From positions 1,798,001 through 1,862,000 of the forward strand of contig NZ_CP049857.1 of the NCBI RefSeq assembly GCF_011299555.1: 64,000 nucleotides of DNA. The letters are read 5' to 3'. Position 1 is the first letter of the stretch. Each line of letters begins with the position of its first letter. The position numbers were made by a program, and so were the translations under genes. The stretch comes from Dysgonomonas sp. HDW5A (GTDB taxonomy: Bacteria > Bacteroidota > Bacteroidia > Bacteroidales > Dysgonomonadaceae). Below, piece after piece: positions 1 through 64,000 of this stretch. Below the pieces are notes generated by a model. The model saw only the letters and a program-made list of their open reading frames with translations. It searched no databases and was not told the origin of the DNA.

Positions 1-1314
1 TGTGATGAAATATTTGGTGAAGAAAATTGTATTACAATATTTTCTCGTCTTATGAAGTCTGGAGGTGCAAAAGGACGATTTATAACTCCGAATATAGATT
101 ATATTCTTGCTTATACTAAGAATATCTTATTGACAAATGATTTTAGAAGTATCTTAAAAGAAGACCAAATTGAACGTTACTATAATAAAACAGAAATATC
201 AGGGGCAAGGGAAGGTCAGGTTTATGGAGAAGAGAGGCTCTATAAAGCAAGTCTTGACCCAAGAGCTAACCAGAGATATTGGATAAAATGCCCTGATGGC
301 ACATTTGTAATTCCTCCAGGAGTAAGTTTCCCTGAAAGATTAGAAGAAGGAGAAAAAATCGCTCCCACATCAGAGGATGGGGTTTGGAAGTGGATTTATG
401 ACCGTTATAAATCAGAATATAATTTAAATAATATTGTATTTAAAGAAACTTCTACATCGGCTCTTATTGATTCAACAGGTAAACAATCAAAATGGAATAT
501 TTATAATAAATTATGGTTAGAAGAACAAAAAGAAAAAGGAGTAGTTCCGTCTAATTTTATAAGTGAATTTGAGAATCGTCAAAGTGCGAAAGAACTGAAA
601 GACCTTGAAATACCTTTTGATTTTGCAAAGCCAAAAGATTTAATAAAATATTTACTCCAAATCTCTAAAACAGATGAAGATGCTTTAATCCTTGACTTCT
701 TTGCAGGTAGTGGTACAACAGCACAAGCCGTAATGGAACTGAACGAAGAAGACGGAGGTAATCGTCGCTTTATCTGTGTACAAATGCCCGAATTGTTGGA
801 AGAAAAAGACGAGGCTTACAAAGCAGGCTACCGCACTATTGCCGATATTTGCAAAGAACGTATCCATCGCAGTATTGCCAAAATAGAAAAAGAGCGCGAG
901 GGCAAATTGGAGTTCGAAACCAAACAAAAACTCGCCTTTGCCGCTTACAAGCTTAAACCAAGCAATTTCAAAATATGGCAATCCGATGCCGACAAAATGG
1001 ATTTGGCACAACAGCTTATCGACTTTACCCAGTCGGAACGTGCCGAAAGCCTACCGCAAAATATGCTGATAGAACTTTTGCTCAAAAACGAAAAAGAAGC
1101 CCTTACCATCAATTACTCTTTTGAGGATGGCTTCTACAAAACTCAGAAAACATGGTTCTGTTTCGAAGCATACGTCAAGCAACAAAAAGAGCTGCTCACA
1201 GCAGGCAAGCCACAAGAAGTGATATACCTCAATTCGTGCTTCACGTCGGACGAAGATTTGACTAACCTCAAACTCGAATTGCAGGAAAACAATATTAAAC
1301 TGACATTGGTATGA
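1..1314 (+). CDS. mod: Type III restriction-modification DNA methyltransferase (Mod), 3' part
   Basis: Modification subunit of a type III R-M system, which methylates adenine in an asymmetric site and also recognises DNA for the restriction subunit. The reading frame is open from base 1, so the 5' end, including the DPPY catalytic motif expected before the target-recognition region, lies outside the window. The first residues ([10 protein letters not shown]) match the block that follows DPPY in beta-class Mod proteins. The S-adenosylmethionine motif DFFAGSGTT lies near bases 692-720, after the recognition region, the normal order for this class. The stop overlaps the next start as ATGA. An ATG at base 52 is internal, not the true start. 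Confidence 0.9.
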
Positions 1315-2402
1315 TAAACAATATACAGATAGAAAACTATAAGTCTATCCGTGAGCTTAATCTCGATATGAAGCCAATCAACGTATTGATAGGCTCTAAC
1401 GGTGCGGGTAAAAGTAATTTTATCAGCTTCTTCAAGTTTTTGAAAGCAATCTACGACCGCAATCTGCAAATCCATGTTGCAGAAGAAGGTAGTAGCGAAG
1501 ATATATTGCATTTTGGTTCTAAAGTATCGGAATATGTGTGGGGATGGATAGAGTTTGATAGTGTTACTCCGACAACAAATGCTTATTCTTTTCGTTTAAA
1601 ACCAGATTCAGATAGTGATTTTTATTTTGACCGTGAAGCAATTGCATTTCATGACAAAGTAAGATATTCTGAACCTTATATTGATACAATCGGAGTAGGA
1701 GGGCATAACGAAAGTTTTCTTCCTAAAAGTACTAATTCTATTGCAGGACATGTAAGAAAATATATGAAGTCTTTTCGTGTATTTCATTTCCATGATACCA
1801 GTAAGACATCAAAATTGCGTAAACCAGCACAATTAAACGATAACGATTTCCTTCGCGAAGATGGTTCTAACCTACCCGCTTTTCTCTATTGGATGCAGGA
1901 AAAGCACCCCAAAGATTTCAAGAAAATAGAAATGGTGGTGCGTTCGGTTGCTCCCTACTTTGATAGCTTCAACCTTGCACCCGATAAACTAAACGAAGAC
2001 CAAATCCGTTTGCGTTGGAAAGAAAAAGGCTCGGATGCTTATTTCGAAGCCAAACACCTTTCGGATGGTACATTACGTTTTATAGCACTCACAACCTTAC
2101 TTCTTCAACCCGAAGCCCCCGAAGTAATCATTATAGACGAACCCGAATTGGGATTGCATCCGTTTGCGATCAACAAACTGGCAGGACTGATAAAGAAAGC
2201 TTCGGCACGCACACAGATTATTGTATCCACCCAATCGGTTAACCTTGTTGACAACTTCACGCCCGAAGATATTATCACAGTCGACCGTGAAGACAACCAA
2301 TCGGTCTTCAAACGTCAAGATTCAGATGAGTTAAAAGACTGGCTCGACGATTACAGTATCAGCGATTTGTGGAACAAAAATGTAATAGGAGGTAGACCAT
2401 GA
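1311..2402 (+). CDS. SMC/ABC-type AAA family ATPase (AAA_21) inside the R-M operon
   Basis: 363-residue ATPase of the RecF/SMC/OLD-like type. Visible motifs: Walker A GSNGAGKS at residues 28-35, ABC signature LSDGTLRF near 250, Walker B with [12 protein letters not shown] near 272-283, and a switch region VSTQS near 305. The start overlaps the mod stop (ATGA) and its stop overlaps the DUF4276 start in the same way, so the two are translated as a unit. ATPases of this kind with a small Toprim-like partner are known from anti-phage systems; the closest described parallel is PARIS (AriA ATPase with AriB Toprim). A role as a sensor guarding the R-M system is my inference. Confidence 0.85.
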
Positions 2403-3091
2403 AGCGATTGATTTTTATAGTAGAGGGGGATAGCGAAGACGAGTTCGTAAAGAGAATATTGAAACCTTATTTTGTTTCAAAAGGAGTTCCCGAATATTTA
2501 GTAAAATCTTATATAATAACTATGAGTGGAGGCGGGCATGGTTTCAATAATATTGAACATTTTAAAAATACCATAGAACCTGTTTTACATTATAAGGATG
2601 AGCCTGTTATTACAACTCTAATAGACCACTATAGATTAAATAGTGAGAAAAAGCTTACAGGATATAACCAATGTATAAAAGAAAGTGATATTGAAAAACG
2701 ACTTGCGAAAATGGAAGAAAAGCTGAACGATGCAGTTCAGTCGATTAAAGCCTATCGTTTCTTTATTCCTTATATTCAACGCCATGAATTTGAAACCTTA
2801 CTGTTTGCCGACCCCGAACAAGGGTTTGATTTAGAAAGTGAAGAACGTATAAAGCAAGATATTATTGATTTATGTAATTCTTTTGCGTCTATAGAAGATA
2901 TTAATTGCACACCTGAAGGTGCGCCTTCGGTTAGGTTGAAAGAAATATACTCGAAGTATAAAAAGAAATATGAAAAAGGGGCTGAGGCTGTAGATATTGC
3001 AGAACTTACAACAATAGAAAAGATACTTGACAAATGCCCGCGTTTTAAGAACTGGATTGATACACTAATTACAGAAGTTTTGAAAGCATGA
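2399..3091 (+). CDS. DUF4276 family protein, Toprim-like partner of the ATPase
   Basis: 230 residues matching the DUF4276 pattern. IVEGDSEDEF at residues 7-16 resembles the first acidic motif of Toprim nucleases; LIDHYRL lies near 72-79 and HEFETLLFAD near 129-138. These are the conserved blocks I recognise for the family; the Toprim relation is from general knowledge, not from an alignment. It overlaps the ATPase upstream and res downstream, each by ATGA. Coupling to the ATPase suggests an ATPase-controlled nuclease or toxin, with activity unproven. Bases about 2480-2740 look more AT-rich than the preceding ATPase gene. Confidence 0.75.
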   Translation: MKRLIFIVEGDSEDEFVKRILKPYFVSKGVPEYLVKSYIITMSGGGHGFNNIEHFKNTIEPVLHYKDEPVITTLIDHYRLNSEKKLTGYNQCIKESDIEKRLAKMEEKLNDAVQSIKAYRFFIPYIQRHEFETLLFADPEQGFDLESEERIKQDIIDLCNSFASIEDINCTPEGAPSVRLKEIYSKYKKKYEKGAEAVDIAELTTIEKILDKCPRFKNWIDTLITEVLKA

Positions 3092-5871
3092 AAATAAAAT
3101 TTGAAAGTAATCAAGACTATCAGCTACAAGCGGTTCAATCAGTAGTAAACCTTATTGAAGGGCAGGCACTTGCTGATTCCAAATTCGAAATATCTTTCTC
3201 CCGAAATGGTAAAAGTATAGCTTTTTCCGAAAAAGGAGTAAGCAACAATATGATGCTTTCGGAAGCTAACTTGCTAAAAAATGTACAAGCCGTACAGCAG
3301 GCAAACGGAATAGCATTGTCTGATAAGCTCGAAGTTTTAAAGGGCGATAAAGGAATTTGGTTTCCAAACTTCACCGTCGAAATGGAAACGGGAACAGGGA
3401 AAACATATACCTACCTGCGTACCATCTACGAACTGAACGAAGTCTACGGCTTCAAAAAATTTGTGATTGTAGTTCCCAGTATAGCAATCAGGGAGGGTGT
3501 TGTTAAAAACTTGCAAATTACGCACGACCATTTCCAAGACTTATATAAAAATCCTGCTGTTAACTTCGTGATGTATGATAGTAAGAATAAAAGCACCTTA
3601 CGCAATTTTGCCGTTTCGGATGCTATCCAGATTTTGGTTATCAATATTGACAGTTTTACAAAGGATAACAATATAATCAATACAATGAGCGAAAAAGGCA
3701 TAAAGCCAATTGAGTTCATTCAAGCAACTAATCCGATTGTCATTATCGACGAACCGCAAAACTTCGAAACAGAAGTAAGGCGGCAGGCAATAATAAATTT
3801 GAATCCTGCATTTACACTTCGTTATAGTGCCACACACAAGAATTTGTATAATCTTGTTTATTCGCTCAATCCTGTGCAAGCTTACGATTTAGGCTTAGTA
3901 AAGCAAATAGAAGTAGACGGAATAACCAGCGATAACAATTATAATTCGGCTTTTATTCAATATAAAGGTGTTACGAATGAGAAAGCCAATTATAAAGCAA
4001 AAATAGTTATTCACGTAAACGACAAAAACGGGGTAGTTCAGAAAGAAATAAAAGCAAAAGTAGGCGACGACTTATACGAACTATCTAATAAACGTGATAT
4101 TTATCAAGGCTACACCATTACGGGAATAAGCAGGCAGGATGAATATATCGAGTTTGACAACGGTATTGTAGTAACTGAAGGGCAAACACAAGGAGGCATG
4201 ACCGACGATGTGATGAAGTTTCAGATTGAACGTACTATCAGACATCATTTTGCCAAAGCCCGCAAACTGAAAAGCAAACGAATAAAAGTACTATCCTTGT
4301 TTTTTATCGACCGTGTAGCCAATTATCGGAACTATGATAACCCCGAAGATATGCGAGGTAAATTTGCTGTTTGGTTCGAAGAAGCTTTCAATCGAATACA
4401 GGCTTTACCCGTTAATAAAGATGTTATACCTTACGATAGAAAGCAAGTACACAATGGCTATTTTTCGTCTGATAAAACAGGTAAAGGGGCAGTTAAAAAA
4501 GAAATTTGGATTGACAGTAAAGAAGGAAATACTAAAAAAGACGATGAAACATTTAAGCTTATAATGCAAGAAAAAGAACGTCTTTTGAGTATGGATGAAC
4601 CATTGCAATTTATCTTTTCACATAGTGCTTTGCGTGAAGGTTGGGACAACCCGAATGTATTTCAGATATGTACCCTCAATGAAACAAAAAGCGAAATGAA
4701 GAAGCGACAGGAAATAGGGCGCGGATTGCGCCTTCCTGTAAATTCAGACGGGGTAAGGATTCAGGATAAGAATATTAATATCTTGACTGTAATAGCTAAC
4801 GAAACTTACGAAGATTTTTCGAAAGCTTTACAAACTGAAATACAAACTGAAACAAGTGTAGACTTTAGCGGTAGAATAAAGAACACCAGAGAAAAAGCAA
4901 GGGTTTCTTTATCAAAAGAATTGACTATCGAAAATTATCCGCTATTATTTGATATTTGGGAACGGATAAAATATCGGACAACCTATTCTGTCGAATTTGA
5001 GACAAAGAAGCTTATCTCTAAAACGATAGAGGAGCTTCAAGATTTCAACTTAGTACCTAAGGTTAAACAACCGATACTTGAAAGTCGAACAGCTCGTTTA
5101 GAGTTCATAAAGGACAAAGAGGATAATGTTATCGCTTTAGAAGGTACATTGCAAGATTCAGCAATGACACGAATAGAAGCCGCAGATTATCCTATACCTG
5201 ATATATATGCTTACATACAGAATAAATTAAATATTACAAGGAGCACTATATATCAGATATTAAAAGGCTCAAATAGATTGGATGAATTGAATATTAATCC
5301 ACAAATGTTCCTTGATAGTTTAATTGCAGCTATACAACGCAACCTTAACGCTTTATTGGTCGAAGGAGTGAAGTATAAGGCAATTAATGGAAGTGCTTAT
5401 GAAATGACGTTACTTAATAATGAAGAAGTTACGTACTTATCAAGTTTGTTTCCTAAAAAAAATAATCAAAAGTTATCTGATAAAACCATCTATAAGGCTA
5501 CACCTATAGACGAAACAGGGCAACCAACAGGCATAGACGATTTTATTTGTGTAAATACAGATAGTGATATTGAATGTGACTTTGCGGAAGGTTGTAATGC
5601 TGATGAAAATGTAAAATTCTTTTTCAAGCTACCAAAGAAATTTAAAATACCTACTCCTATTGGTAATTATAATCCCGATTGGGCTGTAGTCCTCGAAGAA
5701 GAAGGAAAATCTAAGGTGTATTTTGTTGCTGAAACGAAAGGAACTCGCGATTGGCAAGCATTACGTCCATCAGAAGCAATGAAAATAAAATGTGGAGAAA
5801 AGCACTTCGAGTTATTTAAGGACAAGAATATTGAATATAAATTAGCAATAACAGCTAAAGATTTGTACTGA
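3088..5871 (+). CDS. res: Type III restriction enzyme, Res helicase-nuclease subunit
   Basis: 927 residues, full length for the family. Helicase superfamily 2 motifs: ETGTGKT (motif I) near residue 100, IIDEPQ (motif II) near 221, and EIGRGLRLP (motif VI) near 540. The C-terminal endonuclease has the PD...ETK signature (PDWAVV near 863, then AETKG near 882) of the PD-(D/E)XK fold. It should assemble with Mod, translocate or slide on DNA, and cut when two unmodified sites face each other. The start overlaps the DUF4276 stop (ATGA). The system looks intact except that mod runs off the window. Confidence 0.93.
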   Translation: MKIKFESNQDYQLQAVQSVVNLIEGQALADSKFEISFSRNGKSIAFSEKGVSNNMMLSEANLLKNVQAVQQANGIALSDKLEVLKGDKGIWFPNFTVEMETGTGKTYTYLRTIYELNEVYGFKKFVIVVPSIAIREGVVKNLQITHDHFQDLYKNPAVNFVMYDSKNKSTLRNFAVSDAIQILVINIDSFTKDNNIINTMSEKGIKPIEFIQATNPIVIIDEPQNFETEVRRQAIINLNPAFTLRYSATHKNLYNLVYSLNPVQAYDLGLVKQIEVDGITSDNNYNSAFIQYKGVTNEKANYKAKIVIHVNDKNGVVQKEIKAKVGDDLYELSNKRDIYQGYTITGISRQDEYIEFDNGIVVTEGQTQGGMTDDVMKFQIERTIRHHFAKARKLKSKRIKVLSLFFIDRVANYRNYDNPEDMRGKFAVWFEEAFNRIQALPVNKDVIPYDRKQVHNGYFSSDKTGKGAVKKEIWIDSKEGNTKKDDETFKLIMQEKERLLSMDEPLQFIFSHSALREGWDNPNVFQICTLNETKSEMKKRQEIGRGLRLPVNSDGVRIQDKNINILTVIANETYEDFSKALQTEIQTETSVDFSGRIKNTREKARVSLSKELTIENYPLLFDIWERIKYRTTYSVEFETKKLISKTIEELQDFNLVPKVKQPILESRTARLEFIKDKEDNVIALEGTLQDSAMTRIEAADYPIPDIYAYIQNKLNITRSTIYQILKGSNRLDELNINPQMFLDSLIAAIQRNLNALLVEGVKYKAINGSAYEMTLLNNEEVTYLSSLFPKKNNQKLSDKTIYKATPIDETGQPTGIDDFICVNTDSDIECDFAEGCNADENVKFFFKLPKKFKIPTPIGNYNPDWAVVLEEEGKSKVYFVAETKGTRDWQALRPSEAMKIKCGEKHFELFKDKNIEYKLAITAKDLY

Positions 5872-5873
5872 TT

Positions 5874-6527
5874 ATGGCAAAAACAACCGACAATTACGGA
5901 ATAGTATATGTATTGAGCAACCCTGCAATGCCCGATTTAGTAAAAATCGGTATGACGACCCGTAACGAAATAGACAGCCGTATGCGAGAACTATTTAGTA
6001 CAGGTGTTCCTTTTCCCTTCGAATGTGAATATGCTTGTAAAGTATTAGCTTGCGATTGTGCTAAAATAGAAAAAGCTTTACATATTGCCTTCCATCCATA
6101 TAGAGTAAATGCAAGCCGTGAGTTTTTCAAGATTTTACCCGAACAAGCTATCGCAATACTGAAATTATTGGATAGAGGCAGCGATATAACCAGTGAAGTT
6201 ACTGCTGAAATAAACGACGATGTTACAGTAGGCGATAAAGTAGCAGCACAAAAATTCAAACAAAATCGACGCCCACCGCTTAATTTTCGTGAAATGGATA
6301 TCTTTGTAGGTTCAAGATTGCAATTTGCCAAAGACGAACAAAATATAGAAGTTGAAGTTTATACCGATAAAAAAGTATTATTCAATAATCAGGAACGTTC
6401 ATTAACATCGGTTACACAAGAATTACTCGGCTTGGATTATAACGTCCAGCCAACCCCTTATTGGACTTATAACGGAAAAAGTCTAAGTGATATCTATAAT
6501 GAAACCTATACCATAGAAGACGTGTAA
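5874..6527 (+). CDS. GIY-YIG nuclease-domain protein with RAMA-like C-terminus
   Basis: 217 residues starting two bases after the res stop, so part of the same operon. Residues about 8-95 form a T5orf172/MUG113-type GIY-YIG domain: YGIVYVLSN, VKIGMTT, then RMRELFSTG, an IEKALH glutamate and REFF. Residues about 140-215 (IFVGSRLQF ... ERSLTSVT ... YWTYNGKSLSDIY) resemble the RAMA/DUF4357 module found with restriction and modification enzymes. The N-terminal call is firm; the RAMA call is by eye. It could be an accessory nuclease or a modified-base reader acting with the R-M system. Confidence 0.75.
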   Translation: MAKTTDNYGIVYVLSNPAMPDLVKIGMTTRNEIDSRMRELFSTGVPFPFECEYACKVLACDCAKIEKALHIAFHPYRVNASREFFKILPEQAIAILKLLDRGSDITSEVTAEINDDVTVGDKVAAQKFKQNRRPPLNFREMDIFVGSRLQFAKDEQNIEVEVYTDKKVLFNNQERSLTSVTQELLGLDYNVQPTPYWTYNGKSLSDIYNETYTIEDV

Positions 6528-6556
6528 ATAAGCTAAACAATATATATATGGCATAT

Positions 6557-6588
6557 AGGGAGCAAAATGTTGTTCCCTTTATTTTTTT
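6557..6588 (+). terminator. Intrinsic terminator of the R-M operon
   Basis: A nine-pair stem (6557-6565 with 6570-6578, one G-T pair) with loop AATG is followed by a T-rich tract. It sits 30 bases after the last gene of the operon. Confidence 0.8.
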
Positions 6589-6619
6589 ACGAAAACTAAT
6601 TCCTGTTTTACGAAAACTA
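6585..6619. repeat. 14-bp direct repeat, 21-bp period
   Basis: TTTTACGAAAACTA occurs at 6585-6598 and again at 6606-6619, identical, spaced 21 bases centre to centre (two helical turns). It lies just before the small-RNA promoter. It could be a regulator operator or an integrase arm site; the sequence does not decide. Confidence 0.6.
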
Positions 6620-6632
6620 TTTGACAAAACCC

Positions 6633-6663
6633 ATTGAAAGCAGTATCGTAGTCTTTATTTTTG
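6633..6663 (+). promoter_or_regulatory. Bacteroidetes-type promoter for the candidate small RNA
   Basis: ATTG at 6633-6636 and TATTTTTG at 6656-6663 are separated by 19 bases, the usual spacing of the -33 and -7 boxes. No protein gene follows on this strand; the structured segment at 6670-6800 does. Confidence 0.6.
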
Positions 6664-6669
6664 CAACAT

Positions 6670-6800
6670 AAAACGTTGTGAAACGCAAAGAAGATGCTGA
6701 TAGCGCAGCACCTTCCTTAATTAAGGCAACACGGTCTTCGTAATCGCTCCGTGTTGCTTGCGGTAGCAGAGGAGTAAGTTTTTGCTCCTCTGTTTACTTT
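6670..6800 (+). ncRNA. Candidate small structured RNA in the island
   Basis: About 130 bases with no credible reading frame but dense inverted repeats: TGCTG/CAGCA (6695-6699, 6706-6710), a perfect 12-base palindrome CCTTAATTAAGG (6715-6726), a nine-pair stem GCAACACGG/CCGTGTTGC (6726-6734, 6749-6757), and an eleven-pair stem (6767-6777, 6782-6792) followed by TTTACTTTA that could terminate the transcript. A well-spaced promoter lies directly upstream. On the other strand a lone TATCTTTG box (rc of 6804-6811) could also drive antisense transcription. I do not recognise the family. Confidence 0.45.
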
Positions 6801-7048
6801 ATACAAAGATAAAAATAAATGGAACTTTATAATTATCAATCAAAATAATATGCTCATTTCGTAGACAAAATATGCACGAATCGAGCATATTTATTTCACT
6901 TATTTTTCTGTATATAAGTATTATATAGAAAAACATCTACATATCTTATATAAAGACATATAAAAATCAGAACCAAAAAATTTTTATGGAACGAGATTGT
7001 GTTTTGTGACTTCCGTTTAGCGGGTGGGGGTTACCCTTTTCTTCCCAT
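6801..7048. other. Non-coding spacer between small RNA and phage-like gene
   Basis: Very AT-rich up to about 7000, then a short G-rich run (GGGTGGGGG near 7021-7030). Apart from the reverse-strand -7-like box at 6804-6811 I see no gene or repeat. Confidence 0.4.
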
Positions 7049-7513
7049 CTAAGTTAATAGTGCTCCCTTCGCTTCTTTTGCAGCTTTGTACAATGAACAC
7101 ACATTACATCTTAATGGTAAATAATATCTGATTGTATCGTCTTGTGTTTGCTCCTTTTCTTTCTTCCATCCCTCAAGATCGCTAAGTTTTAGCAATATTT
7201 CAGCTTTCAGTTTTGTGTCGTTTGTAAGGCTTACCAATTTGTTTAATTCGCGGATAGTGTCCGCTTTGCTTCGGTTTTCAGTATCTTCAATAAGGGCTGC
7301 TTTACGTCCTCTTTCAGCCTCCAAAAAGGCTTGTACAGGCTCACTGTTTATCCAACGTGAAGCCATTGCTATTAACGACTGGTTATTAGCCGAAACAGGT
7401 TTTCTACGGCTGCAAATATAGGCTGTAAGTTGGTCGCCTGTCTGTAAATAGGCAATCATACAAAAACGCTCCCTGTCTGATAGTTTATTTATTAGTTGTT
7501 CTTTGGTTAGCAT
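7049..7513 (-). CDS. Terminase-small-subunit-like protein next to integrase
   Basis: 154 residues. The N-terminal part (ERFCMIAYLQTGDQLTAYI) resembles the helix-turn-helix region of phage terminase small subunits, and the middle (RSKADTIRELNKL then KLKAEILLKLSDLEGWKKE) is the helical stretch often seen in Bacteroidetes members. Two CxxC-like cysteines lie near the C-terminus (CNVC). It is 33 bases downstream of the integrase stop on the same strand, so probably cotranscribed. No other packaging genes are present, so it may be a domesticated regulator rather than a working terminase. Confidence 0.5.
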   Translation of the reverse strand: MLTKEQLINKLSDRERFCMIAYLQTGDQLTAYICSRRKPVSANNQSLIAMASRWINSEPVQAFLEAERGRKAALIEDTENRSKADTIRELNKLVSLTNDTKLKAEILLKLSDLEGWKKEKEQTQDDTIRYYLPLRCNVCSLYKAAKEAKGALLT

Positions 7514-7546
7514 AGGATTGTAAGTTTGTGTTAAAGTAGTTTTCAG

Positions 7547-8788
7547 TTATGAAAACAAAGATAATTGTGCTTGTTCTTTTGGCTTCTCAGTCTTCTTGTT
7601 ACTCGTTTTTTTCTCTATTTTAGCTTTTAGGATAAAATCAATCACTTTATTATTTAGTTCGTCTATTCGGGTAAACGACTTTTTGATATACCCTATAGTT
7701 ACTTTATGAGCCGAACCATGATTTAAACAGAAAGCTATTTGTTCATCACTCGCCCCGCAATCATTATGGGCGATTGTAGCCCATGAGTGCCGAAAGGTAT
7801 ATGTATCTACAGGTGGCAACCCTAAGTCTTTGCATATTGTTTTCAGACCAATGTTTATATGCTTATTGAAAGAACGGTCATTGCTATAGCCAAACTCTAA
7901 AAGCCTTTTCTCACCTCTATATTTTTTGAATAAATGTTTGATGTCAGGATGTATACCAATTTCAATATATGCTTTATCGTCGCGGGTATCTTTTGTTTTA
8001 CTGCGGTTATAACAAATCTTTCCCTTTTTTAGATTCTTTTCTTCCAAATTGAACAGATCAACCGTATTCATACCCACTAAATAAATAATCAATTTGGCTA
8101 CATCTTGCGCTTTCTCTGTCTGTTTTGTCTTAGCGTCATATTGTAATATAGACTTTATACTGGCTGCGTCTATTGCTCGTTTTTGCGGTAAATCGTGTTT
8201 TGGTATTTTTACCCCTTTAAAAGGCTGTGAGTGAATATAGATATTATTGCGATCATAATCGTTAAACTCTAAACAACCCGCATCAAAAATAGCTTTAATA
8301 GCCTTTGGATATGTTTCTTTTGCTCGGGCAGTTTTCTTTAATGATTTTATCCACTCAGTCAAGCCATACGAAGTTATTCCTTGAAAAGTAATATCCTTAC
8401 CGAAGAAAGTTTCAAATGATTTTTTGGCACATTTATAATTTGATGCGCTTTTTTCCCTTCCTTCATTTACCATCTTATCAATAAATTTCTGGCAGTAGGG
8501 AATAAATGGAATTTTTGAGTATTCTGTTTTTAAGAAATCGACCACTTCTTTGACAGACCAAGAATTTACATCCTCGGCATTATTCAGTTTATCCAAGTAA
8601 CCTTTTATCTTTATCGCGCATTGACCTAAAACAGTCTGATCGGTTATTACTCCTTCTTTTACTTTAGAACTACGAACATACCAATCTGTTTTTATGTACG
8701 CATTCTTTCGATTATGTGTCACACGGATGTATACAAGATACAGTCCGTCAGTCCGTTTTGTCCTAATTTCAGCCTTAAATGTAGCCAT
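7547..8788 (-). CDS. Tyrosine recombinase / integrase
   Basis: 413-residue site-specific recombinase of the Bacteroidetes mobile-element type. The N-terminal half is an arm- and core-binding region (SAM-like, about 95-190). The catalytic part shows YTFRHSWATI with the box II arginine at 333, LNHGS with histidine 357, and the nucleophile tyrosine in GYIKK at 367. The box II histidine is replaced by threonine or tyrosine, usual in this lineage. Its 5' end faces tRNA-Leu about 155 bases away. It most likely integrated the island carrying the R-M operon. Confidence 0.92.
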   Translation of the reverse strand: MATFKAEIRTKRTDGLYLVYIRVTHNRKNAYIKTDWYVRSSKVKEGVITDQTVLGQCAIKIKGYLDKLNNAEDVNSWSVKEVVDFLKTEYSKIPFIPYCQKFIDKMVNEGREKSASNYKCAKKSFETFFGKDITFQGITSYGLTEWIKSLKKTARAKETYPKAIKAIFDAGCLEFNDYDRNNIYIHSQPFKGVKIPKHDLPQKRAIDAASIKSILQYDAKTKQTEKAQDVAKLIIYLVGMNTVDLFNLEEKNLKKGKICYNRSKTKDTRDDKAYIEIGIHPDIKHLFKKYRGEKRLLEFGYSNDRSFNKHINIGLKTICKDLGLPPVDTYTFRHSWATIAHNDCGASDEQIAFCLNHGSAHKVTIGYIKKSFTRIDELNNKVIDFILKAKIEKKTSNKKTEKPKEQAQLSLFS

Positions 8789-8896
8789 AAAAATTACTTA
8801 AATTAACTGTGAACTATTTGTGAACATTTCGTACACACCATGACACAGATATACAAAGCAGGTCTATTTTCAGGACTGATATAAGACGTATAAACA

Positions 8897-8931
8897 CAAA
8901 AAAAGGATTACGTTTTATATCGTAATCCTTT
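8897..8931 (-). terminator. Terminator of the tRNA-Gly/tRNA-Leu transcript
   Basis: A perfect eleven-pair stem (8902-8912 with 8921-8931) is followed, on the minus strand, by eight T. It lies a few bases past the 3' end of tRNA-Leu. Confidence 0.8.
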
Positions 8932-8942
8932 AATAATCAATG

Positions 8943-9025
8943 TACTCGGAGCGGGACTTGAACCCGCACAACCTAATGGTCACAAGATTTTAAGTCTTGC
9001 GTGTCTACCATTCCACCATCCGAGC
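8943..9025 (-). tRNA. tRNA-Leu (anticodon TAA)
   Basis: Reverse strand folds as a tRNA with acceptor stem GCTCGGA paired to TCCGAGT, anticodon loop CTTAAAA in a five-pair stem, a long variable arm typical of Leu, and T-arm GCGGG-TTCAAGT-CCCGC. CCA is not encoded. The 3' end points to the integrase, so this is the probable integration target. Confidence 0.95.
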
Positions 9026-9033
9026 AGCCTATG

Positions 9034-9106
<73 letters not shown>

Positions 9107-9161
9107 AAAATATAGATCTACTTTCGTTTGTCGTTACAAACTACTTCGGTAAATGCGAGTG

Positions 9162-9192
9162 CAAATGTAGAATCTTTTTTTGATTTGACAAA
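9162..9192 (-). promoter_or_regulatory. Promoter of the tRNA operon
   Basis: On the minus strand TTTG (9189-9192) and TACATTTG (9162-9169) are spaced by exactly 19 bases, the Bacteroidetes consensus, about 56 bases before tRNA-Gly. Confidence 0.8.
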
Positions 9193-9297
9193 CAAATTCC
9201 GCACTTTTTAGCCATAGATAGCTATTTATTATTTCGGTTGTCAACGTAAATAGCCTTTACTGTGCTATTTTTCAAAGCAATAAATGGAATGGTTTTT

Positions 9298-9750
9298 CTA
9301 ATTTCTTATCCTGAAAAAACTACCATCTTTCATTACCCTATAGGAACGTAAGCGTTCGGTCGAAGGGCCCGATGTAACTCTGCCCGTTCCGTCTGCTATT
9401 TGATAAATTGATTTACATTTTGGACATTGTGCCTGTAAGGAGCTTATGACTTCTATTTCGTTTATCAAAGGAGCTTCATGAGGACAGCAAAGGTCATAAG
9501 CATATATCCAAGATGCTTCGGCATTACTGATCGCTAAAACTCCTCCGTATCCGGCATATTTAACCGTGCCTGTATTGTTGTAATATTTTTTTGAATAAAA
9601 AGGATTCTGGAATTGATGTTCCAGAGTAATATTAATATTTATTTCAACAAGTTTTGTTGGTACAGTACTGTTTTGGCTTTCTTCTTTAGCACAAGCTGAT
9701 AATAAAGAAATAACTGTAATAATAAATATGTATTGAAAAGCTCTAATCAT
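9298..9750 (-). CDS. Lipoprotein with Rieske-like iron-sulfur fold
   Basis: 150 residues. Signal peptide and lipobox LSAC put the acylated cysteine at residue 20. The C-terminal part resembles Rieske domains: CPH at 89-91, then CPKC at 109-112, followed by SIYQI and GPSTERLRSY, the usual glycine-proline turn. Canonical Rieske uses CxH and CxxH; here the second histidine is a cysteine, so either the ligands are unusual or the cluster is lost. It overlaps the upstream aldo/keto reductase by ATGA, so the two are cotranscribed. Function unknown; an envelope redox role is only an inference. Confidence 0.65.
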   Translation of the reverse strand: MIRAFQYIFIITVISLLSACAKEESQNSTVPTKLVEININITLEHQFQNPFYSKKYYNNTGTVKYAGYGGVLAISNAEASWIYAYDLCCPHEAPLINEIEVISSLQAQCPKCKSIYQIADGTGRVTSGPSTERLRSYRVMKDGSFFRIRN

Positions 9751-10703
9751 TTCTTTAGGATGTTGTCGATCAATTGTAATTCTTGTGCCGAAAAATCAGG
9801 ATTGTTCAGGGCAGCAATATTATCTTTAAGTTGTTTTACTGAACTTGTACCCAATATGACTGAGGTTATATAAGGATTGTGTAAAACCCATGCTAAAGCC
9901 ATTTCGGCAAGAGTTTGGTTACGGTCTTGAGCCAGTGAGTTTAAAAGCTTCGATTTCTCCACTGCTTCAGCAGTTACCTGATCTTGTTGAAGAAAACCGC
10001 TTGCTTTGGCTGCACGTGAATCCTTTGGGATTCCGTTGAGGTATTTATTAGTAAGTAGCCCTTGAGCTAAAGGTGAAAATGCTATAAAACCACTACCTTC
10101 TTTATGTACAAGTTCGAACATTTCTTCTTCCGGATTGCGGACAAACATATTGTAACGATCCTGATAGATGAGGCAGGGTACTTTGTTCTCATTAAGTATG
10201 CTGAATGCCTTTTTTGCCATTTCATACGGATATTTTGATAATCCGATGTATAAGGCTTTACCTTGTCGTACAATATCTACCAATGCCATCATGGTTTCTT
10301 CCACGGGAGTTTCGCTATCATAACGATGACTGTAAAAAATGTCGAAGTATTCTAAGCCTGTTCGTTTCAGGCTTTGGTTAATACTAGCCATAATATATTT
10401 GCGAGACCCTCCATCTCCGTAGGGACCCTCCCACATCAGATGCCCTGCTTTAGACGAAATAATCATCTCGTCACGGTGTGCGGACAAGTCATTTTTCAAT
10501 ACTTTTCCGAAAGTTTCCTCTGCACTTCCGGGAGGAGGTCCGTAATTATTAGCTAAGTCGAAGTGTGTAATGCCTTGCTCGAAAGCATATAATAACATTT
10601 CGCGAGAATTTCCGTAATCGTCAATTGCTCCAAAGTTATGCCACAAACCTAAAGAAAGGGTAGGAAGCTTTAATCCACTGTTTCCGCAAAATTTATATTC
10701 CAT
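9747..10703 (-). CDS. Aldo/keto reductase (YghZ-like)
   Basis: 318-residue NADPH-dependent oxidoreductase on a TIM barrel. The catalytic set is visible: Asp and Tyr in DLANNYG, Lys in SSKAGH, His in SHRYD. The C-terminal VILGTSSVKQLKDNI is the coenzyme-phosphate loop. The N-terminal NSGLKLPTLSLGLWHNFG and the PPPGSAEE block resemble L-glyceraldehyde-3-phosphate reductase (YghZ) and potassium-channel beta-subunit-like members. First gene of a two-gene unit with the Rieske-like lipoprotein; a TACATTTG box (minus strand, 10726-10733) precedes it by about 25 bases. Confidence 0.9.
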   Translation of the reverse strand: MEYKFCGNSGLKLPTLSLGLWHNFGAIDDYGNSREMLLYAFEQGITHFDLANNYGPPPGSAEETFGKVLKNDLSAHRDEMIISSKAGHLMWEGPYGDGGSRKYIMASINQSLKRTGLEYFDIFYSHRYDSETPVEETMMALVDIVRQGKALYIGLSKYPYEMAKKAFSILNENKVPCLIYQDRYNMFVRNPEEEMFELVHKEGSGFIAFSPLAQGLLTNKYLNGIPKDSRAAKASGFLQQDQVTAEAVEKSKLLNSLAQDRNQTLAEMALAWVLHNPYITSVILGTSSVKQLKDNIAALNNPDFSAQELQLIDNILKK

Positions 10704-10725
10704 ATATTTTAGTTGTAAGTGATGA

Positions 10726-10733
10726 CAAATGTA
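10726..10733 (-). promoter_or_regulatory. -7 box for the aldo/keto reductase gene
   Basis: TACATTTG on the minus strand, 23 bases before the start codon. I see no clear TTTG at the right spacing. Confidence 0.45.
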
Positions 10734-10805
10734 AAAAATCTAAATAAGAAGGCTACGGCGAAGATATTTAAAATAGATTAATACCGTTAATTTAGCAAGA
10801 CTTAA

Positions 10806-10813
10806 TATCTTTG
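10806..10813 (+). promoter_or_regulatory. -7 box for the TauE/DUF1634 operon
   Basis: TATCTTTG fits TAnnTTTG and lies about 100 bases before the chosen start of the exporter gene. Confidence 0.5.
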
Positions 10814-10911
10814 TATTCAATAAAATTAAGGTTAATAGCTTGTTATTCGTCTTTTTTGTGTCATTCAAAAAAAGAATAATCACAAACAAACTTTCCATTA
10901 TTAAGATAAAT

Positions 10912-11751
10912 ATGTCATTAGAATTATTTACGATTGTATTATTTCTGGGAGCTATTGCAGCCGGTTTCCTCGGTTCGCTTACAGGATTAGGTGGTGGTGT
11001 AGTAGTAATCCCTTTGCTTACACTGGGTTTTGGAGTTGATATGCGTTATGCCATTGGTGCTGCATTGGTTACGTCAATAGCTAGTTCGTCTGGAGCGGCG
11101 GCGGCATATATCAAAGAAGGTATTACTAATGTTCGGATTGGTATGTTTCTCGAAATAGCAACCACTACGGGAGCTGTTCTGGGGGCTGTGATTGCTATTT
11201 GGCTCGATAAAAAATATATTGCGCTGATTTTTGGTTGCGTACTTATATTCTCAGCTATCCGGACAATAACAAAAAAAGAAGAGAAGATCGACCCTCTCGC
11301 TCCAAGCGATAAGTTAGCCGAGAAGCTTAAATTGAATGGCTCTTATCCGACTAAAGAGGGTCTAGTAAACTATAAAGTACAAAATGTTGCTGCCGGTTAT
11401 TCGCTAATGACTGTTGCAGGCGTTTTATCGGGATTGTTAGGGATTGGTTCAGGAGCCCTAAAGGTGTTGGCTATGGATACTGCCATGAAAATACCATTTA
11501 AAGTCTCTACAACCACAAGTAACTTCATGGTGGGGGTAACTGCTGCTGCCAGCGCTGTTATTTACTTACAAAGAGGTTATATTGATCCCGGATTGGCAAT
11601 GCCTATTGTGGTAGGTGTTTTGTTGGGAGCCTTTTTCGGTTCTAAGCTATTGCCTAAGATAAATGTTAAGAAACTGCGAATGATATTTAGTATTGTAATT
11701 TTCTTCTTAGCAATATCAATGATGTATAACGGTTTAACCGGTAAGTTATAA
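10912..11751 (+). CDS. TauE/SafE (TSUP) family membrane exporter
   Basis: 279 residues from ATG 10912; a TTG at 10840 would add 24 residues without family resemblance, so I prefer 10912. Two repeats carry the TSUP signature: GFLGSLTGLGGGVVVIPLL near the N-terminus and VAGVLSGLLGIGSGALKV in the second half. Eight or nine hydrophobic segments. The family exports small organic sulfonates, sulfite or related anions across the inner membrane; substrate not shown here. The DUF1634 gene follows by five bases. Confidence 0.88.
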   Translation: MSLELFTIVLFLGAIAAGFLGSLTGLGGGVVVIPLLTLGFGVDMRYAIGAALVTSIASSSGAAAAYIKEGITNVRIGMFLEIATTTGAVLGAVIAIWLDKKYIALIFGCVLIFSAIRTITKKEEKIDPLAPSDKLAEKLKLNGSYPTKEGLVNYKVQNVAAGYSLMTVAGVLSGLLGIGSGALKVLAMDTAMKIPFKVSTTTSNFMVGVTAAASAVIYLQRGYIDPGLAMPIVVGVLLGAFFGSKLLPKINVKKLRMIFSIVIFFLAISMMYNGLTGKL

Positions 11752-11756
11752 AAAGC

Positions 11757-12167
11757 ATGAAACATATATTTTCAAGAGAATTTTGGGGCGAACGTGATGT
11801 CGAACAATACATCGGCAAACTATTACGCTATGGAGTGATGCTATCGTGTGCAATTACATTGTTTGGTGGAGTTATATATTTATTCCAACATAAAGGAGTC
11901 ATGGTTGACTACAGCCCTGTTCCTACGGGAATGGCTTTCGGGGTAGAGGATTATTTACGCGAACTGAACACTATATTTCCCCGTATGCTCGATTTCGATG
12001 GAGCTGCCATTATTCAATTTGGGGTTCTTGTTCTTATTGCAACACCCATTATTCGGGTTGCTTTCTCGGCATTCTCTTTTTTGATCGAGAAAGATTATTT
12101 GTATGTTGTTATAACATTAATCGTTTTATCAATTATATTGGCCAATATGCTTTTAGGACTTCATTAA
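11757..12167 (+). CDS. DUF1634 membrane protein
   Basis: 136 residues with three hydrophobic segments (about 28-45, 80-105, 114-134) and the DUF1634 pattern (DVEQYIGKLLRYGVMLS, then FGVLVLIATPIIRV). Genes of this family very often follow TSUP exporters, as here, only five bases after the stop. An accessory role in the exporter is the usual reading of this pairing; nothing in the sequence proves it. Confidence 0.85.
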   Translation: MKHIFSREFWGERDVEQYIGKLLRYGVMLSCAITLFGGVIYLFQHKGVMVDYSPVPTGMAFGVEDYLRELNTIFPRMLDFDGAAIIQFGVLVLIATPIIRVAFSAFSFLIEKDYLYVVITLIVLSIILANMLLGLH

Positions 12168-12230
12168 ATGTCAAAAAGTATTATTCTATCTGTCGCTTAA
12201 TGAGATTAATCAAATTAAAATATTAATATA

Positions 12231-12689
12231 ATGAAAAAGATATTAGTTGTATTTGCGGTTATTAGCATCTTTTTGATGGTGTCGTGTCGAAATACAATTG
12301 CGACACAAGAAAGTACGGAGAATGTTCCTTATGAAACTGTTCAAGGTTACTTCGTGAAGAATGATGCAGATCTGTCGAAGTTGAAAAATGGAAAGATTGC
12401 AACAGAGGTGGAGTTTTCTACGATTTTTGGACCTGCTGCAGTGATGGGACTTAATGGTATGCCTACAACCGTCGATTTTTCTAAACAATATATTATTGCA
12501 GTAGTTGGTAATAAAACGGATTCGGCGGTAACTATTGTTCCGGTAAGCTTAGTGAAAAGAGGTGATCGCTTAACTTTTACATATGAGTATAAAGTTGGAG
12601 ACAAGCAATCTTTTACAATTCAGCCATCACTTGCTATAGTTGTTGATTCTAAATATGCAGGCGATCTGGAGTTGAAAGAAGTAGAATAA
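12231..12689 (+). CDS. Small secreted lipoprotein of unknown function
   Basis: 152 residues with a lipoprotein signal (lipobox MVSC, Cys19), so probably envelope-anchored. The mature part is a small mixed fold; LSKLKNGKIATEVEFSTIFG and KQYIIAVVG resemble short lipoproteins common in Bacteroidales but I cannot name the family. It follows the DUF1634 gene by 63 bases on the same strand and ends before a strong terminator. Confidence 0.6.
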   Translation: MKKILVVFAVISIFLMVSCRNTIATQESTENVPYETVQGYFVKNDADLSKLKNGKIATEVEFSTIFGPAAVMGLNGMPTTVDFSKQYIIAVVGNKTDSAVTIVPVSLVKRGDRLTFTYEYKVGDKQSFTIQPSLAIVVDSKYAGDLELKEVE

Positions 12690-12718
12690 TAGATTGATCT
12701 GTTTAAGAAAGATGTCAT

Positions 12719-12765
12719 AAAAATATAGAGGCTTATTCCGAAAAAGAATAAGCCTCTATATTTTT
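12719..12765. terminator. Bidirectional terminator
   Basis: A perfect twenty-pair stem (12719-12738 with 12746-12765) with a seven-base loop; A and T runs at the base serve both strands. It separates the lipoprotein gene from the convergent methyltransferase gene. Confidence 0.95.
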
Positions 12766-12787
12766 ATGTTTATTTAGCTGTAGTAAT

Positions 12788-13975
12788 TTATTCTACATAC
12801 AATACCAATCCTTTCAAATATTCACCTTCAGGATGATAAATGTTGATAGGATGATCAGCAGGCTGAGTTAATTGGTGTAATATTTTCACACTTCTGCCCG
12901 TTTGAGCAGCAGCACTGAACACAGCCAGTCTGAATGCGTCTTTAGATATTACCTGAGAGCATGAGAAGGTAAATAAAATACCTCCCGGAGCTATCTTCTC
13001 AAAAGCTGTGGCATTTAGTCTCTTGTAGCCTTGCAGTGCATTTTTTATTGCACCTCTATGTTTAGCAAAAGCAGGTGGATCTAAAACAATAAGATCATAA
13101 TCCCCTTTATTGATTTTTGCTAAATATTTGAATGCATCTTCAGCATATGCCGAATGTCTGCTGTCATTAGGGAAGTTTAGTTCAACATTATTTTGTGTGA
13201 GCATAATTGCTTTGGCTGAACTATCTACCGAGTGTACCAATTTTGCCTCACCACGCATGGCGTAAAAAGAAAAGCCTCCTGTGTAGCAAAACATATTCAG
13301 CACAGATTTACCTTTCGAATATTTTTCGATTAAAGCTCTGTTATCTCTTTGGTCAACAAAGAACCCTGTTTTTTGCCCTTTAACCCAATCGGGTTGAAAT
13401 TTCAAACCATTTTCAATTGCTATATCTTCTACATCTTTTCCTCCAACAAGGTAACCATTTTCGGCACCTAAATCGGCTTTATATGGTAAGGTTGTTTCCG
13501 ATTTGTAGTATACATTCTTGAGGGTAGATCCCAATACCTCAATTAAGGCATTGCTGATTTCTATTCTTGATTCATGCATTCCTACAGAGTGTGATTGCAT
13601 GACAGCCGTATTGCCGTATATATCTATTATTAATCCGGGAAGGTTATCTCCTTCGCCATGAATCAGTCTATATGCAGTGTTGGTTTCAGAAACTACTCCT
13701 ATCGATTTACGAAGGCTGAATGCTGTGTTGAGTTTTTCTTTCCAAAATGCAGCGTCTATATTTCTTTCCTGAAAACTAAGTACACGAACTTCTATACTGC
13801 CGATTTGGTAATGTCCTACGGCTATAAAATCGTTATTGGCAGTGTATACATTTACAACTTCTCCTTCGGTCAGGTTGGAATCTTTTTGTGCAACTGCTCC
13901 CGAAAAAATCCAGGGATGAAAACGGCGAAGCGATTCTTCTTTCTTCGGTTTTAGTGTAATTTTTTTATAGCTCAT
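12788..13975 (-). CDS. rlmI: RlmI-type 23S rRNA (cytosine-5) methyltransferase
   Basis: 395 residues. N-terminal PUA domain (LRRFHPWIFSGAVAQ start, about 1-80), a central EEHP-like linker, then a Rossmann methyltransferase: VLNMFCYTGGFSFYA is the SAM site and VLDPPAFAKHRG holds the DPPxF motif. FSCSQ supplies the second conserved cysteine. The E. coli homologue modifies C1962 of 23S rRNA; the same target here is by homology. It is the last gene of a minus-strand run after DUF5063 and the exonuclease, four bases after the latter. Confidence 0.85.
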   Translation of the reverse strand: MSYKKITLKPKKEESLRRFHPWIFSGAVAQKDSNLTEGEVVNVYTANNDFIAVGHYQIGSIEVRVLSFQERNIDAAFWKEKLNTAFSLRKSIGVVSETNTAYRLIHGEGDNLPGLIIDIYGNTAVMQSHSVGMHESRIEISNALIEVLGSTLKNVYYKSETTLPYKADLGAENGYLVGGKDVEDIAIENGLKFQPDWVKGQKTGFFVDQRDNRALIEKYSKGKSVLNMFCYTGGFSFYAMRGEAKLVHSVDSSAKAIMLTQNNVELNFPNDSRHSAYAEDAFKYLAKINKGDYDLIVLDPPAFAKHRGAIKNALQGYKRLNATAFEKIAPGGILFTFSCSQVISKDAFRLAVFSAAAQTGRSVKILHQLTQPADHPINIYHPEGEYLKGLVLYVE

Positions 13976-13979
13976 ATGT

Positions 13980-14573
13980 TTATTTTTCTTCTGATAAGGC
14001 TGGGTTGAGACGTATTAATTTATTATATATTTTCAGACATGCCCATGCATCAAGCGAAGCATATTTTTGTTGTGCCTCGGTTAATACATCAGCTTCCCAA
14101 TTCGAAAGTCGTTGGCTTTTTGATATTTTTTCTCCGAAAAGTATGGCGTAGATACGTTGTAGTCCATTGTCCTCTATTCCGAATTTTTTCACAAAAGCTT
14201 GCAGTTCAATAAAATTTTTAGGCTCTAATTGCATTCGTTTCCGTATTGCCGAGAAATCATCTTTAAGAGAAAGTCCGATTTTTTTTATATCAGGATTTAT
14301 TAGAATATGGTTAAGACATTCGGGTATATTTATAAAATTCAACCGGAACAAAAAACAAGTGTCTTCTGTCGAAAGTTGCATCAATGCAATTGTTCTGATG
14401 AGTCCTTTTTTGAATGATGGGCGTGTTTCGGTATCAAAACCAATAATAGGGTGTTGCTCTAAAAAAGAAGTTGCTTTTTGTGCTTCTTTCTCTGTTTGTA
14501 CCACAATTATCCGTCCGGGAAAAGTTGCCGGTGGCAAAGTTGCTATTTCTTCTTTTGATATTGTACTTACCAC
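13980..14573 (-). CDS. DEDDy 3'-5' exonuclease domain protein
   Basis: 197 residues forming a single DNA_pol_A_exo1/RNase D-like domain. Catalytic residues are in place: FDTET (Asp and Glu), SLKDDF (Asp), and YASLDAWA (Tyr and Asp, the DEDDy type). No HRDC domain follows, unlike RNase D. The start is a GTG that overlaps the end of the DUF5063 gene by seven bases. Such stand-alone domains next to DUF5063 are frequent in Bacteroidales. Substrate (DNA or RNA) is not determined. Confidence 0.88.
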   Translation of the reverse strand: MVSTISKEEIATLPPATFPGRIIVVQTEKEAQKATSFLEQHPIIGFDTETRPSFKKGLIRTIALMQLSTEDTCFLFRLNFINIPECLNHILINPDIKKIGLSLKDDFSAIRKRMQLEPKNFIELQAFVKKFGIEDNGLQRIYAILFGEKISKSQRLSNWEADVLTEAQQKYASLDAWACLKIYNKLIRLNPALSEEK

Positions 14574-15145
14574 TCTTCTTGAATATTATCGGAATCCAAA
14601 CCATTGTCTTCCATATTTTCTTCATCTATTGCATATCTTAAAGAATGAAGTGCTCTAAGAACATTTACTAATTTTTGTCCCCAGTAAAGTTTGAAGTTCT
14701 CGAAACAAGTGTATAAACCTTCGCTCATATTTTCTTCGATCCCTTGCTCATATATGGATATGAAATTTTTAGTATCCTGATATATATCTGCAACATCTTC
14801 GGATATGCTTGCAGAAATAGGCGTGTCGCTATATTTCATGTCTTCGACAAAAACTTCCAAGTAAGTGTCATTCTCTTTGTATGCTGTATATAGCTTAGAA
14901 ACTATATAATTATAGTCGTCTTCGGTAACGGTAACTTCCGGGTATATCTCGTCCTCTATCTCTATTTCGGGCAATAAGGATGCCTTCAGATAGAGTAGTG
15001 GCAATAATTTTGTTAATTTATCGGTGTACTCTTTACTTGTAATGTTCTCAGGATTCTCTAAGAATGTGCAATATTGTACAGCAACTGTTACAAATTCAAC
15101 TACATTTTTTGAAAATACGATATTGCTTGCCAGCTCTTTTCCCAT
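14567..15145 (-). CDS. DUF5063 family protein
   Basis: 192 residues, acidic and helical, with the N-terminal VVEFVTVAVQYCTFLEN and the C-terminal FENFKLYWGQKLVNVLRALHSLRYAI blocks of DUF5063. No catalytic motif seen. It is the first gene of a unit with the DEDDy exonuclease, which it overlaps by seven bases. Function unknown. Confidence 0.8.
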   Translation of the reverse strand: MGKELASNIVFSKNVVEFVTVAVQYCTFLENPENITSKEYTDKLTKLLPLLYLKASLLPEIEIEDEIYPEVTVTEDDYNYIVSKLYTAYKENDTYLEVFVEDMKYSDTPISASISEDVADIYQDTKNFISIYEQGIEENMSEGLYTCFENFKLYWGQKLVNVLRALHSLRYAIDEENMEDNGLDSDNIQEEW

Positions 15146-15266
15146 TCTGAATATTTTTTTGTCTTATCTCTATTTGTGATCTATCCAAGTATAACTGCGA
15201 ATATTTGTTATGACTTTCAAATATGATCTTTTATATTATCAATTACTTAACTTTATTTCGATACTA

Positions 15267-15274
15267 CAAATTTA
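15267..15274 (-). promoter_or_regulatory. -7 box for the DUF5063-exonuclease-rlmI unit
   Basis: TAAATTTG on the minus strand, about 120 bases before the DUF5063 start, with a GTTTCA-like -33 region. Divergent from the promoter of the WG-repeat gene. Confidence 0.45.
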
Positions 15275-15343
15275 GGAAATAATATTGAAACATAGTTCTT
15301 GTATATTATATCTTGTAATAACACTCATTATATTGGCTTTATG

Positions 15344-15374
15344 TTTGTATTCTGATAACTAAGTACTACATTTG
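15344..15374 (+). promoter_or_regulatory. Promoter of the WG-repeat gene
   Basis: TTTG (15344-15347) and TACATTTG (15367-15374) with exactly 19 bases between them, a textbook Bacteroidetes promoter. It implies a leader of about 195 bases that contains the hairpin at 15386. Confidence 0.75.
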
Positions 15375-15385
15375 CAGTGAATTTT

Positions 15386-15404
15386 AAAGTCACAGACTTT
15401 TTTT
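15386..15404 (+). repeat. AAGGTC-hairpin repeat, variant copy in a leader
   Basis: AAAGTC-ACA-GACTTT followed by four T. Compared with other copies both arms are changed together (G to A and C to T), so pairing is kept. It starts twelve bases after the -7 box, near the transcript start of the WG-repeat gene. Confidence 0.65.
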
Positions 15405-15577
15405 ATTACTTGTTCACGAATGATCACTACAAATAGATATAGTTAAGAGGTAAAAGCAAAAATGTTACTTTAGTAAAAGTAACTAACTCTGGTTTTTGCA
15501 CTTATAAAAGCACTGAAAACTGTGTGAGCTTGCCTACAATAAAAAGATAACTAACAATAAAAGATTTAATATACTTG

Positions 15578-16567
15578 ATGAAGACAATTGCATTTCTACT
15601 AACCGTTTTTTTATCAGTAAGCAGTGTGGCTTATGCTCAGAAAGCCGAAATCTATCAAAACAAAGATAAGTTTGGTATAAAACAAGGTGATAAAACTTTA
15701 GTTAAAGCCCAGTATGAGGCAATGGAATTTCTTGAAGAGGGATTTTTTGCGTTTAAGAAAAAAGGAAAATGTGGCGTCATAACGAAAAGCGGAACTATTG
15801 TTATCCCGGATGCATACGATGGTGTAAAATCTTATGGCAATGGATTGTTTTTGGTGAAAGATGGAAAAGCTTGGGGATTAGTAGATCGAACCAATAAATT
15901 GGTGTTGCCTATAAGTTATACAAGTTTCAAATTTGTGAATGACCATCTTTGTGAAGTTAAATCTCAAGGAAAATTTGGTCTAATAAATAAATACGGGGAA
16001 ATTGTTATTCCTGCTCAGTATGAAGGGGTAGCACCTTTTAATGATACATTTTTTTTAATCGAAAAGGGCGGTAAATCGGGACTTATTGATGACAATGGTA
16101 AGGTAGTTGTCGAAGCACAGTATGATGGCTTTGATAAAATCGCAGACAAGGATCTTTATAATGTACGATTGGGTAATAAGATTGGATTGATGACTGCCGA
16201 AGGGCAAGTTCTTTTAGATCCTGTATATGATAATATAGAAGATGATGCATGTATCGGCATGAAGTTAACCGAAAATGGGAAAATCGGATTTTATACTAAA
16301 ACCCGTCGTCTTGTAGCTCCTGTATACTCAAGGGTGCTATTTTATCAACCCGAATTGGGATTGGTTGTAGTAGAAGAGGGTGGTAAGTTTGGTGTGGTAA
16401 CTTCTCGTGGTACAGTTACTCCTTCAGCTTATGAGAATATAAGTCGTTTCTCTCCAAGAGGTATTGCCTTTGTTGAGAAATCGGGTAAATTGATGGCTAT
16501 AAATTCCGAAGGTCGTGAGATGATTCTTCAGGAAATTATGGGTGCAGGTAATCAGCCTCCTCAGTAA
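15578..16567 (+). CDS. Secreted WG-repeat protein
   Basis: 329 residues from ATG 15578 (an in-frame TTG just before it is less likely). Signal peptide about 1-20, ending AYA-Q. The mature part is built of some ten repeats of about 25-30 residues with the pattern KFGLINKYGEIVIPAQYEGV, the WG/KWG repeat that forms beta-propeller-like or solenoid surfaces. No catalytic residues. Probably periplasmic or surface-exposed. Transcribed alone from a strong promoter with a long leader. Confidence 0.85.
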   Translation: MKTIAFLLTVFLSVSSVAYAQKAEIYQNKDKFGIKQGDKTLVKAQYEAMEFLEEGFFAFKKKGKCGVITKSGTIVIPDAYDGVKSYGNGLFLVKDGKAWGLVDRTNKLVLPISYTSFKFVNDHLCEVKSQGKFGLINKYGEIVIPAQYEGVAPFNDTFFLIEKGGKSGLIDDNGKVVVEAQYDGFDKIADKDLYNVRLGNKIGLMTAEGQVLLDPVYDNIEDDACIGMKLTENGKIGFYTKTRRLVAPVYSRVLFYQPELGLVVVEEGGKFGVVTSRGTVTPSAYENISRFSPRGIAFVEKSGKLMAINSEGREMILQEIMGAGNQPPQ

Positions 16568-16585
16568 ATCTAAATATAGAATATA

Positions 16586-16622
16586 ACAAAAGGTCATCTG
16601 AACGGATGACCTTTTGTGTTTT
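16586..16622 (+). terminator. Terminator after the WG-repeat gene
   Basis: Thirteen-pair stem (16586-16598 with 16605-16617), loop TGAACG, then T-rich tract. It also faces the convergent glycosyltransferase gene. Confidence 0.85.
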
Positions 16623-16636
16623 TATAATAATGAAGA

Positions 16637-17515
16637 TTATGATCTGCTTATGTTTTCTTTGATCTTTTTCAGTAAATCCTCAGAGACGGGATATTCAAAT
16701 TTTCGTGCAAAAAGGGCGTCAGATTTTAGTATATCATTGTAGTCATTGCAGTCTAAATTAGCCGGGAAATTTCCATTCCTCTCTTCCCAGATGATAAACC
16801 TCATATTGTTGTTTATGATATTCTCTTTTATGGGCGAATTAAGAAGAATGGTTTGAAAAAAAATCTCTTCGGAACAAAACGAATACTTGAATCTTTTTAA
16901 GAATCGAGGATGATTCTCCATGTATTGAAAAACATATTCTAAAGATTCTCTTTTTAGAGACCAATAGGTTGATCCTCCATGTAATGGGGGGAAGTCTTTG
17001 CTAAAGCTCCTTTTGAATCCGATTTTTTTCTGAAGTTTAGAAAATCCTTTGATTAGTCTTTCATTTAACCCCGTTCTTCCATCTATCAGATCATATATGT
17101 TATACCTTGACAATCTATCCATCCCATCCTCGGGCCAAGCAGGGTAGGGAAGCGGGAAATATTCCATAAAATCCTTATCTCGGTTTGTTTCCATAAAATC
17201 GTTTAGCCTATCTCTTGAAACAATCGGATAGTCATGTCCTGTAATGAGATGAAAGTGTTTGTTGGCCGAATCTCCTATAGCCTTTTCCGCTAATTCCAGT
17301 ATAGCTCTTAGGTGATTGATACCTCCCCAGTTGATTTTATACGTTTGGGATACATATTGTACCCTTTCTTTTGAAGACAGCTTCTGTATATCATTTTTAG
17401 AAATTGAGCTTTTACGGTCTATGTGGATATATATGTTGAATTTATCATCGAAAAAATTGACCAGATCTTCGAGGTGATTATAATTCTTATATGCTGTAAT
17501 TAAAATGGCTTGCAT
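16637..17515 (-). CDS. GT14 (core-2/I-branching) family glycosyltransferase
   Basis: 292 residues resembling bacterial beta-1,6-N-acetylglucosaminyltransferases. The N-terminal ILITAYKNYNHLEDLV, IYIHIDRKS, NWGGINHLRAILELA and HFHLITGHDYPI blocks, then GGSTYWSLKRESLEYV and CSEEIFFQTILL, are the conserved GT14 series. No membrane segment, so cytosolic. The next gene in the run, upstream, is the DUF6056 membrane protein, which suggests a surface-glycan role. The acceptor is unknown. Confidence 0.85.
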   Translation of the reverse strand: MQAILITAYKNYNHLEDLVNFFDDKFNIYIHIDRKSSISKNDIQKLSSKERVQYVSQTYKINWGGINHLRAILELAEKAIGDSANKHFHLITGHDYPIVSRDRLNDFMETNRDKDFMEYFPLPYPAWPEDGMDRLSRYNIYDLIDGRTGLNERLIKGFSKLQKKIGFKRSFSKDFPPLHGGSTYWSLKRESLEYVFQYMENHPRFLKRFKYSFCSEEIFFQTILLNSPIKENIINNNMRFIIWEERNGNFPANLDCNDYNDILKSDALFARKFEYPVSEDLLKKIKENISRS

Positions 17516-17640
17516 TGGCTTTATTTAGAGTTTGAAAAACGAATGTAAATAAAAGCTTTTAGTTTTGCTCTTAAAGTGTATCATTAAATATTTTCTTTTA
17601 CCTGATATTATCTGTAGTAGCATAACAGGAGCAGATGTCT

Positions 17641-19044
17641 TTACTTTTCGAGCTGAAAGTCAATTCCGTAATACAAAGACATATATGGTAAAGCGTACGG
17701 TGTATCCCCTAGTCCAAATTTGGTTCTGGCCTGATATTCTTTGAATACTACCGTTTTAGCATTATTCTCCTTCATCGTTTTTATTACGGTTATTCTCTCT
17801 TCCCATATATCACTTATTGCCGTAACATCTTTGTAGGCATCGTAATAATTGGTCGAAAAGCTTATCAGGCAAAAGAAAAGAAAGCAATATTTCATTTGTT
17901 TTATAATAGACGATGGGTTGCTCGTTATCTTGTTATAAAGTATTCCGAAAGCAATAATGTTGAGGGTAATAGTGCCAAACCAAGCTCGTGCCGGAAATCC
18001 CGGTGATACAATCATTATGTAGATTGATATAAATAAGCCGATAAAATAAATCAGGATGTAGGAGAGTGTCGCTTTCCTGTTATTCGGTTTGGTGTTTATA
18101 TACATTATCATTAATAATGCAATACCAAGGTTGAGAAGTCCCAGATAATTGATGAATCGTTGGCTGTAAGTTAAAAACCTGTATAAGATAAGAAACGGAC
18201 TTATAGATGTGCCTTCGGCTCTGACAAAATTTCCGGGAGCAGCTATCATTATAATATACCCTGTGATTGCCCCAAGAAGACCTGCGTACATCCATATCGG
18301 GGTTGCTTCTTTATTGAGTTTGTGATATATAATAAAGCAAATTATCATAACTATCATTGCAGCAGCAGTATTTTCATTTGTCCATCCGGCTATAACTCCC
18401 CCTATAAACATGAATAAAGATGCTGTGATACTTTTGAAAAGAGATAGTTCTTCATCTTTGTATAAACGATAAGGGAGCAAGAACAAGAGAATAAGGAGAG
18501 TTCCCCATAAATAATTAGAACTGCCTGTAATCCATAAAGCAGTTTCAGCAAATACCGGTTGCAAAAACCATGTTAAAGAAAACGATATGATGAGAATGCT
18601 TATGTTATTTTTTAAACTTCCTGTGATATGATAGTGCATAGCTAGTATAAAGCCTATAAATCCCGCAGAGTTTATAATGTCGATTACAAGTGCATTATCA
18701 GTTAAAAGCAATGACTGGGTGATAAAGTGCACAACACTGCGACCTCCCCACTTGTAATAATGTAGATATTGGGAATAAAATACGTCGCTGATGGATGTTA
18801 GACGATGCTCGGTTTGGTATATGAAAGAATAGACAAAGTCATCCCCGATTAAAGGGGTTTTGATATTAAGAAATAGAATAGATCCGAAGAATACAAATAG
18901 AATAAACGTAAACAGAGAATTATATATATATTTATTCTGAATGATTAAATTCTCAAAAAGAATGGCTTTTATTCCAAGCTGATTTAGTTTGTTTTTTGCC
19001 TCCAATATCCTTTTTTTGAAAAGAAAGGGTAATTTATTTAACAT
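17641..19044 (-). CDS. DUF6056-type polytopic membrane protein
   Basis: 467 residues with about ten or eleven membrane segments beginning at residue 40. The first extracytoplasmic loop has the acidic GDDFVYS and the later HYYKWGGRSVVHF block typical of DUF6056 proteins, which resemble GT-C glycosyltransferases in layout. A soluble tail of about 60 residues follows the last helix. Located upstream of the GT14 gene on the same strand with a gap of 125 bases. A lipid-linked sugar transfer role is an inference. Confidence 0.7.
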   Translation of the reverse strand: MLNKLPFLFKKRILEAKNKLNQLGIKAILFENLIIQNKYIYNSLFTFILFVFFGSILFLNIKTPLIGDDFVYSFIYQTEHRLTSISDVFYSQYLHYYKWGGRSVVHFITQSLLLTDNALVIDIINSAGFIGFILAMHYHITGSLKNNISILIISFSLTWFLQPVFAETALWITGSSNYLWGTLLILLFLLPYRLYKDEELSLFKSITASLFMFIGGVIAGWTNENTAAAMIVMIICFIIYHKLNKEATPIWMYAGLLGAITGYIIMIAAPGNFVRAEGTSISPFLILYRFLTYSQRFINYLGLLNLGIALLMIMYINTKPNNRKATLSYILIYFIGLFISIYIMIVSPGFPARAWFGTITLNIIAFGILYNKITSNPSSIIKQMKYCFLFFCLISFSTNYYDAYKDVTAISDIWEERITVIKTMKENNAKTVVFKEYQARTKFGLGDTPYALPYMSLYYGIDFQLEK

Positions 19045-19205
19045 TTTGCTTCGTCTTCTTTTTAAGAGTTTTATTTATATACAAATATAAAAAATTATAT
19101 ATTCTTTTGATAAAAAAGTGCTTATTTGTATCTCTAATGTGTTGTTAAAAAACTCTTTTATGCTGAAAAAAAGAGGTTTAATGTTTTTCTCTAAAAAAAA
19201 ACTCT

Positions 19206-19213
19206 TATATTTG
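19206..19213 (+). promoter_or_regulatory. -7 box of the OmpA-family gene
   Basis: TATATTTG, 38 bases before the ATG, in a very A/T-rich upstream region. Confidence 0.6.
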
Positions 19214-19251
19214 CACATTATTACGAATTAACATTAATCAATGTTTCAGAT

Positions 19252-20679
19252 ATGAACAAAAAGGTTTTCTTCACTACATTTTTATTTATTGCCAGCCTTT
19301 TTTCATTAACAGCTCAAGAAGAGTCGAGCCGTACTCTTATTGTTGATGAAGTCGAATATGGTCAACCGAATCAGACCTATAATACATATAAGACTACTTG
19401 GAAAAAGAATCGCTTTAAAGATAACTGGATTATCTCTCTTGGAGGTGGTGCTCAGACGTATTTTGGAATTGATGACAGTAAAGGTCCAACACAAGATCGT
19501 GTAACATTTGCTCCTCAATTTTCGATCGCTAAGTATTTTTCTCCAATTTGGGGATTAAGATTAAACTTTACCGGAGGTTCTCTCCATGGCTTTAACGATG
19601 GTAGTTTTGGAACGTATGTAAAATGGAATCACGGTACTAAAGATTATATGGGGCAAAGTGTAGTCGGTACTCCTGGTTACCCCAATACAAGTCCATCTGC
19701 TTCTATGCTAACATGGGATCCTGCGTGGAATCACATGTTTGATTTGACTCTGAAAGATGCAAATGGAAATACTATTCCTGGTTATAATACTGATATTATT
19801 GGCCTAGACGGAGATAATTACTATTGGAGACCTGGTAGAGAACAAGGTAAGCTATATATGCAACATATTAAGTATGTTCAAGCTAATATTGACTTTATGT
19901 TTGATTTCTTCAACTTGGTAGGTAATTATAATCCAAAACGTTTCTTTGAAATTACTCCTTTTGGTGGTATTGGTATATATAATGCATTCTCTAATATGGG
20001 AAGTGTCAATATGTTGGTTGCCGGTGTTCATGGAGGACTTATTACCAAATTTAGGTTAAGTGAAAGACTGGGATTAAATGCAGAGTTTTCAGGTTCTGTA
20101 GTTCCAGATTCATTTGACGGTCAAATAGGTGATACTAAATCGATGGAAGGTATTGGTCAGGCTACATTGTCTGTTGCTTACAAATTTGGAAGAACAGATT
20201 GGGAAGTTGCTGAACCTATGGATTATGAATTGGTAAATCGTCTAAACGATGAAATAAATACATTAAGAGAACGTAATGCTAAACTGGCTGCGAAAGAGTG
20301 TCCTACCTGTCCTCCTCCACCCCCAGTTGTAAAAGCTGAACCTACTTCGGATGTTAAATTCTTACCTGATCCTGTATTCTTTAGACTTGACAAGTCGGTA
20401 ATAGATCCATCTGAATGGGCTAGAATCGATAAGGCAGCTACTTACTTAACTGAACATCCTGATGTGAATGTTGTAGTTACAGGATATGCTGATAAGAAAA
20501 CTGGTAATCCTCAGTATAATATGAAACTTTCGGAGCGTCGTGCCAAGACAGTAGCTCAAGCATTGATCGAACAATATGGCATCAATCCTCTAAGAGTATC
20601 TATTAACTGGTCGGGGGATAAGATCCAACCATTTAAAATAAATGAATGGAACCGTGTTGTAATATTTGTTATTGAATAA
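19252..20679 (+). CDS. OmpA-family outer membrane protein
   Basis: 475 residues. Signal peptide 1-21 (SLTA-Q). Residues about 45-320 form an outer-membrane barrel (alternating aromatic strands, GGGAQTYFGI start). A short coiled segment (LNDEINTLRERNAKLA) and a proline-rich linker with CPTCPPPPP follow. The C-terminal OmpA domain (about 370-475) has the peptidoglycan-binding set TGYADKKTGNPQYN and LSERRAKTV. It links the outer membrane to the cell wall and is probably abundant, since it has its own promoter and a strong terminator. Confidence 0.92.
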   Translation: MNKKVFFTTFLFIASLFSLTAQEESSRTLIVDEVEYGQPNQTYNTYKTTWKKNRFKDNWIISLGGGAQTYFGIDDSKGPTQDRVTFAPQFSIAKYFSPIWGLRLNFTGGSLHGFNDGSFGTYVKWNHGTKDYMGQSVVGTPGYPNTSPSASMLTWDPAWNHMFDLTLKDANGNTIPGYNTDIIGLDGDNYYWRPGREQGKLYMQHIKYVQANIDFMFDFFNLVGNYNPKRFFEITPFGGIGIYNAFSNMGSVNMLVAGVHGGLITKFRLSERLGLNAEFSGSVVPDSFDGQIGDTKSMEGIGQATLSVAYKFGRTDWEVAEPMDYELVNRLNDEINTLRERNAKLAAKECPTCPPPPPVVKAEPTSDVKFLPDPVFFRLDKSVIDPSEWARIDKAATYLTEHPDVNVVVTGYADKKTGNPQYNMKLSERRAKTVAQALIEQYGINPLRVSINWSGDKIQPFKINEWNRVVIFVIE

Positions 20680-20704
20680 GTAAAGAATAAATATCATAAA
20701 ATAT

Positions 20705-20741
20705 AAAGCGTCTCTTAGTGAAAACTAAGGGACGTTTTTTT
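20705..20741 (+). terminator. Terminator of the OmpA-family gene
   Basis: Ten-pair core stem (20709-20718 with 20725-20734, one G-T pair), extendable by A-T pairs, followed by seven T. Its T-run touches the next promoter. Confidence 0.88.
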
Positions 20742-20748
20742 ATATTTG
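20741..20748 (+). promoter_or_regulatory. -7 box of the Gfo/Idh/MocA gene
   Basis: TATATTTG, 46 bases before the start codon, directly abutting the previous terminator. Confidence 0.55.
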
Positions 20749-20793
20749 TCTTTATTGTAGAGACTTAATCGTAAATCGAATAATTAGTATAAT

Positions 20794-21771
20794 ATGAAAA
20801 CAATTAATTGGGGTATTATAGGTTGTGGAAATGTTTGTGAAAAAAAGAGCGGACCTTCTTTCTATAAGATAGAACATTCGAATCTGGTGGCGGTGATGAG
20901 ACGAGATCTGGATAAGGTAAAGGATTATGCCATGCGACATAAGGTCGATAAATATTATACAGATGCTGATCAGTTGATTGCCGATTCTCAAGTGGATGCT
21001 GTGTATATTGCAACACCTCCTAATACTCATATGCAGTATGCAATTAAAGCTATGCAGGCAGGTAAGCTGGTATATGTTGAAAAGCCCATGGGGATGAACT
21101 CAGCCGAGTGTGAAGAGATGATCCGAACTTCGGAAACCACTAATCAGAAGCTGTTTGTTGCTTTTTACCGTAGAGCACTGCCTTACTTCTTAAAAGTGAA
21201 AGAATTGCTGGAGAGTGGAGTTATAGGTAACGTTTTAACTGTTGAGGTAAAGCAATACCGCTCTCCGAGGGTTTCTGATTTAACTTCTTCCGATCATACA
21301 TGGCGAGTAGACAAAGATATAGCCGGTGAAGGTTACTTTTACGATCTGGCACCTCATACCTTAGACATTCTAGATTTTTTGTTGGGAGAGATTACCGATG
21401 CTAAAGGTTTCTCTGCAAACCTGGGTCAATTCTATGAAGTGAAGGATACCATTTCAGCCATTCTTAAATTTAAGTCAGGAATCATAGGTAGTGGACGTTG
21501 GTGCTTTGTTACTTCGGCTCAAACAGATGTAGACTCTATTATTATTACCGGAACTAAGGGCGAGATAAGATTCAGTACATTTGCCTTCTCTCCTATCTTA
21601 TTACTCTCGGATACAGCTTCAGAGAGCTTTGATATACCCTCACCTGAACACATTCAGCAGCCATTGATTCAAACAATAGTAGATGAACTGAGAGGTGTTG
21701 GAAAATGCCCCTCGACAGGTGTTAGCGGTGCTAGAACCTCGCGTGTAATGGATATGATTCTCAATGCTTAA
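20794..21771 (+). CDS. Gfo/Idh/MocA family oxidoreductase
   Basis: 325 residues. N-terminal Rossmann fold with GIIGCGNVCE at 8-17 and IATPPNTH; the EKPM motif (YVEKPMGMN) carries the catalytic lysine region. The C-terminal domain has the DLAPHTLDILDF block with the conserved histidine. An NAD(P)-dependent sugar or cyclitol dehydrogenase by family; the substrate cannot be read from sequence. Single-gene unit between two hairpins. Confidence 0.9.
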   Translation: MKTINWGIIGCGNVCEKKSGPSFYKIEHSNLVAVMRRDLDKVKDYAMRHKVDKYYTDADQLIADSQVDAVYIATPPNTHMQYAIKAMQAGKLVYVEKPMGMNSAECEEMIRTSETTNQKLFVAFYRRALPYFLKVKELLESGVIGNVLTVEVKQYRSPRVSDLTSSDHTWRVDKDIAGEGYFYDLAPHTLDILDFLLGEITDAKGFSANLGQFYEVKDTISAILKFKSGIIGSGRWCFVTSAQTDVDSIIITGTKGEIRFSTFAFSPILLLSDTASESFDIPSPEHIQQPLIQTIVDELRGVGKCPSTGVSGARTSRVMDMILNA

Positions 21772-21779
21772 ATAGATAA

Positions 21780-21818
21780 ACTATCACCTTAAAGTCAAAT
21801 ATGGTTTAAGGTGATAGT
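21780..21818. terminator. Bidirectional terminator
   Basis: Perfect fourteen-pair stem (21780-21793 with 21805-21818) between the oxidoreductase gene and the convergent dihydroorotase gene. Confidence 0.88.
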
Positions 21819-21831
21819 CTTATATTTGATT

Positions 21832-23169
21832 TTAGTTGTTGAAGGTCAGAGCTTGCCCTCTTACTTCGTTTACCTGTCCGTTTTCAAAAGCAATTTGTCC
21901 GTTAAGGAATGTTTTCTCAATAGATGTCGATACCGTCTCGTTTTCGAGTGGAGACCATTTGCACTTATATAGAATATTCTCTTGTGTAATAGTATAATCC
22001 TTGTTTGGATTTACAAGAACCAGATCGGCAAAATAACCTTCACGAATATATCCACGCTTGTTTATCCTGAATAAAGTTGCCGGAGCATGGCACATTTTGT
22101 TAACTACTTCTTCTTTCGATATTTTTCCTTGTTTAGACATCTCTAGCATCATTTGCAATGAATGTTGTACTAGTGGACCTCCCGATGCCGCTTGAAGACA
22201 TCCACCTGTTTTTTCCTCCAATAAATGTGGAGCATGGTCTGTCGCTATAACATCCAGTTTGCCTTTGAGAAGCCCCTGTAGAAGAGCATCTCTGTCTTCT
22301 TTTGTTTTTACTGCCGGATTCCATTTGATACGATTTCCGTATTTCTCATAATCTTCATCGGAGAACCAAAGGTGATGTACACAAACCTCTCCCGTTATTT
22401 TTTTATCTGTCAGTGGTTTCACATCAAACAGGCTGATTTCTCTTTCTGTTGACAGGTGTAATATGTGAAGTCTTGCACCATACTTATCCGCAAGCTCTAC
22501 CGCTTTGGCTGACGATTGATAGCAGGCTTCCGCACTTCTTATCAATGGGTGATACTTAACGGGGATATCGTCACCTAACAGATCTTTGTAGTATGCGATA
22601 TTTTTTTGTATGATTTCTTCCTCTTCGCAGTGAGTGGTTATGATCATATCAATCTCTGCAAATATAGCTTCCAGTGCTTTGCGTTTATCAACCAGCATAT
22701 TGCCGGTAGAAGAACCCATGAATATTTTGACACCGCAAGTATTTTTTTTGTCGATTTTACGAAGTTCAGCCAGATTATCGTTGGTAGCTCCCAAATAGAA
22801 AGAATAGTTGGCATATGATTTTTGTGATGCTACTTCAAATTTGGCGTCGAGTGCTTCAATTGATGTTGTTTGAGGCTTAGTATTAGGCATTTCCATGTAC
22901 GAAGTCACTCCCCCCGAAATCGCAGCCTTACTCTCGGAGGCAATATCGCCCTTATGGGTCAGTCCCGGATCTCTAAAGTGTACCTGATCGTCTATGACAC
23001 CCGGTATTAACCATAATCCTTCGGCATCGATAATGGTTGCCTTGTTAAGGATTTCAGACGGAACACTATTCTCTTTGTAAATAGCCTTAATGATTTCTCT
23101 CTCTATAAGAACAGAACCTTTAATCGATTCACCCTCATTTATTATGGTTGCATTTTGAATAAGGTACAT
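21832..23169 (-). CDS. pyrC: Dihydroorotase
   Basis: 445 residues, pyrimidine synthesis (carbamoyl-aspartate to dihydroorotate). Visible: VIDDQVHFRDPG near residue 60, MPNTKPQT, GVKIFMGSSTG with the lysine that is carbamylated in related enzymes, HILHLST, and ATDHAPH. The first metal motif is DQVH rather than DxHxH: a glutamine stands where the first histidine usually is. I recall the same change in other Bacteroidales dihydroorotases, so it is likely lineage-typical. Monocistronic, no pyr neighbours. Confidence 0.88.
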   Translation of the reverse strand: MYLIQNATIINEGESIKGSVLIEREIIKAIYKENSVPSEILNKATIIDAEGLWLIPGVIDDQVHFRDPGLTHKGDIASESKAAISGGVTSYMEMPNTKPQTTSIEALDAKFEVASQKSYANYSFYLGATNDNLAELRKIDKKNTCGVKIFMGSSTGNMLVDKRKALEAIFAEIDMIITTHCEEEEIIQKNIAYYKDLLGDDIPVKYHPLIRSAEACYQSSAKAVELADKYGARLHILHLSTEREISLFDVKPLTDKKITGEVCVHHLWFSDEDYEKYGNRIKWNPAVKTKEDRDALLQGLLKGKLDVIATDHAPHLLEEKTGGCLQAASGGPLVQHSLQMMLEMSKQGKISKEEVVNKMCHAPATLFRINKRGYIREGYFADLVLVNPNKDYTITQENILYKCKWSPLENETVSTSIEKTFLNGQIAFENGQVNEVRGQALTFNN

Positions 23170-23434
23170 ATTTGATATTTTTCGGGTTATTTATTCCTTG
23201 TTTTTACACTCTTATACAAAGATAACGGTTTTGCTGATATGTATTGTAGAATAATAAAACAGCCTTGTTATTAAAGTGATAGCAAGTATTAATAGGTCTG
23301 AGGTCTTAAACCTGTAACCCAAGTGTACAAAAAGTACTACAATCTAAACAATTACTATACAAAAAAGTGACATTTTATACCCTTTTTGTTTATTTGTTAA
23401 CTTTCAGTATGTCAGTATTTAATGTCGGAAAAGA

Positions 23435-23458
23435 TTACAAAAGTGACAAAAGTTACAC
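23435..23458. repeat. Dispersed 24-base repeat, copy 1
   Basis: TTACAAAAGTGACAAAA followed by GTTACAC; matches 54308-54331 with one mismatch. Both copies sit in large non-coding gaps. Confidence 0.6.
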
Positions 23459-23532
23459 CTGCTTTATTTTCCCTCTTTTTTTCATTGTTCTGTTTCTTTT
23501 AATAGATAAATTTGTGATAATTTCAACCGAAT

Positions 23533-23550
23533 AAACCGAACGGTCGGTTT
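23533..23550. promoter_or_regulatory. Possible TetR-type operator palindrome
   Basis: AAACCGAACGGTCGGTTT, an 18-base palindrome with one mismatched pair, G/C-rich in an AT-rich region. The form resembles operators of TetR-family regulators. It lies about 280 bases before the EamA gene and 360 bases before pyrC. No TetR gene is in the window. Confidence 0.4.
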
Positions 23551-23724
23551 GTCTGGTTGGTAATTTTATTTTGATATGTTCTGTTCAATAAAATATTACT
23601 TTTTTTATTTAATGTTCAATTTAGGAACGCATCCTATCGGGAGTTTTGTGGATGAGATTAATGCAGATAAAACCATCCGTTTCGATTAGTAAAGTATTGC
23701 CTTTTTTCCTTAAATGAAACATTG

Positions 23725-23732
23725 TACCTTTG
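23725..23732 (+). promoter_or_regulatory. -7 box of the EamA transporter gene
   Basis: TACCTTTG about 95 bases before the ATG. Confidence 0.5.
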
Positions 23733-23826
23733 TCAGGTTTTAAGGTGATGTGGTTGTAATTGTATCTGTCGGTATGTTGAATATCGGCAGTAGGGTACAG
23801 TCAGAGTAACAATTTGTAAAAAGAAT

Positions 23827-24729
23827 ATGGCAATGAAAAGTTTTAAAGGAGTTATTTATGCACTTGTTTCATCGGGTACTTTTGGTTTGATACCTTTGTT
23901 TTCGATTCCTTTAATGACCGATTCCAATATGGGATTGCCTTCGATTTTATTTTATCGTTTTTTGTTTTCGACTTTGCTGATGGGGGCTATCTGCTTGTTT
24001 AAAAAAGAAAATTTCAGAATATCAAAAAAGAATCTAGTGACGATTGGATGGCTAGGGGTGCTTTATGCCGCAACAGCTATGTGCCTTATTTATTCATACA
24101 AATATATACCGAGTGGATTGGCTACTACAATTCATTTTCTCTATCCTATTGCGGTTAGTTTCTTGATGGTTGTCTTTTTTAAAGAACGAAAATCCATAGT
24201 GCTTTTTCTGGCAGCCGTTTTGTCACTTATTGGAGTTGCCCTGCTTTGCTGGAGTGGCGAGGGCAGTATTAATCTGATTGGTGTTGCAATAGCCTCCCTT
24301 ACCGTAATAACTTATTCGGTATATATAGTAGGGATCAATCAATCATCTGTAGGAAAGATGAATGCCGAAATTCTTACATTTTATATACTCCTGTCGGGTG
24401 CTGTCTTATTCTTTATATTTGCTGCCACTTCTGACGGGGGAGTCGAGTTAATACCTGATACCACAGCCCTTTGGAGGTTGTCGTTGCTGGCATTTCTGCC
24501 CACCGTAATTTCTGATCTGACTTTGATTTTAGCTATAAAATATGCAGGTTCTACCATTACGTCTATTTTAGGTTCTATGGAACCACTGGTTGCAGTACTG
24601 ATCGGCGTGCTGTATTTTTCCGAATACTTTAATTTAAATAGTGGTTTTGGTATATTGCTGATATTAGTTTCCGTGAGCTTAGTTATTGTCTTTGGCAAGC
24701 AAAAGAAAGAGTCTATGTTGGGCGACTAA
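23827..24729 (+). CDS. EamA/DMT family transporter
   Basis: 300 residues with ten hydrophobic segments in two five-helix repeats, the drug/metabolite transporter layout. The first repeat starts GVIYALVSSGTFGLIPLFS and ends around SIVLFLAAVLSLIGVALL; the second ends GFGILLILVSVSLVIVFG. Inner-membrane exporter; substrate unknown. Own promoter, long leader, possible operator upstream. Confidence 0.88.
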   Translation: MAMKSFKGVIYALVSSGTFGLIPLFSIPLMTDSNMGLPSILFYRFLFSTLLMGAICLFKKENFRISKKNLVTIGWLGVLYAATAMCLIYSYKYIPSGLATTIHFLYPIAVSFLMVVFFKERKSIVLFLAAVLSLIGVALLCWSGEGSINLIGVAIASLTVITYSVYIVGINQSSVGKMNAEILTFYILLSGAVLFFIFAATSDGGVELIPDTTALWRLSLLAFLPTVISDLTLILAIKYAGSTITSILGSMEPLVAVLIGVLYFSEYFNLNSGFGILLILVSVSLVIVFGKQKKESMLGD

Positions 24730-24920
24730 TTGATCTTCTATCTGTTTGTTTAGGCTCTTTTGTCCTTTAGTCAGTAATTTGCTGTTTTTCTGTAATTAAT
24801 GTTCGTTATTAAATAAATATAATTATTTTTGGCGGTTAAACGTTAAATTGATTGAAAGTCTTTGATTTATTTAACTTGAAAGAACATCATTAACTATTAC
24901 TTAATATTGAAAATGTAATT

Positions 24921-25361
24921 ATGGAAGAAGAAACAGTAAAGCCGGATGCTACGCCTAGAATAAAAAGAAATAAAGAAGTTCCTTCGGCAGCTTTTGTCGG
25001 AGCCGCTTGGTTCGTCTTGTTTGTAGGGGTAATTGCTTATCTCATTGGTTTGTGGAATGCCGAAATGCAATTAAACGAAAAAGGATATTATTTTACAATA
25101 CTATTGTTCGGTCTGTTCTCTGCAGTAACGCTTCAAAAAAGTGTAAGAGATAAACTCGAAGGAATTCCCGTAACCAATATCTTTTTTGCTATTAGTTGGT
25201 TTGGTACAATTGTTTCGATATTGCTATTGGTTGTTGGATTATGGAACGCTGAGTTAGCATTGAGTGAAAAAGGCTTTTATGGTATGTCTTATACCTTAAG
25301 TTTATTTGCAGCCATATCTGTTCAGAAAAATATTAGAGACACAGCTGAATCGGAAAGATGA
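24921..25361 (+). CDS. yiaA: YiaA/YiaB-type inner membrane protein
   Basis: 146 residues with two tandem copies of the YiaA/B domain (about 23-82 and 88-142), each with two membrane helices and the motifs GLWNAE, LNEKGYY or LSEKGFY, and QKSVRD or QKNIRD. Four helices in all. Function unknown in E. coli apart from links to stress. Its stop overlaps the hydrolase start (ATGA), so they are translated together. Confidence 0.88.
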
Positions 25362-26299
25362 AAAAAGTAAAAATATTTTTAGCCGTATTTGTAGTATTAC
25401 TCGCTATCGTTGTTGGTGGAGGTATTTACATGTTTGGCGTTTCGTTGGATAGAAAAGTAACACCAACGGACGAAGAAGATGCTTATGCTTTTCTTTATGA
25501 TCACGATCCTAATCTGAAACTCTGGGTAGATAGCCTACGCCGGGAATCAGCCCTGAGGGATACATTTATCGTTGCCGACGATGGCAGTAAACTTCATGCG
25601 TTGTATGTTCGTTCGGCCATTGAGTCGCCTAATACAGCACTTATTATTCATGGATATACCGATAATTCGATTCGTATGTTGATGATTGGTCATCTGTACA
25701 ATAAAGAGATGAACTATAATATCTTGCTTCCCGATTTGAGAGCACATGGAAAAAGCGATGGTGAATATATTCAGATGGGTTGGAAAGATCGTTTGGATAT
25801 TCTGAAATGGATAGATGTTTCTAAAGGCATATACGGAGATACTACCAATATGGTTATTCACGGTATATCGATGGGAGCAGCCACCACGATGATGACATCG
25901 GGAGAAGATCTGCCCGAAAATATCAAATGTTTTGTTGAAGATTGTGGATATACCAGTGTTTGGGACGAATTTAAGCACAAGCTTAAAGATGAATATGGAT
26001 TACCTGCATTTCCTATATTGCCAGTAACCTCTTTATATACTCAAATGAAGGTCGACTGGAATTTTAAAGAAGCATCATCCTTAGAGCAAATCAAAAAAAG
26101 TAAGTTACCTATGTTTTTCATTCATGGCGATAAAGATACCTATGTACCCACATGGATGGTGAATAAGCTTTATGAAGCCAAACAAGGTGATAAAGAACTA
26201 TGGGTTGTACCCAATGTTGAACATGCTAATGCTTATTGGGATTGTACTGATGAATACGTAACCAAAACCAATAACTTTGTAAGTAAATACATCAATTAA
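25358..26299 (+). CDS. Alpha/beta hydrolase, membrane-anchored
   Basis: 313 residues. One N-terminal membrane anchor or signal (about 5-28). Hydrolase fold: oxyanion [16 protein letters not shown], nucleophile serine in HGISMGAA, acid in HGDKDTYVP, histidine in VEHANAY. Resembles BAAT/serine aminopeptidase S33-like or esterase proteins with the active site outside the cytoplasm. Overlaps yiaA. The stop codon is part of a hairpin repeat copy. Confidence 0.88.
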
Positions 26300-26315
26300 G
26301 GTCACAGACCTTTTT
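26298..26315 (+). repeat. AAGGTC-hairpin repeat, at a stop codon
   Basis: AAGGTC-ACA-GACCTT plus T-run; the first two bases belong to the TAA stop of the hydrolase gene. It could act as a small terminator. A second weak hairpin (AAAGGCG/CGCCTTT, 26326-26350) follows. Confidence 0.75.
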
Positions 26316-26362
26316 ATAATATAGTAAAGGCGTGTTATAAACTCGCCTTTCGTCATTTTTAG

Positions 26363-26370
26363 TATCTTTG
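26363..26370 (+). promoter_or_regulatory. -7 box of the flavin oxidoreductase gene
   Basis: TATCTTTG, 26 bases before the start codon. Confidence 0.6.
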
Positions 26371-26395
26371 TAAAATATGAGCTAAAATTAGAGTC

Positions 26396-27343
26396 ATGGA
26401 AAATAGAATAACAAAACTTTTTAATATAAAATACCCGATTATATCGGGAGGTATGGTTTGGTGTAGTGGCTGGAGATTGGCTTCTGCCGTAAGTAATGCC
26501 GGAGGACTTGGTCTTATAGGTGCAGGATCTATGTATCCTGAAGTACTCAGAGAGCATATCCAAAAATGCAAAGCAGCAACCAATAATACATTTGGGGTGA
26601 ATGTGCCTCTACTGTATCCTAATATTGAAGAGATAATAAATATTATAATCGAAGAAGGAGTAAAAGTCGTATTTACTTCTGCCGGAAACCCCAAGACATG
26701 GACTAAGAAATTACAGGAGCATGGTATTAAAGTAGCCCATGTAGTATCCAGTTCTAAGTTTGCAGTTAAATGTCAGGAAGCTGGCGTTGATGCAGTTGTT
26801 GCCGAAGGATTCGAGGCCGGAGGGCACAACGGAAGAGAAGAAACCACAACTTTGACTTTGATTCCTCAAGTTCGTAAAAGTATCGATATTCCTTTGATTG
26901 CTGCCGGAGGTATTGCAACAGGTAACACCATGTTGGCTGCTTTGGCTTTAGGAGCCGAAGGGGTGCAAATAGGAACCCGTTTTGCATTGACTCAGGAAAG
27001 TTCGGCTTCTGCTGAATTTAAAAATCTGTGTGTAAGTCTTAACGAAGGAGATACATTGCTGTCTCTTAAGAAAGTAGGGCCAACCCGCATGATAAAAAAT
27101 GAATTCTACAAACAAGTACAGGAAGCTGAAGACAGAGGAGCCTCTGCCGAAGAAATAAAAGCTCTTTTGGGTAAAGGACGCTCTAAAAAAGGAATATTCG
27201 AAGGAGACCTTGTGGAGGGTGAACTCGAAATAGGGCAAATTGCTTCCTTGATTAAAGACCTGCCTTTGGCCGGAGATGTTGTAAAATCAATTATCACAGA
27301 ATTCAATACAAGTGCAAAAGCTCTGTCGGGAATTTCTTTCTAA
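26396..27343 (+). CDS. Nitronate monooxygenase / FabK-like flavoprotein
   Basis: 315 residues, FMN-binding TIM barrel of the 2-nitropropane dioxygenase type. Conserved parts: YPIISGGMVWCSG, NAGGLGLIGAGS, FGVNVPLL, EGFEAGGHNG (with the histidine of the active site), IPLIAAGGIATG and EGVQIGTRFALT. It could be a nitronate monooxygenase or a FabK-type enoyl-ACP reductase; no fatty-acid genes are adjacent, so I do not choose. Followed after 54 bases by the MBL-fold gene. Confidence 0.85.
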   Translation: MENRITKLFNIKYPIISGGMVWCSGWRLASAVSNAGGLGLIGAGSMYPEVLREHIQKCKAATNNTFGVNVPLLYPNIEEIINIIIEEGVKVVFTSAGNPKTWTKKLQEHGIKVAHVVSSSKFAVKCQEAGVDAVVAEGFEAGGHNGREETTTLTLIPQVRKSIDIPLIAAGGIATGNTMLAALALGAEGVQIGTRFALTQESSASAEFKNLCVSLNEGDTLLSLKKVGPTRMIKNEFYKQVQEAEDRGASAEEIKALLGKGRSKKGIFEGDLVEGELEIGQIASLIKDLPLAGDVVKSIITEFNTSAKALSGISF

Positions 27344-27397
27344 GAGCTCAGATCTTTTGAATCTATTCTGTTACTTAATTACTTGTAACTACTTAAA

Positions 27398-28225
27398 ATG
27401 CAATACGATCTTTTTGCACCCATACCAAAATATAAATTAATAAGCCTTTCGAGTGGTAGCAGTGGTAATTGCTACTACTTGGGAACTTCTCAGTACGGTA
27501 TCCTTATCGATGCTGGTATTGGGATGCGTACTATAAAAAAATACTTGCGTGAATACGGTATCGCTATGGAAACCATCATTGCAGTATTGGTTACGCACGA
27601 TCATGCTGATCACATAAAATCAATCGGAGGTTTCGGCGGGAAATTGAATATTCCGGTGTATGCTACAGAAACCGTTCATGCAGGCATCGAGAGAAGCCGT
27701 TTTGTCGAAGAAAAATTTACGGGAGCTAAGCGAATCGTTGAAAAAGAAAAAACATTTGAGATAAAAGAGTTTCAGATAACAGCTTTCGATGTTCCGCACG
27801 ATACGATTGAAAACGTAGGATATCAAATCAAGATTGCAGATAAAACCATTGTTTTGGTTACCGACGTAGGTCGTATCACCGAAACAGTCTCTAAATATGC
27901 CCGATCGGCAAATCACCTGATTATTGAAGCCAATTACGATGAAGAGATGCTTAGTTGCGGACGTTACCCTGCTTATCTCAAGCAGCGTATTACTTCGGGA
28001 ATGGGACATTTGAGTAATCGCCTTACAGGAGAGCTGTTAACTTCCATCTATCACGATAAGATGGACGAGATATGGCTCTGTCATCTCAGTCAGGATAATA
28101 ATCACCCCGACCTTGCTTACAAAACAGTAGAATGTGCTTTAAATTTACAAGGGATAAAGGTGGGTAAAGATGTCAATCTTAAAACTCTCAGTCGGGGAAA
28201 ACCCTCAGGATTAATTGAGTTTTAA
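27398..28225 (+). CDS. MBL-fold metallohydrolase (YycJ/WalJ-like)
   Basis: 275 residues. SSGSSGNCYYL near residue 18, metal motif THDHADH near 68-74, VPHDTIENVG, TDVGRI, and a late GHLSN. This is the YycJ/WalJ subgroup of the metallo-beta-lactamase fold, in Firmicutes linked to cell-wall and DNA-processing control, with 5'-3' exonuclease activity reported for relatives. Two metals expected. Its TAA stop is built into a hairpin repeat. Confidence 0.88.
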   Translation: MQYDLFAPIPKYKLISLSSGSSGNCYYLGTSQYGILIDAGIGMRTIKKYLREYGIAMETIIAVLVTHDHADHIKSIGGFGGKLNIPVYATETVHAGIERSRFVEEKFTGAKRIVEKEKTFEIKEFQITAFDVPHDTIENVGYQIKIADKTIVLVTDVGRITETVSKYARSANHLIIEANYDEEMLSCGRYPAYLKQRITSGMGHLSNRLTGELLTSIYHDKMDEIWLCHLSQDNNHPDLAYKTVECALNLQGIKVGKDVNLKTLSRGKPSGLIEF

Positions 28226-28241
28226 GGTCACAGACCTTTTT
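28224..28241 (+). repeat. AAGGTC-hairpin repeat, at a stop codon
   Basis: AAGGTC-ACA-GACCTT with five T, overlapping the TAA of the metallohydrolase. Similarity to the 38092 copy extends about 28 bases beyond the hairpin (TTTGG, then AGTATAACAAATA). Confidence 0.75.
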
Positions 28242-28334
28242 GGCACTTTGGTAAGTATAACAAATATAGATTGTACAACGATAAAATATACCAATAAATT
28301 TTATTCTTTACTTAAATAGTAAACCTATAAAATG

Positions 28335-28373
28335 AATCAGTAATTGCTCTATAGTTGTAATTACTGATTTTTT
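28335..28373 (+). terminator. Terminator after the metallohydrolase gene
   Basis: Perfect eleven-pair stem (28335-28345 with 28359-28369) followed by six T, 110 bases after the stop. It insulates the next promoter. Confidence 0.85.
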
Positions 28374-28383
28374 ATTATATTTG
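28354..28383 (+). promoter_or_regulatory. Promoter of the AG-repeat leader
   Basis: GTTG (28354-28357) and TATATTTG (28376-28383), 18 bases apart, overlapping the terminator. A transcript would start near 28390, about 25 bases before the ATG at 28413. Confidence 0.6.
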
Positions 28384-28412
28384 TGAAACATAAAAGCCTC
28401 TTTTTGAAAGAT

Positions 28413-28547
<135 letters not shown>

Positions 28548-28779
28548 ATAATGCCTCTTCGCATGTATTAATTCCTATTTTATTCCTTTATTTTCCAGGC
28601 GGCAAATTTTGTCTGTCTGCTTCATTGTGTATTATCGACTCGTATATCTTCTGCACCAGAGTGTTTCCTGAAAAACATTATTTAAGTTGTCTCCCAACAG
28701 TTTACTATTCAAATGATTTATTTTTTTTGTTGTCGTTTAAAATCTGTATAGTCAGACTGTTAAAGGCGCAACTTTCACG

Positions 28780-28818
28780 GGTAGAGTCATGTAGTGATTA
28801 CATGTCTCTGCCTTTTTT
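28780..28818 (+). terminator. Intrinsic terminator / attenuator before the surface-protein gene
   Basis: A fourteen-base-arm stem with one T-T mismatch (28780-28793 with 28799-28812) and loop GTGAT, followed by six T (28813-28818). It ends 42 bases before the next start codon and lies inside the reading frame that would be open in the other repeat phase, so translation could block it. Confidence 0.75.
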
Positions 28819-28860
28819 GTCATACAACCAACTAACTGATATATCTAAATTATAAAACAA

Positions 28861-29622
28861 ATGAGAAAGAATTTATTGTTATTATTCGGATTGTTTTTTA
28901 TTGCTTTTACGTATGGACAGGTAGGAATTAATACCGAAAGTCCTTTAGGTTTATTACATATCGATGCCGGAGTTGCCGGGGTTACATCTGATGATGTGAT
29001 AATATTGAACGATGGTAAAGTCGGGATAGGTACAACTACTCCTTCTAATAAACTTTCGATTGTAAATACAGGGGGCGACACGGGGTTGCATTTACCTAAT
29101 GGAGCAGCATCCGGCAGAGTCTTAACGTCCGACACTCAGGGGAATGGAGTTTGGATATCTGGTGCGGTTCAATATCAAACATCAGTCTATGGGGTTGGAA
29201 ACCAATTGCTGGTAAATGGTGCGGTTTTCCCGAATTTTGCAAAACTAACCAGTTTGAGAGGCGTTCTTTTTGATCGCGCAAAAGATATATATGGGGCAGC
29301 TTATGGATGGGATGTAAACAATCAGCAATATGTTGCACCGGTATCAGGGGTTTACAGAATAGCCTACGGTGTATATTTTCAGACCAGAGGTAATATCGGG
29401 GAAAATTTCCGAGCCTATATATTTCGTAATGGGACTCAATTTATAAATAGCGGGCTGGTTTCCGTTACAGATGCAGGATATGATATTGCCAGTTTTGTTA
29501 TGGGGCTTACCAATTTGGCTAAAGGAGATGTGATAGATTTGAGGGTCTCATGTCAACCATCGGGAATATTAGCTTATTGGGCAGGCGTAGGACACACTTT
29601 TTTAATCATAGAGTCACTGTAA
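28861..29622 (+). CDS. Secreted surface protein with C1q/TNF-like C-terminus
   Basis: 253 residues. Signal peptide about 1-20 (FTYG-Q). Residues 21-60 contain two copies of a tail-fibre-like turn (VGINTESPLGLLHI and VGIGTTTPSNKLSI). Residues about 120-253 resemble a C1q/TNF-like jelly roll: YVAPVSGVYRIAYGVYF, AYIFRNGTQF, KGDVIDLRVS and the last strand HTFLIIESL. Probably an exported adhesin-like protein. I see no TAnnTTTG box between the terminator and the ATG, so it may depend on read-through from the AG-repeat leader. Confidence 0.7.
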   Translation: MRKNLLLLFGLFFIAFTYGQVGINTESPLGLLHIDAGVAGVTSDDVIILNDGKVGIGTTTPSNKLSIVNTGGDTGLHLPNGAASGRVLTSDTQGNGVWISGAVQYQTSVYGVGNQLLVNGAVFPNFAKLTSLRGVLFDRAKDIYGAAYGWDVNNQQYVAPVSGVYRIAYGVYFQTRGNIGENFRAYIFRNGTQFINSGLVSVTDAGYDIASFVMGLTNLAKGDVIDLRVSCQPSGILAYWAGVGHTFLIIESL

Positions 29623-29641
29623 TTTATAATTTTTATAAGAT

Positions 29642-29681
29642 AACAACAATGCAGACCAACTGGTCGGTTTGTGTTGTTGTT
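29642..29681. terminator. Terminator between convergent genes
   Basis: Sixteen-pair imperfect stem (29642-29657 with 29666-29681, three G-T pairs), loop of eight. It separates the surface-protein gene from the convergent acetyltransferase gene. Confidence 0.65.
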
Positions 29682-30526
29682 TATTCCAGCATCAAATTAA
29701 GAACAGGCTGATGTTCTTCGAAAAGAGAAGAATATTCTACCGTTAATTCATTGGTGTGAAATCCGAGAAGCAAGCGAGTCAGCATATTTATATTCACTTC
29801 AATATTCGGATTTGATTGGCAGTGTTTTACATGTCCACCGCTAATTTGATAAATCTGGTTCTCAACTTTGATTGTGAAATCTTTATCTGTATTTTTTTGT
29901 GCGTATAATCCCAGCATAAATAGAGGATCTATTACACAAGACATACCTCTTAAATTGAACTTAGGAGGTTTACTATCTAAGATATATTCTTTGACAATTG
30001 TCTCAAAATCGTACTTCGATTTCAAAACGCAGAAATCTCTTTGCTGATATTCTTTATCGAATGCTTTATATATTTCCTCAGAATCGCCTGTATGTTTATC
30101 TAAGAAGCTTTTGAATCCTATATCTTCGGAGCTTTCTTCGAATGTCGTTTCGAATCCGTATTTCTTGTAATACCCGAAAAGCCAGTCTTCGGCAGGAACC
30201 AAGATCGAAAGAGGTATATTCCTTTCTTTCATTACAGCAAAAGACTCTTTGATTAATTGTCCCATATACCCTTTACCCCTGTATTCGGGTAAAGTGCATA
30301 ATCCTGCCAGATAATAAAAAGGTATTACTTCACCATAAAACCGAATAGAGTAGGGTAGCATTTGCAAAGAAGCCACAGCCTTATTGTCGATCCAATATAT
30401 AAGTGTGTTTTCGTCCCTGTATTGTCGGGAGAAATACAGATTCATATATTCATCGGTATCTTCGAAGCAGATTTTCCACATCGAACGAACTTCAGCGGCT
30501 GTGTTTTTATTTGCAAATTCAATCAT
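29681..30526 (-). CDS. GNAT family N-acetyltransferase
   Basis: 281 residues. Acetyl-CoA site LCTLPEYRGKGYMGQLI near residue 78-94, with further strand SILVPAEDWLFGYYKKYGFE, the GNAT fold. The C-terminal half (about 150-281) is an extra sterol-carrier-like region, as in Eis-type acetyltransferases. It lies 33 bases after the DUF2156 gene on the same strand, so probably one transcript. Substrate unknown. Confidence 0.85.
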   Translation of the reverse strand: MIEFANKNTAAEVRSMWKICFEDTDEYMNLYFSRQYRDENTLIYWIDNKAVASLQMLPYSIRFYGEVIPFYYLAGLCTLPEYRGKGYMGQLIKESFAVMKERNIPLSILVPAEDWLFGYYKKYGFETTFEESSEDIGFKSFLDKHTGDSEEIYKAFDKEYQQRDFCVLKSKYDFETIVKEYILDSKPPKFNLRGMSCVIDPLFMLGLYAQKNTDKDFTIKVENQIYQISGGHVKHCQSNPNIEVNINMLTRLLLGFHTNELTVEYSSLFEEHQPVLNLMLE

Positions 30527-30559
30527 ATTCTATTTAAGTTGTTTACTGCATTATTTCGC

Positions 30560-31453
30560 TCAGCAAGGTACCAATACTCCTTCCTCTAATAAAATATCGG
30601 GCTGATACGAAAGCTTGGCTTTTCTCAATGGTTCCAATCCCATATCTTCCTCACGATTGATATATTTGAATTTAGAAGCTTCGTGTTCTATAAATTGCTG
30701 ATTAATTATGGTGTAAGCTCCGTTAATTTCACCGAAAGCCTTTTCAACATGTACTACAAAAGTATCTTCCGTTAACTTTTCGCCAATTGTAAAGGCTATG
30801 ATTTTTCCGTTTACACGGATAGCTCCTCCAGTCAATTGCAGTTCGTCGAAATGCTCTAACATCAATCGAGTTGCAATATAATCATATTGGAGCGATCTGT
30901 CTTTATCCTCTTTAATGTTTTCCCACTCATTGAGCATGGTCACACATTCGCTCAGATCTTTTTTGCTTGTTATGGGGAAGTACTGCCAATCGGGATTATC
31001 AATTTTAAATCGGTTGATATGGTTGCGTTTGCTTTGAAGCTTCTTGCCCGAAAGCGAAATTAATTTCGAAGAAAGGTAGATGTATTCGTCGTTGTTGCGT
31101 TCGTGTATATATTTGAATTGATTGGGCATTTTTTTATTGATCATTTCCCACATTTCGGCGGTGATGCCCTTCATCTGAAAAGGTCTATTCGAAGCTTTCG
31201 CATCTGCCTGTAATATTTGTATCGATTCATTAACAGGCATCGGGCCAATAGGCATCATATAATATGTCTCACCATCTATTTCCTGAAATTTAAGAAATAA
31301 AGTTTTGTGTTGAATGTCGTATTGAGTTTTGAATTTAGCATTCCATGCAAACATATTGGTAAAGCTGAAATCGCATGCACGGAAAGTGTTGCCATCCAGA
31401 CAAGCATCTATTTGGGGCTTATCGGATAGTTCTATGGTTTTAAAGTGAATCAT
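30560..31453 (-). CDS. DUF2156 (phosphatidylglycerol lysyltransferase-like) protein
   Basis: 297 residues with the duplicated GNAT-like fold of DUF2156: DFSFTNMFAWNAKFKTQY near the start, KLQSKRNHINRFKIDNPDW in the middle, GGAIRVNGKIIAFTIGEKL and the final INREEDMGLEPLRKAKLSYQP. No membrane part, unlike MprF. Relatives of this soluble type occur widely in Bacteroidales; an aminoacyl or acyl transfer is assumed from fold only. First gene before the GNAT gene. Confidence 0.85.
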   Translation of the reverse strand: MIHFKTIELSDKPQIDACLDGNTFRACDFSFTNMFAWNAKFKTQYDIQHKTLFLKFQEIDGETYYMMPIGPMPVNESIQILQADAKASNRPFQMKGITAEMWEMINKKMPNQFKYIHERNNDEYIYLSSKLISLSGKKLQSKRNHINRFKIDNPDWQYFPITSKKDLSECVTMLNEWENIKEDKDRSLQYDYIATRLMLEHFDELQLTGGAIRVNGKIIAFTIGEKLTEDTFVVHVEKAFGEINGAYTIINQQFIEHEASKFKYINREEDMGLEPLRKAKLSYQPDILLEEGVLVPC

Positions 31454-31538
31454 AACTACTTAATTAAACTAGTGTTAAATGTTTATTACTATCCTTTTTA
31501 TCAAAGTATAGTTGAGTAATATAACCGATCAAAATAGT

Positions 31539-31556
31539 AAAAAGGTCTGCGACCTT
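31539..31556 (-). repeat. AAGGTC-hairpin repeat between divergent genes
   Basis: On the minus strand AAGGTC-GCA-GACCTT followed by five T. It is 86 bases upstream of the DUF2156 start, so it cannot be that gene's terminator. Confidence 0.72.
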
Positions 31557-31659
31557 AGTCTATCAAACAATTGGTATTCTTGTTATGTTCATATCTCTAC
31601 AAAAAGCACGCCGAAAATTTCAGATGACAGATTTCTCTTTCAATCTGACAATTTTTAAG

Positions 31660-31667
31660 TATATTTG
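31660..31667 (+). promoter_or_regulatory. -7 box of the SUI1-helicase operon
   Basis: TATATTTG, with a weak TTTC 18 bases upstream; about 59 bases before the SUI1-family start. Confidence 0.6.
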
Positions 31668-31678
31668 ATTCAGTAATT

Positions 31679-31693
31679 AAGGTCACAGACCTT
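31679..31693 (+). repeat. AAGGTC-hairpin repeat in a leader
   Basis: AAGGTC-ACA-GACCTT without a T-run, starting twelve bases after the -7 box, the same distance as the copy at 15386. It would form a hairpin at the very 5' end of the SUI1 mRNA. Confidence 0.72.
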
Positions 31694-31725
31694 ACGTATT
31701 TGGCTTATTTACATACTTAATTGTT

Positions 31726-32073
31726 ATGAAAACGAATAATGACTGGAAAGACCGCTTAAATGTGGTTTATTCGACCAATCCCGATTATAAATATGATTCG
31801 GAAGACGAAGAAGAGGTAGTTGCCTTACCCAAAGAAAAGCAACTTCTCAGAATAGAACTTGATAAGAGAAACCGCAAAGGTAAATCGGTAACACTGATTA
31901 CTAATTTTGTAGGATCGGATGACGATTTGCAGGACTTGGCAAAATCGCTTAAAACCCGTTGTGGGGTGGGAGGTTCTGCCCGTGACGGAGAAATTCTTCT
32001 TCAAGGCGATTTCAGAACCAAAGTTTTAGAGCTGTTACAAAAAGACGGATATGCTAAGGCACGAATCATCTGA
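31726..32073 (+). CDS. yciH: SUI1/YciH-family translation factor
   Basis: 115 residues; an acidic N-terminal tail then the eIF1/SUI1 fold (about 40-113) with RIELDKRNRKGKSVTLITNF, KTRCGVGGSA and ILLQGDFRTKVLELL. YciH homologues affect start-site fidelity and stress-mRNA translation. The helicase gene begins 23 bases before its stop, so the two are coupled. Confidence 0.92.
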   Translation: MKTNNDWKDRLNVVYSTNPDYKYDSEDEEEVVALPKEKQLLRIELDKRNRKGKSVTLITNFVGSDDDLQDLAKSLKTRCGVGGSARDGEILLQGDFRTKVLELLQKDGYAKARII

Positions 32074-35000
32074 TAGTGCAAACCTGACCGTTTATAAAGC
32101 TTCTGCCGGATCGGGTAAAACACACCGACTGACGGAGGAGTACCTCTTGTTGCTTTTTTCTTCCCCTTTTTCGTACAAACATATTCTGGCCGTAACCTTT
32201 ACCAATAAGGCTACCGAGGAAATGAAAAGCCGTATTATCGAAGAACTGGCAAAACTGGCATCGGATAAACCTTCCGATTATGTAAAGACGCTGACCAAAG
32301 AATACCGCAAACCCGAAGAGTGGGTGAGGGCACAGGCTCGAAAGATATTGATTAGTATACTTCACGACTATTCGTCTTTTTCGATCAGTACCATTGACCG
32401 ATTCTTTCAACAAACCATGCGGGCTTTTACCCGTGAAATTGGTTTGGGGGGAGGGTATAATGTCGAACTCGATACAGGTAAAGTTCTGGGCGAAGCCATC
32501 GACTCAATGCTTTACGATCTGGAACGAGCCGAGAATGAACAGTTACTCGATTGGTTGATACGTTTCTCCGAAGAAAAAATAGAAAGTGGCGAAACGTGGA
32601 ATATCCGAAATGATATTCAATCGCTATCCACCGAAATTTTCAAAGAAACCTACAAAGCTTTCAGCGATCAGATACAAGCCGACATTGCTGATAAAACCCT
32701 GTTGGACGATTATAAAAAAACGCTGATAATCTATATTCAACAATACGAAAAAAGGTCGAAAGAAATTGCTGAGAAGGCACTTAATATAATGGTGAGGTTC
32801 GACCTTCGGCCTGACGATTTTAAAGGAGGAGCACGATCTACTTTCTTTAGCTTTCAGAAGTGGGCAACAGGCGAAATTAAAGAACCTACCGATACTTTCC
32901 GCAAACTCCCCGATGATGTATCGGGCTGGTATACAAAAACTACTCCTGTCGATGTGAAATCTAAAATAGAAGATGCATTTGGCAATGGCTTGAATGATTG
33001 TGTAAATGATATTATTGCTCACTATGATAACTCGATAACCTATCAGACAGCTTATGAGGTAAACCGTTACTTTTTCACATTGGGAATATTGGGCGATGTC
33101 GATAAAAAAGTAAGGGAATATGCAGCAGAGAATAACGTGATGCTTATTTCGGATACTACCGAATTACTCAATAAGATTATTGAAGGCACAGATACTCCGT
33201 TTGTATATGAAAAGGTGGGTACCCGTGTAGATCATTATATGATAGATGAGTTTCAGGACACATCCAATATGCAGTGGAAAAACTTCTTGCCTTTGGTGAG
33301 AGACAGTCTTTCTGCCGGAAATAAGAATCTTATTGTAGGTGATGTAAAACAAAGTATCTATCGCTGGCGTAATTCCGATTGGAAACTTTTGGATGAGCAA
33401 CTCGATATCGATTTTAAAACCAACGGTGTTATTCATAAATCGCTCGATACGAACTGGAGAAGCGGCGAAAACGTCATCAACTTTAATAATGCTGTTTTCG
33501 AAATAGGTTCGAAGTTATTGCAAAACCTGTTTAATGAAACTTTAGCCGATATAACGTATGACGAGGCTTTAGCTCCTTTGTATACACGTATCGAAAACGC
33601 TTATAAAGATTCTTATCAATACCTTCCCGAAAAAAAGAAAGGTAATCTTTCGGGACATGTAAAAGTTCATTTTGTAGACACCGAAGAAAATAGCAACTGG
33701 CAGGCTTATGTTTTAGATCAGTTGCCACATACTATAGAAGAACTTCAGGATAAAGGATATTCGTTAAGAGATATTGCCATATTAGTTCGTACCAAGAAAG
33801 AAGGAGCAGAGGTGGCAAACCGACTTTTGGAATATAAAAACTTACAGAAGCATTCGAAATACAGATACGATATTATTTCCGATGAAGCCTTGTTTATCAG
33901 AAACTCGAAGAGTATAAAGTTGGTTGTTTCGTTATTGAAATACTTGCGAAATCCATCCGATTTCACATTGAGGACATTGGCTATTTACGAATATTTCAAG
34001 TTTAAAGATCAGCTAACCCCCGAAGAAACAATATGTACACACCTTTCTAATTCCGATGATTTTCCCGAAGAAGTCTCTGTTGAATTGAATCGGATTAAAG
34101 AACTTCCCCTCTATGAAATGACCGAAGAGATTTTCGATCTTTTTAAAGAAGCCATGGAAAGTAACGAGAATATCTATATACAAGCGTTTATGGATATGGT
34201 TCTCGATTTCTCGGTGAAGCATTCGTCCGATCTTGATTCCTTCCTTCAATGGTGGGACGAAAGCGGACAGACCAAAACCATATTCACACCCGACGGGCAG
34301 GATGCCATACGAATTATGACTATCCATAAATCGAAAGGACTGGGTTTCGAAGTCGTACTTCTTCCTTTCGGGCATTGGGATATAGACCATAAGATGCCTA
34401 CTATCCTTTGGTGTCAGCCCCGGTTTGAGCCTTTCAACCAATTGCAGCTTGTCCCCGTAAAATATTCTCAGAAGCTAAAGAATACCATCTTTGCCTATGA
34501 ATATTTTGATGAAAAACTGCATGCCTTTATCGATAACTTCAATGTTCTTTATGTAGCCCTTACCCGTGCTAAGAACGATCTGATTATATTTTCGCCCAAG
34601 CCTAAAGAAAAGCAAAAGGGAATCAATTCGATCTCGTCTCTTTTGTGGACTTGCATTCATGCAGAAGCAAAACCACAAGAGGGTAAAACCTTTGTGTCGT
34701 TGCAAGAATCAATGGATCAGGAATCCGATTGCTTCGAATTGGGCGAGAGCAAAGGCGATTCCTTGTCACAAAGAGGCTCAGATACTTTATCGGACGATGA
34801 GGTCAGTATCGGCACATTAGCAAGTATTTCTTTTGATGACAGGCTGAAATTACGATTAAACAACAAGTATTTCTTTTCCGAAAACGGACAGCGTGAGTAT
34901 GGTACTCTTATGCACGAAATTGTAAGTAAAGTAACATCGTTGGCAGATTTAGATAGAGTGGTAGAGACCTATCAATTATCCGGTGAAATAACTGAAGAGG

Positions 35001-35314
35001 AGAGAACCAAAATAACTCTGCTTTTGAATGACTATTTGTCTAATCCGCAGATAGAACCTTGGTACACCGAAGAATATAAGGTGTTGAATGAGGTGGAAAT
35101 ATTACAACCCAATGGTACATTTATCCGTCCCGACAGGGTCATGATGCAGGCGGGCGAAGTTATAGTTATAGATTATAAATTCGGAGAAAAAGAAGAAAAA
35201 AAATACCTCAAGCAAGTGAAAAACTATATGACCCAGATCAAAAAAATGGGTTATAATAACGTCAAAGGATTCGTTTGCTATATTACGTTGGGATTGGTGA
35301 TTGAAGTAGAATAA
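32051..35314 (+). CDS. UvrD/AddA-like helicase-nuclease
   Basis: 1087 residues. Superfamily 1A helicase: Walker A ASAGSGKT at about 18-25, AVTFTNKATEEMK, DEFQDTSNMQW (motif II), VGDVKQSIYRWR (motif III), HKSKGLGFEVV and LYVALTRAK (motif VI). The C-terminus has a RecB-type nuclease (RPDRVMMQ ... VIVIDYKFG, then KQVKNYM). This is the AddA/RecB-like subunit used for double-strand-break repair in Bacteroidetes. An AddB-like partner is not next to it in this window. Confidence 0.88.
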   Translation: MLRHESSDSANLTVYKASAGSGKTHRLTEEYLLLLFSSPFSYKHILAVTFTNKATEEMKSRIIEELAKLASDKPSDYVKTLTKEYRKPEEWVRAQARKILISILHDYSSFSISTIDRFFQQTMRAFTREIGLGGGYNVELDTGKVLGEAIDSMLYDLERAENEQLLDWLIRFSEEKIESGETWNIRNDIQSLSTEIFKETYKAFSDQIQADIADKTLLDDYKKTLIIYIQQYEKRSKEIAEKALNIMVRFDLRPDDFKGGARSTFFSFQKWATGEIKEPTDTFRKLPDDVSGWYTKTTPVDVKSKIEDAFGNGLNDCVNDIIAHYDNSITYQTAYEVNRYFFTLGILGDVDKKVREYAAENNVMLISDTTELLNKIIEGTDTPFVYEKVGTRVDHYMIDEFQDTSNMQWKNFLPLVRDSLSAGNKNLIVGDVKQSIYRWRNSDWKLLDEQLDIDFKTNGVIHKSLDTNWRSGENVINFNNAVFEIGSKLLQNLFNETLADITYDEALAPLYTRIENAYKDSYQYLPEKKKGNLSGHVKVHFVDTEENSNWQAYVLDQLPHTIEELQDKGYSLRDIAILVRTKKEGAEVANRLLEYKNLQKHSKYRYDIISDEALFIRNSKSIKLVVSLLKYLRNPSDFTLRTLAIYEYFKFKDQLTPEETICTHLSNSDDFPEEVSVELNRIKELPLYEMTEEIFDLFKEAMESNENIYIQAFMDMVLDFSVKHSSDLDSFLQWWDESGQTKTIFTPDGQDAIRIMTIHKSKGLGFEVVLLPFGHWDIDHKMPTILWCQPRFEPFNQLQLVPVKYSQKLKNTIFAYEYFDEKLHAFIDNFNVLYVALTRAKNDLIIFSPKPKEKQKGINSISSLLWTCIHAEAKPQEGKTFVSLQESMDQESDCFELGESKGDSLSQRGSDTLSDDEVSIGTLASISFDDRLKLRLNNKYFFSENGQREYGTLMHEIVSKVTSLADLDRVVETYQLSGEITEEERTKITLLLNDYLSNPQIEPWYTEEYKVLNEVEILQPNGTFIRPDRVMMQAGEVIVIDYKFGEKEEKKYLKQVKNYMTQIKKMGYNNVKGFVCYITLGLVIEVE

Positions 35315-35321
35315 CCTTACT

Positions 35322-36119
35322 ATGTACCATTACTTTATCAGTTTATCTATTCTTTTATTTAGCATTGTACTCAATGTGCAATCTCAGGTAGTAAATGATA
35401 ATGATTACACTTCACTTTATATTTTCAATGCGGATAGAAATAACGGTTTTGAAGTAAAGGCTTCAATCGTAGCCTTGTTTACTGCTGGATCGGCTGATAG
35501 AAACGGTTTTCGCTTGGGTGGTTCGTTAACCGTATCTAAAACGATTGGGGACTGGACATTTTCAACAGGGCTGGATGCCTATAAAGCCAAAGAAAAATTC
35601 GGACTGGGTACTACCTTTGCCAGAGTGGATTATGACGATGGCAGATACGGAGCTTCGTATTTGGTCAATAAATATTATCAAGGCGGCAAACAAGTCTCTG
35701 GAATTGTAGGTCTCAGGTTAGATAATTTCAGCCTAAAATTCGAAGATGATATTCTGGCTCTCCCTTTTACCGGATTTACGATTTATGACAGATACCGGAC
35801 GGCTGCTTTAGAACTTCGATACAAACACTTCATGGTCGGTACAAATGTATATACGACCGAAATAAACGGTTTAACAGATGCGTCACCCTATAATCGAAAA
35901 GGTACATACCTGGGTGGAAAGCAAATATCAAGCCCGATTTATGTCGGCTATACAAATAAAGACCTGATACTCCGTTATGGTTTAAACAATCAGACGGGAG
36001 GATACCTCGGACAAAATCTGTGGCATCGTAAGTTTTTCGATACAGGCGATTTCAAATCGGCAGGATATCGGAATCAGTTTCTTCAAGTTGGTACTTATCA
36101 GCCTTATACCCTATATTGA
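35322..36119 (+). CDS. Secreted protein resembling polymorphic toxin type 23 C-terminus
   Basis: 265 residues with a signal peptide (about 1-22, NVQS-Q). The rest is rich in Gly, Tyr and Asn with beta pattern. The C-terminal half (YRTAALELRYKHFMVGTNVY, SSPIYVGYTNKDLILRYG, LWHRKFF, then FLQVGTYQPYTLY) reminds me of the Bacteroidetes family labelled toxin 23. A small beta-barrel outer-membrane protein would also fit. It starts seven bases after the helicase stop, and the lipoprotein gene follows three bases after its stop, as a toxin-immunity pair would. Not proven. Confidence 0.45.
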   Translation: MYHYFISLSILLFSIVLNVQSQVVNDNDYTSLYIFNADRNNGFEVKASIVALFTAGSADRNGFRLGGSLTVSKTIGDWTFSTGLDAYKAKEKFGLGTTFARVDYDDGRYGASYLVNKYYQGGKQVSGIVGLRLDNFSLKFEDDILALPFTGFTIYDRYRTAALELRYKHFMVGTNVYTTEINGLTDASPYNRKGTYLGGKQISSPIYVGYTNKDLILRYGLNNQTGGYLGQNLWHRKFFDTGDFKSAGYRNQFLQVGTYQPYTLY

Positions 36120-36121
36120 TA

Positions 36122-36703
36122 ATGAGAAAATTTTACTTTACAATATGTATATTCATAATTGGCTTATCAGCTTGTGTAACCGTTAAGCCGAAAGATTTTA
36201 CCTATCCATATACAAAGGAATATACAGGTCTCGATACATTGATTAATATAAATGGCTATTACGTTACCGAGAGAGAATGTGATTCTACGTTCTTTTCTGT
36301 CTTTATGTTTTATCCCGATGGCTTATTCACGATTGCAACTGCGAATAATATTTCTGATCTGACCGATTGTTTTGAGAATGGAGGCAAGTCTAATTTTTGC
36401 CAATACGCTTCTTGGGGTACTTATCGGGTAACGGGAGATACAATTAAGACGCAAACGATCAGGCAGGAGGGAATGGGTATCTGTACTGTTTTTCGTGATT
36501 ACGAAATTAAAGGAGCTGAAATCTTAATTAACATAAGTGATTATGTATATCCTCACAATACTAATCTGGGGTATATGAAAGACTATCCGTCTTTTCAAAA
36601 GAATAAATGTGCCAAGGCTGCGGTCTTCTATCCTTTGGCTAAAAAACGTAATAGCGAGGATTGTTCATTTATAACGAAAAAATGGTTTAACCCTAACAAA
36701 TAA
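36122..36703 (+). CDS. Small lipoprotein downstream of the type-23-like gene
   Basis: 193 residues from ATG 36122 (an overlapping TTG at 36116 is less likely). Lipobox LSAC near residue 17-18, so envelope-anchored. The mature part has six cysteines and segments such as SVFMFYPDGLFTIATA and YASWGTYRVTGDTIKTQTI, the pattern of small beta lipoproteins. No family recognised. Position right after the toxin-like gene makes an immunity role thinkable, but this is inference. Confidence 0.55.
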   Translation: MRKFYFTICIFIIGLSACVTVKPKDFTYPYTKEYTGLDTLININGYYVTERECDSTFFSVFMFYPDGLFTIATANNISDLTDCFENGGKSNFCQYASWGTYRVTGDTIKTQTIRQEGMGICTVFRDYEIKGAEILINISDYVYPHNTNLGYMKDYPSFQKNKCAKAAVFYPLAKKRNSEDCSFITKKWFNPNK

Positions 36704-36810
36704 AGGGTTTTTGAAAATTAATATATAATCTTTTGTTAATGAAATGTTATATATATTATCAAATTGTATAAAATAAAGCTATAAATGTTTTCAGGATAAC
36801 ACAAATAGGT

Positions 36811-36818
36811 TAACTTTG
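36811..36818 (+). promoter_or_regulatory. -7 box of asnA
   Basis: TAACTTTG, 41 bases before the chosen ATG; it lies just upstream of a TTG codon at 36823, which supports the later start. Confidence 0.6.
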
Positions 36819-36858
36819 CCAATTGTTTAATAAAAAGGAAACACTTAGCTATCTTTAT

Positions 36859-37896
36859 ATGAGTTATTTAATAAAACCGGATCAATATCATGCTTTGCTC
36901 GATTTGCAACAAACAGAATTGGGCATAAAACAAATAAAAGATTTCTTTCAACAAAATCTTGCATCCGAACTTAGACTTAGAAGAGTTACTGCTCCCTTAT
37001 TCGTATTAAAGGGAATGGGAATCAATGATGATTTGAACGGAGTAGAGCGTGCAGTTACTTTTCCTATCAAAGATATGGGAGATGAGTATGCCGAGATTGT
37101 ACATTCATTAGCAAAATGGAAACGATTGACTCTTGCCGATTATGGTATCAATGACGGATATGGAATATATACCGACATGAATGCTATCCGTGCAGATGAA
37201 GAATTAGGTAATTTACACTCTCTGTATGTGGATCAGTGGGATTGGGAAATGGCGATATGTCCTCATAACCGTACGATCGATTTTCTGAAAGGAATTGTAA
37301 GACGTATTTATGCAGCATTGGTTCGCACCGAATTTTTGGTTTATGAAATGTTTCCTCAGATAAAGCCGATTCTTTCGAATGAAATTAAGTTTATCCATTC
37401 CGAAGAACTATTGCAATTATATCCTGATCTTACCACTAAAGAAAGAGAAGATAAAGTCGCAAAAGAATACGGCGCTGTTTTTATCATAGGTATTGGCGGT
37501 GTATTAAGTAACGGAGAACCACATGACGGACGTGCTCCCGATTATGACGATTGGACTACTGTTGGAGAAGACGGATATAAGGGATTAAACGGAGACCTTA
37601 TTGTTTGGAATCCTGTATTGGGACGTGCTATGGAATTATCTTCCATGGGTATTCGTGTGAACAAAGAGGTTCTTCTGGAACAATTAAAAATAAAAGGACA
37701 AGAGTCTAAAAAAGACTTATATTTCCACAAACGTTTGATCGAAGGTTCATTACCTTTATCAATAGGGGGAGGTATCGGGCAGTCGCGTCTTTGTATGTTC
37801 TTCCTTCGTAAAGGACACATCGGTGAGATACAAGCAGGTATTTGGCCGGGAGATATGCGTGCGGAAGCTCAAAAATTGGGAATGCCATTAATCTGA
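36859..37896 (+). CDS. asnA: Aspartate-ammonia ligase
   Basis: 345 residues from ATG 36859 (MSYLIKPDQYH). An upstream in-frame TTG would sit at the transcription start, so I reject it. AsnA makes asparagine from aspartate and ammonia with ATP. Class II aminoacyl-tRNA-synthetase-like fold: RLRRVTAPLFVL, ERAVTFPIK, HSLAKWKR, HSLYVDQWDWE, and the motif 3-like GGGIGQSRLCMFFL near the end. Length normal for the family. Single gene with its own promoter and strong terminator. Confidence 0.96.
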   Translation: MSYLIKPDQYHALLDLQQTELGIKQIKDFFQQNLASELRLRRVTAPLFVLKGMGINDDLNGVERAVTFPIKDMGDEYAEIVHSLAKWKRLTLADYGINDGYGIYTDMNAIRADEELGNLHSLYVDQWDWEMAICPHNRTIDFLKGIVRRIYAALVRTEFLVYEMFPQIKPILSNEIKFIHSEELLQLYPDLTTKEREDKVAKEYGAVFIIGIGGVLSNGEPHDGRAPDYDDWTTVGEDGYKGLNGDLIVWNPVLGRAMELSSMGIRVNKEVLLEQLKIKGQESKKDLYFHKRLIEGSLPLSIGGGIGQSRLCMFFLRKGHIGEIQAGIWPGDMRAEAQKLGMPLI

Positions 37897-37921
37897 CAAG
37901 ATAAACAGACACTATAAAATG

Positions 37922-37962
37922 ATAACCGCCGATAGTTCTTCACTATCGGCGGTTATTTTTTA
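37922..37962 (+). terminator. Terminator of asnA
   Basis: Perfect fifteen-pair stem (37922-37936 with 37942-37956), five-base loop, then seven T. Confidence 0.95.
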
Positions 37963-38091
37963 TTATAATAGTTTTACAAAAATTCTCCAGTAAATTTTGA
38001 TATTTGTATTCATCCAATTAGCGTTAAATATTTAATGCGATATTTCATTAGTATAACTATTTCTATTTGTTATACTAGCCAAAGCAATAAT

Positions 38092-38106
38092 AAGGTCTGT
38101 GACCTT
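38092..38106 (-). repeat. AAGGTC-hairpin repeat after a membrane-protein gene
   Basis: Minus strand AAGGTC-ACA-GACCTT, three bases past the stop codon. The next bases (to about 38059) align with those after the 28224 copy, so the conserved unit is longer than the hairpin. Confidence 0.75.
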
Positions 38107-38108
38107 AT

Positions 38109-38537
38109 TTATAGATCGAACATCAATGCTATTCCTAAAATCCCAATGAATGTAAGAGTAAGTCCAATTAAGCTAATTATAATCACTCGACCCCATTTGT
38201 AAACTTGCCCTCCGGATTCAATGTGAGATTCAATTTCTGTTCCTTGATAATGCTTAAGGATATAATACGCAGCTGTTGTATAAATTAATGGGATAAGTTG
38301 ATTAGGTATCTTTACATTATCTGGAATTAAAAATATTCCTCCAAAAATTATAATTGTCGATACAATAGTAATTAACCAAGTTTTCTGGGCATTACTAGAT
38401 TGGTTAAATGCTTTGAAATTTTCAGCAATAATATACCCTGCTACTAATGGACCACCAATAAATGATCCAACCCACAATGCTCTGTTTTTATAAATTTTTC
38501 TTTCGGTTATTTGTGTGTCTAAATTTTCATTTGTCAT
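38109..38537 (-). CDS. Small four-helix membrane protein, unknown
   Basis: 142 residues from ATG 38537 (MTNENLDTQ); the frame is open further upstream, but those residues look non-coding. Membrane segments near 25-43, 53-73, 78-97 and 115-140. Contains NRALWVGSFIGGPLVAGYIIAEN, a pattern seen in uncharacterised Bacteroidetes membrane proteins. No motif of known function. It precedes nothing on its strand except a hairpin repeat. Confidence 0.6.
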   Translation of the reverse strand: MTNENLDTQITERKIYKNRALWVGSFIGGPLVAGYIIAENFKAFNQSSNAQKTWLITIVSTIIIFGGIFLIPDNVKIPNQLIPLIYTTAAYYILKHYQGTEIESHIESGGQVYKWGRVIIISLIGLTLTFIGILGIALMFDL

Positions 38538-38679
38538 AATAAATATTTTCTTGCCATTTATACGATGGTTTGTAATAAGTGTGATTTGCTGTATAAAGGT
38601 ATTAAAAATATTTATAGTAAAACCAAAAGTACATTTGAGTCTGATGACCTGATAAAACAAGATTCTTACGGGTGTTGTT

Positions 38680-38922
38680 TTATTCTCTCTTAAACAAAGA
38701 TATTATCCAGAGTAGAAGTAGTGCACCTACTGTTGACATGACCAGATTTCCGATAATACCGTTGGCGCTAATGCCCAGAAGAATGAAAAGCCATCCACCC
38801 AATACTCCCCCGATAATACCTACAATAAGATTGACAATTAAGCCAAATCCTTTCCCTTTAAATATTTTCCCGGCAGCAAACCCTGCTATAATTCCAATGA
38901 TGATTGACCAGATAAATCCCAT
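38680..38922 (-). CDS. GlsB/YeaQ/YmgE stress-response membrane protein
   Basis: 80 residues, three membrane helices, rich in glycine: IIGIIAGFAAGKIFKG, IVNLIVGIIGGVLGGWLF, then a third helix. This is the transglycosylase-associated/YeaQ family, small inner-membrane proteins linked to general stress. A frame of similar length on the other strand is a shadow. Confidence 0.9.
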   Translation of the reverse strand: MGFIWSIIIGIIAGFAAGKIFKGKGFGLIVNLIVGIIGGVLGGWLFILLGISANGIIGNLVMSTVGALLLLWIISLFKRE

Positions 38923-39008
38923 ATTCTAAATTTATTAAATGGTGTATTTCATATATAAACAAATATTAAAGTGATATTGTTTGAGCAATAAATGCGGTGT
39001 ATTTTTTG

Positions 39009-39016
39009 TACCTTTG
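39009..39016 (+). promoter_or_regulatory. -7 box of uvrA
   Basis: TACCTTTG, 104 bases before the ATG. A TTTG exists upstream but at wider spacing than usual. Confidence 0.5.
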
Positions 39017-39120
39017 TGCCTCCAAAAAGGTATCCTACCTTTTAATAATTTGCAAGTATGCCAACACTTAGTTGTTGTATTGCCGAAATAGATCATTAAA
39101 CACTGTCATTTACTTAATAC

Positions 39121-41916
39121 ATGTCAGAAGAAAAAAATATACTCATAAAAGGAGCAAGAGTCAATAACCTCAAAAATATTGATGTCGAAATTCCCCGCAA
39201 TAAGTTTGTTGTTATCACAGGATTATCGGGGTCCGGTAAATCCTCTTTAGCTTTCGACACTTTATATGCCGAAGGACAAAGGCGTTACGTGGAAAGTTTA
39301 TCTTCCTATGCCCGTCAGTTTTTGGGAAGGATGAACAAGCCCGAATGCGACTATATCAAAGGGATTCCGCCGGCTATTGCTATCGAGCAAAAAGTAAGCT
39401 CACGCAATCCTCGTTCTACTGTCGGAACATCTACCGAGATATATGAATACCTGCGTTTGTTGTTTGCCCGTATAGGAAAAACCATATCGCCTATTTCCGG
39501 AGAGATTGTAAAGAAGCATCAGGTAAAAGATATTACCGATAAGATGCTTACTTATCCCGAAGGTACCCGACTGGTTGTTCTTTCAAAAATTATTTTACGC
39601 GAGAATCGTAAAATGGAAGAGCAATTGGACATTCTTCAAAAAGAAGGATTTTCGCGGGTAGAATCTAAAGGAGAGTTTATTCGAATAGATGAATTGCTTA
39701 AATCTAAAGAAGTTCTTGATCCCTCTCAGGTTTTACTGGTGATAGACCGTTTATCGACATCGGCAGATAAGGCAACATTAAACCGATTCTCAGAATCAGT
39801 CGAAACCGCTTTCTTTGAAGGAGAAGGAGAATGTATAATTAAGTATTATACAGAATCGGGAATCGAAAGTTACGATTACTCAAAACGCTTCGAAGCAGAT
39901 GGAGTTCAGTTCGAAGAGCCAACCGATATGATGTTCAGTTTCAACAGCCCAGTAGGAGCATGTCCTCATTGCGAAGGATTCGGATTGGTGCTTGGAATTG
40001 ATGAAGACCTCGTGATCCCCAATAAAGGATTATCCGTATATGACGATGCTGTTTTCTGCTGGAAAGGCGAGAAGATGAGCGAATGGAAAAACGAATTTAT
40101 ACATTCAACGGCGAGCCGTGATTTTCCCATTCATCGTCCTTATTTTAAACTGACCGAAAAAGATAAAGATTTACTTTGGCACGGAGCACCCGGTGTAATG
40201 GGTATCGATGCATTCTTTAAAATGCTCGAAGAGAATCAATATAAGATACAGTATCGGGTAATGCTGGCCCGTTATCGTGGGAAAACGACTTGTCCGACCT
40301 GTAAGGGTTCACGTTTGAAGCCTCAGGCTTTATATGTGAAAATCGGAGGAAGTTCTATTGCCGATTTAGTCCTTATGCCGGTGTCTGAATTAAAAATATT
40401 TTTCGATCAGCTGGAGCTGGATGAAACAGATGCAGCAGTGGGAAAACGTTTGCTTACCGAAATTCGTAGCCGTATACAATTCCTTCTGAATGTAGGTTTA
40501 GGATATTTGACACTTAACCGTCTGTCTAACTCTTTATCGGGAGGAGAAAGCCAGCGTATCAATCTCGCAACTTCTCTGGGAAGTAGCTTAGTGGGGTCAT
40601 TGTATATATTGGATGAACCCAGTATCGGATTGCACTCCAGAGATACCGATTTGTTGATAAAGGTATTACGTGATTTACAAGGGTTGGGAAATACGGTTGT
40701 CGTTGTAGAACATGATGAAGAGATAATCCGTGCAGCCGATTATATTATAGATATCGGTCCTCAGGCAGGGCGATTAGGCGGAGAACTTGTTTATCAGGGT
40801 TCGTTAGCTAACCTTGATAAAAATAGTAACAGTCATACTGTACGCTATCTCAATGGCGAAGAAACTATAGCTGTACCTGCTAAAACACGTAAATGGAATA
40901 ATTTTATTGAAATAAAAGGTGCTAGACAAAATAATCTTCAAAACGTAGATGTTAAGTTCCCTCTGAATGTGATGACTGTAGTTACAGGAGTCAGCGGATC
41001 GGGAAAATCTTCATTGGTTTGTGATGTATTTTACAATGCACTTCAAAAACATTATAAGGGATCGAGTGACCGTATCGTTCAGTTTAATGAGTTGGTAGGT
41101 GATCTGAAGATGATCAAGAATGTCGAAATGGTTGACCAGAATCCTATCGGTCGATCGTCACGATCCAATCCTGTTACTTATATCAAAGCATACGATGAGA
41201 TAAGGAAGCTTTTTGCCGATCAGCAATTGTCGAAACAAATGAGTTTTACACCTGCTTTCTTCTCCTTTAATGTCGAAGGTGGTAGATGCGAAGAATGTAA
41301 AGGAGATGGTAAAACTACCATCGAGATGCAATTCATGGCAGATATTACACTCGAGTGTGAAGCATGTAAAGGAAAACGCTTCAAACAAGAAATACTCGAA
41401 GTTGAATATCGTGGTTCTAGCATCTATGATGTATTAGAGATGACGGTAGATCAAGCGATAGAATTCTTTGAAGAGGGTAAAGGCAGCACCGAGAAAAAAA
41501 TCGTAAAACGTCTTAAAACGCTTCAGGAAGTAGGACTTGGATATATAAAGATGGGGCAGGCTTCCTCTACACTTTCGGGTGGAGAAAACCAACGGGTAAA
41601 ACTGGCTTCATATCTGGGTGAAGAGAAAACCGAGCCGACTCTGTTTATCTTCGATGAGCCTACAACAGGACTTCACTTTCACGACGTAAAAACTTTATTG
41701 AAAGCATTCGACTCGTTGATTGCAAGAGGTCATACTGTAATAATCATCGAGCATAATATGGATGTCATCAAATGTGCCGATCATATTATCGACATAGGTC
41801 CCGAAGGCGGAAAAGAAGGTGGAAATGTGGTTTGTGAAGGTACACCTAAACAAATAGCGAAATGTGCCAAGTCGCATACAGGTCATTTCCTGAAAGATAA
41901 GTTGAATGTAGGATAG
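39121..41916 (+). CDS. uvrA: Excinuclease ABC subunit A
   Basis: 931 residues, full length. DNA-damage recognition ATPase of nucleotide excision repair. Two ABC modules: Walker [15 protein letters not shown] near residue 33 and [10 protein letters not shown] near 622; signatures LSGGESQRI and LSGGENQRV; Walker [13 protein letters not shown] and [12 protein letters not shown]. Zinc modules: CPHC with CPTC in the first half, CEEC with CEAC in the second. No uvrB or uvrC nearby. Own promoter. Confidence 0.98.
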
Positions 41917-41980
41917 GGTTGTGTTGATTTTATAAAAATCAAACCTCTTTGTCCTTTAATAATATTCTAAATCCTAAGAA

Positions 41981-42457
41981 ATGGGAAAAAAGAAAAATCT
42001 AAATGGAATTCCTAACAGTCTAATACAGCAGTATTTCAGTACACTATTTTACTGTGAAAAGGGATACATGGCAGATTGGATCTGGAATGCTGCTGACGAA
42101 AAAAATGTAAAGGATATTCAGATTGACATTATAAATCAAAAAGTATTTCCTAAAGAACTCCAAATAACGCAGATCACAAGTCAATTACGTTTTCTACAGC
42201 AAACGATTAAGAAAGAATTGATAAACAATGGATTTCCTGACGACTTTATCGTGAAAGCGGTCTTTGAAATTTATATCTCACCGGAAAATAAAGTTCGGAA
42301 AATTTTCGGATGTTTAGCTATATTGGAAGACAGAGATGGGAATGTATATAGAAGCCGACCATACGCTGAAATGGCATATGGAAATAATTTTCAAGTGTAT
42401 AAGCCAACTTTATCAGAGAGGTTAAGTAGAATTTATTTACAAATAAAATCGAAGTAG
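41981..42457 (+). CDS. Hypothetical protein downstream of uvrA
   Basis: 158 residues, basic N-terminus, no signal or membrane segment. LIQQYFSTLFYCEKGYMADWIW, a lysine-rich middle and YMADWIWNAADEKNVKDIQIDI are visible, but I recognise no family. It begins 64 bases after uvrA. Codon use looks like its neighbours. Confidence 0.6.
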   Translation: MGKKKNLNGIPNSLIQQYFSTLFYCEKGYMADWIWNAADEKNVKDIQIDIINQKVFPKELQITQITSQLRFLQQTIKKELINNGFPDDFIVKAVFEIYISPENKVRKIFGCLAILEDRDGNVYRSRPYAEMAYGNNFQVYKPTLSERLSRIYLQIKSK

Positions 42458-42541
42458 GATTGATGATATATCGGATATTTCTTGAAAGATAAATTAATTA
42501 ATTAACAAGCAGATAAATCTAGTTTATTCGTCACCTATTCC

Positions 42542-43387
42542 TTACAACCGTCCTTTTGATTTATGGTATGCAATAAGTCCGTTAATCGGATTATCGTGTA
42601 TGAAGTCTATCTTAACACCTAATTCCTTGGCAATTTCTTTAAGTAGCTTAGCATACATATTGGCTAATGATCCCACAAAACGTACAGGGTAATTCTTATA
42701 ATCGTATTGCAGAATATTTCTCACGAAAAACGATTTCAAATTCTGATAAACTAAATCTTTCACATAAGGATGTTCGAGATGCTCATAAAGAAAGAGCGAA
42801 AGCACCGAAAGCAGTTTGTTGGGAGAAGGTTTAGTATAGATGTAATCCATGATCTGCTCAGGATCAATTCTGTATTTCTCGAAAAAAGGCAAGGCCAGTT
42901 CTTCCGGAGCCAATCCTTTTAAACAATCAGCTAAAAAAGCTTTACCTAATGAGGCTCCACTACCTTCGTCTCCTAAAATATATCCGAGTGATTTTACATT
43001 CTTTACAATTGTATCTCCGTCGTAAAAGCAAGAGTTCGAGCCTGTTCCCAAAATACAGGCTATTCCTTGCTCATTACCGAAAAGAGATCGTGCAGCACCT
43101 ACAAGGTCGCTTTCAACTATCGCCGGAGTTCTGAATTGTGCTTCTAAAGAAGCTTTTACAATATCTTTCTTTTCCGTTGAAGAGCAGCCGGCTCCGTAGA
43201 AATAGATGGTATTTGATTTTAATTTGAAAAATACAGGAGGTAACTGTAAACGCACAATATGGCTAATCTCCCTTCTCGATTGAAAGTAGGGGTTAATACC
43301 ATCTGTTAAGTAACGTTCAATTATTCCATCCTCATTTACCAGACACCATTCTGTTTTTGTAGATCCGCTTTCTGCTAATAGTATCAC
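42542..43387 (-). CDS. N-acetylglucosamine kinase-like / BadF-BadG ATPase family protein
   Basis: 281 residues of the ASKHA (actin-like) fold. Phosphate 1 motif ESGSTKTEW at residues 6-14; GAARSLFG and ACILGTGSNS (phosphate 2), then LGDEGSGASLGK and the adenosine motif FVGSLA. Resembles eukaryotic-type GlcNAc kinases of the BcrAD/BadFG family, common in Bacteroidales for recycling amino sugars. No amino-sugar genes adjoin it, so the substrate stays open. Confidence 0.82.
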   Translation of the reverse strand: MILLAESGSTKTEWCLVNEDGIIERYLTDGINPYFQSRREISHIVRLQLPPVFFKLKSNTIYFYGAGCSSTEKKDIVKASLEAQFRTPAIVESDLVGAARSLFGNEQGIACILGTGSNSCFYDGDTIVKNVKSLGYILGDEGSGASLGKAFLADCLKGLAPEELALPFFEKYRIDPEQIMDYIYTKPSPNKLLSVLSLFLYEHLEHPYVKDLVYQNLKSFFVRNILQYDYKNYPVRFVGSLANMYAKLLKEIAKELGVKIDFIHDNPINGLIAYHKSKGRL

Positions 43388-43690
43388 TTTTTTAGGTCTT
43401 TAAGTAAAAATTAGAATTTAATCTTATACTTTAAAGTTATAACTTGCATTCATAGTTATACTTAGATCGATAATGAAAAAACCAGAGACTTTAAAGTGTA
43501 AAGATACACTTATTTGGGTTTCATTATAAAAATATAAAGAATTTCTAATAATTAATCTTTTATGGATAGAAATATCTGTTATTTATCCTAATTGACCTGT
43601 TTAAATCATTTGAGTTAGCAGAACTAGTTGTTGCTTTGGTATGCAAAACAGTGATAAGCAGTTATATTTTATGAAAAGAACCCTAAGATC
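43388..43690. other. Intergenic stretch between GlcNAc-kinase-like gene and nadC
   Basis: 303 AT-rich bases. I see no gene, no clear TAnnTTTG box in the needed direction, and only a short GTGTA/TACAC hairpin near 43497. Confidence 0.4.
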
Positions 43691-44551
43691 TTAAAATGCT
43701 TTCAGACTGAGATCGATATTAGGAGCCGAATAAATGATCGATCCTGAGGATATAAAATCGACACCTGTTTTTGCAATAGCCAGCACCGATTCTTTGGTTA
43801 TACCTCCCGAAGCTTCGGTTTTAGCTTTGTTGCCTATCAGTTTTACAGCCTCACTCATCTGGTCGATAGTCATATTATCCAACATGATGATATCTATCGA
43901 ATTGGTTGCAAGGGCTTCTTTTACTTCTTCCAGATTACGTGTTTCAACCTCAATCTTTAACGACTTGTTATTGTCCTGTAAATATTTCACAGTCGAAGCC
44001 ACCGCTTGAGTTATACCTCCTGCATAATCGTTGTGATTATCTTTAAGCATAATCATATCATAGAGACCATAACGGTGATTGGTTGCCCCACCGATATATA
44101 CAGCCCATTTTTCGCACATACGGAAATTGGGGGTAGTTTTGCGTGTATCTAATATCTTTGTGTTTGTTTCAGATACAAGCGAAGCCATTTCACGTGCAGA
44201 CGTTGCAATACCGCTCATGCGTTGCATGCAGTTCAGAACGAAACGTTCCATACTTAAAATAGAGCGTGCCGATCCTTCTACAATTAAAGCAATATCGCCT
44301 TTATAGGCTTGATCACCATCGTTTTTAAGTACTTCTATTCTGAGGTTTTTATCGTAATAATGAAATATTTCTTTAGCTAGCTCAACACCTGCAAGTACAC
44401 AGTCATCCTTCACCAAAAGTCTGGCTCTTTGTTGCAGATGCTCAGGTACACTTGCCAATGTAGAATGGTCTCCGTCTCCGAGATCTTCTTTTATAGCTTC
44501 AGAAATGAAATGCTGTAATCTCTCATCGGTTACGTATATCGGTCTGTTCAT
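43691..44551 (-). CDS. nadC: Nicotinate-nucleotide pyrophosphorylase (quinolinate phosphoribosyltransferase)
   Basis: 286 residues; converts quinolinate and PRPP to nicotinate mononucleotide. Conserved: EDLGDGDHST, RARLLVKDDCVLAG, RFVLNCMQRMSGIAT, TRKTTPNFR, GGATNHRYGLYDMIMLKDNH, and the C-terminal VDFISSGSIIYSA. Third gene of the nadA-nadB-nadC run; its start overlaps the nadB stop (ATGA). Confidence 0.96.
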   Translation of the reverse strand: MNRPIYVTDERLQHFISEAIKEDLGDGDHSTLASVPEHLQQRARLLVKDDCVLAGVELAKEIFHYYDKNLRIEVLKNDGDQAYKGDIALIVEGSARSILSMERFVLNCMQRMSGIATSAREMASLVSETNTKILDTRKTTPNFRMCEKWAVYIGGATNHRYGLYDMIMLKDNHNDYAGGITQAVASTVKYLQDNNKSLKIEVETRNLEEVKEALATNSIDIIMLDNMTIDQMSEAVKLIGNKAKTEASGGITKESVLAIAKTGVDFISSGSIIYSAPNIDLSLKAF

Positions 44552-46128
44552 TTTTTATCTAAGCTTTTGTTGTAAAATGCACCTCTGTTCTCTTTCTGTT
44601 CTATACTTTGTGTGATAATCAGGTAGGCTACACTTACTAAGTTTCTTAATTCTGACAGTTGAGGTGATAAAAACGAGAAATTATATATCTCTTTTACTGC
44701 CCTGTATATCTCTTCTTCCTTTTGTTTAGCCATTTCGAGGCGGCTGTTCGAGCGTACAATACCTACAAGATCACTCATCAAAACCTGTAGCTGTTTACGG
44801 AGATAGTTGAGAAGAACCATTTCTTCATTTACCTTCAGCCCCTTTTCATCCCATTCGGGTACTTTGTTGAGGTTGGTATAATTGAACTGATCTTCGTTTA
44901 ATCGTTCAACCGTTTTGATAGCTGCCCGATGTCCGAATACCAATGCTTCAAGCAAAGAGTTTGACGCCAGTCGGTTTGCACCATGTAATCCTGTGTTGGA
45001 ACATTCGCCAACGGCAAACATATTTTTAATAGTACTTTGTCCGAATGTATCCACATCAATACCTCCGCATAAGTAATGGCTCGCGGGAACAACGGGTATG
45101 AGATCTTTAAACATATCGTATCCTTCGTCCAGACATTGCTGGTATATATTGGGGAAGTGTTTCAAAAATTCTTCTCTGTCGAGGGATCTGCAATCCAAAC
45201 ATACATAATCGTCACCTAACAGCTTCATTTCGCTGTCGATGGCTCTGGCAACAATATCACGTGAAGCGAGTTCTTCCCTTTCATCATATTTGTGCATAAA
45301 AGGTTCGCCTGCAGCCGTCCGCAATTTTGCTCCGAATCCTCTTACAGCTTCCGATATAAGTGATAATTGTCCCGCCCTATTGCTGTAAAATGCAGTAGGA
45401 TGAAACTGGATAAACTGCATATTGCTGATCTTGGCTTTTGCCCGATGTGCCAACCCTATGCCGTCTCCTGTAGCTATAATCGGGTTCGTTGTATTTTTAT
45501 ATACGTGCCCGCATCCACCTGTTGCCATTAGGGTGATTTTTGCCGACATTTTTTTGACCTGCTGTGTTTTGATGTCTAAAACATAAGCACCATAACAGTT
45601 GAGGCTGTATTTGTCGAAAGGCTCATTGGGAATATGATGTTCGGTAATAAGGTCTATTACGTAGTGATGATTCAATAGTTGAGTATTCTCCAGTTTATTG
45701 ATGGCATGCAGGAGTGCACGTTCTATCTCGGCTCCGGTTATATCCTTGTGGTGTATAACACGGTTTTCGGTATGTCCGCCTTCTCTCCCTAAATCGTATG
45801 TGTCGCTGCTGTTTTTGTCGAAGTTAACGCCCCAATCAATAATCTCCTTGATCCGTTGAGGGCCTTCCTTAATCACAATTTCGACTACTTCTCTATTGCA
45901 TAATCCTCCGCCTGCACGCAGTGTATCTTCGATATGCTTCTCGAAGCTGTCTTTTTCGAAGTTGGTTACTACTGCAACCCCTCCCTGTGCGTATTTGGTA
46001 TTGGACTCTTCGTCGTCCGATTTGGTTATGATTGTAATTTTGGCGTCAGGTCTTTCCTGTGCTACTTTAAGAGCATACGATAAACCCGATATACCCGATC
46101 CGATAACTAAGATATCTGTGTAAATCAT
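44548..46128 (-). CDS. nadB: L-aspartate oxidase
   Basis: 526 residues, flavoprotein that makes iminoaspartate for quinolinate. FAD site VIGSGISGLSYAL at 8-20, TKYAQGGVAVV, REGGHTENRVIHHKDITGAEI (active-site histidine and arginine region), and HGANRLASNSLLEALVFG. The C-terminal fumarate-reductase-type helical domain is complete. Between nadA and nadB lie 67 bases that contain a hairpin repeat. Confidence 0.96.
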   Translation of the reverse strand: MIYTDILVIGSGISGLSYALKVAQERPDAKITIITKSDDEESNTKYAQGGVAVVTNFEKDSFEKHIEDTLRAGGGLCNREVVEIVIKEGPQRIKEIIDWGVNFDKNSSDTYDLGREGGHTENRVIHHKDITGAEIERALLHAINKLENTQLLNHHYVIDLITEHHIPNEPFDKYSLNCYGAYVLDIKTQQVKKMSAKITLMATGGCGHVYKNTTNPIIATGDGIGLAHRAKAKISNMQFIQFHPTAFYSNRAGQLSLISEAVRGFGAKLRTAAGEPFMHKYDEREELASRDIVARAIDSEMKLLGDDYVCLDCRSLDREEFLKHFPNIYQQCLDEGYDMFKDLIPVVPASHYLCGGIDVDTFGQSTIKNMFAVGECSNTGLHGANRLASNSLLEALVFGHRAAIKTVERLNEDQFNYTNLNKVPEWDEKGLKVNEEMVLLNYLRKQLQVLMSDLVGIVRSNSRLEMAKQKEEEIYRAVKEIYNFSFLSPQLSELRNLVSVAYLIITQSIEQKENRGAFYNKSLDKK

Positions 46129-46178
46129 CTTTTAAATCTTTATAACTGCCTACGGTTATTATATTTGCCCAAAGCAAT

Positions 46179-46197
46179 AAAAAGGTCTTCGACCTTT
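46179..46197 (-). repeat. AAGGTC-hairpin repeat inside the nad operon
   Basis: Minus strand AAAGGTC-GAA-GACCTTT with five T, beginning at the nadA stop codon and lying before nadB. It could reduce read-through from nadA into nadBC. The following bases (ATTGCTTTGG) match the 38092 copy. Confidence 0.75.
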
Positions 46198-47203
46198 ACT
46201 TAATGGCTTTCGACATTTCGAGCATTCTGTTGATGGGTTGAAGTGCTTTTATGCGTAAATCTTCATCCAATGTTATCTCGGGCAACTCATATTTCATACA
46301 TAAGTAAAGCTTTTGCATGGTATTGAGTTTCATAAATGCACACTCTCCACAATTGCAGCTCTTGTCGTTCACTAAGGCAGGAATAAGCTTCTTATTAGGA
46401 GCTTTTTTCTGCATCTCGTGTAGAATACCTTCTTCGGTGGCAACAATATATTCAGTGCCGCTGTCTTCCACTACATACTTCAGTAGATTAGAGGTCGATC
46501 CCACATAGCTGGCTACTTTCAGAAGAGGAGCTTTAGCTTCGGGGTGAGCTATCAATTTTGCTTTGGGATTATCAAGCATTTGTTGACCGATTCTTTCTAA
46601 TGAGAATGCTTCATGCACATAACAAGCACCATCCCACAAAATCATTTTCCGACCTGTTACCTGATTCAAGTATGCTCCGAGATTTTTATCCGGTGCAAAT
46701 ATTATTTCCTGATCCATGGGCAGTGCATTTATGATATGCTCCGCATTGGATGAGGTTACTATAATATCGCTTTCGGCCTTTACCGTCGAATCGCAATTAA
46801 TGTAACTGATTACTATCGCATTGGGATATTGTTTCCGCATTTCTCTAAGACCTTCACCCGAGCATGAGTCGGCTAAAGAGCATCCTGCCAATGTATCGGG
46901 AAGTACCACTTTTTTGGTTGGATTTACAATTTTTGCAGTCTCAGCCATAAAATGCACACCGCAGAATACAATCATATCGGCATCTGTTTTTTCGGCAGCA
47001 CGAGCCAATTGTAAACTATCGCCCAAATAATCGGCTATATCCTGAATATCTCCAGTTTGATAATAGTGGGCAAGTATAATTGCATTCTTTTCTTTACGCA
47101 GTTTGTTTATTTCTGCTATCAAATCTATTCCTTTCGGAATTTCCATATTTAAATATCCCTTTTGAGATAATGTTGCTATGGCGTTTTCTAGTTGTTGAGG
47201 CAT
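46196..47203 (-). CDS. nadA: Quinolinate synthase A
   Basis: 335 residues, [4Fe-4S] enzyme that condenses iminoaspartate with dihydroxyacetone phosphate. ILAHYYQTGDIQDIADYLGDS near residue 43, VFCGVHFMAETAKI (first cluster cysteine), ADSCSGE, and CNCGECAFMKLN (C-terminal ligand). HPEAK and ATEEGILHEM are also conserved. First gene of the nad run; a TATCTTTA box (minus strand, about 47254-47261) could be its promoter. Confidence 0.96.
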   Translation of the reverse strand: MPQQLENAIATLSQKGYLNMEIPKGIDLIAEINKLRKEKNAIILAHYYQTGDIQDIADYLGDSLQLARAAEKTDADMIVFCGVHFMAETAKIVNPTKKVVLPDTLAGCSLADSCSGEGLREMRKQYPNAIVISYINCDSTVKAESDIIVTSSNAEHIINALPMDQEIIFAPDKNLGAYLNQVTGRKMILWDGACYVHEAFSLERIGQQMLDNPKAKLIAHPEAKAPLLKVASYVGSTSNLLKYVVEDSGTEYIVATEEGILHEMQKKAPNKKLIPALVNDKSCNCGECAFMKLNTMQKLYLCMKYELPEITLDEDLRIKALQPINRMLEMSKAIK

Positions 47204-47504
47204 AATAAGTAGTTACAAGTAATTAGTTACGAGTTACATGTTTTTTAAGGGTATAAAGATAAGTCTTTCTGTAATTCTATTCGATAATACAGATAGAATA
47301 AGTTTCGAAGAATTCTCCAAAACGTCATAAATAATAAACAAAGATGGCAAATATTATTAAAGGACACCCCTGTTCTGTGTTTTTGTGTCGGTGATGTATT
47401 TCTCTTAAGATAAATGTCATGATTTTGTTGCTTAACCTTATCTCTATCTCTATTATTCTGTAACAATAAAGAAGGTGCTTTGTGTAGAGAAAATTAGAAT
47501 TTAT
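47204..47504. other. Divergent region between nadA and the TonB receptor gene
   Basis: About 300 bases, AT-rich. A TATCTTTA-like box for nadA is the only promoter signal I can point to; I see no riboswitch, Fur-like palindrome or small gene. Confidence 0.35.
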
Positions 47505-50363
47505 ATGCACAACAAAAATTATCTTATTTCGGAAGTGAAGAATTACGTATTAAAATCGACCTTAACAATTTTCGCACTACTTGTTGCCGGTGTACTATTT
47601 TCCCAAACATCTATTAAAGGAGTTGTAACAGATGCTAAAACGGGGGAGACTTTACCCGGAGTAGCTATTTCGCTAAAGAACACAACTCAGGGAGTAATGA
47701 GCGATATGGATGGAACTTATCAGTTGAATGTTGGTCCCGGAAAGCATATCATTACAGCATCTTACCTTTCATATGGAGCTTTGGAAATAACGGATGTAGA
47801 GGTTAAGAAGGGAGAAGTAACCAGCTTGGATATACCGATGAAAGAGTCGCTCACCGCATTGAATGAAGTGGTTGTAGTAGCCATGGCTAGAATTAACTCG
47901 GAAGTATCGTTACTCAATTCGATGAAGAATGCAAATGGTATTGTAAGTGGTGTTTCATCACAGCAAATATCGAGAAACCAAGATCGTGATGCTTCGGAAG
48001 TTATCAGGCGAATTCCCGGAATATCTATTATGGATAATAAATTTATAGTTGCCAGAGGATTGTCTCAACGGTATAATAACGTATGGATCAATAATAGTGC
48101 AACGCCCAGTTCTGAAGCCGATAGCCGTTCTTTCTCGTTCGACCTTATTCCCAGTTCGCAGATTGAGAATATTATGATCGTAAAATCTCCACAACCCGAA
48201 CTTCCCGCCGATTTTTCGGGAGGTTTCGTAAAAGTGGCAACCAAAGGTATTCCGAATGAGAATTCGATGGAGATCAGTTATGGAACAGGTTTCAATACAG
48301 AAACGCAATTTAAAGACTTTAAATATAACCCCGGAAGTGCTACCGATTTTCTGGGATTTGATAACGGACATAGAGCTTTGAGAGATATTGTTCCATTCAG
48401 ACTCGATGGCGATAATACCGATATGGTGGATGCTGTAACTAAAAACGGATTCAATAACAACTGGAATATAAAGACCAGAAGTCCTTTGCCCGATCAACGT
48501 TTCTCTTTTGCCATGAGCAGGCGTATCAATACCGAAGGCGGGCAACAATGGGGATTGACCAGTGCCGTCAATTACAGTTATACAAGCCGTACTCTAATGG
48601 GTATGAGGAATGCACAGTATGAAGTGTATAATGATATAGCAGATATAGCTGAACCAGATAATGATTATACTGACGATCAGTATAACCGGAATGCTCGATT
48701 GGGAGCTATGGTTAACCTATCCTTTATTTCGAATAAAAATAATCACTACGAATTTCAGAATATTTTCAATCAGTTAGGACAGGATCGCTATACATTTCGT
48801 GAGGGAACGGACTATACCAGCGGACGTTCGAAAAGACAAGAAAAACAGGAATATTTATATTCAAGCCGAACTACCTATTCGGGGCAGTTTACAGGAAAGC
48901 ATACTCTGCCTTTTGCCGATAAGCTCGATTGGACTTTAGGCTTTTCGTATGCCAATAAAAATCAGCCCGACCGAAGGATGATCAATCGTACTGAAAATGC
49001 TTCTACACCCGAAGACCCGTTTAATGGGCAGATGTATATTTCGCAGGCTGATATCGAACGAAATTTTATAGACCTGAGTGAATATACATATAATGCAGGA
49101 GCAAATTATTCGCATGATCTGAAGATCAATTCATCAATAACTTCGACCTTGAAGGGAGGCTTTTATGGAGAATATAAAGTGAAAGATTATAATACACGAG
49201 ACTTTGACTATCTATATAATGAAAATTATTTCCCTTATAGCTTTCGCTTTGGTGATGTTGTGAACGACATTCTTATCCCTGAGAATTTTGGAGCAGGCAG
49301 GTTATATATTAATGAGTCTACTAATAATGTAGATAGTTACGATGGAAATAATAAATTATTGGCGGCTTATTTAGCCATAAACATTCCCTATAATAAATTT
49401 AATATTTATGCAGGAGCACGTTTCGAGCATGATATTATGACCTTAACCAACTTTATATCACCCGTCGGTTTTGAGACGAAAGATTCGGAATACAAAACGA
49501 CAGATGTCTTTCCCTCATTAAATGTGAGTTATAATCTCGATAAATCCAATATCCTGCGATTTGCTTATGGAATGTCGATCAATCGTCCCGAGTTTAGAGA
49601 GGTTTCACCCGCTTCATTTTATGACTTCGACCTGTTCAACCGAATACAAGGTAATCCCGATTTGAAAGCAGCCTATATTCAAAATATAGATCTTAGGTAC
49701 GAACTTTATCCATCTTCGGGTGAGCTAATATCTGTAGCACTATTCTATAAACATTTCGACAATCCGATTGAATGGACTTTTGTTAATACAGGAGGAGGAA
49801 GCCGGATATTCACTTTCGAAAATGCTTTGTCAGGGCAGAATCTAGGGATTGAGGTAGACCTGAAAAAGCGTCTTGACTTTATTGGACTGAAAGATTTCTC
49901 GGCAGTTGTCAACGGGTCATTAATCAAGAGTAAAGTCAAATTTGATGAAAGCAGTACCGAAGACGAGCGTCCGCTACAAGGACAATCTCCCTTCTTGGTA
50001 AATGCCGGACTTTTTTACCAGAGTGAACCCATGCAACTGACAGCTGGACTTATGTATAACATCATCGGTAAACGGATTGTAGGTATAGGACTTAAAAGCA
50101 AAAGCGAGAACAGTACTGTGAATGACGATATACCCGATATGTATGAAATGCCACGAAATGTGCTTGACTTTACGGTAACTAAACGAATTGGTAAACAGGT
50201 CGAAATTGCAGCAGCTGTAAAAGATATATTTTCTCAGGATGTCGTTTATAAACAGTTCCCCAAATTTATAGATAGCGACGGGGTGATGCATGAAAGAGAG
50301 CAAACAACGAGGCGATATAATCCGGGGCGGAACATAAGTATCTCTGCCAAATTCAATTTTTAA
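47505..50363 (+). CDS. TonB-dependent outer membrane receptor
   Basis: 952 residues from ATG 47505 (an earlier GTG at 47475 adds ten poor residues). Signal region about 15-34 (VLFS-Q). Residues 38-120 form a CarboxypepD-regulatory beta sandwich (IKGVVTDAKTGETLPGVAI). The plug follows (DASEVIRRIPGISI, FIVARGLSQRYNNVWING-like block), then the outer-membrane barrel to the C-terminal phenylalanine (SISAKFNF). Missing the usual SusD partner; instead a beta-helix lipoprotein gene follows after 75 bases. Substrate unknown. Confidence 0.9.
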   Translation: MHNKNYLISEVKNYVLKSTLTIFALLVAGVLFSQTSIKGVVTDAKTGETLPGVAISLKNTTQGVMSDMDGTYQLNVGPGKHIITASYLSYGALEITDVEVKKGEVTSLDIPMKESLTALNEVVVVAMARINSEVSLLNSMKNANGIVSGVSSQQISRNQDRDASEVIRRIPGISIMDNKFIVARGLSQRYNNVWINNSATPSSEADSRSFSFDLIPSSQIENIMIVKSPQPELPADFSGGFVKVATKGIPNENSMEISYGTGFNTETQFKDFKYNPGSATDFLGFDNGHRALRDIVPFRLDGDNTDMVDAVTKNGFNNNWNIKTRSPLPDQRFSFAMSRRINTEGGQQWGLTSAVNYSYTSRTLMGMRNAQYEVYNDIADIAEPDNDYTDDQYNRNARLGAMVNLSFISNKNNHYEFQNIFNQLGQDRYTFREGTDYTSGRSKRQEKQEYLYSSRTTYSGQFTGKHTLPFADKLDWTLGFSYANKNQPDRRMINRTENASTPEDPFNGQMYISQADIERNFIDLSEYTYNAGANYSHDLKINSSITSTLKGGFYGEYKVKDYNTRDFDYLYNENYFPYSFRFGDVVNDILIPENFGAGRLYINESTNNVDSYDGNNKLLAAYLAINIPYNKFNIYAGARFEHDIMTLTNFISPVGFETKDSEYKTTDVFPSLNVSYNLDKSNILRFAYGMSINRPEFREVSPASFYDFDLFNRIQGNPDLKAAYIQNIDLRYELYPSSGELISVALFYKHFDNPIEWTFVNTGGGSRIFTFENALSGQNLGIEVDLKKRLDFIGLKDFSAVVNGSLIKSKVKFDESSTEDERPLQGQSPFLVNAGLFYQSEPMQLTAGLMYNIIGKRIVGIGLKSKSENSTVNDDIPDMYEMPRNVLDFTVTKRIGKQVEIAAAVKDIFSQDVVYKQFPKFIDSDGVMHEREQTTRRYNPGRNISISAKFNF

Positions 50364-50377
50364 GGTCTCTGACTTTT
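50362..50377 (+). repeat. AAGGTC-hairpin repeat, wobble variant
   Basis: AAGGTC-TCT-GACTTT: one arm base changed so that a G-T pair keeps the stem. It overlaps the receptor stop codon and precedes the lipoprotein gene. Confidence 0.55.
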
Positions 50378-50438
50378 ACTGTTGACTTGACTAAAATTAA
50401 TAAATATTGTTAGCAACTAATTTTTAAATATTTACACA

Positions 50439-51917
50439 ATGAAACTTTTCAAATTATTTAATTTAGCATGGATAGCAAGTAGCATCATGCTCTTTACGAA
50501 TTGCAGTAGTGATAACAATTCGTCTACTGATCCTGATCCGGTGCCTGTTGTAGGAGTAATTGGCGACGGAAGTACAACCGGCTATGAAATAAAAAAAGAT
50601 ACTGTTTTCGAAAAAGGAACATATACACTCAAAGGCTGGGTATATGTCGTGAAAGGTGCTTCGGTAACGTTTAAACCGGGAACCATTATTAAGGGGGATA
50701 AAGCAACCACCGGTAGTTTGATTATTGAGCCGGGAGCTAAAATTTATGCACAAGGTACAGCCAGTAATCCTATTGTATTTACATCGGCTCAGGCGAAAGG
50801 TAGCCGTAAACCGGGAGACTGGGGAGGACTTATCATCTGTGGTAATGCCAAGACCAATAATGGCGGACAACTTCAAATAGAAGGCGGACCAAGAACAAAA
50901 TACGGTGGCGACAATGATGCTGATAACTCAGGTATATTGAGCTATGTACGTGTTGAGTTTGCAGGATACCCCTTCGAAGAAAACAAAGAAATAAATGGTA
51001 TTACTTTTGGTGCTGTAGGTAGTGGTACGAAGGTGGATCACTTGCAGGTTTCTTATTCCAACGACGATTCTTATGAGTGGTTTGGTGGATCGGTTAGTGC
51101 TAAATATTTAGTGGCATATCATGGATGGGACGACGATTTTGATACAGACTATGGTTTCTCCGGAAAACTGCAATATCTTTTGGCGGTTCGTAATCCGAAG
51201 ATTGCCGATACTTCTCTTTCGAATGGATTGGAGTCAGACAACAATGCTTCGGGAACAAATGGTACTCCCAAAACATCTGCCGTATTCAGTAACGTAACCT
51301 TGGTAGGTCCGATAGGTCAGGCAGCAGACTTTGTGAATACTTTAGAGTATATCAATGCAGGAAATTACAGACCTAATAATAACTCTAAGACAGGCTTATT
51401 TCAAGCTGCTATGCAAATTAGACGTTATTCGCAGTTGAGCTGTTTCAACTCTGTGGCGATGGGATTTCCTGTAGGATTGCTTCTTGATAATCAAAAAGGA
51501 AATACGCAAAGTTTAGCAACCAATGGAACATTGAAAATCAATAATGTATTCTTTGCTCAAATGGGTGTGGTAGGATCGGATGTAAATAATAGTTTTGCCG
51601 ATAAATATTCTACTAACGGAACGGATATGACCGATGCCCAATCTTTCTCTCATACCTATTTTACATCTCAGGCTAGCAATAAAGTATTGGCTAATATCTC
51701 GGATTTGAAATTGAAACAACCTAGTAGCTTATCATCTAATCCTAACTGGGGACCTGCAACAGGTAGTCCATTATTGGGTGCTGCATCATTTACTGATCCA
51801 TTACTACAATCGGGATTTGATAAGGTTGATTATGTAGGTGCATTCAAGAGTGATTCAGATGTTGATAACTGGATGAAGGGATGGACTAATTTTGATCCTC
51901 AAAATGCTGATTATTAA
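50439..51917 (+). CDS. Surface lipoprotein with parallel beta-helix fold
   Basis: 492 residues. Lipobox FTNC near residue 22, followed by a Ser/Asp/Pro-rich tether. The body has right-handed beta-helix turns (YTLKGWVYVVKGASVTFKPGTIIKGD, GSLIIEPGAKIYAQGT, NPIVFTSAQAKG, GDWGGLIICG) and Asp-rich loops (SNDDSYEWFGG, HGWDDDFDTDYG). It pairs with the TonB receptor as in other Bacteroidetes loci where such lipoproteins sit after a receptor. Likely outer-membrane cargo-binding or receptor lid; inference. Confidence 0.75.
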   Translation: MKLFKLFNLAWIASSIMLFTNCSSDNNSSTDPDPVPVVGVIGDGSTTGYEIKKDTVFEKGTYTLKGWVYVVKGASVTFKPGTIIKGDKATTGSLIIEPGAKIYAQGTASNPIVFTSAQAKGSRKPGDWGGLIICGNAKTNNGGQLQIEGGPRTKYGGDNDADNSGILSYVRVEFAGYPFEENKEINGITFGAVGSGTKVDHLQVSYSNDDSYEWFGGSVSAKYLVAYHGWDDDFDTDYGFSGKLQYLLAVRNPKIADTSLSNGLESDNNASGTNGTPKTSAVFSNVTLVGPIGQAADFVNTLEYINAGNYRPNNNSKTGLFQAAMQIRRYSQLSCFNSVAMGFPVGLLLDNQKGNTQSLATNGTLKINNVFFAQMGVVGSDVNNSFADKYSTNGTDMTDAQSFSHTYFTSQASNKVLANISDLKLKQPSSLSSNPNWGPATGSPLLGAASFTDPLLQSGFDKVDYVGAFKSDSDVDNWMKGWTNFDPQNADY

Positions 51918-51996
51918 GAGACAATATAAAGTAGATATTGTTTTTTAATAAAGACTAAGTTGCATATAAATTCTGAAAAATAATACTCTACTAAGT

Positions 51997-52034
51997 GTGC
52001 AAGCGGCTAGTGATTAGTCGCTTGCACTATTTTA
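51997..52034. terminator. Bidirectional terminator
   Basis: Thirteen-pair stem (51997-52009 with 52015-52027, one G-T pair), five-base loop, T-rich on both sides; between the lipoprotein gene and convergent menE. Confidence 0.88.
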
Positions 52035-53120
52035 TTGGGAGTTGGCGGACTTGTTTAGAACAAGCTGTTTTAATGCGACTCTGCTTATTTTACCTGTTTC
52101 GGTTAAGGGTATTTTATTTACCCGAATTATTTTTTTAGGCATAAAATATACAGGCAATAAATTCGAGATTAAATTCTCGTCAATTTCCCTCTCGATGGCT
52201 AATACCACAATCTCTCCAAATTTAGGATCGGGTAGGGATGTGATGGCAAAGCCGTTGTTTAATGCAGGTTTTAGTAAAGCTTCTACTTCTTCTATCTGAA
52301 TTTTCACTCCACCACTATTGATTATATTGTCTTTCCGTCCGATAATACGAAAACTCTTGTCCTCATATATTTCCACTATATCATTTGTGTAGAGGCGTTC
52401 ATTTGAAACCAATGGAGCATCTATAATCAACGCATTGTCTTCTGATATAGATAAAATAACCGAGTCGAAAGGGTAATAATGATCCGAAGCTTTATTGCAA
52501 TTCAATTGCCGCAAGGCAATGTGAGAAAGCGTTTCGGTCATACCATAAGTAGAATATACCTTGTGAGAAAAACTCTTTATCGCTTTTTCTATCTGAGGAT
52601 CAATTGAACCTCCCCCGATAATGAGGTTCTTGATATTGCTTAATCGTTTTTTCTCTGTATCCGATTGCAAACTATTGAATACCTGCAAGGGAATCATTGC
52701 CGCAAAACAAAATTCCTTGTCAGTATCTTTTAATGGATTGCCCGATGGTGGAATAGGATATAAATCTAATCCTGCGACCAACGCACGAACCACTACCATC
52801 TTACCTGCAATATAATCCAAAGACATACAAAGCAGAGTAGAATCTCCCTTTTTTAAGCCAAGAAAAGAGCAGGTCAATTGTGCGCTTTGCATCATCCTGC
52901 TTTTTTCGACAAGCATTTCTTTAGGAATACCTGTTGACCCCGATGTCTGAACCTTTAATGTTGGAGAATCGGAAAACCAATCTTTCAAGAACAAAAACAA
53001 ATCGTTATGAAAATCGGATTGAGAGATAAATTCAGGTGAATTTTCATCCAAGAATACATCAGGCAAATATGCCTTTTCCTCAATCGTTATTGTCTGTTTT
53101 GTTCTATCTAATTGGTACAT
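52032..53120 (-). CDS. menE: O-succinylbenzoate-CoA ligase
   Basis: 362 residues from ATG 53120, two bases after the menC stop; a longer frame to 53177 lies inside menC and is rejected. Adenylate-forming enzyme: QTSGSTGIPKEM (P-loop), YSTYGMTETLSHIAL, and the C-terminal RKDNIINSGGVKIQIEEVE with late lysine in TETGKISR. Activates succinylbenzoate for menaquinone synthesis. Shorter than E. coli MenE, as usual in Bacteroidales. Confidence 0.9.
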   Translation of the reverse strand: MYQLDRTKQTITIEEKAYLPDVFLDENSPEFISQSDFHNDLFLFLKDWFSDSPTLKVQTSGSTGIPKEMLVEKSRMMQSAQLTCSFLGLKKGDSTLLCMSLDYIAGKMVVVRALVAGLDLYPIPPSGNPLKDTDKEFCFAAMIPLQVFNSLQSDTEKKRLSNIKNLIIGGGSIDPQIEKAIKSFSHKVYSTYGMTETLSHIALRQLNCNKASDHYYPFDSVILSISEDNALIIDAPLVSNERLYTNDIVEIYEDKSFRIIGRKDNIINSGGVKIQIEEVEALLKPALNNGFAITSLPDPKFGEIVVLAIEREIDENLISNLLPVYFMPKKIIRVNKIPLTETGKISRVALKQLVLNKSANSQ

Positions 53121-53122
53121 AA

Positions 53123-54193
53123 TTATATCAGATTGTCTAGTGTGGGAAACTGACCGTTCGGATTGCTCCACAAACAATCACCTTTGATAGTTAGTGGCAT
53201 TTCGATGTTATTGGTGTAAAGACCACCTGTTCCCAAGCCTTGCGGTAGAGGGTTATCAAAAGTAGCACACCATTGAGCGATGGCATTTAAGCCAATATTA
53301 GATTCTAAGGCTGAGGTTATCCACCAGTCGATTTTTAATTCTTCGGCTAAGTTTATCCATTCCTCAGAACCACTGATACCACCATGTAAAGTTGGTTTCA
53401 GAATAATATATTGAGGTCTGATCGTTTCGAGCAATCGCCTTTTTTCTTCGGGTTGATGAACGCCTATAAGCTCTTCATCCAATGCAATAGGTAAAGGAGT
53501 TTCTTTGGTTAATCGAGCCATTTCGTCCCATTGACCTGCACGTATAGGTTGTTCAATGGAATGTAAGTTCAGTTCCGAAAGGCGTTTCAATTTATCCAAA
53601 GCCTCATCAGGTGCAAAAGCTCCGTTTGCATCTACCCTTAAAGTAATTTGATCTGCTGAAAAATGCTTCCGTATGTGTTGGAGAAGTTTGATTTCATCCT
53701 CGAAATTGATAGCTCCTATTTTCAGTTTGATACAGTGAAAACCTTGTGCCATCTTGGCTTCTATCTGTTCGTGCATATACTGAAAATCGCCCATCCAGAT
53801 TAAGCCATTGATCGGAATACCTTTCTTACCTTCTGTGAACGAATTATCCCAAAGCTTAAAACTTCGGCTTTCGTAATGGCGTAAAGCAGTTTCTAACCCG
53901 AATAGAATAGAAGGGTAGGGACGCAAAGCCTCCGTATTCAAGGTTTTACTTTCTTCTAGTTCCTTACAAAACCGTTCCAATGTTTGTTTGTAATCCTCAT
54001 TATAATCACAGCTCAGATCGAATAAAGGTGCACATTCTCCAATTCCCCAATGTTGAGGATCGGAGGGCGAATAAATCACTACATACCAGATTTTATGGTC
54101 GTGATATACTCCTCGTGACGTGCCTGCCGGTCTTTTAAACTGTAAGGTATAAGGTATTATTTTTATCTTAAATTCCATTCGGTAATGTTCCAT
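53123..54193 (-). CDS. menC: O-succinylbenzoate synthase
   Basis: 356 residues (or 351 from a second ATG at 54178). Enolase-superfamily barrel: KLKIGAINFEDE with the catalytic KxK-like lysine, RVDANGAF, SIEQPI, ALDEELIGV, ILKPTLHGGISG, and SALESNIGLNAIAQ. Dehydrates SHCHC to succinylbenzoate. It leads menE and lies 778 bases from menB, so it needs either long read-through or a promoter of its own in that gap. Confidence 0.9.
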   Translation of the reverse strand: MEHYRMEFKIKIIPYTLQFKRPAGTSRGVYHDHKIWYVVIYSPSDPQHWGIGECAPLFDLSCDYNEDYKQTLERFCKELEESKTLNTEALRPYPSILFGLETALRHYESRSFKLWDNSFTEGKKGIPINGLIWMGDFQYMHEQIEAKMAQGFHCIKLKIGAINFEDEIKLLQHIRKHFSADQITLRVDANGAFAPDEALDKLKRLSELNLHSIEQPIRAGQWDEMARLTKETPLPIALDEELIGVHQPEEKRRLLETIRPQYIILKPTLHGGISGSEEWINLAEELKIDWWITSALESNIGLNAIAQWCATFDNPLPQGLGTGGLYTNNIEMPLTIKGDCLWSNPNGQFPTLDNLI

Positions 54194-54307
54194 AAAGTAT
54201 CACACAAGTTACACAAAGTAATCAGTAAAGTGACAAAGGTGACAAAAAAGTGTAACTTTTATGGTTCTTGTAAAAATCAAGTTATCAATGCTTAACATGT
54301 AAAAAGG

Positions 54308-54331
54308 TTACAAAAGTGACAAATGTTACAC
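54308..54331. repeat. Dispersed 24-base repeat, copy 2
   Basis: Matches 23435-23458 with one mismatch; related words (AAAGTGACAAAGGTGAC) lie nearby at 54226-54244. Confidence 0.6.
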
Positions 54332-54690
54332 TTTTTTGCCTGCTGTTTTTTTGTTACCTTTTTTGATTGTTGTAACTTATTTATGCGAATCAGTAGTTGG
54401 GATTATATGTTCAATTATTCTAACGCACCCTTATGGATTTGTTTTTCATTTTGCCTTGATGCAAAACGAAACAAAAGATCAAGACTGAGCCTCTTTGCCC
54501 GACCCGCTACGGACTCGAAAGCTAAAACAAAAGAAAAACGTTTATCGATAATATCCTTTTGTTTCTTAACGCTTTCTTCGCCCTGCGAGTACCCCGTGCA
54601 AACGCCTAGGTCGGAAGCCTGACGGACAAAAGCCATTTGCAGGCGTCAGCCCCAGTGTATCAGAGGCACAGCCGTTGGCTGACAAGCAAA

Positions 54691-54741
54691 GCAGGCGTAA
54701 AACTAAACGTGCCGCAAGGCAATAAGTTTAGTTTAGCCTGC
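54691..54741. repeat. Long hairpin with GCAA tetraloop
   Basis: GCAGGC/GCCTGC at the base, AAACTAAAC/GTTTAGTTT in the middle, and TGCC-GCAA-GGCA at the tip (54710-54721). The GNRA loop suggests selection for an RNA structure. Confidence 0.65.
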
Positions 54742-54786
54742 AAGCTTTAGTCAGACAGGCGAGCCACGCAGCACAAAGCCTTTTTG

Positions 54787-54816
54787 ATTCCTTTTGCGGC
54801 TTTGGGCAAAAGGAAT
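54787..54816. repeat. Eleven-pair perfect hairpin
   Basis: ATTCCTTTTGC (54787-54797) pairs with 54806-54816 around an eight-base loop; flanking AAAGCC/GGCTTT could form an alternative stem. Confidence 0.6.
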
Positions 54817-54971
54817 ACAAGCAATCTTCGATTGTGCGTAGAAGAATAATTTAATAGAACATTAAACATAACAGATCAACTACTGATTCGCATTATTTAT
54901 ATATAGATAAAGTGCTTCAATATTGGGCGTATGATTATACGCCCCTACATACTTTACTTTATCAGATAAAC

Positions 54972-55796
54972 TTAAGGAAACTTAGGGAATTTCTTAAAAT
55001 CGGGTTTACGTTTTTCTAAGAAAGCGTGTTTACCCTCTTGAGCTTCATCGGTCAGATAATAAAGAAGTGTTGCATTTCCTGCAAGTTCCTGTATCCCTGC
55101 CTGGCCATCGAGTTCGGCATTCAATCCCATTTTTATCATACGCAATGCCATTGGGCTATGTTGCATCATTTCATGTGCCCATTTTACAGTTTCATCCTCT
55201 AACTGATCGAAAGGAACAACTGTATTTACCAATCCCATTTCCAAAGCTTCTTGAGCTGAATATTGACGGCAAAGGAACCATATTTCGCGAGCTTTCTTCT
55301 GACCTACAATACGAGCCAGATAAGAAGACCCGAAACCTGCATCGAAACTACCTACTTTAGGGCCTGTTTGTCCGAAAATAGCATTCTCTGAAGCAATTGA
55401 TATATCGCAAATAACTTGTAAAACGTGTCCGCCACCGATTGCAAAACCGTTTACCATGGCGATAACAGGTTTAGGCATTGAGCGAATTTGTTTCTGTACT
55501 TCAAGAACTTGTAAACGAGGTACACCATCTTTTCCGATGTATCCGCCTTTGCCTTTTACATTCTGATCGCCACCCGCACAAAACGCCTTGTCGCCTGCAC
55601 CTGTAAGGACTACTACATAAATATCTTGATTTTCGTGACAAATGCGTAAAGCGTCACTGATCTCCATAGTGGTTGTAGGAGTAAACGCATTGCGGTAGCG
55701 TGGACGATTGATAGTGATTCGACCTATTCCCTCAAAATAATCAAATAGAATATCTTCGTATTCTTTGATGGTTTCCCATTGCCTTGTAGTTGACAT
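54972..55796 (-). CDS. menB: 1,4-dihydroxy-2-naphthoyl-CoA synthase
   Basis: 274 residues, crotonase fold. [53 protein letters not shown] and [21 protein letters not shown] are MenB signatures; the last holds the ring-closure aspartate. Third gene after menF and menD, starting one base past the menD stop. In many Bacteroidales menC follows at once; here a structured gap intervenes. Confidence 0.96.
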
Positions 55797-55797
55797 A

Positions 55798-57468
55798 TTA
55801 TATTATTGTTTTTAGATTATGATAATATTCCTGAAAAGCTTTTTTGCTAATCTCCATATTTGTAGATACTTCCAGTAAAACCGATTGGTCGGTTTTGGTA
55901 TCAATGAATGCTTTAAGGCTTTCTTTCAGGTCATTTCTATTCTCTGCATTCAAGTATTTTAATCCTGCTGCTAAAGCCCAGTCTTTTGCTTGTGTAGTAT
56001 GTTCTGCCGACACATATTCTTTTAACGAAGCAGCTTTATTTAAGCCCGGAAGCAGATGGAAGATTCCACCACCACCATTATTGATTAAGAGTATTCGTAA
56101 ATTTTTGATGTGTTGTATATTCCACAAAGCATTCAGTCCATAAAAGAAACTAAGATCCCCTATAATTAAATAGACAGGATCTTTGTAAACGGAAGCGAAT
56201 CCGATTACAGAGGGTAGGGTACTTTCTATACCATTCACACCTCTATTGCAATATACTTTGATTGATTTATCCAATTGAAACAACTGCACATTCCGTACCG
56301 TAGAACTATTGGCTAGGTGCAAAACCGAATTTTTCGGCATTACCTTTAAAAAATCACCCGTAACCGATATATCCGAGAAAGGTATATCTTCTTTTGGTTC
56401 GGGTATGAGTAGAGAGGTATTCTTCCATAAATCGAAGAATGGTTTTTCTCTATTATCTTGGACTTCTGATGACAATTTAGAAAAGAATTCAATAGCTTCT
56501 GTTTCCACTAAATCGGTCAATGATTGAAACAAGTCTACTACTTCGCCCGACTCAGTCAGATGCCAGTGATTCTTAGGTTTATGTTGTCTGATAAAGTGCT
56601 TCAATCGTTTCGAAACAATATGCCCACCGAGTGTGATAACCAGATCAGGCGAAAAGCTTTCTTTATCCTCTTCAGATATGGTATATAGTAAAGCATCGAA
56701 ATTGCTGATAAATAAAGGTGAAACACTATTCGATAGATTTTCAGTAAAGACTATACAGTCGGTTTTCTCTGCTAAACCTTCAAGTAGTTCAGTTAGTTTG
56801 GGAGTTTGAAACAGTTGTCCTACAATGATTAAACGTTTAGGCATCTTGTGCCACTTTTCAACAAAAGAGCTTATTTCAACAGATTTTCGAGGTCTTGCAT
56901 AATCGATCTTTCTTACTTCGGGAAGAGATTCTTCCGAATAATCAAAAAGAGGTTCGTACAATGGTATATTTATATGTACAGGACCCGAAGCATCGGCAGT
57001 GCAAGCTATCAAAGCTTCATTGATTAACCGATTGCAAAACCATTCGTCTGTTTCGTTATTAATCTCAGGTAGGTGAACCGATTTTTTCGATAACGAACCG
57101 AATACTCCTGCTTGAGGTAAAGTCTGTCCGTCCATTTGTCCGATCCACTCGGGAGAGCGGTCAGCCGAAACTACTATCAAAGGCAATTGTTGGTAATAGG
57201 CTTCGCTTACTGCCGGAGCATAGTTTAGCAATGCAGAACCCGACGTACAACAAATAGCAACAGGTTGTTGCAAAGCCTGTATTATTCCCAAAGCATAAAA
57301 AGCTGCATTTCGTTCATCCACAATCGTGTGGCACTCAAAAAACGCATCTTGCGAAAAAGTCTGCATCAATGGAGCATTACGCGATCCAGGCGAAAGTACA
57401 ATTTGCTTTACTCCATAAGCCTTGAGTAAAGCTACTGTTTGTAATACATTTTTCTTTACTGAAAACAT
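55798..57468 (-). CDS. menD: 2-succinyl-5-enolpyruvyl-6-hydroxy-3-cyclohexene-1-carboxylate synthase
   Basis: 556 residues, thiamine-diphosphate enzyme joining isochorismate and 2-oxoglutarate. [22 protein letters not shown] (cofactor glutamate), [19 protein letters not shown], and the late [12 protein letters not shown] ... [16 protein letters not shown] (ThDP/Mg site) are all present. Eight bases after menF. A TetR-operator-like sequence at 55877-55896 lies in its coding region and is probably chance. Confidence 0.96.
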
Positions 57469-57476
57469 ATGCTGGG

Positions 57477-58589
57477 CTATTCATTTATTATTGATAATAT
57501 GGTTTGAAGCTTATATTCGGTTTCTTTCCATTCCGATATAAGTTCAGATGAAGGAAGTATTCCTCCTCCTGCAAATAATCTCAGGTTTTGTTTGAATATT
57601 TGCATGCACCTCAAATTTACGAATAAATCTGTTTTGTTATCTACATCCAGGTAACCTAAAAAACCGGAATAGTATTTTCGGTCGTACCCTTCGTTCTTGG
57701 TAATGAAGTCAAATGCTTCTTTTTTGGGGAAACCACAAACGGCAGGACTTGGGTGAAGCAGGTTCAATAAACTTCCGATTTTGGAGGAATCATCTATATG
57801 AAAAGAAAATTCACTTTTGAGATGTGCCAGATTTCCCGACCGAATAGTCTTGGGCTCACTGTAAGTTGATTTTATACCCGCCTTTATCAGTTGTTGCTGC
57901 ATATATTCAACCACAATCTGTTGTTCGAGGCGGTTTTTATCATCCCAGATTACGGCATCATCCTTAGATATTTTCTTGGTTCCGGCTAATGCGTCGGTCT
58001 TCCAGTTTCCGTTTTTTCCCGACACTAGTATTTCGGGAGAACAGCCGAGCCATGTTCCTGATTCGGGAGTATGGCATAAGAAGATGAAATTATCGGGATA
58101 TTTTTTACATGCATTTAGAAAGGATAGTCCGCCAGAGAACTCTTCGTTCCGAGCAAGTTCGAAAGTACGTGAAAGTACCAGTTTTTTTAATGTATCACCA
58201 ATTAGCGACTCATGGAATGCAGTATACCCTTTCTGATAATGATCGAATGATGTGGCTTTGGATGGTTCGAAAAAGCTAGAGGATGGCTCATTTGTATGCT
58301 TTTCGAAGGCTGAGTTGGAAAGATAGCTGAAAATAGCTTCTTCTCCCGTCAATACTACCTCAGGCTGAATTAATACTATTGGAGCTGCCTTTGATATCTG
58401 AAAAGGTGCAATAACAAATCCTCTTCTGTTATTCAGTTCTAATAGGTTCGTGAATGTTTCGGATTGGTCTGAGGTTTGTAATACCAAACGTATGTCGTGC
58501 TCGCCCGGTAAGCGGTATAGGGCAAAACTAATATTCTTATCGATCAGTAAATCAAAAAAACTATATTTTAGATGTTCTCTAAATTCCAT
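57477..58589 (-). CDS. menF: Isochorismate synthase
   Basis: 370 residues, chorismate-binding fold. LVLSRTFELA, HTPESGTWLGCSPEILV, DALAGTKKI, HLKSEFSFHID and PSPAVCGFPKKEAF, then YSGFLGY are the conserved blocks of MenF/EntC enzymes. First gene of menF-menD-menB; chorismate to isochorismate. A hairpin repeat lies 18 bases upstream of its start. Confidence 0.95.
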   Translation of the reverse strand: MEFREHLKYSFFDLLIDKNISFALYRLPGEHDIRLVLQTSDQSETFTNLLELNNRRGFVIAPFQISKAAPIVLIQPEVVLTGEEAIFSYLSNSAFEKHTNEPSSSFFEPSKATSFDHYQKGYTAFHESLIGDTLKKLVLSRTFELARNEEFSGGLSFLNACKKYPDNFIFLCHTPESGTWLGCSPEILVSGKNGNWKTDALAGTKKISKDDAVIWDDKNRLEQQIVVEYMQQQLIKAGIKSTYSEPKTIRSGNLAHLKSEFSFHIDDSSKIGSLLNLLHPSPAVCGFPKKEAFDFITKNEGYDRKYYSGFLGYLDVDNKTDLFVNLRCMQIFKQNLRLFAGGGILPSSELISEWKETEYKLQTILSIINE

Positions 58590-58606
58590 GATTAAAAATT
58601 CAAACT

Positions 58607-58625
58607 AAGGTCTCAGACCTTTTTA
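58607..58625 (+). repeat. AAGGTC-hairpin repeat upstream of menF
   Basis: AAGGTC-TCA-GACCTT with five T, T-run pointing away from menF. The bases after it (ATACTATT, then GGTAAGATATAA) resemble those after the 28224 copy. Confidence 0.72.
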
Positions 58626-58897
58626 TACTATTCAGGTAAGATATAATCGCTGCAAATGGTTGTTAATCTTGAAGTATATCAGTAACTACTTATATTTACC
58701 CATTCTTTGGATTACGGCGATCCGTAAAAACATGCTAAATTAGAGTTTATTCTATTGAAAATTGTATTTTTTTCCTTAATAAATACTCTAAAAGTTAAAT
58801 GAGTGCTTAATATAGGGAAAAGGTGCTGATGTTATTACTCTGATTTATGGTAAAATATTAGGAATTTAAAAACATGCTATTGATAAATTTATTTTCC

Positions 58898-58905
58898 TAT
58901 TTTTG
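58898..58905 (+). promoter_or_regulatory. -7 box of the XRE regulator gene
   Basis: TATTTTTG, 20 bases before ATG 58925. It makes the earlier ATG at 58874 impossible as a start from this promoter. Confidence 0.65.
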
Positions 58906-58924
58906 TAATATAGAAAACTTTATA

Positions 58925-59323
58925 ATGAAAACAATGGAAGCAACCACAGTTAAAGGAAATAATCACGGAGCAAATGTAAGACGCTGGAGAGAGTGGAGAA
59001 ACGTAAAACAGGATGTTCTGGCTGATAGTATAGGTGTATCACAAGCTACACTGTCGAGTTATGAAAAAAAAGATAAACTGGATCAGGAAATCTTGGTAAA
59101 AATAGCCAAAGTCTTAGATATTCCTGTGGAAGCTATTACTGAGATCGGTTCTGATACTTCTGTGAATATTTTCTCAGGTAGTTGGAATGATAATTCAGTT
59201 GCTCAAAATATTAATCCAACTTTTAACCCGATTGATAAAATCGTTGAACTTTATGATAAACTTCTAGAAACTGAAAGAGAAAAAGTGAAATTACTTGAAG
59301 AGGTATTGAACGGGAAAAAGTGA
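58925..59323 (+). CDS. XRE-family transcriptional regulator
   Basis: 132 residues from ATG 58925. A helix-turn-helix of the Cro/C1 type at about residues 13-65: VRRWREWRNVKQDVLADSIG, VSQATLSSYEKKDKL, IAKVLDIPVEAI. The C-terminal tail has a short coiled segment (IDKIVELYDKLLETEREKVKLLEEV), suited to dimers. Similar small regulators in Bacteroidetes often have the SGSWNDNS-like middle. Target unknown; divergent from menF. Confidence 0.85.
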   Translation: MKTMEATTVKGNNHGANVRRWREWRNVKQDVLADSIGVSQATLSSYEKKDKLDQEILVKIAKVLDIPVEAITEIGSDTSVNIFSGSWNDNSVAQNINPTFNPIDKIVELYDKLLETEREKVKLLEEVLNGKK

Positions 59324-59416
59324 ATTCTCTGATGGTGCTGATATAGCATAACTTAAACACAAAGTTCACAAAGGTGTTTTTTATAAAGAACACCATTTAA
59401 ATATAAGCTCTAATCG

Positions 59417-59455
59417 AAAAAAGCACCTGTAATTAATAATTGCAGGTGCTTTTTT
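59417..59455. terminator. Bidirectional terminator
   Basis: Thirteen-pair perfect stem with A6/T6 base (59417-59429 with 59443-59455), between the XRE gene and the convergent phosphatase gene. Confidence 0.93.
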
Positions 59456-59479
59456 GATTTTCGAAGGGTGTGTTATTTT

Positions 59480-59938
59480 TTAGGCTTTAAACTGTTTTTC
59501 TATGATTTTTTCACAAGCTAATAAAATAAGATCGTAAGCATAATCAAAATCTTTCTCTTCGCCATGAAAGGGATCGGGAACATCCTGACTAACTGAAGGA
59601 TTAACCTCGTTCATTAATAACCTTAATTTATGATGTTTGTCTTTTGGAGCCATTTCTTGCATAAAATCAAGTATATCTTGAGACATGGCATAGATGATAT
59701 CAAAATCGTCAAAATCCTCTGTCGTTAATAGTCTGCATTTATGGCAACTGATATCTATATTGTGTTTTTGGGCTGTATGAATAGCACGCGAATCGGGTGC
59801 TTTACCAATATGAAATGCTTTAATAGCAGCACTATCAATCTCCCAGTTGAGTTTATTACTAGCTGATAATTCTCTTAAAACCCCTTCCGCTAGAGGTGAG
59901 CGGCAAATATTACCTTTGCAAACCATTAATATTTTCAT
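59480..59938 (-). CDS. Low-molecular-weight protein tyrosine phosphatase
   Basis: 152 residues. Active-site loop VCKGNICRSPLAEG (CX5RS) at residues 6-19, and the general acid in DVPDPFHG near 128. In Gram-negatives such enzymes (Wzb type) often act on tyrosine kinases of capsule export. The adjacent divergent glycan cluster fits that idea, but no kinase is in view. Confidence 0.93.
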   Translation of the reverse strand: MKILMVCKGNICRSPLAEGVLRELSASNKLNWEIDSAAIKAFHIGKAPDSRAIHTAQKHNIDISCHKCRLLTTEDFDDFDIIYAMSQDILDFMQEMAPKDKHHKLRLLMNEVNPSVSQDVPDPFHGEEKDFDYAYDLILLACEKIIEKQFKA

Positions 59939-60101
59939 TTCTTGTATTTTTAGTATTATACGTTGCTAAATATTTAAAATAATAGTAAATGTAACATAAT
60001 TTTGTGTAAACCAGATAATTTACTACTTTTAGAAATCCTAATCTAGAATTCTATTTTGATTAGTATATGTTAGTATCAGCACAATCTTATTAATAAAACA
60101 A

Positions 60102-61073
60102 ATGGAGATCATATTAATTGGCAGTCAAGCTGACACCCAAACGCTATCAACTATTATAAACGAAGAGTTACATCTTCAATGTTGTTCTATGAGTTTTGAA
60201 GATATCTCTACAAAAAGGCCTTGTGAGAGTAACGATCAGGTTTTTATCCTTGCTGCCCGAAAACCCTCTTTTCAAGCAGCAGCAAATGCATTGGCATATA
60301 TCAAGACGCATAAACCTACAGCTTATATCATGCTACTAGCCGAAGATAAAGATGTGGAGCTAATGGGAGCGGCTTTGGAATATGGAGTAAATAATTTCTG
60401 GGTATTAACTGTAATCAGCGAAAGCGTCAGAGATAAAATTGTAGATCAGCTTAGAACACTTGCTCAGCAGAAAAAAAGAAAAAAGATACTTGCTATCGGA
60501 GCACATCCGGATGATGTAGAGATTGGCTGTGGAGGAACTATGCTCAAGCATATTGCTAAAAATGATGAAGTGATGATCTTAACATTAACCAGAGGAGCAG
60601 TAGGTGGTGATACGGAGAAACGTTATCTGGAGGCAAAAGCTGCGTCCGCATTTCTTCATGCTACTTTGATAATCAGTAATCTCGAAGATACATCCGTTTC
60701 GGAAGGACCTAAAACTATTCGGGTTATAGAGGAGGTTATCCATAATTTTCAACCGGATATTATTTATACTCATAGTGTAAATGATAATCATAAAGATCAT
60801 AGAAACACGCATTTGGCTACTATAATAGCTGCCCGAACGATAGATGAGGTGTATGCATATCAGGCTCCCTCTACCAATATAAATTTTCATCCTCAGAAAT
60901 TTGAGAGCATTGATAATTTTTTAGATTTAAAGTTACAGCTCATCGCTTTCCATGAAACACAAAAAAGTAAAGCTGTTTATCTAAAAGACGAGATAATAAA
61001 AGCTACTGCTATTTATTGGGGACGTTATGCAAACTATAAAGCAATAGAACCTTTTGAGATAATTAAATCTTAA
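60102..61073 (+). CDS. PIG-L family deacetylase with receiver-like N-terminal domain
   Basis: 323 residues. The C-terminal part (about 126-323) is a PIG-L/LmbE zinc deacetylase: AIGAHPDDVEIGCGG (HPDD zinc motif) and THSVNDNHKDHRNTH. The first 120 residues look like a response-regulator receiver fold (IMLLAEDKDVELMGAALEYGVNNFW is like helix 4 and strand 5) but the phosphorylated aspartate position reads FILAARK and the conserved lysine is absent, so it is a pseudo-receiver. First gene of a glycan cluster; the ATP-grasp gene follows by 16 bases. Substrate likely an N-acetyl sugar. Confidence 0.85.
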   Translation: MEIILIGSQADTQTLSTIINEELHLQCCSMSFEDISTKRPCESNDQVFILAARKPSFQAAANALAYIKTHKPTAYIMLLAEDKDVELMGAALEYGVNNFWVLTVISESVRDKIVDQLRTLAQQKKRKKILAIGAHPDDVEIGCGGTMLKHIAKNDEVMILTLTRGAVGGDTEKRYLEAKAASAFLHATLIISNLEDTSVSEGPKTIRVIEEVIHNFQPDIIYTHSVNDNHKDHRNTHLATIIAARTIDEVYAYQAPSTNINFHPQKFESIDNFLDLKLQLIAFHETQKSKAVYLKDEIIKATAIYWGRYANYKAIEPFEIIKS

Positions 61074-61089
61074 CCAAATAATTTAGAAT

Positions 61090-62097
61090 ATGGCTGTAAA
61101 AATATTAATTACAGGCGCCGGAGGCCCCGCCGCAATTTGTGCTTACAAAGCATTAAAAGACAAATCCTATGATTTCTTTATGGCCGATATGGACCCCTTG
61201 GCAACAGGTCTTTATTTTGTAGAACCGGCCAAAAGATTGGTTATTCCGGGAGGAGTTACACCCGGGTTTAATGAAGTTATTTTGCGTTTATGTAAACAGC
61301 ATCAGATAGATATACTTATTCCTACCGTTGATGTTGAGTTGGTGCCAATAATGAAAATAGAAGAATCTTTTAATGCAATAGGCTGTCGTATAGTTAGCTG
61401 TAGGGCAGAAGTATTAGATGTAATTCTGGATAAGCTCAAACTAATGGAAAAATGTAACGGTAAAGTTATTTTACCTGAATTTCAGTCGTTGGAAGAGTAT
61501 TTGATAAACCCACAGATCAGCTCAAATAAACTTGTATTTAAGCCACGAAGCGGTAGTGGTTCGCGAGGTATTATTATTACTTCTGCTCCTGATCGCAATA
61601 TTTTGGAAAAGCTGAGGATGGAAAATTACATGGTTCAGGAATTTATTGGAGGAAAAGAATATAGTATCGATGTAATGCTTAATAACGATAGCTCGGTGGC
61701 TGCAGCAGTAGTTCGAGAGCGTCTCAAAGTAGATTCGGGGGTAGTTGTTGCTTCTAAAACTATTAAAAATGAAGCGATACAAGATTACTGTATAAAAATA
61801 GCTCAAGCAGTAGGAGTTACATACGGGGCAAACATTCAGGTAATTGTAGATGAAAAAGGAACCCCTTATTTACTTGAAATTAATCCTAGATTTTCAGGAG
61901 GATTGAGTTTGGTTGTAGAAAGTGGCGCTAATATTCCGTTGATGTGCGTTGAACATGCACTTTCGGGTGAGCCTATACCCTATTCCGATTATAAAGAATT
62001 AGCTATGGTTCGTTATTATGAGGAAATATATATGGCCGACTCTGAGTTTGGCAAGCACCAGAAGGCACTCGTGTCAAAGGCACTGGAAGTCTCATAA
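61090..62097 (+). CDS. ATP-grasp enzyme (CarB-like)
   Basis: 335 residues. N-terminal Rossmann-like part (ILITGAGGPAAICAYKAL), then the ATP-grasp fold: KPRSGSGSRGIIIT (glycine-rich lid), MVQEFIGGKEYSIDVM, and the metal-binding LLEINPRFSGG. Resembles CarB-type ligases found in surface-polysaccharide and peptide-modifying clusters. It probably forms an amide or ester bond on a glycan or its precursor; the substrates cannot be read. Lies between the PIG-L and GT2 genes. Confidence 0.85.
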   Translation: MAVKILITGAGGPAAICAYKALKDKSYDFFMADMDPLATGLYFVEPAKRLVIPGGVTPGFNEVILRLCKQHQIDILIPTVDVELVPIMKIEESFNAIGCRIVSCRAEVLDVILDKLKLMEKCNGKVILPEFQSLEEYLINPQISSNKLVFKPRSGSGSRGIIITSAPDRNILEKLRMENYMVQEFIGGKEYSIDVMLNNDSSVAAAVVRERLKVDSGVVVASKTIKNEAIQDYCIKIAQAVGVTYGANIQVIVDEKGTPYLLEINPRFSGGLSLVVESGANIPLMCVEHALSGEPIPYSDYKELAMVRYYEEIYMADSEFGKHQKALVSKALEVS

Positions 62098-62137
62098 CAA
62101 TGGTATTGTTTAAAAAAAGTTGAAGTAAATTATAAAT

Positions 62138-63634
62138 ATGATTATAGGTCTAAAAATTCTTTTGACTTTTTTTGTCCTCTTAGGTGCTCTTCCTTTATTT
62201 GCATCTCTATATCAGTTTTTTTTGGTCATTTTTCATTCAAAACTTAATCATTATAAACTGGCTAGGCCTATTACGCCTAAAGTAGCGGTGGTGATTCCTT
62301 GTTGGAACGAGGCTGATGTGATAGGAAATACGATAGAGCACTTGTTGTCTATGGATTATCCACTTGAATCTTTAAAACTTTATGTAGTAGATGATGCAAG
62401 TACGGATAATACTTTCGAAATAGTGAATGAAAAATTGAAACTATATCCTGACAATATACGCTATGTAAAGAGAGAAAAAGGCGGTGAAGGAAAGGCACAT
62501 ACGCTCAATGCCGGAATTAAAGTACTATTAGAAGAGGATTGGGCCGAAGCTGTTTTAATTATTGATGCGGATATTCTTTTCGAGGAAAAAACCCTTAGGA
62601 AGATGGTTCGACATCTTGCCGATCCGGATGTAGGAGCTGTAATGGCCTATATAAAAGAAGGGTCAGTATCTAACACGTTAGTCCATAAATTTGTAGCATT
62701 TGAATATATTTGTGCACAAGCTGCCAGTCGGAGAGCGCAGAATGTATTAGGGGTTACCGCATGTCTGGCAGGAGGGGCACAGCTGCTTACTAAGGAAAAT
62801 CTGATAGCGATAGGAGGGAAGATCGATACTTCATCTCTGGCTGAAGATACTTTTACTACTTTCAATACCCAGCTGACCGGGCGAAAAACCATTTTTGATC
62901 CTTATGCTATTGTTTGGGCAGAAGAGCCGAATTGTTTAGTCGCATTATGGAAGCAAAGGCTGCGGTGGGCAAGAGGTAATGTTCAGGTGACCAAAGCTTT
63001 TAAGCATATATGGCTTAATAAGAAAATTGGAAACCTGGGTTCTTTTAGCTTTTCTTTTATCTGGTTTACGATTATGCTCATGCCTTTGTTGATGATATTG
63101 TCATCGATAGGACTTACGGGTTTATTTTTTCTTGACTTCCCTTATTCATGGTTCATATTTAAACAATTTTGGATACTCAATACCTTTACGGATCTGTTTA
63201 TTATTTTGACTTGTAATTTTTTAGACCCGAAAACAGCGAAAAGAACACGGCTCGAAGGGCTTTTGTTTCCCGGTATAATATCCCTGTGTTTAATTATTCT
63301 TTCCGTTTATCCTAATCTTCTGGATAAATTGTTGGATATAATGGTTCTTGCGAATGATGGAAATCATCTTTATTTCGGGCTTGATTTCAAATCATTTATT
63401 ATTGTTTTCTTCCTGTATCTTTGGGTTGCTCTATGTATGGTTGTATCTTTTATGGCATATTATACCGAGAAAAAAGGTTTTCCATTATTTATCTCACGTA
63501 CACTCTTGCTTATTGGTGGGTATGGTCCTTTCTTATGTGCTGTCACATTTGCTTCTTACATAAAAGAAATAACCAAGTCGGAAATGAAATGGGATAAAAC
63601 TCGGAAAACAGGTAACTTACAGAAAAATGGCTGA
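62138..63634 (+). CDS. Membrane glycosyltransferase family 2 (processive type)
   Basis: 498 residues. One N-terminal helix (about 3-30), a GT-A domain (about 45-290) and four or five helices after 300. Catalytic set: VVIPCWNEAD, VVDDASTDNT, IDADILFEE (DxD-like), LAEDTFTT, and QRLRWARGN (QxxRW of cellulose- and PNAG-synthase-like enzymes). It probably polymerises and exports a sugar chain across the inner membrane. Closest functional parallels are YaiP and PgaC/BcsA. Confidence 0.92.
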   Translation: MIIGLKILLTFFVLLGALPLFASLYQFFLVIFHSKLNHYKLARPITPKVAVVIPCWNEADVIGNTIEHLLSMDYPLESLKLYVVDDASTDNTFEIVNEKLKLYPDNIRYVKREKGGEGKAHTLNAGIKVLLEEDWAEAVLIIDADILFEEKTLRKMVRHLADPDVGAVMAYIKEGSVSNTLVHKFVAFEYICAQAASRRAQNVLGVTACLAGGAQLLTKENLIAIGGKIDTSSLAEDTFTTFNTQLTGRKTIFDPYAIVWAEEPNCLVALWKQRLRWARGNVQVTKAFKHIWLNKKIGNLGSFSFSFIWFTIMLMPLLMILSSIGLTGLFFLDFPYSWFIFKQFWILNTFTDLFIILTCNFLDPKTAKRTRLEGLLFPGIISLCLIILSVYPNLLDKLLDIMVLANDGNHLYFGLDFKSFIIVFFLYLWVALCMVVSFMAYYTEKKGFPLFISRTLLLIGGYGPFLCAVTFASYIKEITKSEMKWDKTRKTGNLQKNG

Positions 63635-63637
63635 TTA

Positions 63638-63826
63638 ATGAAGAAAGAAGAAAAAGATAAGATGGACAATGATGCTCGAAAAGAATTAGCGAGGGAAAGA
63701 AAAATAACTTACCTACAGATTATCTCAATCGTAATTCTTTTGATTCTCGGTACTTTACTGGCTCTCTTTTCAGACGATGAAGCATATATAGCAATCTGTA
63801 TACGAGAATTATTTGGTAGGCAGTAG
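63638..63826 (+). CDS. Small single-helix membrane protein after GT2
   Basis: 62 residues: a highly charged N-terminus (about 1-23, Lys/Glu/Arg/Asp) and one membrane helix (YLQIISIVILLILGTLLALF). It starts three bases after the GT2 stop. In size and place it recalls the small accessory subunits of exopolysaccharide synthases, such as PgaD-like helpers, but I see no family signature. Confidence 0.6.
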   Translation: MKKEEKDKMDNDARKELARERKITYLQIISIVILLILGTLLALFSDDEAYIAICIRELFGRQ

Positions 63827-63844
63827 AATGTAGATGTTGCTGTT

Positions 63845-64000
63845 TTATAGAAGTTTATAGCTGATGCCTAAGCTGGCAATATGTAAATTCCAACTACCGA
63901 CATTATCATTTTTCTTAAAATGATTGTAAGTATAGTTAACGCCTAGATATAGTTTTTTCGAAATAGGGAATGTTGTGTTAAAATTGAATCCATAGTATTT
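63845..64000 (-). CDS. C-terminal end of an outer-membrane beta-barrel protein (YaiO-like?)
   Basis: Reverse strand is open from the window edge to TAA at 63845-63847, 51 residues: alternating aromatic strands (KYYGFNFNTTFP, KLYLGVNYTYNHF, SWNLHIASLGISYKLL), the ending of an outer-membrane barrel. YaiO is a guess from neighbours (PIG-L, GT2) and barrel pattern. The 5' part lies beyond base 64000. Confidence 0.6.
   Translation of the reverse strand, partial: KYYGFNFNTTFPISKKLYLGVNYTYNHFKKNDNVGSWNLHIASLGISYKLL

What the first reader, a model, noticed from the sequence alone, without database searches (positions are those of the whole stretch)
6633..6800. Likely small structured RNA between defence operon and integrase
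A promoter with exact 19-base spacing (ATTG, TATTTTTG) is followed by no gene but by about 130 bases with four inverted repeats, one a perfect 12-base palindrome, ending in an eleven-pair stem with a T-rich tail. The density of pairing exceeds anything else in nearby non-coding DNA. It could be an island regulator, an antitoxin-like RNA or an msr-like part of something larger.
Basis: partly seen in the sequence, partly recalled or inferred. Interest (0 to 1): 0.6.

Follow-up and report, generated by a model that had tools for sequence, protein, structure and literature searches.

The report
Conserved phage and satellite small RNA
A short stretch of apparently empty DNA encodes a previously uncatalogued, folded RNA that bacterial viruses of Dysgonomonas and a virus-like defence island both carry behind the same kind of switch, which suggests a shared regulatory signal between them.

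Summary
Window 6667-6795 (+) predicts a ~129-nt, four-hairpin RNA (fold z -6.05) with its own Bacteroidetes-type promoter and an intrinsic terminator; no Rfam match. Three successive covariance models found three other distinct members in the same bacterial family: prophages of Dysgonomonas alginatilytica and Dysgonomonas sp. 25, and an island remnant. A degenerate fifth copy is likely. Over four sequences 21 of 35 pairs change on both sides, 13 of 24 outside the terminator; no reading frame is conserved. TTACGAAAA lies 46-47 nt before the TAnnTTTG box in four of five loci. The window copy sits in a 12.5-kb tRNA-Leu island with integrase, TerS-like gene, Fic and a type III restriction/HEC-01 cargo, no capsid gene recognised: a likely phage satellite. 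Best explanation: a regulated phage/satellite small RNA acting in trans, probably through the exposed SL3 loop (CGUAAUC). Gene and promoter are supported by comparison; transcription, target and mechanism are inferred; no target was found. The msr idea fails (no reverse transcriptase); the 12-base palindrome is incidental. New RNA family, known kind.

The parts
6667..6795 (+). predicted small RNA gene, about 129 nt, four hairpins; start of transcription inferred at about 6667-6670
   Evidence: fold z -6.05; homologues by covariance models; covariation
6587..6597 (+). first copy of conserved upstream site TTACGAAAACT
6608..6618 (+). second copy of TTACGAAAACT, 21 bp further; its ACG starts 46 nt before the -7 box, the spacing seen at three other loci (46, 46, 47)
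6633..6636 (+). -33-like element ATTG; not conserved in the relatives
   Evidence: alignment
6656..6663 (+). -7 box TATTTTTG (TAnnTTTG), present in all five loci
   Evidence: consensus quoted in PMC7366714 (passages)
6674..6685 (+). stem-loop 1, CGUU-GUGA-AACG
6690..6715 (+). stem-loop 2 (GAAG.UGCUG / CAGCA.CUUC); variable in sequence, stem kept
6724..6759 (+). stem-loop 3 (AGGCAACACGG / CCGUGUUGCUU) with a 14-nt loop
6739..6745 (+). CGUAAUC, conserved core of the stem-loop 3 loop (CCGUAAUC in the other three members)
   Evidence: alignment A11
6765..6794 (+). stem-loop 4, intrinsic terminator
6830..6962 (.). start of the island backbone shared with the cargo-free island of G009; contains GAGCATATT/AATATGC sites that in the prophage lie just upstream of a RepL gene
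   Evidence: (75% over 77 bp, E 0.003)
7049..7513 (-). 154-aa gene of the island backbone, terminase-small-subunit-like by family membership
   Evidence: alignment A10; 1 of its 8 members hits PHROG 51 terminase small subunit, E 5.5e-8; the window's own protein hits nothing
7547..8788 (-). tyrosine integrase of the island
8942..8999 (.). attR: 58-bp end of tRNA-Leu, repeated perfectly 12.5 kb away at genome 1794500-1794557 (attL, outside the window)
1..6527 (+). cargo: type III modification gene (runs in from the left), HEC-01A/B (AAA_21 and DUF4276), type III restriction gene, T5orf172/PDC-S57 gene

Best explanation
It is the gene of a regulatory small RNA that belongs to a family of temperate Dysgonomonas phages and to a satellite-like island related to them. 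Supported by comparison: a conserved four-hairpin RNA with an intrinsic terminator, read from its own promoter, with a conserved upstream site at a fixed 46-47 nt distance from the -7 box. Inferred: a phage or satellite regulator acts at that site, so the RNA is made in a particular phase of the element's life. Inferred: the RNA works in trans, because its neighbours differ from element to element, most likely by base-pairing of the exposed stem-loop 3 loop (CGUAAUC) with one or more phage, satellite or host messages.
For: Homologue from a one-sequence model, 40.7 bits, E 6.6e-9; a second, not in training, 56.9 bits, E 7.9e-12; a third, not in training, 82.4 bits, E 2.6e-15. Covariation: 21 of 35 pairs with changes on both sides, 0 of 500 shuffles, slid controls 0-2 pairs. 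Each of the four members folds with z -4.5 to -6.5. Site-to-box spacing 46, 46, 46, 47 nt. No shared reading frame. Different flanking genes in the elements. A transcription start plus an intrinsic terminator marked eight of the nine Northern-validated sRNA candidates of B. thetaiotaomicron (PMC7366714, passages).
Against: No transcript evidence was available. A search for the complement of the phage-type loop before ATG in four genomes gave no usable target: 108 hits (overlapping ones and the RNA loci themselves included) against 58 for the reversed pattern; the excess may come from Asp-Tyr-Gly codons inside genes, which I did not test. Pairing with a second DNA segment shared by phage and satellite was not consistently beyond chance. 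The -33 element is not conserved. The G031 copy lacks the upstream site. The cargo-free sister island of G009 has no such RNA, so the backbone can exist without it.
Confidence: 0.55

Rival explanations
1. The RNA is made but works by binding a protein (a decoy, or a scaffold that inhibits a host defence or a phage regulator), not by base-pairing.
For: The stems are strong, the GUGA loop of stem-loop 1 is kept in three of four members, and the stem-loop 3 loop is near invariant, as a protein site would be. No pairing target was found.
Against: A 7-8 nt invariant loop is also a usual form of a pairing seed; no protein partner gene next to the RNA is shared by all the copies.
Confidence: 0.27
2. 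It acts in cis: a terminator/insulator or leader at the edge of the cargo hotspot, without a job as a free RNA.
For: In the window, the two prophages and the remnant it lies beside variable genes and ends in a terminator facing a convergent gene.
Against: An insulator does not need stem-loops 1-3 to covary (13 of 24 pairs) nor a conserved upstream site at fixed spacing; the next gene downstream is convergent at these loci.
Confidence: 0.1
3. The structure works as single-stranded DNA, for example a replication or packaging signal of the phage and satellite.
For: A RepL-type gene and its putative binding sites lie near in the phage; both strands fold.
Against: TAnnTTTG box with spaced upstream site and intrinsic terminator all point one way; G-U pairs occur in the conserved stems.
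Confidence: 0.05
4. It is a short protein-coding gene.
For: A 21-codon frame from a GTG exists in the window copy.
Against: The corresponding frame stops after 8 codons in the D. alginatilytica copy, and no frame is shared by the four; the changes follow base pairs.
Confidence: 0.01
5. It belongs to the restriction cargo (for example a regulator of the type III system) rather than to the phage/satellite.
For: In the window it lies directly after the cargo, and the cargo-free sister island lacks it.
Against: No type III restriction operon was recognised next to the two prophage copies; the remnant has a helicase gene with only weak matches to restriction models.
Confidence: 0.04

Closest known systems
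Intergenic sRNAs of Bacteroides with a TSS and intrinsic terminator (GibS and others, PMC7366714)
   Same: size class (recalled), TAnnTTTG promoter, intrinsic terminator, no obvious Hfq/ProQ in Bacteroides (passages)
   Different: carried by phages and a satellite-like island, strongly structured, upstream site at fixed distance; no sequence relation tested beyond Rfam
Phage- and prophage-encoded base-pairing sRNAs (lambda OOP, P22 sar, named from recall; E. coli prophage Pas sRNAs, PMC13192938, seen only as a listing)
   Same: encoded by temperate phages as separate short transcripts
   Different: host phylum differs and no target is known here; sequence relation not tested beyond Rfam; shared here by phage and satellite-like island
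Phage-inducible chromosomal islands (PICIs)
   Same: the carrying island: att repeats, integrase, TerS-like gene, no capsid gene recognised, 12.5 kb, defence cargo
   Different: no primase or rep gene recognised; induction and packaging untested; no small RNA is mentioned in PMC6092414 (term search)
Retron msr-msd
   Same: compact structured RNA near defence genes
   Different: no reverse transcriptase recognised in the island

Membership tests
canonical intergenic sRNA (Bacteroides type) | own promoter with TAnnTTTG box | tested here: met
   box in 5 of 5 loci; promoter activity itself untested
canonical intergenic sRNA (Bacteroides type) | intrinsic terminator at the 3' end | tested here: met
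   hairpin plus T-rich tail, hairpin kept in all four members
canonical intergenic sRNA (Bacteroides type) | detected transcript | not testable with these tools
   no RNA-seq on hand
canonical intergenic sRNA (Bacteroides type) | regulates a target by base-pairing | tested here: inconclusive
   loop-complement scan and duplex test gave no target
a described RNA family (Rfam 15) | match at the gathering score | tested here: not met
   no family at gathering score at this locus; at E up to 5 only matches below the gathering scores
retron msr-msd | adjacent reverse transcriptase | tested here: not met
   none among the island genes scanned
type III antitoxin RNA | tandem repeats plus a ToxN-like endoribonuclease | tested here: not met
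   no tandem repeats; no such protein among the scanned genes
PICI (the carrying island) | att repeats and integrase | tested here: met
   58-bp perfect repeat at tRNA-Leu; integrase
[quoted passage not shown]
   none recognised by Pfam among the island genes; two genes, the 134-aa and the 154-aa one, have no Pfam match
PICI (the carrying island) | TerS homologue or phage cos/pac site (sometimes present) | tested here: inconclusive
   TerS-like by family membership only, 1 of 8 members hits PHROG 51; a 205-234 nt segment is shared with the prophage, role unknown
PICI (the carrying island) | primase/rep replication module | tested here: not met
   none recognised among the island genes; only RepL-type sites remain
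PICI (the carrying island) | induction and packaging by a helper phage | not testable with these tools
   no relative of the phage TerL found in this genome, an empty search without a positive control

The most novel reading that the evidence does not exclude
The same RNA, behind the same kind of switch, is made by temperate phages and by a satellite that carries a terminase small subunit of their kind and a defence cargo. It would be a shared signal by which the satellite senses, mimics or blocks its helper phage: an RNA-based phage-satellite dialogue in Bacteroidetes.
Probability: 0.2. Interest if true: 0.8.

Novelty: new member of a known kind. Interest (0 to 1): 0.55.

Why it matters
It is a well-defined new structured RNA family, with compensatory evolution and a fixed-distance promoter site, in phages of a phylum whose phage regulation is, to my knowledge, little studied. 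Because phage and satellite-like island share it, it gives a concrete handle on how such islands may talk to their phages, and it can be tested with a single deletion.

Tried and rejected
Plain DNA similarity failed. In 100 other family genomes there were five short hits: four match only the -7 box and the bases behind it, one is a coding stretch (of L006 I saw only the alignment). Plasmid and phage records gave none.

Weak covariance hits outside the four members were set aside: L026-L032, L047, L048, L058-L062 and L068-L070, 22-33 bits under the model that found them. L026, and by its sequence L068, are 3' ends of HU-like genes (name recalled) with a terminator; the others are partial matches. 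I read the sequence of L026, L058-L062 and L068, only the alignment of L027, L028, L030-L032, L047, L048, L069 and L070, and neither for L029. Two of three stretches from the viral pattern scan (L039, L041) are coding chance matches; the third is the same D. alginatilytica prophage.

A loop-loop pseudoknot between stem-loops 2 and 3, seen by eye in two members, is absent in the other two. Pairing of the RNA with the second shared segment: of six tests (three elements, both strands) 9 to 239 of 300 shuffles were as good; the lowest was one strand of one phage only. Loop-complement target scan: not informative. Short peptide: rejected.

Limits: the order-wide R3 search scored 8 of roughly 40-150 first-look candidates per genome, and R2 missed two true members in the family search, so the narrow distribution is a lower bound. 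The copy in the second D. alginatilytica prophage (L052) scored only 10.1 bits (E 0.045) in a targeted, unfiltered search, was not reported by the default searches, and is left out of all pair counts. Seven literature searches by topic listed nothing on this RNA; they show capped listings, and I saw only listings, plus passages of PMC6092414 and PMC7366714.

Full report
The observation. A TAnnTTTG box (6656-6663) is preceded at 19 nt by TTG, and about 130 bases of non-coding DNA follow with strong hairpins. RNA folding gives -52 kcal/mol against -31.5 for shuffles, z = -6.05. The spaced promoter pattern occurs 8 times in the window, and nine of 983 scanned windows fold as well or better relative to shuffles, two of them overlapping this locus. 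So the feature is strong but could not be judged on folding alone. Rfam has no match.

The island. The locus lies in a 12.5-kb island bounded by a perfect 58-bp repeat of the tRNA-Leu end (window 8942-8999 and genome 1794500-1794557). The backbone is an integrase, a 154-aa gene, a stretch with GAGCATATT-like sites and, at the far end, a Fic gene. The relative G009 (equal in contig length to the Dysgonomonas sp. UBA5412 record) has the same backbone without cargo; its two halves meet within about 15 bp where this genome holds 8.7 kb of cargo plus the RNA (the right-hand junction rests on a 75% match over 77 bp, E 0.003). The cargo is a type III restriction system with an embedded HEC-01 pair and a PDC-S57 gene. 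The 154-aa family looks like a terminase small subunit: one of eight aligned members hits PHROG 51 (E 5.5e-8), while the window's own protein hits no family. With no structural gene recognised, the island looks like a phage satellite; that is inference. No primase or rep gene was recognised, which counts against calling it a PICI.

The RNA family. A model from the window sequence alone (R1) found an end-to-end match (40.7 bits) in the D. alginatilytica prophage, whose TerL, portal and head genes are recognised. A two-sequence model (R2) then found the prophage of Dysgonomonas sp. 25 at 56.9 bits, E 7.9e-12; its TerL is 89% identical to the first. A three-sequence model (R3) found G031 at 82.4 bits, E 2.6e-15, near a truncated relative of the window's integrase (48% identity over 140 residues, E 6e-42). 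In that search 8 of 101 family genomes pass E 0.1; 4, including this one, stand out (E below 1e-14), in 2 of 15 genera, and the next best match is E 0.01. Among 393 order genomes 4 pass E 0.005 and only this one is convincing. Pairwise identity of the four is 42-68%.

Structure. On the four-sequence alignment, 97% of cells pair, 21 of 35 pairs show changes on both sides (13 of 24 outside the terminator), no shuffle of 500 reaches this, and slid controls give 0-2. The alignment was fitted to the model, so it leans to the structure; but two members were found by models not trained on them, and each member folds into four hairpins on its own (the window's fold also shows a small fifth pairing inside the stem-loop 3 loop). 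In the G031 copy the model misplaces part of stem-loop 2, which costs pairs rather than adding them. No frame is conserved. The stem-loop 3 loop keeps CGUAAUC in all four.

The promoter. Five loci, counting the degenerate second prophage of D. alginatilytica (L052), have a TAnnTTTG box upstream. In four of them TTACGAAAA lies 46, 46, 46 and 47 nt before the box; G031 has none. In two phages the site is a palindrome, AGTTTTCG-N6-CGAAAACT; in the window it is a pair of half sites 21 bp apart. The 9-mer occurs 13 times in 600,998 strand-bases of the loci examined, some counted twice. The box ends 4 nt before the modelled start in the window and 32-37 nt before it in three other loci; in L052 it ends about 3 nt before the match start (one search printed 10 because I gave it a start 7 nt later). 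So the transcripts of those three may carry a longer leader.

What it does. Neighbouring genes differ: the 154-aa gene and the restriction cargo here, a 284-aa gene in one phage, a DUF4280 gene in another, a 251-aa gene in the remnant. That argues for action in trans. I commit to a trans-acting regulatory RNA with the stem-loop 3 loop as contact; the target is unknown. Two attempts to find one failed.

Novelty. Phage-encoded sRNAs are a known kind; this is a new RNA family within it. Literature searches listed nothing on it in the held library. What is unusual is its sharing between temperate phages and a satellite-like island behind one promoter design.

Noticed in passing
genome 1795944-1796148, left of the window (L008 17944-18148); G009:C26:5127-5360; G030:C4:153301-153523; G030:C20:65800-65985; G012:C32:242833-243062: A 205-234 nt non-coding segment (begins GACACCCTCTTAG, then AGTTCTGGGGAGATAATTAGAACG) is 73-88% identical between the satellite-like islands and sites in two prophage-bearing Dysgonomonas genomes. 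It does not fold better than chance, so it may be a DNA site such as a packaging signal; in the D. alginatilytica prophage region it follows a 1728-aa ORF.
   Followed up: partly
window 6849-6889; L019 about 5054-5105; L020 9320-9360: GAGCATATT/AATATGCAC sites are shared by the islands and lie just upstream of a RepL gene in the prophage; the islands keep the sites, but no RepL gene was recognised in the window's island.
   Followed up: partly
window 1-6527: Type III restriction system with a HEC-01 pair (AAA_21 and DUF4276) between mod and res and a PDC-S57 gene behind, plus a SoFic-like gene at the other island end.
   Followed up: partly
window 8901-8931: A hairpin GGATTACG...CGTAATCC at the island end could serve as terminator for the tRNA genes into which the island inserted; G009 has the same hairpin with a compensated pair. 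It shares CGTAATC with the RNA loop, probably by chance.
   Followed up: no
L052 18220-18395: Second D. alginatilytica prophage has a shorter, degenerate candidate copy of the RNA with the same promoter site at 47 nt.
   Followed up: partly
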